Shown: piece after piece, positions 1 through 10,828 of the stretch
Position numbering within the stretch: the first letter of the stretch is position 1
How the letters are laid out: each line of letters begins with the position of its first letter
NCBI GenBank assembly: GCA_023128635.1
Contig: JAGMDP010000019.1
Span: 1 to 10,828, forward strand
Reading direction: 5' to 3'
From: Candidatus Heimdallarchaeota archaeon
GTDB taxonomy: Archaea > Asgardarchaeota > Heimdallarchaeia > JABLTI01
Length of the DNA stretch: 10,828 bases
Notes under the pieces: model-generated
The model's database searches: none
What the model was told of the DNA's origin: nothing
Seen by the model: only the letters and a program-made list of their open reading frames with translations
Made by a program: the position numbers and the translations under genes

Positions 1-2355
1 TTTTGATTTGTATTTTCCTGGTTCTTTTTTAATAGGTGAGAGAATAACTGCTTTTGGAATAAGTTCTTCAGCAGACATTTGGAGTATTTCTATACCTAGC
101 TCAATAAGATATTGTTTTGCTTTAATCATGCCCGAATCAACATCATCAACCTCGACTTTCTTCTTCATTACAGGTTCGGTTAAGATTAATTGTAGAACTT
201 TCTTTTGTGAGTCTCGAGAAAGCTTAGACCAATCAGAACGAACTGCTTCAAAACCTGTGATCTTTAATTTTCCAGATAAAATACTATAATAACTATATGC
301 TTTTGCTCTCCCCGGTTTGAAAATTAATCTGTATGCAATATCTTCTAAGGTTAATTCCATGGCTTCTGGGAATTTCGAATTTAAATTTTCAAGAATTGAA
401 TTTGTGATAGCCATTAGTTTCTCTAGATACTTTTGTTTTTTCTTGGGGTTTTTTTCATTATAGGCATTTATTACAAATGACTCATCGAGTATTTTTATGA
501 ACGCAGAATCGGTATCTCCATAAATGATATCAACTGGAGTTATCTTTTTAGAAACCTCTTTCAGAAGTTTTTCCATTTGAAGAATGTAGGTTCTTGCGAT
601 ATTTGTAATTGCATTACCAAGTGTTATGGAATAAAACCGGCTTCTAATATAATTGTGACTTCCGTACATACTATTAGCAACGATTTTCATAGAATATTGT
701 TCTTTGTCAAGAATCACTCGTTCCTCTGATAATCTCTCACTCTTTTTCTCATCTGTTGTATCTTTCAATTTTTGATCAAGAACTTTTATTGCTTCTTTCG
801 TTTGTTCGCGACGTTGAATCAATGATTCTTCCATTAATGACAAACATGATTGAGGTTTTGAGTGGAATAATTCAAGTGGATTAGCATCTTCAATATCCTT
901 CACTCTTTTGAGTGATTCCCCACCTATATTATGAGCGACACAAACAGATGGATACATGCTCCGAAAATCACTTATTATAACACCAAAGTGTAAAGTTCCT
1001 TTGGGGATTAGAACAGTTCCTCCTGTGTGTGGATTTTTCTTTCTTTCAATTCTCCTTCTTGCGACTTCATTATCACTTGGAGCCATAGGTATCAAAACAT
1101 CTTGTATTCTAGCGAACCTCATAAGTTCAAATTCACCTTGGATTCTTTCTGTACTTCCTGGAGCTTCGCCTGGAGGATAACCTGTTAATCGTATTACCTC
1201 AAGCCATCCTTGAACCCCTAATTTCCAAGTTAATTCGTAAGTTAGTTCACTATCTGTTAGGGAATATTCTTCAAGTTTCTTTTGATCTGCTTTGTTACCC
1301 TGTAAAAATCCTGACCTCCATAATTCACCAGTGGACTTTTCTATTTTGATTTTCCCATACCCAAGTACAGTTTCTGCTATATCTCCCAAACCCTTTTTAC
1401 CTGATATTGGGTGAATCCCCCAAGTTCTAGGTGAGATATCGTAAGAAATTCGTCCTTTGATTCTATAACAGCGATTACGATTTGAATAGAAGACAGAATC
1501 ATTTTGAAAAATTGAGAACAAAGAATTGGGGATTGACATTTTTTCCATTCTAGCCAAGAGATATGGAAAGTCGAAATTATCTCCATTAAATGTGATTAGG
1601 ACATCTGGTTGAATGCTATTAACTTCATCAATGAATTCTTGAATCACTCTAATTTCATCTTGATTGGTATCTCCCTGAAGAATGAATGTTTTACCTCTAC
1701 TATCAAATTGATTTGTTCCCCAAACAGTAGAAATTGCCACAATTCTTTTTGATTTGCTACTCAGTATATGCTGAATAGTTTCTTGTAGATGATCAATTTC
1801 GATATCAAATGCCATAATTTTTAGTTTATAGAAATGATCGGCAGAACTGACAACTTCTTTTGATGCTGGTTTTATTTGCTTGTAACTTGCATTTATATAA
1901 ACAGTGTTCTTTTCTTTCTTGATATTTGATGAATTTACAGTAAGAACATTCAACCCACGTATACCAAGATCTAATAAAAATCGTTTTACAAAAGGAATAT
2001 CTGCTTCGTGTATTTCATAACCTGCATCTTCAAAACGTGCTCTAACTGTTGGAGTTTGTTCAGGATGAGAACCAGATAATTTGATTAACTTTAATTCTTC
2101 TCCCCCAAAATACCTTTTTTTCCTGGTTTCTTCGATGCGAAGTTTCCATTTCCTAACAATTGGATTCTTTTCGATGAAATCCTCAATTCCTTTTTTATGT
2201 GTAATATAGAAATAAGGCAGAAAATCTTTAATGGTTACAATTACTGTTTCTTTTTTTGTTTTGCCAAATAATCTTATTGTTGGTGAATTATCAGTATCTT
2301 TTATTTTATAATCAAGATCAATTAACATAAAAGAGAATTCAGAGAAGTCTACCAT
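1..2355 (-). CDS. polB: Family B DNA polymerase, C-terminus cut by window edge
   Basis: This is a template-directed DNA polymerase with a proofreading 3'-5' exonuclease, acting in replication or repair. The 785 visible codons stay open to position 1. The archaeal N-terminal domain includes HPEQTP at 97-102. The exonuclease motifs are intact: Exo I DIE at 184-186, Exo II NGDNFD at 257-262, and Exo III YSLTD at 364-368. Polymerase motif A is DFRSMYPS (463-470), motif B runs from K557 through NSMYG (561-565), and motif C is YGDTDS (612-617). A KxY element (K685, Y687) and a GFEAVRSDWS stretch follow, as in archaeal PolB. Typical family members have about 770-900 residues, so probably only the C-terminal thumb end is missing. 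ATG at 2355 is the first ATG after an in-frame stop; Met10 is an alternative start. No clear Shine-Dalgarno is seen. All catalytic acids are present, so I expect an active enzyme. Which archaeal PolB subgroup it belongs to cannot be told by eye. Confidence 0.95.
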   Translation of the reverse strand, partial: MVDFSEFSFMLIDLDYKIKDTDNSPTIRLFGKTKKETVIVTIKDFLPYFYITHKKGIEDFIEKNPIVRKWKLRIEETRKKRYFGGEELKLIKLSGSHPEQTPTVRARFEDAGYEIHEADIPFVKRFLLDLGIRGLNVLTVNSSNIKKEKNTVYINASYKQIKPASKEVVSSADHFYKLKIMAFDIEIDHLQETIQHILSSKSKRIVAISTVWGTNQFDSRGKTFILQGDTNQDEIRVIQEFIDEVNSIQPDVLITFNGDNFDFPYLLARMEKMSIPNSLFSIFQNDSVFYSNRNRCYRIKGRISYDISPRTWGIHPISGKKGLGDIAETVLGYGKIKIEKSTGELWRSGFLQGNKADQKKLEEYSLTDSELTYELTWKLGVQGWLEVIRLTGYPPGEAPGSTERIQGEFELMRFARIQDVLIPMAPSDNEVARRRIERKKNPHTGGTVLIPKGTLHFGVIISDFRSMYPSVCVAHNIGGESLKRVKDIEDANPLELFHSKPQSCLSLMEESLIQRREQTKEAIKVLDQKLKDTTDEKKSERLSEERVILDKEQYSMKIVANSMYGSHNYIRSRFYSITLGNAITNIARTYILQMEKLLKEVSKKITPVDIIYGDTDSAFIKILDESFVINAYNEKNPKKKQKYLEKLMAITNSILENLNSKFPEAMELTLEDIAYRLIFKPGRAKAYSYYSILSGKLKITGFEAVRSDWSKLSRDSQKKVLQLILTEPVMKKKVEVDDVDSGMIKAKQYLIELGIEILQMSAEELIPKAVILSPIKKEPGKYKSK

Positions 2356-2380
2356 CGCACAACACAGGAATTATTGATTC

Positions 2381-2388
2381 ATATAATG
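2381..2388 (-). promoter_or_regulatory. Candidate TATA box for polB
   Basis: On the minus strand the gap reads CATTATAT here, preceded by an A-rich AACAA that could be a BRE. A start about 26 bases downstream would fall near 2358, only a few bases before the ATG at 2355. That fits a leaderless transcript and the lack of a Shine-Dalgarno. It is by-eye evidence in AT-rich DNA, so confidence is low. The 12-base palindrome TTCAAATTTGAA (2401-2412) lies just upstream. Confidence 0.3.
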
Positions 2389-2444
2389 TTGTTAACTTAT
2401 TTCAAATTTGAAGTTATCTAATACCAAGAAAATTATAGTTAGAA

Positions 2445-3443
2445 TCAACTCTTAATGATTGATTTCTGCAAGCTCTTGATATCATCTTCACTGAGAATAG
2501 TGTCCGGAGAAATAATGATCTTATAGATGCATTCACGACAGATCTCTGAACCAATTTTAACGCCATAGATTTGTGATAATATAACTGAATCTTCATATCT
2601 TTTATGAGTGACTTTGATATTCCTAGTCACAATTTGCTTAGTGGTTACAGGACACCTCAGAATTTTCTCACCATTCTTTAGAATACAGAAATCTGTACAA
2701 ATATCCTTGCCGGAATTATCCATGGATTCCTTACGAAGATCAGGAATTATTTCTAAAACCATTTTACTAACTTCATCATGAAAACCAAAACTAGTCATTT
2801 CTGTTTCAATAAATTGATCTTGATTCAAACAATAAGTAGCCCCACCATCCATTACCTTCACCATTGGACAAGGATAGTGAAATGAGTATTCTTCTTCTTT
2901 TTTAGTATCCACTTTGAACTCAGGAACTTCTCCTGTTGCCTCCTTCAAAATCCAACTATAAACTTCTTTTAAACCAACGAGAGTTACAGCGCTTGTACTA
3001 ATCATATCCCAGGATCTGTTAAGAACTCCTTTTAAACCCAACTTGCTAATCAAAGTGCTTTCTTTGATGGTTTTCTTAAGATCAGCTTTATGTCTTAGAA
3101 CACATATAGGAACAAGCTTCTTCTGGGTATTGCTAAGGATTCTTTTGAATTCTTTTGAAACCTCTTTGAGATCCTTCTTATTTCCAGAGTCAATAACAAA
3201 AACTATTAAATCTGCAAAAGGGAGAAGAGGAGTTACTTCTTCTCGGAATTTTTCCTGACCACCTAAATCGAAAATGCGAAAATTTATATCTTTAGCTTGG
3301 AGCGTACTAAGAGAGACACCTAAAGTCGGAGCTGTTTTGAAAACGTCTCCTTTTGTAAATATATTGAGAATTGTTGTCTTTCCTGCGTTAGATAAACCAC
3401 AAAACAGAATAACTTTTGATTTATCCTTTCCCACTTTAAGCAT
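2445..3443 (-). CDS. Rag/Arf-like small GTPase with an unrecognised cysteine-bearing C-terminal domain
   Basis: This is a GTP-binding switch protein of the Ras superfamily, and its partner is unknown. Residues 10-170 form the G domain. G1 is GLSNAGKT (16-23), the G2 threonine is T40 in APTLGVSL, and G3 is FDLGGQE (58-64), the Arf/Rag WDxGGQ form. G4 is RHKAD (117-121), where His replaces the usual Asn as in Rag/Gtr GTPases. G5 is TSA (150-152). The catalytic glutamine position, Q63, is kept. About 160 residues follow, roughly twice what a bare small GTPase needs. They carry scattered cysteines: C192, C205, C249-x3-C253, C264 and C302-x2-C305. This part could be a zinc-binding or roadblock-like domain; I do not recognise it. 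No lipidation signal or membrane segment is visible. The gene lies between nurA and polB on the same strand, with gaps of 78 and 89 bases. ATG at 3443 starts just before the G domain. Confidence 0.88.
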   Translation of the reverse strand: MLKVGKDKSKVILFCGLSNAGKTTILNIFTKGDVFKTAPTLGVSLSTLQAKDINFRIFDLGGQEKFREEVTPLLPFADLIVFVIDSGNKKDLKEVSKEFKRILSNTQKKLVPICVLRHKADLKKTIKESTLISKLGLKGVLNRSWDMISTSAVTLVGLKEVYSWILKEATGEVPEFKVDTKKEEEYSFHYPCPMVKVMDGGATYCLNQDQFIETEMTSFGFHDEVSKMVLEIIPDLRKESMDNSGKDICTDFCILKNGEKILRCPVTTKQIVTRNIKVTHKRYEDSVILSQIYGVKIGSEICRECIYKIIISPDTILSEDDIKSLQKSIIKS

Positions 3444-3468
3444 AGTAGTAATATTTTCACTTGTACAT

Positions 3469-3479
3469 AAAATATATTT
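3469..3479 (-). promoter_or_regulatory. Candidate TATA box for the GTPase gene
   Basis: The minus strand reads AAATATATTTT here. A transcription start about 26 bases downstream would lie near 3448, about five bases before the ATG at 3443, so a near-leaderless transcript is possible. The best Shine-Dalgarno-like match (GTGA) is 13 bases from the ATG, too far to be convincing. The call is made by eye in AT-rich DNA. Confidence 0.3.
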
Positions 3480-3521
3480 CGATAGTGACTTGTAAAAGCA
3501 AATAGGAATAATATTATCTGA

Positions 3522-4589
3522 TTATTGAATAATATCTCTTCGTCTTTTAGACAGAAATGCTTTGTAGACCTCTGGTGATTCATGAAAAATTTTTTCAACA
3601 ACGAGATTTACAATACGTGAACCATAATCCTGTGACATGTGAGCTTTTTTGTGAGTTAGATATGCAGGTGTAATGAAACCATTCCCATCATGATATGTAA
3701 CCATTGCTTCTTGAATTTCCTTTAACTGTTTTTTTTGTGGTAAAAGAGAATCAACTCGTATAGGCTGAGCTCCATCCTTTAAAACGAAGTAACTAAGATA
3801 GAAAGATTGCAATTCATCTTCTTGAAACACGTTTGCTGCTTTCCAAACTTTTTGTCGTACGGGACTGATTTTAGGAGCAAATTTAAGTGGTTTAGTAAAT
3901 CCTGCTTTACCTTTTGATATAATATTGATTAAAGACACATCATTAATTGGTGGTCGTTTCTTCGAATCTTTGTGTAAATGTTTAATCAATATATTAGCTC
4001 GAGAATCTTTGGATACACCAACCAGAACTATATCATTTAATATACATTTGGTGATTAATTTATACGCTGCTCGAATGAATTTTTGATAAAGACTAAAGAA
4101 TTTTTCAATATATGATCCTTCATCAATACTATCTAAATCTTCCAAGTAAAATCTTAAACTATGAGGAATACCTTTGTAAGCAAAATTAGTTATGGACCCA
4201 TCAAGGAAAAGGATTTCCGGTTTCATTTCTGCAAGCTTTAAAGCAACATTCACCTCGAGTAAATCCCGAAATAGAGATCCAAAATTCCTGGGATCATCAT
4301 CCATAGTTAGAATTTCAACGTCATCTTCTTCAATCCAAATTGGATTTTTATTTTGCTCAAAGATAGCACCTGCAGCACGTGATGGTATTATTGCTAAACC
4401 TACAAAATCTTCAGAAAAACCACCACCGTCTAAAGCAGCAATTTTCCTTGGGTTGATTTGTGTAGGTAAATCAAAGAATGGATACTCGATTTTCTCAAGT
4501 TCTTTCACTATATTTTCTAGTTTGTCTTGAGCAATTCTTACTTTTGAAGCGATATTAGATTCAAAATTCTGAGTATTTTGTTCATCCAT
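3522..4589 (-). CDS. nurA: NurA-family DNA end-processing nuclease
   Basis: NurA is a manganese-dependent 5'-3' nuclease that works with the HerA translocase, and with Mre11-Rad50, to resect DNA ends for archaeal recombination repair. The 355 residues match the usual length. ALDGGG (52-57, D54), a glutamate in LLEVN (E112) and LFLDGS (127-132, D130) correspond to the metal-binding acids of the family. VGVSKDSR (190-197) and the C-terminal TPAYLTHKKAH (307-317) are further NurA landmarks. A charged helix at 12-35 precedes the core, as in other members. ATG at 4589 is the only in-frame ATG near the 5' end, since no upstream in-frame ATG was found. No herA or mre11/rad50 lies in the window, although archaeal nurA is often beside them. 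Its neighbours are a TPR gene upstream and the GTPase gene downstream. The family assignment rests on motifs and is good; the activity is inferred. Confidence 0.9.
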   Translation of the reverse strand: MDEQNTQNFESNIASKVRIAQDKLENIVKELEKIEYPFFDLPTQINPRKIAALDGGGFSEDFVGLAIIPSRAAGAIFEQNKNPIWIEEDDVEILTMDDDPRNFGSLFRDLLEVNVALKLAEMKPEILFLDGSITNFAYKGIPHSLRFYLEDLDSIDEGSYIEKFFSLYQKFIRAAYKLITKCILNDIVLVGVSKDSRANILIKHLHKDSKKRPPINDVSLINIISKGKAGFTKPLKFAPKISPVRQKVWKAANVFQEDELQSFYLSYFVLKDGAQPIRVDSLLPQKKQLKEIQEAMVTYHDGNGFITPAYLTHKKAHMSQDYGSRIVNLVVEKIFHESPEVYKAFLSKRRRDIIQ

Positions 4590-4630
4590 TTCTGATCCAG
4601 TCCATGCACTATAAAATTCAAATTAGTAAT

Positions 4631-4640
4631 TATAAATATA
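4631..4640 (-). promoter_or_regulatory. Candidate TATA box for nurA
   Basis: The minus strand reads TATATTTATA in the 73-base gap between the TPR gene and nurA. A start about 26 bases downstream would give a leader of about 20 bases before the ATG at 4589. GGATC, a partial Shine-Dalgarno, lies four bases before that ATG. The motif is nearly symmetric, so its direction is assumed from the gene order. Confidence 0.35.
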
Positions 4641-4662
4641 CACCTAGTAATTCAAACTCTTA

Positions 4663-5061
4663 TTATTTTGTTTTTAACGCTTTTTTCATTGTTTCTTTGG
4701 CATCAGCTTCTTTTCCAAGTTTTCTCAAAGCTAATCCTTTATTGAACAGCGCATCTCGGTGCTCTGGGTCAATTTTGAGTATTGAGTCAAAGTATTCTAA
4801 TGCTTCTTCAAATCGAGAAGCTTCAATCAACACTAAACCTTTCATAAATAAGTAATCAATATCTTTAGGGTTTAGTGCTAGTAAAATATCATGGACTTCT
4901 ACTGCTTCATCATGTTTATCAAGATGCCGTAAGCAAGAGGATTTTTCTAAAAGTGCAGAAACATTTTTTTCATCTTTACTGAGAATTTCATCTAATTCTT
5001 TGAGTCGTTCTTCAATTTCCTCTGGTTTTTTATCGTGTATATCTTCAGTCAAATAATCCAA
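4663..5061 (-). CDS. Small TPR-repeat protein
   Basis: This is probably a soluble protein-protein interaction module. Three tetratricopeptide repeats are visible at about residues 33-66, 67-100 and 101-132. They share the A/G-x3-L, alanine and NP/DP spacing: NVSALLEKSSCLRHL ending ALNPK, DIDYLFMKGLVLIEA ending KIDPE, and HRDALFNKGLALRKLG. A charged helix at 13-30 caps the front. There is no signal peptide or membrane segment. No ATG or GTG lies between the upstream in-frame stop (5113-5115) and Met73, so the start must be a rarer codon. The listed start is TTG at 5061, but GTGAG (5062-5066) abuts it directly. TTG at 5052 sits nine bases from that GTGAG and may be the true start, giving 129 residues. 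The partner is unknown. The gene leads the minus-strand group with nurA. Confidence 0.8.
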   Translation of the reverse strand: MDYLTEDIHDKKPEEIEERLKELDEILSKDEKNVSALLEKSSCLRHLDKHDEAVEVHDILLALNPKDIDYLFMKGLVLIEASRFEEALEYFDSILKIDPEHRDALFNKGLALRKLGKEADAKETMKKALKTK

Positions 5062-5106
5062 CTCACAATAGACTGTTTTTAAATTTTCTAAACAAATAAC
5101 ATGATA

Positions 5107-5122
5107 ATAACTTCATAGTTAT
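5107..5122. repeat. Inverted repeat in divergent promoter region
   Basis: ATAACT, a TCAT loop and AGTTAT form a perfect six-base stem. An outer GATA (5103-5106) can pair with TATC (5129-5132) across a six-base bulge. It lies between the TPR gene and hflX, about 65 bases upstream of the hflX TATA box. It may be an operator for either gene, or the end signal of a short transcript. Such repeats are also common by chance in AT-rich DNA. Confidence 0.35.
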
Positions 5123-5185
5123 GAGTATTATCCCTTTAATTTTCAAGTTAATGATTAAATTCTTGTATTTGCTTTGTTTTATAAA

Positions 5186-5195
5186 CTATAAAAAT
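5186..5195 (+). promoter_or_regulatory. Candidate TATA box for the hflX operon
   Basis: CTATAAAAAT is the clearest box A on the plus strand of this gap, preceded by an A-rich ATAAA that could serve as BRE. A start about 26 bases downstream, near 5217, gives a leader of about 50 bases that contains the Shine-Dalgarno site. It is the only promoter seen ahead of hflX and the two genes after it. Confidence 0.5.
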
Positions 5196-5255
5196 AGGAT
5201 ATTTACCAACTAACTTTTATTTAGTTGCACTTGAAAATAATTAAAGAAATAAATT

Positions 5256-5264
5256 GAAGTGATC
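5256..5264 (+). promoter_or_regulatory. Shine-Dalgarno site of hflX
   Basis: GAAGTGATC matches the complement of the archaeal 16S rRNA 3' end (GGAGGTGATC) at all but one base. It ends four bases before the ATG, which supports the start at 5269. No other ATG lies near in this frame. Confidence 0.6.
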
Positions 5265-5268
5265 TCTT

Positions 5269-6696
5269 ATGTTAAGTAAAATTCAAAAAAGAAGAGCCAT
5301 ACTTACTGAGGTAATTGTTGATAGAAAGTCTGGAGATCACTTAGCTGAATTATCTGAATTAGCATATGTTGCTGGGTATAATGTCATTGATCGAGTAACT
5401 CAAAAAACTGATAGATTGCATCCAGAGTATTTATTTGGTAAAGGAAAAGCTAAGCAAATCAAGGGACGAATCAAAGAATTACAAGCAGATATTGTGATAA
5501 TTGAGAATAAACTAGATGCTATACAATTAGATAATTTAAGAAAAATGTGGCGTGTAGAAATCATTGATCGGTTTGAAATTATTCTTGAGATATTTATCAA
5601 GAAAGCAGGAACTCAAGAAGCACTTACTCAAATTCGTTTAGCGGCATTAAAGAAAGTAGTCGGATCTCGTTTTGAAAGTCACAGAAGTGTTACATCTCGA
5701 AATGTTTTAATAAAGAAATTAGAGAAAAAATTAGAGCTAATTAAGAAATCAAAAGATCTGAGAAGAAAAAGAAGGTTGAAAACGGGATTTGATTTAGTAG
5801 CAATTGCAGGGTACACTAATTCTGGAAAAAGTACTCTAATGAATGCCTTGACAGAAGCTGAAGTTGAAATAAGTGGTAGAATGTTTACAACCTTAGATAC
5901 GACAACAAGAAGTTTCGATGCAGACGGAAGAAAAATATTAATCACGGATACTGTTGGATTCATTTCTCGACTCCCGCATGTTTTAATGGCTGCTTTTTAT
6001 GCCACCTTAAAAGAAATAACAGAAGCTGATTTAGTCTTATTATTAATTGATTGTAATGATTCAGTGGAAAATATTAAGATGAAAGTTCTGGCATCAATGA
6101 ATACTTTAGGTGCAATTGAAGCCGATGTAATTCCACTAATTCCTGTTCTAAACAAAATGGATATCGCACAAAATAGAGATGAAAAACTGGAAATTGTAAA
6201 AGCAGCACTAAAAAGACAACCAATTATGATAAGTGCGAAAGATGAAACCAATATGGATACACTTAGAGCTGAAATTCTCAATATTCTTGAAACATATTAT
6301 TTTCATTTGAAAATACCAAATAGTAATGAAGGCATGTCCTTGGTTTCCCGTATTCATGATAAAACAAGAATTACAGAAGAAATATTTCATGAAACATTTA
6401 TAGAAATGAGATTTGAAACTAATGAGCGCTTAGGAAGATTACTCTACAACACTATCAAGAAAAGTAATTTAGAAGTTGAAATTATTAATGAAGAAATTCT
6501 CTTAAAGCAACTAAAGAAAAAAGAAACAGAACCAAAAGAAGACGGTTATACAATAATTAAAACTGAATCCGGTGAAGAATTTGTTATATTTGATCTCATA
6601 GAAGAGAAAACAGATAACGAGAATCAAGAATTACTGGATAAATCTGAGAAATTAGGTAAAATAACCTCACTTGAAGAGCAAAAGAAAGGAACCTAG
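5269..6696 (+). CDS. hflX: HflX-family ribosome-associated GTPase
   Basis: HflX binds the large ribosomal subunit and helps split or rescue stalled ribosomes under stress. The N-terminal HflX domain is recognisable: ELAYVAGYNVIDRVTQ (30-45), FGKGKAKQI (56-64), and VEIIDRFEIILEIF (96-109). A basic helical linker (145-172) follows. The G domain carries G1 GYTNSGKST (181-189), G2 FTTLDTTTR (206-214), G3 DTVGF (227-231), G4 NKMD (295-298) and G5 SAK (322-324). The C-terminal domain (about 345-412) contains FHETFIEMRFETNERLGRL. Two oddities: the glycine-rich GPGE segment that many HflX proteins carry between the N-terminal domain and the linker is not visible, and a charged, acidic tail of about 60 residues (413-475) extends the protein beyond typical archaeal length. 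The start is set by a well-placed Shine-Dalgarno. The stop is four bases before the next ATG, which implies co-transcription. Confidence 0.95.
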   Translation: MLSKIQKRRAILTEVIVDRKSGDHLAELSELAYVAGYNVIDRVTQKTDRLHPEYLFGKGKAKQIKGRIKELQADIVIIENKLDAIQLDNLRKMWRVEIIDRFEIILEIFIKKAGTQEALTQIRLAALKKVVGSRFESHRSVTSRNVLIKKLEKKLELIKKSKDLRRKRRLKTGFDLVAIAGYTNSGKSTLMNALTEAEVEISGRMFTTLDTTTRSFDADGRKILITDTVGFISRLPHVLMAAFYATLKEITEADLVLLLIDCNDSVENIKMKVLASMNTLGAIEADVIPLIPVLNKMDIAQNRDEKLEIVKAALKRQPIMISAKDETNMDTLRAEILNILETYYFHLKIPNSNEGMSLVSRIHDKTRITEEIFHETFIEMRFETNERLGRLLYNTIKKSNLEVEIINEEILLKQLKKKETEPKEDGYTIIKTESGEEFVIFDLIEEKTDNENQELLDKSEKLGKITSLEEQKKGT

Positions 6697-6700
6697 AGAA

Positions 6701-7276
6701 ATGAATAAATCTAAGTTTAAACGAAGACTCATACCATTTGTTTTTATTATAATTTTGGGATCTTTATCTGTGAGCAATTTAGTTATTGCTGCTTCTGACA
6801 CAAGACAAGATTTTGTTGTTAATAATGAAACAAAGGTATTACTGGAAATTATAGATGCAGCTGTATATTATAATGGCAGTTTAATTATAACTGTAACATC
6901 CGGTGATCCTATTAATGCTACAGTTAATGGGGTTATAAAAGAAATTTCAGAGGGTGAAAGCGAAGAGTTATACATATTAAATACCACAAGTATCTACTTC
7001 TCAATATCCACAAATGGTTTTTCAGAAGGATATTTTGATATGGAACTAAATTATGATCCAAACGCAAGTGGAAACAATCCTGTAAGAAGGACTATAGGAA
7101 TCGCTGCGGCGTTTATAATTGCTATTTCAATTATCTCGTACTATATTCGAGCAAAGAAACTTGAAAGAAAACCAGATGAGGAAGACGAAGAATTAGCAGA
7201 TCCAAAAACACTTCGCAAACGAAGAGAAGCTGCTGGGGCTGAAAAGAAATTCTGGGGACTAGATGATAAGGAATAA
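6701..7276 (+). CDS. Single-pass membrane protein with signal peptide and acidic cytoplasmic tail
   Basis: I do not recognise a family. From the ATG at 6701 the product has 191 residues. It consists of a signal peptide (basic start, hydrophobic 11-28, likely cleavage near ALA-type residues 30-31), a beta-rich outer domain (32-125), a transmembrane helix (about 131-148) and a charged tail that is acidic first (DEEDEELAD, 159-167) and then basic. Five N-x-S/T sequons (N42, N58, N72, N94, N121) all fall in the outer domain, supporting a type I topology with the tail inside the cell. The ATG lies four bases after the hflX stop, with AAGGA (6686-6690) ten bases ahead. A TTG at 6671 inside hflX would add ten hydrophilic residues before the signal peptide and is less likely. 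Its position between an HflX GTPase and a phosphatase suggests a shared operon, and the tail could dock a cytoplasmic partner; that is inference. Confidence 0.8.
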   Translation: MNKSKFKRRLIPFVFIIILGSLSVSNLVIAASDTRQDFVVNNETKVLLEIIDAAVYYNGSLIITVTSGDPINATVNGVIKEISEGESEELYILNTTSIYFSISTNGFSEGYFDMELNYDPNASGNNPVRRTIGIAAAFIIAISIISYYIRAKKLERKPDEEDEELADPKTLRKRREAAGAEKKFWGLDDKE

Positions 7277-7296
7277 TGAAATAGTTGGTACGAGAA

Positions 7297-7755
7297 ATGA
7301 AGACTTTTGATATTTATGCTTACAAAGAGCTTGAATTGTATGGTTCAGTTATGCCTGAAACCAAAGAAGATTTATTGCAAATTAAGCAATTAGGAATTGA
7401 CATAATAATTTCATTGGATGAAGGAATACAAGAACATCCAAATTATAAAAAACTTAAAACTGATTTTGAGCATTATGAATTAATTATAACAGATTATGAT
7501 ATACCAAAAAATGAACATATTGAGCAATTCTTAGCTATAGTCTCTAAAGCAATCAAAGAGAAGAAAAAAGTACTTGTTCATTGTTGGGCGGGTTGTGGGA
7601 GAACTGGATTAATGCTTGCTCTGGCAGAACGATTCGTATATGGTACGCTAGATGGTGAAAAGGCAATAAAAATGGTCAGAAAAATCCGACCATGTGCAAT
7701 AGAAACACAAAACCAGTACAATTTAATTCTGGAATATGAAAGGCCAGTTGGCTAG
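7297..7755 (+). CDS. Dual-specificity-type protein tyrosine phosphatase
   Basis: This enzyme removes phosphate from phosphotyrosine, or from phosphoserine/threonine, through a cysteinyl-phosphate intermediate. The P-loop HCWAGCGRTG (residues 95-104 from the ATG at 7297) supplies the nucleophile C96 and phosphate-binding R102. TDYDIP (65-70) fits the general-acid loop, with D68 the likely acid. The end, AIETQNQYNLILEYE, resembles the glutamine-bearing helix of this superfamily. At 152 residues it is a bare catalytic domain without a targeting segment, so cytoplasmic. ATG at 7297 is preferred; a TTG at 7285 would add four residues and has AAGGA twelve bases upstream, so it is not excluded. The gene begins 20 bases after the membrane-protein stop and is probably in the hflX operon. 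Its substrate is unknown. Its stop codon shares CTAG with the convergent dehydrogenase gene. Confidence 0.88.
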   Translation: MKTFDIYAYKELELYGSVMPETKEDLLQIKQLGIDIIISLDEGIQEHPNYKKLKTDFEHYELIITDYDIPKNEHIEQFLAIVSKAIKEKKKVLVHCWAGCGRTGLMLALAERFVYGTLDGEKAIKMVRKIRPCAIETQNQYNLILEYERPVG

Positions 7756-8909
7756 TTAATCTCTTCTTCTTTGTATTCTATGTTGACATTTCGTTTACGT
7801 AATTCTTCTAACATAAGATCTGAAGGGACATTGTATTCTTGTGTTACAACACCTTTCTTTTTAACATCACCAATTGCCATCATTCGAGCGATAATTGCTG
7901 CTGGAAATGAAGTCATACGCATCATTGATGTGAGATTATTCTCTTCGTCATAGTAGTCTATTATTTGATATGAGATTTTCATTTTCTTCTTGCCTTTGAA
8001 ACCAATTACTTCTATTCTCATTAAAGAGAGATCTTTTGTGTTTTCATGTGTTAAATTCTTCACAAGCATTGTCTCAAGAAATTCACGAGGTGAAATTTTA
8101 CACCCTTGGAAATCGATTTTTTCATAGCTTTTGAAGCCAAGGTCTAAAATTGCTTTCATTTTCTCACAATGACCTTTGTATCGAATTGTTTTGTAGTCTA
8201 ATTCCTTTACTTTACCAAGGAAAGTTTTAGGAAGAGTAGATGTTCCGCCTGAAGTTTGAAATGCTTCGAGTTTTCCAAAAGGTTCAGGGAACTCAATTTC
8301 TTCTATTTCAGTTAAAGGTTCTACTTCTGTTAATTTTCCATCTCTTATTACTTCAACAATTTCAATATATTCGTTTGTTAAACCTTGAACTGCAAAAATA
8401 AGCGAATAATTCAAAGGTGGTTTTGGATCCTGAGGTAACCCACCAACGCGAATGTGAATTTCCTCAACTACATCTAATTTAGAAGCTCCATTTTCAACAA
8501 AAATGCTGGCAACACCAGGTGCAAAACCACAATCAGGTATTACAGTTACGTTAGCTTTTTCAGCATCTTTTGAGAGTGTGAATTGTTTAGCAACAACAGT
8601 ATTATTCCCTCCGAGATCACAGAAATTAGCTCCAGATTTTATAGCTGCTTTAGTTAAATCATAATTTAATGTATAAGAAATGCAAGCCATTACTGAATCA
8701 ATTCCTTTCATTACTTCAAGAACTTGAGCTTTATCTTTTGCATCAAGTACTACAGTCTTTACTCTAGAGTCATTAAGAAAATCAGCAACTGATTTTAAAT
8801 TACTCTCATCAATATCTGCTAAAATTAATTCTCTTGTATCATCATGACGGAGAAGGTCAAATGCTGCCGCACGACCCATTAATCCGGAACCTAAGACTAA
8901 ATATCTCAT
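7752..8909 (-). CDS. Saccharopine dehydrogenase family oxidoreductase, probable lysine 6-dehydrogenase
   Basis: This is an NAD(P)-dependent amino acid oxidoreductase. The Rossmann motif is GSGLMG (7-12), and D32 at the end of the second strand suggests a preference for NAD. CDLGG (97-101), IPDCGFAPG (124-132), VGGLP (155-159), TSGGTSTL (219-226) and KTIRYKGH (240-247) are landmarks I recall from bacterial L-lysine 6-dehydrogenase, which oxidatively deaminates lysine to piperideine-6-carboxylate. The 385-residue length also fits that enzyme. Saccharopine dehydrogenase proper and related archaeal paralogues of unknown substrate remain possible, so the family is firm and the substrate is not. 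ATG at 8909 has GGTG (8918-8921) eight bases upstream. The gene is convergent with the phosphatase gene, overlapping it by three or four bases, and divergent from the surface-protein gene. It is likely its own transcription unit. Confidence 0.88.
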   Translation of the reverse strand: MRYLVLGSGLMGRAAAFDLLRHDDTRELILADIDESNLKSVADFLNDSRVKTVVLDAKDKAQVLEVMKGIDSVMACISYTLNYDLTKAAIKSGANFCDLGGNNTVVAKQFTLSKDAEKANVTVIPDCGFAPGVASIFVENGASKLDVVEEIHIRVGGLPQDPKPPLNYSLIFAVQGLTNEYIEIVEVIRDGKLTEVEPLTEIEEIEFPEPFGKLEAFQTSGGTSTLPKTFLGKVKELDYKTIRYKGHCEKMKAILDLGFKSYEKIDFQGCKISPREFLETMLVKNLTHENTKDLSLMRIEVIGFKGKKKMKISYQIIDYYDEENNLTSMMRMTSFPAAIIARMMAIGDVKKKGVVTQEYNVPSDLMLEELRKRNVNIEYKEEEIN

Positions 8910-8993
8910 TGGAAATACACCGTTTTTGTTATAAAATATTCAATTTAATGTTAATTTAACGATTTTATCGACGAAATTCTAGGTTAATTCCTA

Positions 8994-9011
8994 ATTAATC
9001 TATTGATTAAT
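8994..9011. repeat. Perfect 7-base inverted repeat, possible operator
   Basis: ATTAATC, a TATT spacer and GATTAAT form a perfect two-fold symmetric site of 18 bases between the two divergent promoters. The size and symmetry suit a dimeric DNA-binding regulator that could control either gene. It could also be chance in such AT-rich sequence. Confidence 0.35.
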
Positions 9012-9085
9012 GTAATATACACACTCATTTGTCAGCTATGAAAAGTTAAAATATGCAAAGTTCATAATGAGATAATATTAGCTAC

Positions 9086-9108
9086 ATGCTAAAAGCATCT
9101 TAAAGATG
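9086..9108 (+). repeat. Two overlapping, mutually exclusive hairpins in the leader
   Basis: ATGCT-AAA-AGCAT (9086-9098) and CATCT-TAA-AGATG (9096-9108) are perfect five-base stems with three-base loops. They share the CAT at 9096-9098, so only one can form at a time. They end eight bases before the GAGGAG site of the surface-protein gene and lie inside the predicted leader. Confidence 0.35.
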
Positions 9109-9116
9109 AAATTATT

Positions 9117-9122
9117 GAGGAG
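9117..9122 (+). promoter_or_regulatory. Strong Shine-Dalgarno site of the surface-protein gene
   Basis: GAGGAG lies nine bases before TTG at 9132 and decides the start, because no ATG is nearby in this frame and the TTG is followed at once by a lysine-rich signal-peptide start. It is one of the two strongest ribosome binding sites seen in the window. Confidence 0.65.
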
Positions 9123-9131
9123 TAAATAATT

Positions 9132-10763
9132 TTGAAAAAGAAAATTATCTATGCAGTAGCAATAATGTCCCTTCTTCTCTTTCTTCCAGCATTTGTGGGA
9201 GATGCTCAAGTAGGCCCAAGTGAAGTAGGTGGCAATAATGTTACTCCAAATACATCGTATGATTATGATGGCAATACTATTGATATTATAGAAAATGATC
9301 CACAATCAACAACAATTTTACTAAATGGTACATATGAATTACAACTAGAACATAATGCTACAAATGTTGGTGTGTTGTGTACAAAATTAGACACAGGTTT
9401 ATCCATAGAAGCAGATGAAATGGTTTTTGATGTGAATTTTGAAACCGATTCGACTGATGGTCAAACCTTAGATGTATCATTACCAGGTATGTCTTTTGAA
9501 CTAAGTAGTGGTGGTCCTGACAACGAAGAGTGGAATGGCTCAATTATAGGAGCAGAAGCCATGGAATTTAGTTACAATACAGATAATCAGGATTTCTATT
9601 GGAGTGATGGCGTACATGATATCAGTTTGAAAACTGGTGTATTAGTAATCGATGGCGCTATGATGCTCAGCAGAGTTAATGAAACTGCTTGGGATATACT
9701 TGTCCCTTCGGGTCTTCTCCTTGTGAACTTCAATCCTGACGTGGGTTACATGGGAATTGAATATGGTCCCCCTGTTTATTATGGTCCCCCTCCAGCAGGT
9801 CCAGTCGCACCTTTATACCTTGATCCTTCTATAATTATTGGTTGGGATGGAAATGCTATCACAATTGGTGGTGCAGGATTTTCAATTATTCTATGCGCTT
9901 ATTCTTTGATGTTAGTCTGGGATTACATTATCATTACCTGGTACTTCGCATGGCTATTCATAGAAAGAATAGTATTTGTCATTTGGGACATAACTATAAT
10001 CATCTACTTAACAATCATTGAGCTATTGATAGTGATTATCTACTATACTTATGAAATTAAAATCTACGAGACGTCGGTGGTTATTGTATATCAATACATT
10101 GAGATTATCTTTGTATTCATATCGATTGTAATTTGGGAATTAACCTTTATTTTCCACTTTGAATTCTGGTTTATCGAAATAATTACTATTATCGATATAA
10201 CGGTAAATATCATTATCCAACCAATACGATTCGTTTTCATACCAGTAATTGTTCCAGTCTTTATTCCAGTGATTTTCTACGTACCAGTGCTGCTGATTCA
10301 GTATATTCATGTCTATGTTCCGTACGCTTCGCCGGTATTATCCATTGATGTCTATGATGAAGATTTAGCAATGCCAACACACACAATCCAATATCTTGTT
10401 TATGATGAAACAGAAACACCAATAGATGATGCTACTGTTTCCGTCAATTATAATGGAACAGATTACCCAGCAACCTTCATTGGTGCAGGCGTCTACGAAG
10501 TAGACCTTCCAGCTTCTGATCAAACAGAGACAATTATAGTAACAGCATCTAGATCATGGTATCCTGATGCAATCCTATCTTATGATTTAGCGGTTGATTG
10601 GATAATTGAAACAGTAACACCTCCCCCAGTTACAATTACACCTCCAAACGAAACAATAACAGAGACATTTACCCCTGCAGCTATTATCCCGATTGTTACA
10701 ATCGTAGCATCTCTATTTTGTATTGCGGTAGGAGCTGTAATCGTTAGAAGGAAGAAGATGTAA
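9132..10763 (+). CDS. Unrecognised large surface protein with an acid-led hydrophobic repeat region
   Basis: I recognise no family for this 543-residue protein. In order it shows a signal peptide (1-25), a beta-rich outer domain (26-205), a GPP-rich hinge (GPPVYYGPPPAGP, 212-224), and a hydrophobic stretch (250-397). After these come an Ig-like or carrier-type beta domain (402-488), a Pro/Thr stalk (494-515), a transmembrane helix (516-537) and a basic RRKKM tail. Sequons occur on both sides of the hydrophobic stretch (N36, N40, N65, N75, N135, N183; then N441, N506). The hydrophobic stretch has about 43 Ile in 147 residues by hand count, no Gly from 250 to 441, no Ala from 274 to 398, and an Asp or Glu roughly every 11 residues. 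If both flanks are outside, it must cross the membrane an even number of times or not at all. Start is TTG behind GAGGAG. A T-rich tract follows the stop. A role in the cell envelope is likely; anything more precise is unsupported. Confidence 0.85.
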   Translation: MKKKIIYAVAIMSLLLFLPAFVGDAQVGPSEVGGNNVTPNTSYDYDGNTIDIIENDPQSTTILLNGTYELQLEHNATNVGVLCTKLDTGLSIEADEMVFDVNFETDSTDGQTLDVSLPGMSFELSSGGPDNEEWNGSIIGAEAMEFSYNTDNQDFYWSDGVHDISLKTGVLVIDGAMMLSRVNETAWDILVPSGLLLVNFNPDVGYMGIEYGPPVYYGPPPAGPVAPLYLDPSIIIGWDGNAITIGGAGFSIILCAYSLMLVWDYIIITWYFAWLFIERIVFVIWDITIIIYLTIIELLIVIIYYTYEIKIYETSVVIVYQYIEIIFVFISIVIWELTFIFHFEFWFIEIITIIDITVNIIIQPIRFVFIPVIVPVFIPVIFYVPVLLIQYIHVYVPYASPVLSIDVYDEDLAMPTHTIQYLVYDETETPIDDATVSVNYNGTDYPATFIGAGVYEVDLPASDQTETIIVTASRSWYPDAILSYDLAVDWIIETVTPPPVTITPPNETITETFTPAAIIPIVTIVASLFCIAVGAVIVRRKKM

Positions 10764-10800
10764 TTCTTCTTTTCTCTTTTCTTTTTTCTTCATTTATTTA
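10764..10800 (+). terminator. T-rich terminator-like tract after the surface-protein gene
   Basis: The stop codon is followed immediately by runs of T broken by single C residues, including TTTTCTTTTTTCTT. Oligo-T tracts without a hairpin are the usual intrinsic termination signal in archaea. No stem is seen here. A further T run lies near 10809-10814. Confidence 0.5.
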
Positions 10801-10828
10801 ATAACAACTTTTTTCAGTCAATTTATTA

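Follow-up and report, generated by a model that had tools for sequence, protein, structure and literature searches.

A conserved apolar module, predicted to be a two-faced beta sheet, in a family of Asgard archaeal surface proteins

Among the closest known systems to the protein module described here is an open beta-meander that stands free, the TCP domain (G-box) of CPAP. Single-layer open meanders of this type, as in the CPAP TCP domain and OspA, have hydrated faces and no hydrophobic core, and the free sheet of OspA is polar on both sides. A chain of the cilia central apparatus (9ijj_x, also 7n6g_4F), perhaps SPAG17/PF6, has a beta-sheet region that also belongs to the closest folds. Among the archaea that stand closest to eukaryotes, surface proteins have, to our knowledge, hardly been characterised.

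The window, that is, the whole stretch of 10,828 nucleotides of Candidatus Heimdallarchaeota DNA that was analysed, contains a gene for a secreted, C-terminally anchored surface protein, and residues 258-371 are one module of this protein. The papers listed by literature searches included none on this surface-protein family, and neither Pfam nor NCBIfam holds a model of the module. Judged by the literature and these two family libraries, it is a conserved beta module, apolar on both predicted faces, in an undescribed family of Asgard surface proteins.

Gene layout and neighbourhood

The features of the gene are as follows.

9132..10763, + strand: whole gene, 543-residue surface protein; open frame with TTG start, stop included; 48 database relatives (P0002-P0049)
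9132..9200, + strand: signal peptide, residues 1-23 approximately; Lys-rich start, hydrophobic core, model helix 2-16; the boundary is an estimate
9252..9893, + strand: N-terminal beta domain, residues 41-254, 22 predicted strands with one apolar face (model, face analysis)
9903..10244, + strand: apolar beta module, residues 258-371 (includes 264-365); 11 model strands, face analysis, module-only profile
9987..10178, + strand: best-conserved core of the apolar module, residues 286-349; sequence pairs among the 43 are on average 70% identical here
10053..10067, + strand: E308-I-K310-I-Y312 ion pair on one face of a predicted strand; EK in 43/43 sequences, K-x-E-x-Y in 5/5 distant relatives
10242..10331, + strand: hydrophobic Pro-spaced linker, residues 371-400; P371, P385 and P397 invariant in 34 sequences, low model confidence
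10332..10601, + strand: Ig-like domain, residues 401-490 (fold match)
10602..10691, + strand: Thr/Pro-rich stalk, residues 491-520 (sequence; low model confidence)
10692..10760, + strand: C-terminal membrane helix and basic tail, residues 521-543; model helix 521-542, RRKKM tail

The gene probably starts at the TTG at 9132 (window 9132-9165), which gives a Lys-rich signal-peptide start like that of the relatives. The database copy P0002 (532 residues) fits a later ATG start at residue 12. The Ig-like domain matched an Ig-type beta-sandwich fold; in the window protein it lies below the Pfam cut-off (CarboxypepD_reg, 14.2 bits against 32.3), and weak Pfam matches were found in 32 of the 43 family members.

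Comparison of loci showed a conserved gene order in L001, L002 and L058, consisting of PolB, an Arf-type GTPase, NurA, TPR and HflX, followed by a small secreted protein, a phosphatase, a saccharopine-dehydrogenase-like gene and the surface gene. Locus L004 begins at HflX and keeps the last five genes of the order. Downstream in L001, L002, L003 and L058, a serine-dehydratase-like gene precedes a vWA protein; the succession is direct in L001-L003, and in L058 other sequence intervenes. In the window, the Arf-family GTPase (2445-3443; E 3.8e-37) carries a C-terminal extension and adjoins PolB and NurA. The small secreted protein (6671-7276), with one membrane helix by sequence and without a Pfam match, has HflX on one side and the phosphatase on the other in all four of the loci L001, L002, L004 and L058.

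The surroundings of other relatives were also recorded. A CDP-alcohol phosphatidyltransferase gene lies directly upstream of the Trp-rich relatives in genomes G086 and G092 (Pfam E 3.4e-14 and 1.7e-14):

L055:2004-2792, strand of the Trp-rich relative: CDP-alcohol phosphatidyltransferase gene
L056:9157-9987, strand of the Trp-rich relative: CDP-alcohol phosphatidyltransferase gene

Among the neighbouring genes, this phosphatidyltransferase is the only pointer to lipids. The next gene downstream of the relative in G037 (L054:3096-5606) encodes a prenyltransferase/squalene-cyclase-like toroid domain (E 1.6e-55), and its product has a signal-peptide-like start. An actin homologue (L053:11395-12528; Pfam E 1.6e-135) is located two genes from the relative in G053.

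Conservation of the module and the proposed 11-residue repeat

Three rounds of protein searches yielded 48 relatives (40, then 4 and 4 new). Fourteen of these carry an organism in their name, and 13 of the 14 are from the Asgard group, Heimdallarchaeota or, once, Thorarchaeota; the other, P0038, is labelled Zixibacteria and is likely from a wrongly binned contig. P0037 (351 residues, from a short contig) is probably a chimeric assembly: its N-terminal half resembles an unrelated membrane protein and its C-terminal part is 90% identical to the family. Two alignments were used, A1 with 34 sequences and A2 with 43, the latter comprising the window protein and 42 of the 48 relatives; P0002 (nearly the window protein), the apparent chimera P0037 and the part-length P0038, P0043, P0044 and P0045 were left out of A2. 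A scan of viral contigs for relatives outside archaea gave 123 pattern matches and no relative.

A search with A1 matched 13 of the 58 genomes of the class of G001 (Candidatus Heimdallarchaeota, genome of L001), four of them in the C-terminal region only and one in a 42-position fragment only; L015-L018 have only the C-terminal region in common with the family. The module-only profile matched 11 of the 227 genomes of the phylum, in one place each, nine in the class list and G086 and G092 outside it. Several of these matches arise by construction, because the profile includes sequences from seven loci or the window, and absences mean little in genomes that may be incomplete.

The mean pairwise identity in the 43 sequences was 0.43 for residues 40-150, 0.30 for 150-253, 0.59 for 254-312, 0.63 for 313-370, 0.62 for 371-400 and 0.70 for 286-349. 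The dN/dS ratio was lower in the module than upstream in the two unsaturated pairs used (0.106 against 0.261 for L005/L007; 0.184 against 0.335 for the window and L008); most other pairs were synonymously saturated, and L006 was disregarded. The mean entropy of apolar columns was 0.85 in residues 258-371 and 0.62 in 286-349, compared with 1.77 in the transmembrane helix, 1.33 in the N-terminal domain, 1.29 in the signal peptide and 0.35 in the Ig core (33 of 34 rows, P0038 dropped; looser terminal alignment may raise the terminal values). Residues 264-365 are unusual, as the earlier note had suggested, and they are under constraint.

The same note had read residues 264-365 (9921-10226) as a degenerate 11-residue repeat. 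The units and the Trp residues 263, 274, 285, 335 and 346 read as claimed, and the composition is as described: Gly is absent from the 102 residues and Ala occurs once, and there are also 35 Ile and 5 Leu. However, self-alignment was no better than that of shuffled sequences, which by the note's own rule refutes a sequence repeat. BLOSUM self-similarity at lag 11 had a z of 0.94 against shuffles, and the best of lags 3-29 had a p of 0.73. Across the 34 aligned sequences, the best lag was 8 in 14, 7 in 10, 20 in 4, 22 and 28 in 2 each, and 11 and 16 in 1 each, and it was significant (p<0.05) in one sequence. Autocorrelation of residue classes gave no repeat at lag 11, and that of turn-type residues gave a best lag of 28 (p 0.34-0.54 in the segment), again with no repeat at 11. 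There are four acid pairs at lag 11 (p 0.008 with the lag fixed beforehand, 0.13 over lags 4-24) and three Trp pairs, whose spacing is significant in this one protein (p 0.0006 with the lag fixed beforehand and 0.012 when lags 2-24 are considered).

The note had named loss of the acids and of their spacing in homologues as refuting; in the near family the acids are conserved by position. An acid is kept at 286, 297 and 308 in all 43 sequences, at 324 in 42, at 344 in 41, at 278 in 36, at 313 in 33, at 264 in 32, at 336 in 31 and at 349 and 355 in 22. W263 is kept in 8 of the 43 and W274 in one, 31 sequences having a gap there; Trp is found at 270 in 36, at 285 in 29, at 335 in 40 and at 346 in 43. 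The number of units, whose variation among homologues would by the note have supported the repeat, is fixed in the near relatives, the stretch 286-349 being 64 residues long in 39 of 43 sequences, 63 in three and 66 in one; a longer module occurs in the distant L027 and L028.

The five distant relatives L012, L013, L026 (659-671 residues), L027 (544) and L028 (578) have, as read from their sequences, the module, then an Ig-like region and then a C-terminal membrane helix with a basic tail. Their first profile matches start at positions 221-299 (221-226 for L012 and L013, profile A1), indicating that their N-terminal domain is not recognisably similar. The module, the Ig-like region and the anchor are retained together, with an N-terminal domain that is unrecognisable. 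The module is 148-155 residues long in L027 and L028 compared with 112-117 in the others, and in these two it is Trp/Tyr-rich, with 36-40% Phe, Tyr and Trp. In L012, L013 and L026 the module ends in a Lys-rich strand-like segment that is not seen in the near family. An acid is present in two of the five at 286, in four at 297 and in one at 324.

Residues 308/310 are Glu/Lys in 43/43 sequences and in L010, and Lys/Glu in the five distant relatives; Tyr 312 is kept in all of them. Residues i and i+2 lie on a common face in a strand only, and the charge exchange therefore fits a salt bridge on an apolar face. The Lys-Glu order of the five distant relatives may reflect one shared ancestral switch.

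The idea that the acids are spaced as a guard against translocon insertion was considered on 42 sequences (short row P0039 dropped) with a translocon energy scale; the data were mixed and it was not adopted. The median of the lowest 19-residue insertion energy was -1.6 against -3.1 for random acid placement, and the most favourable window was still negative in most members. Charge-free runs were shorter than with random placement (p<0.05) in 17 of 42 sequences, with a median p of 0.12, the sequences being related to one another and so not independent. Even acid spacing is absent in the distant branch.

Predicted structure and the covering of both faces

AlphaFold2 was run on the full-length protein (34-sequence alignment; pLDDT 69.6, pTM 0.50) and on residues 36-403 (43-sequence alignment; pLDDT 80.8, pTM 0.75). 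Both models are all beta, the only exceptions being the N-terminal signal peptide and the C-terminal membrane helix, and their strands agree. No helix was predicted between residues 17 and 520 in the full-length model or within 36-403 in the fragment model. Between residues 41 and 371 there are 33 predicted strands in one continuous meander, and those of the module in the fragment model are 258-263, 266-271, 279-284, 287-292, 298-304, 307-312, 315-320, 323-329, 334-342, 346-355 and 365-371. Model confidence stays at about 80-88 as far as residue 335 and drops to 34-54 beyond about 365. By these models, the module most likely consists of short strands, ten or eleven in number, that run antiparallel within a single long beta-meander.

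The faces of the strands were compared without coordinates, by assuming hairpin pairing and letting the last residue of one strand and the first of the next share direction. Of 28 neighbouring strand pairs, 21 agreed in the face that carries the apolar side (p 0.0009 against random flips). Support for the meander comes mainly from the upstream part, because agreement was 16/19 there and 5/8 in the module. The mean apolar fraction in the module was 1.00 on the better face and 0.64 on the worse face (10 strands, 258-355), compared with 0.80 and 0.32 in the 21 strands before residue 250; as modelled, the preceding strands are amphipathic, whereas neither face of the module strands is polar. The content of Gly, Asn, Pro and Asp was 3% or less in 6 of 10 loops, which is unusual for tight hairpins, and the actual pairing may thus differ from the model. 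Conserved acid columns lie in loops in 6 of 11 cases, a borderline enrichment (p 0.06).

Taking the strands as modelled, the 11-residue rhythm is most likely the spacing of a strand plus its loop and not a sequence repeat; the step of 11 is limited to the first four units, and later strand-plus-loop spacings are 8 to 13. The alternative in the earlier note, that each unit is a strand, agrees with the model at six of ten unit starts, which fall in loops (264, 275, 286, 297, 313 and 344), and not at 308, 324, 336 and 355, which lie outside them. Its other suggestion, a hendecad helix in which 11 residues make three turns, finds no counterpart in the predicted model of 36-403. When helix and strand periodicities were compared, strand-like angles were ahead, not significantly and with low power at 100 degrees, so that periodicity alone cannot separate strand from helix.

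A membrane-spanning alpha-helical bundle with acids in its helices, or a hendecad helix, might account for the very high hydrophobicity and for the one 19-residue window (287-305) that reaches -1.6 on the translocon scale. It is nevertheless very unlikely, given the lack of helix in both models, a composition rich in Ile, Val, Thr and aromatics with few of the residues Leu, Ala and Gly, the low periodicity power at 100 degrees and a conservation unlike that of lipid-facing helices; nor do the models indicate a polytopic alpha-helical membrane protein, having one C-terminal helix only besides the signal peptide. Another reading is a pore or transmembrane beta-barrel of the cytoplasmic membrane; in sequence the aromatics near strand ends and the acids in loops resemble barrel girdles, and porin and VDAC were matched weakly. 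The strands, of 6-10 residues, are however short for a membrane, the porin-type matches have an rmsd of 6 to 16 Å and no closed barrel is indicated, making this highly improbable.

An apolar two-faced sheet would be unable to stay free in extracellular water, and the remaining explanations differ in what covers it. Residue-by-residue conservation is typical of packed protein, whereas drift is typical of lipid-facing positions. The apolar residues of the module are conserved one by one and do not drift among hydrophobics, suggesting that protein covers the two faces; the simplest candidate is the corresponding module of an adjacent molecule. This conservation weighs against the possibility that the sheet faces lipid, either as a lipid carrier or by resting on the outer leaflet or within it, as apolipoprotein B does with its beta belts, with aromatics near strand ends and, in some relatives, the Lys-rich end as aids. 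That possibility, doubtful yet deserving attention, draws on the closeness of two-faced apolar strands to the membrane anchor, on the Lys-rich module end of L012, L013 and L026, on the phosphatidyltransferase gene upstream in G086 and G092 and on apolipoprotein B among the weak fold matches; the module would then be an archaeal counterpart of apolipoprotein-type sheets. The module would be an ordinary buried core, with no role in assembly, if its cover came from within one molecule, whether from the N-terminal sheet, from the Pro-rich linker or from the Ig-like domain. One continuous meander in the model fits this, as does the apolar face of the upstream strands, but the two faces of ten strands require much apolar surface, the linker has low confidence and is not reliably packed in the model, and five distant relatives keep the module with an unrecognisable N-terminal domain; we regard it as rather doubtful.

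The module persists while the N-terminal domain varies, and for that reason packing of the module against its own copies is favoured; assembly by such sheet packing is our preferred mechanism, held tentatively. In this mechanism the recurrent acids would lie in or near loops and the Glu-Lys pair with its Tyr (308/310/312) would be buried mid-face; the module would link protein copies to one another at the cell surface, and the variable N-terminal domain would be displayed outward. That the module is a new extracellular assembly module, a self-stacked two-faced apolar sheet with a reversible Glu-Lys register key that ties dimers, fibres or a coat, is a further step that we consider unlikely. 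If true, Asgard surface proteins would be tied together while the display domain in front changes freely. Self-packing would offer a route to a fibre or surface coat that needs no globular core. The predicted extracellular sheet, about 110 residues long, is apolar on two sides and yet conserved residue by residue, a combination that ordinary secreted proteins avoid.

Comparison with known folds

Foldseek gave no global match in the PDB or among viral models, and TM-scores were low. A profile search of PDB sequences had a best E of 2.9 and returned no member of the CPAP TCP or OspA type. A viral model of VPS13 (chorein) type was matched with an E of 1.2e-3 at a TM-score of 0.12, and nothing was rested on it. 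Lipid-binding beta sheets of ApoB or LptD type gave weak fold matches only; the beta belts of apolipoprotein B matched at an rmsd of 9.9 Å, and the comparison is by fold only. The central-apparatus chain, which is eukaryotic and not secreted, has a fold in common with the module, and this shows no common function; the mouse central-apparatus model is reported to rest in part on AlphaFold2 predictions (PMC12297659). Residues 401-490 share the fold of macroglobulin/Big_1/invasin-type Ig-like surface domains and weakly match their Pfam models; the likeness is limited to these residues, and no library model spans the apolar module. OspA, natural or engineered, matched the module weakly. Whereas the faces of the single-layer meanders of OspA and CPAP TCP are hydrated, those of the module, as modelled, are 0.64 and 1.00 apolar.
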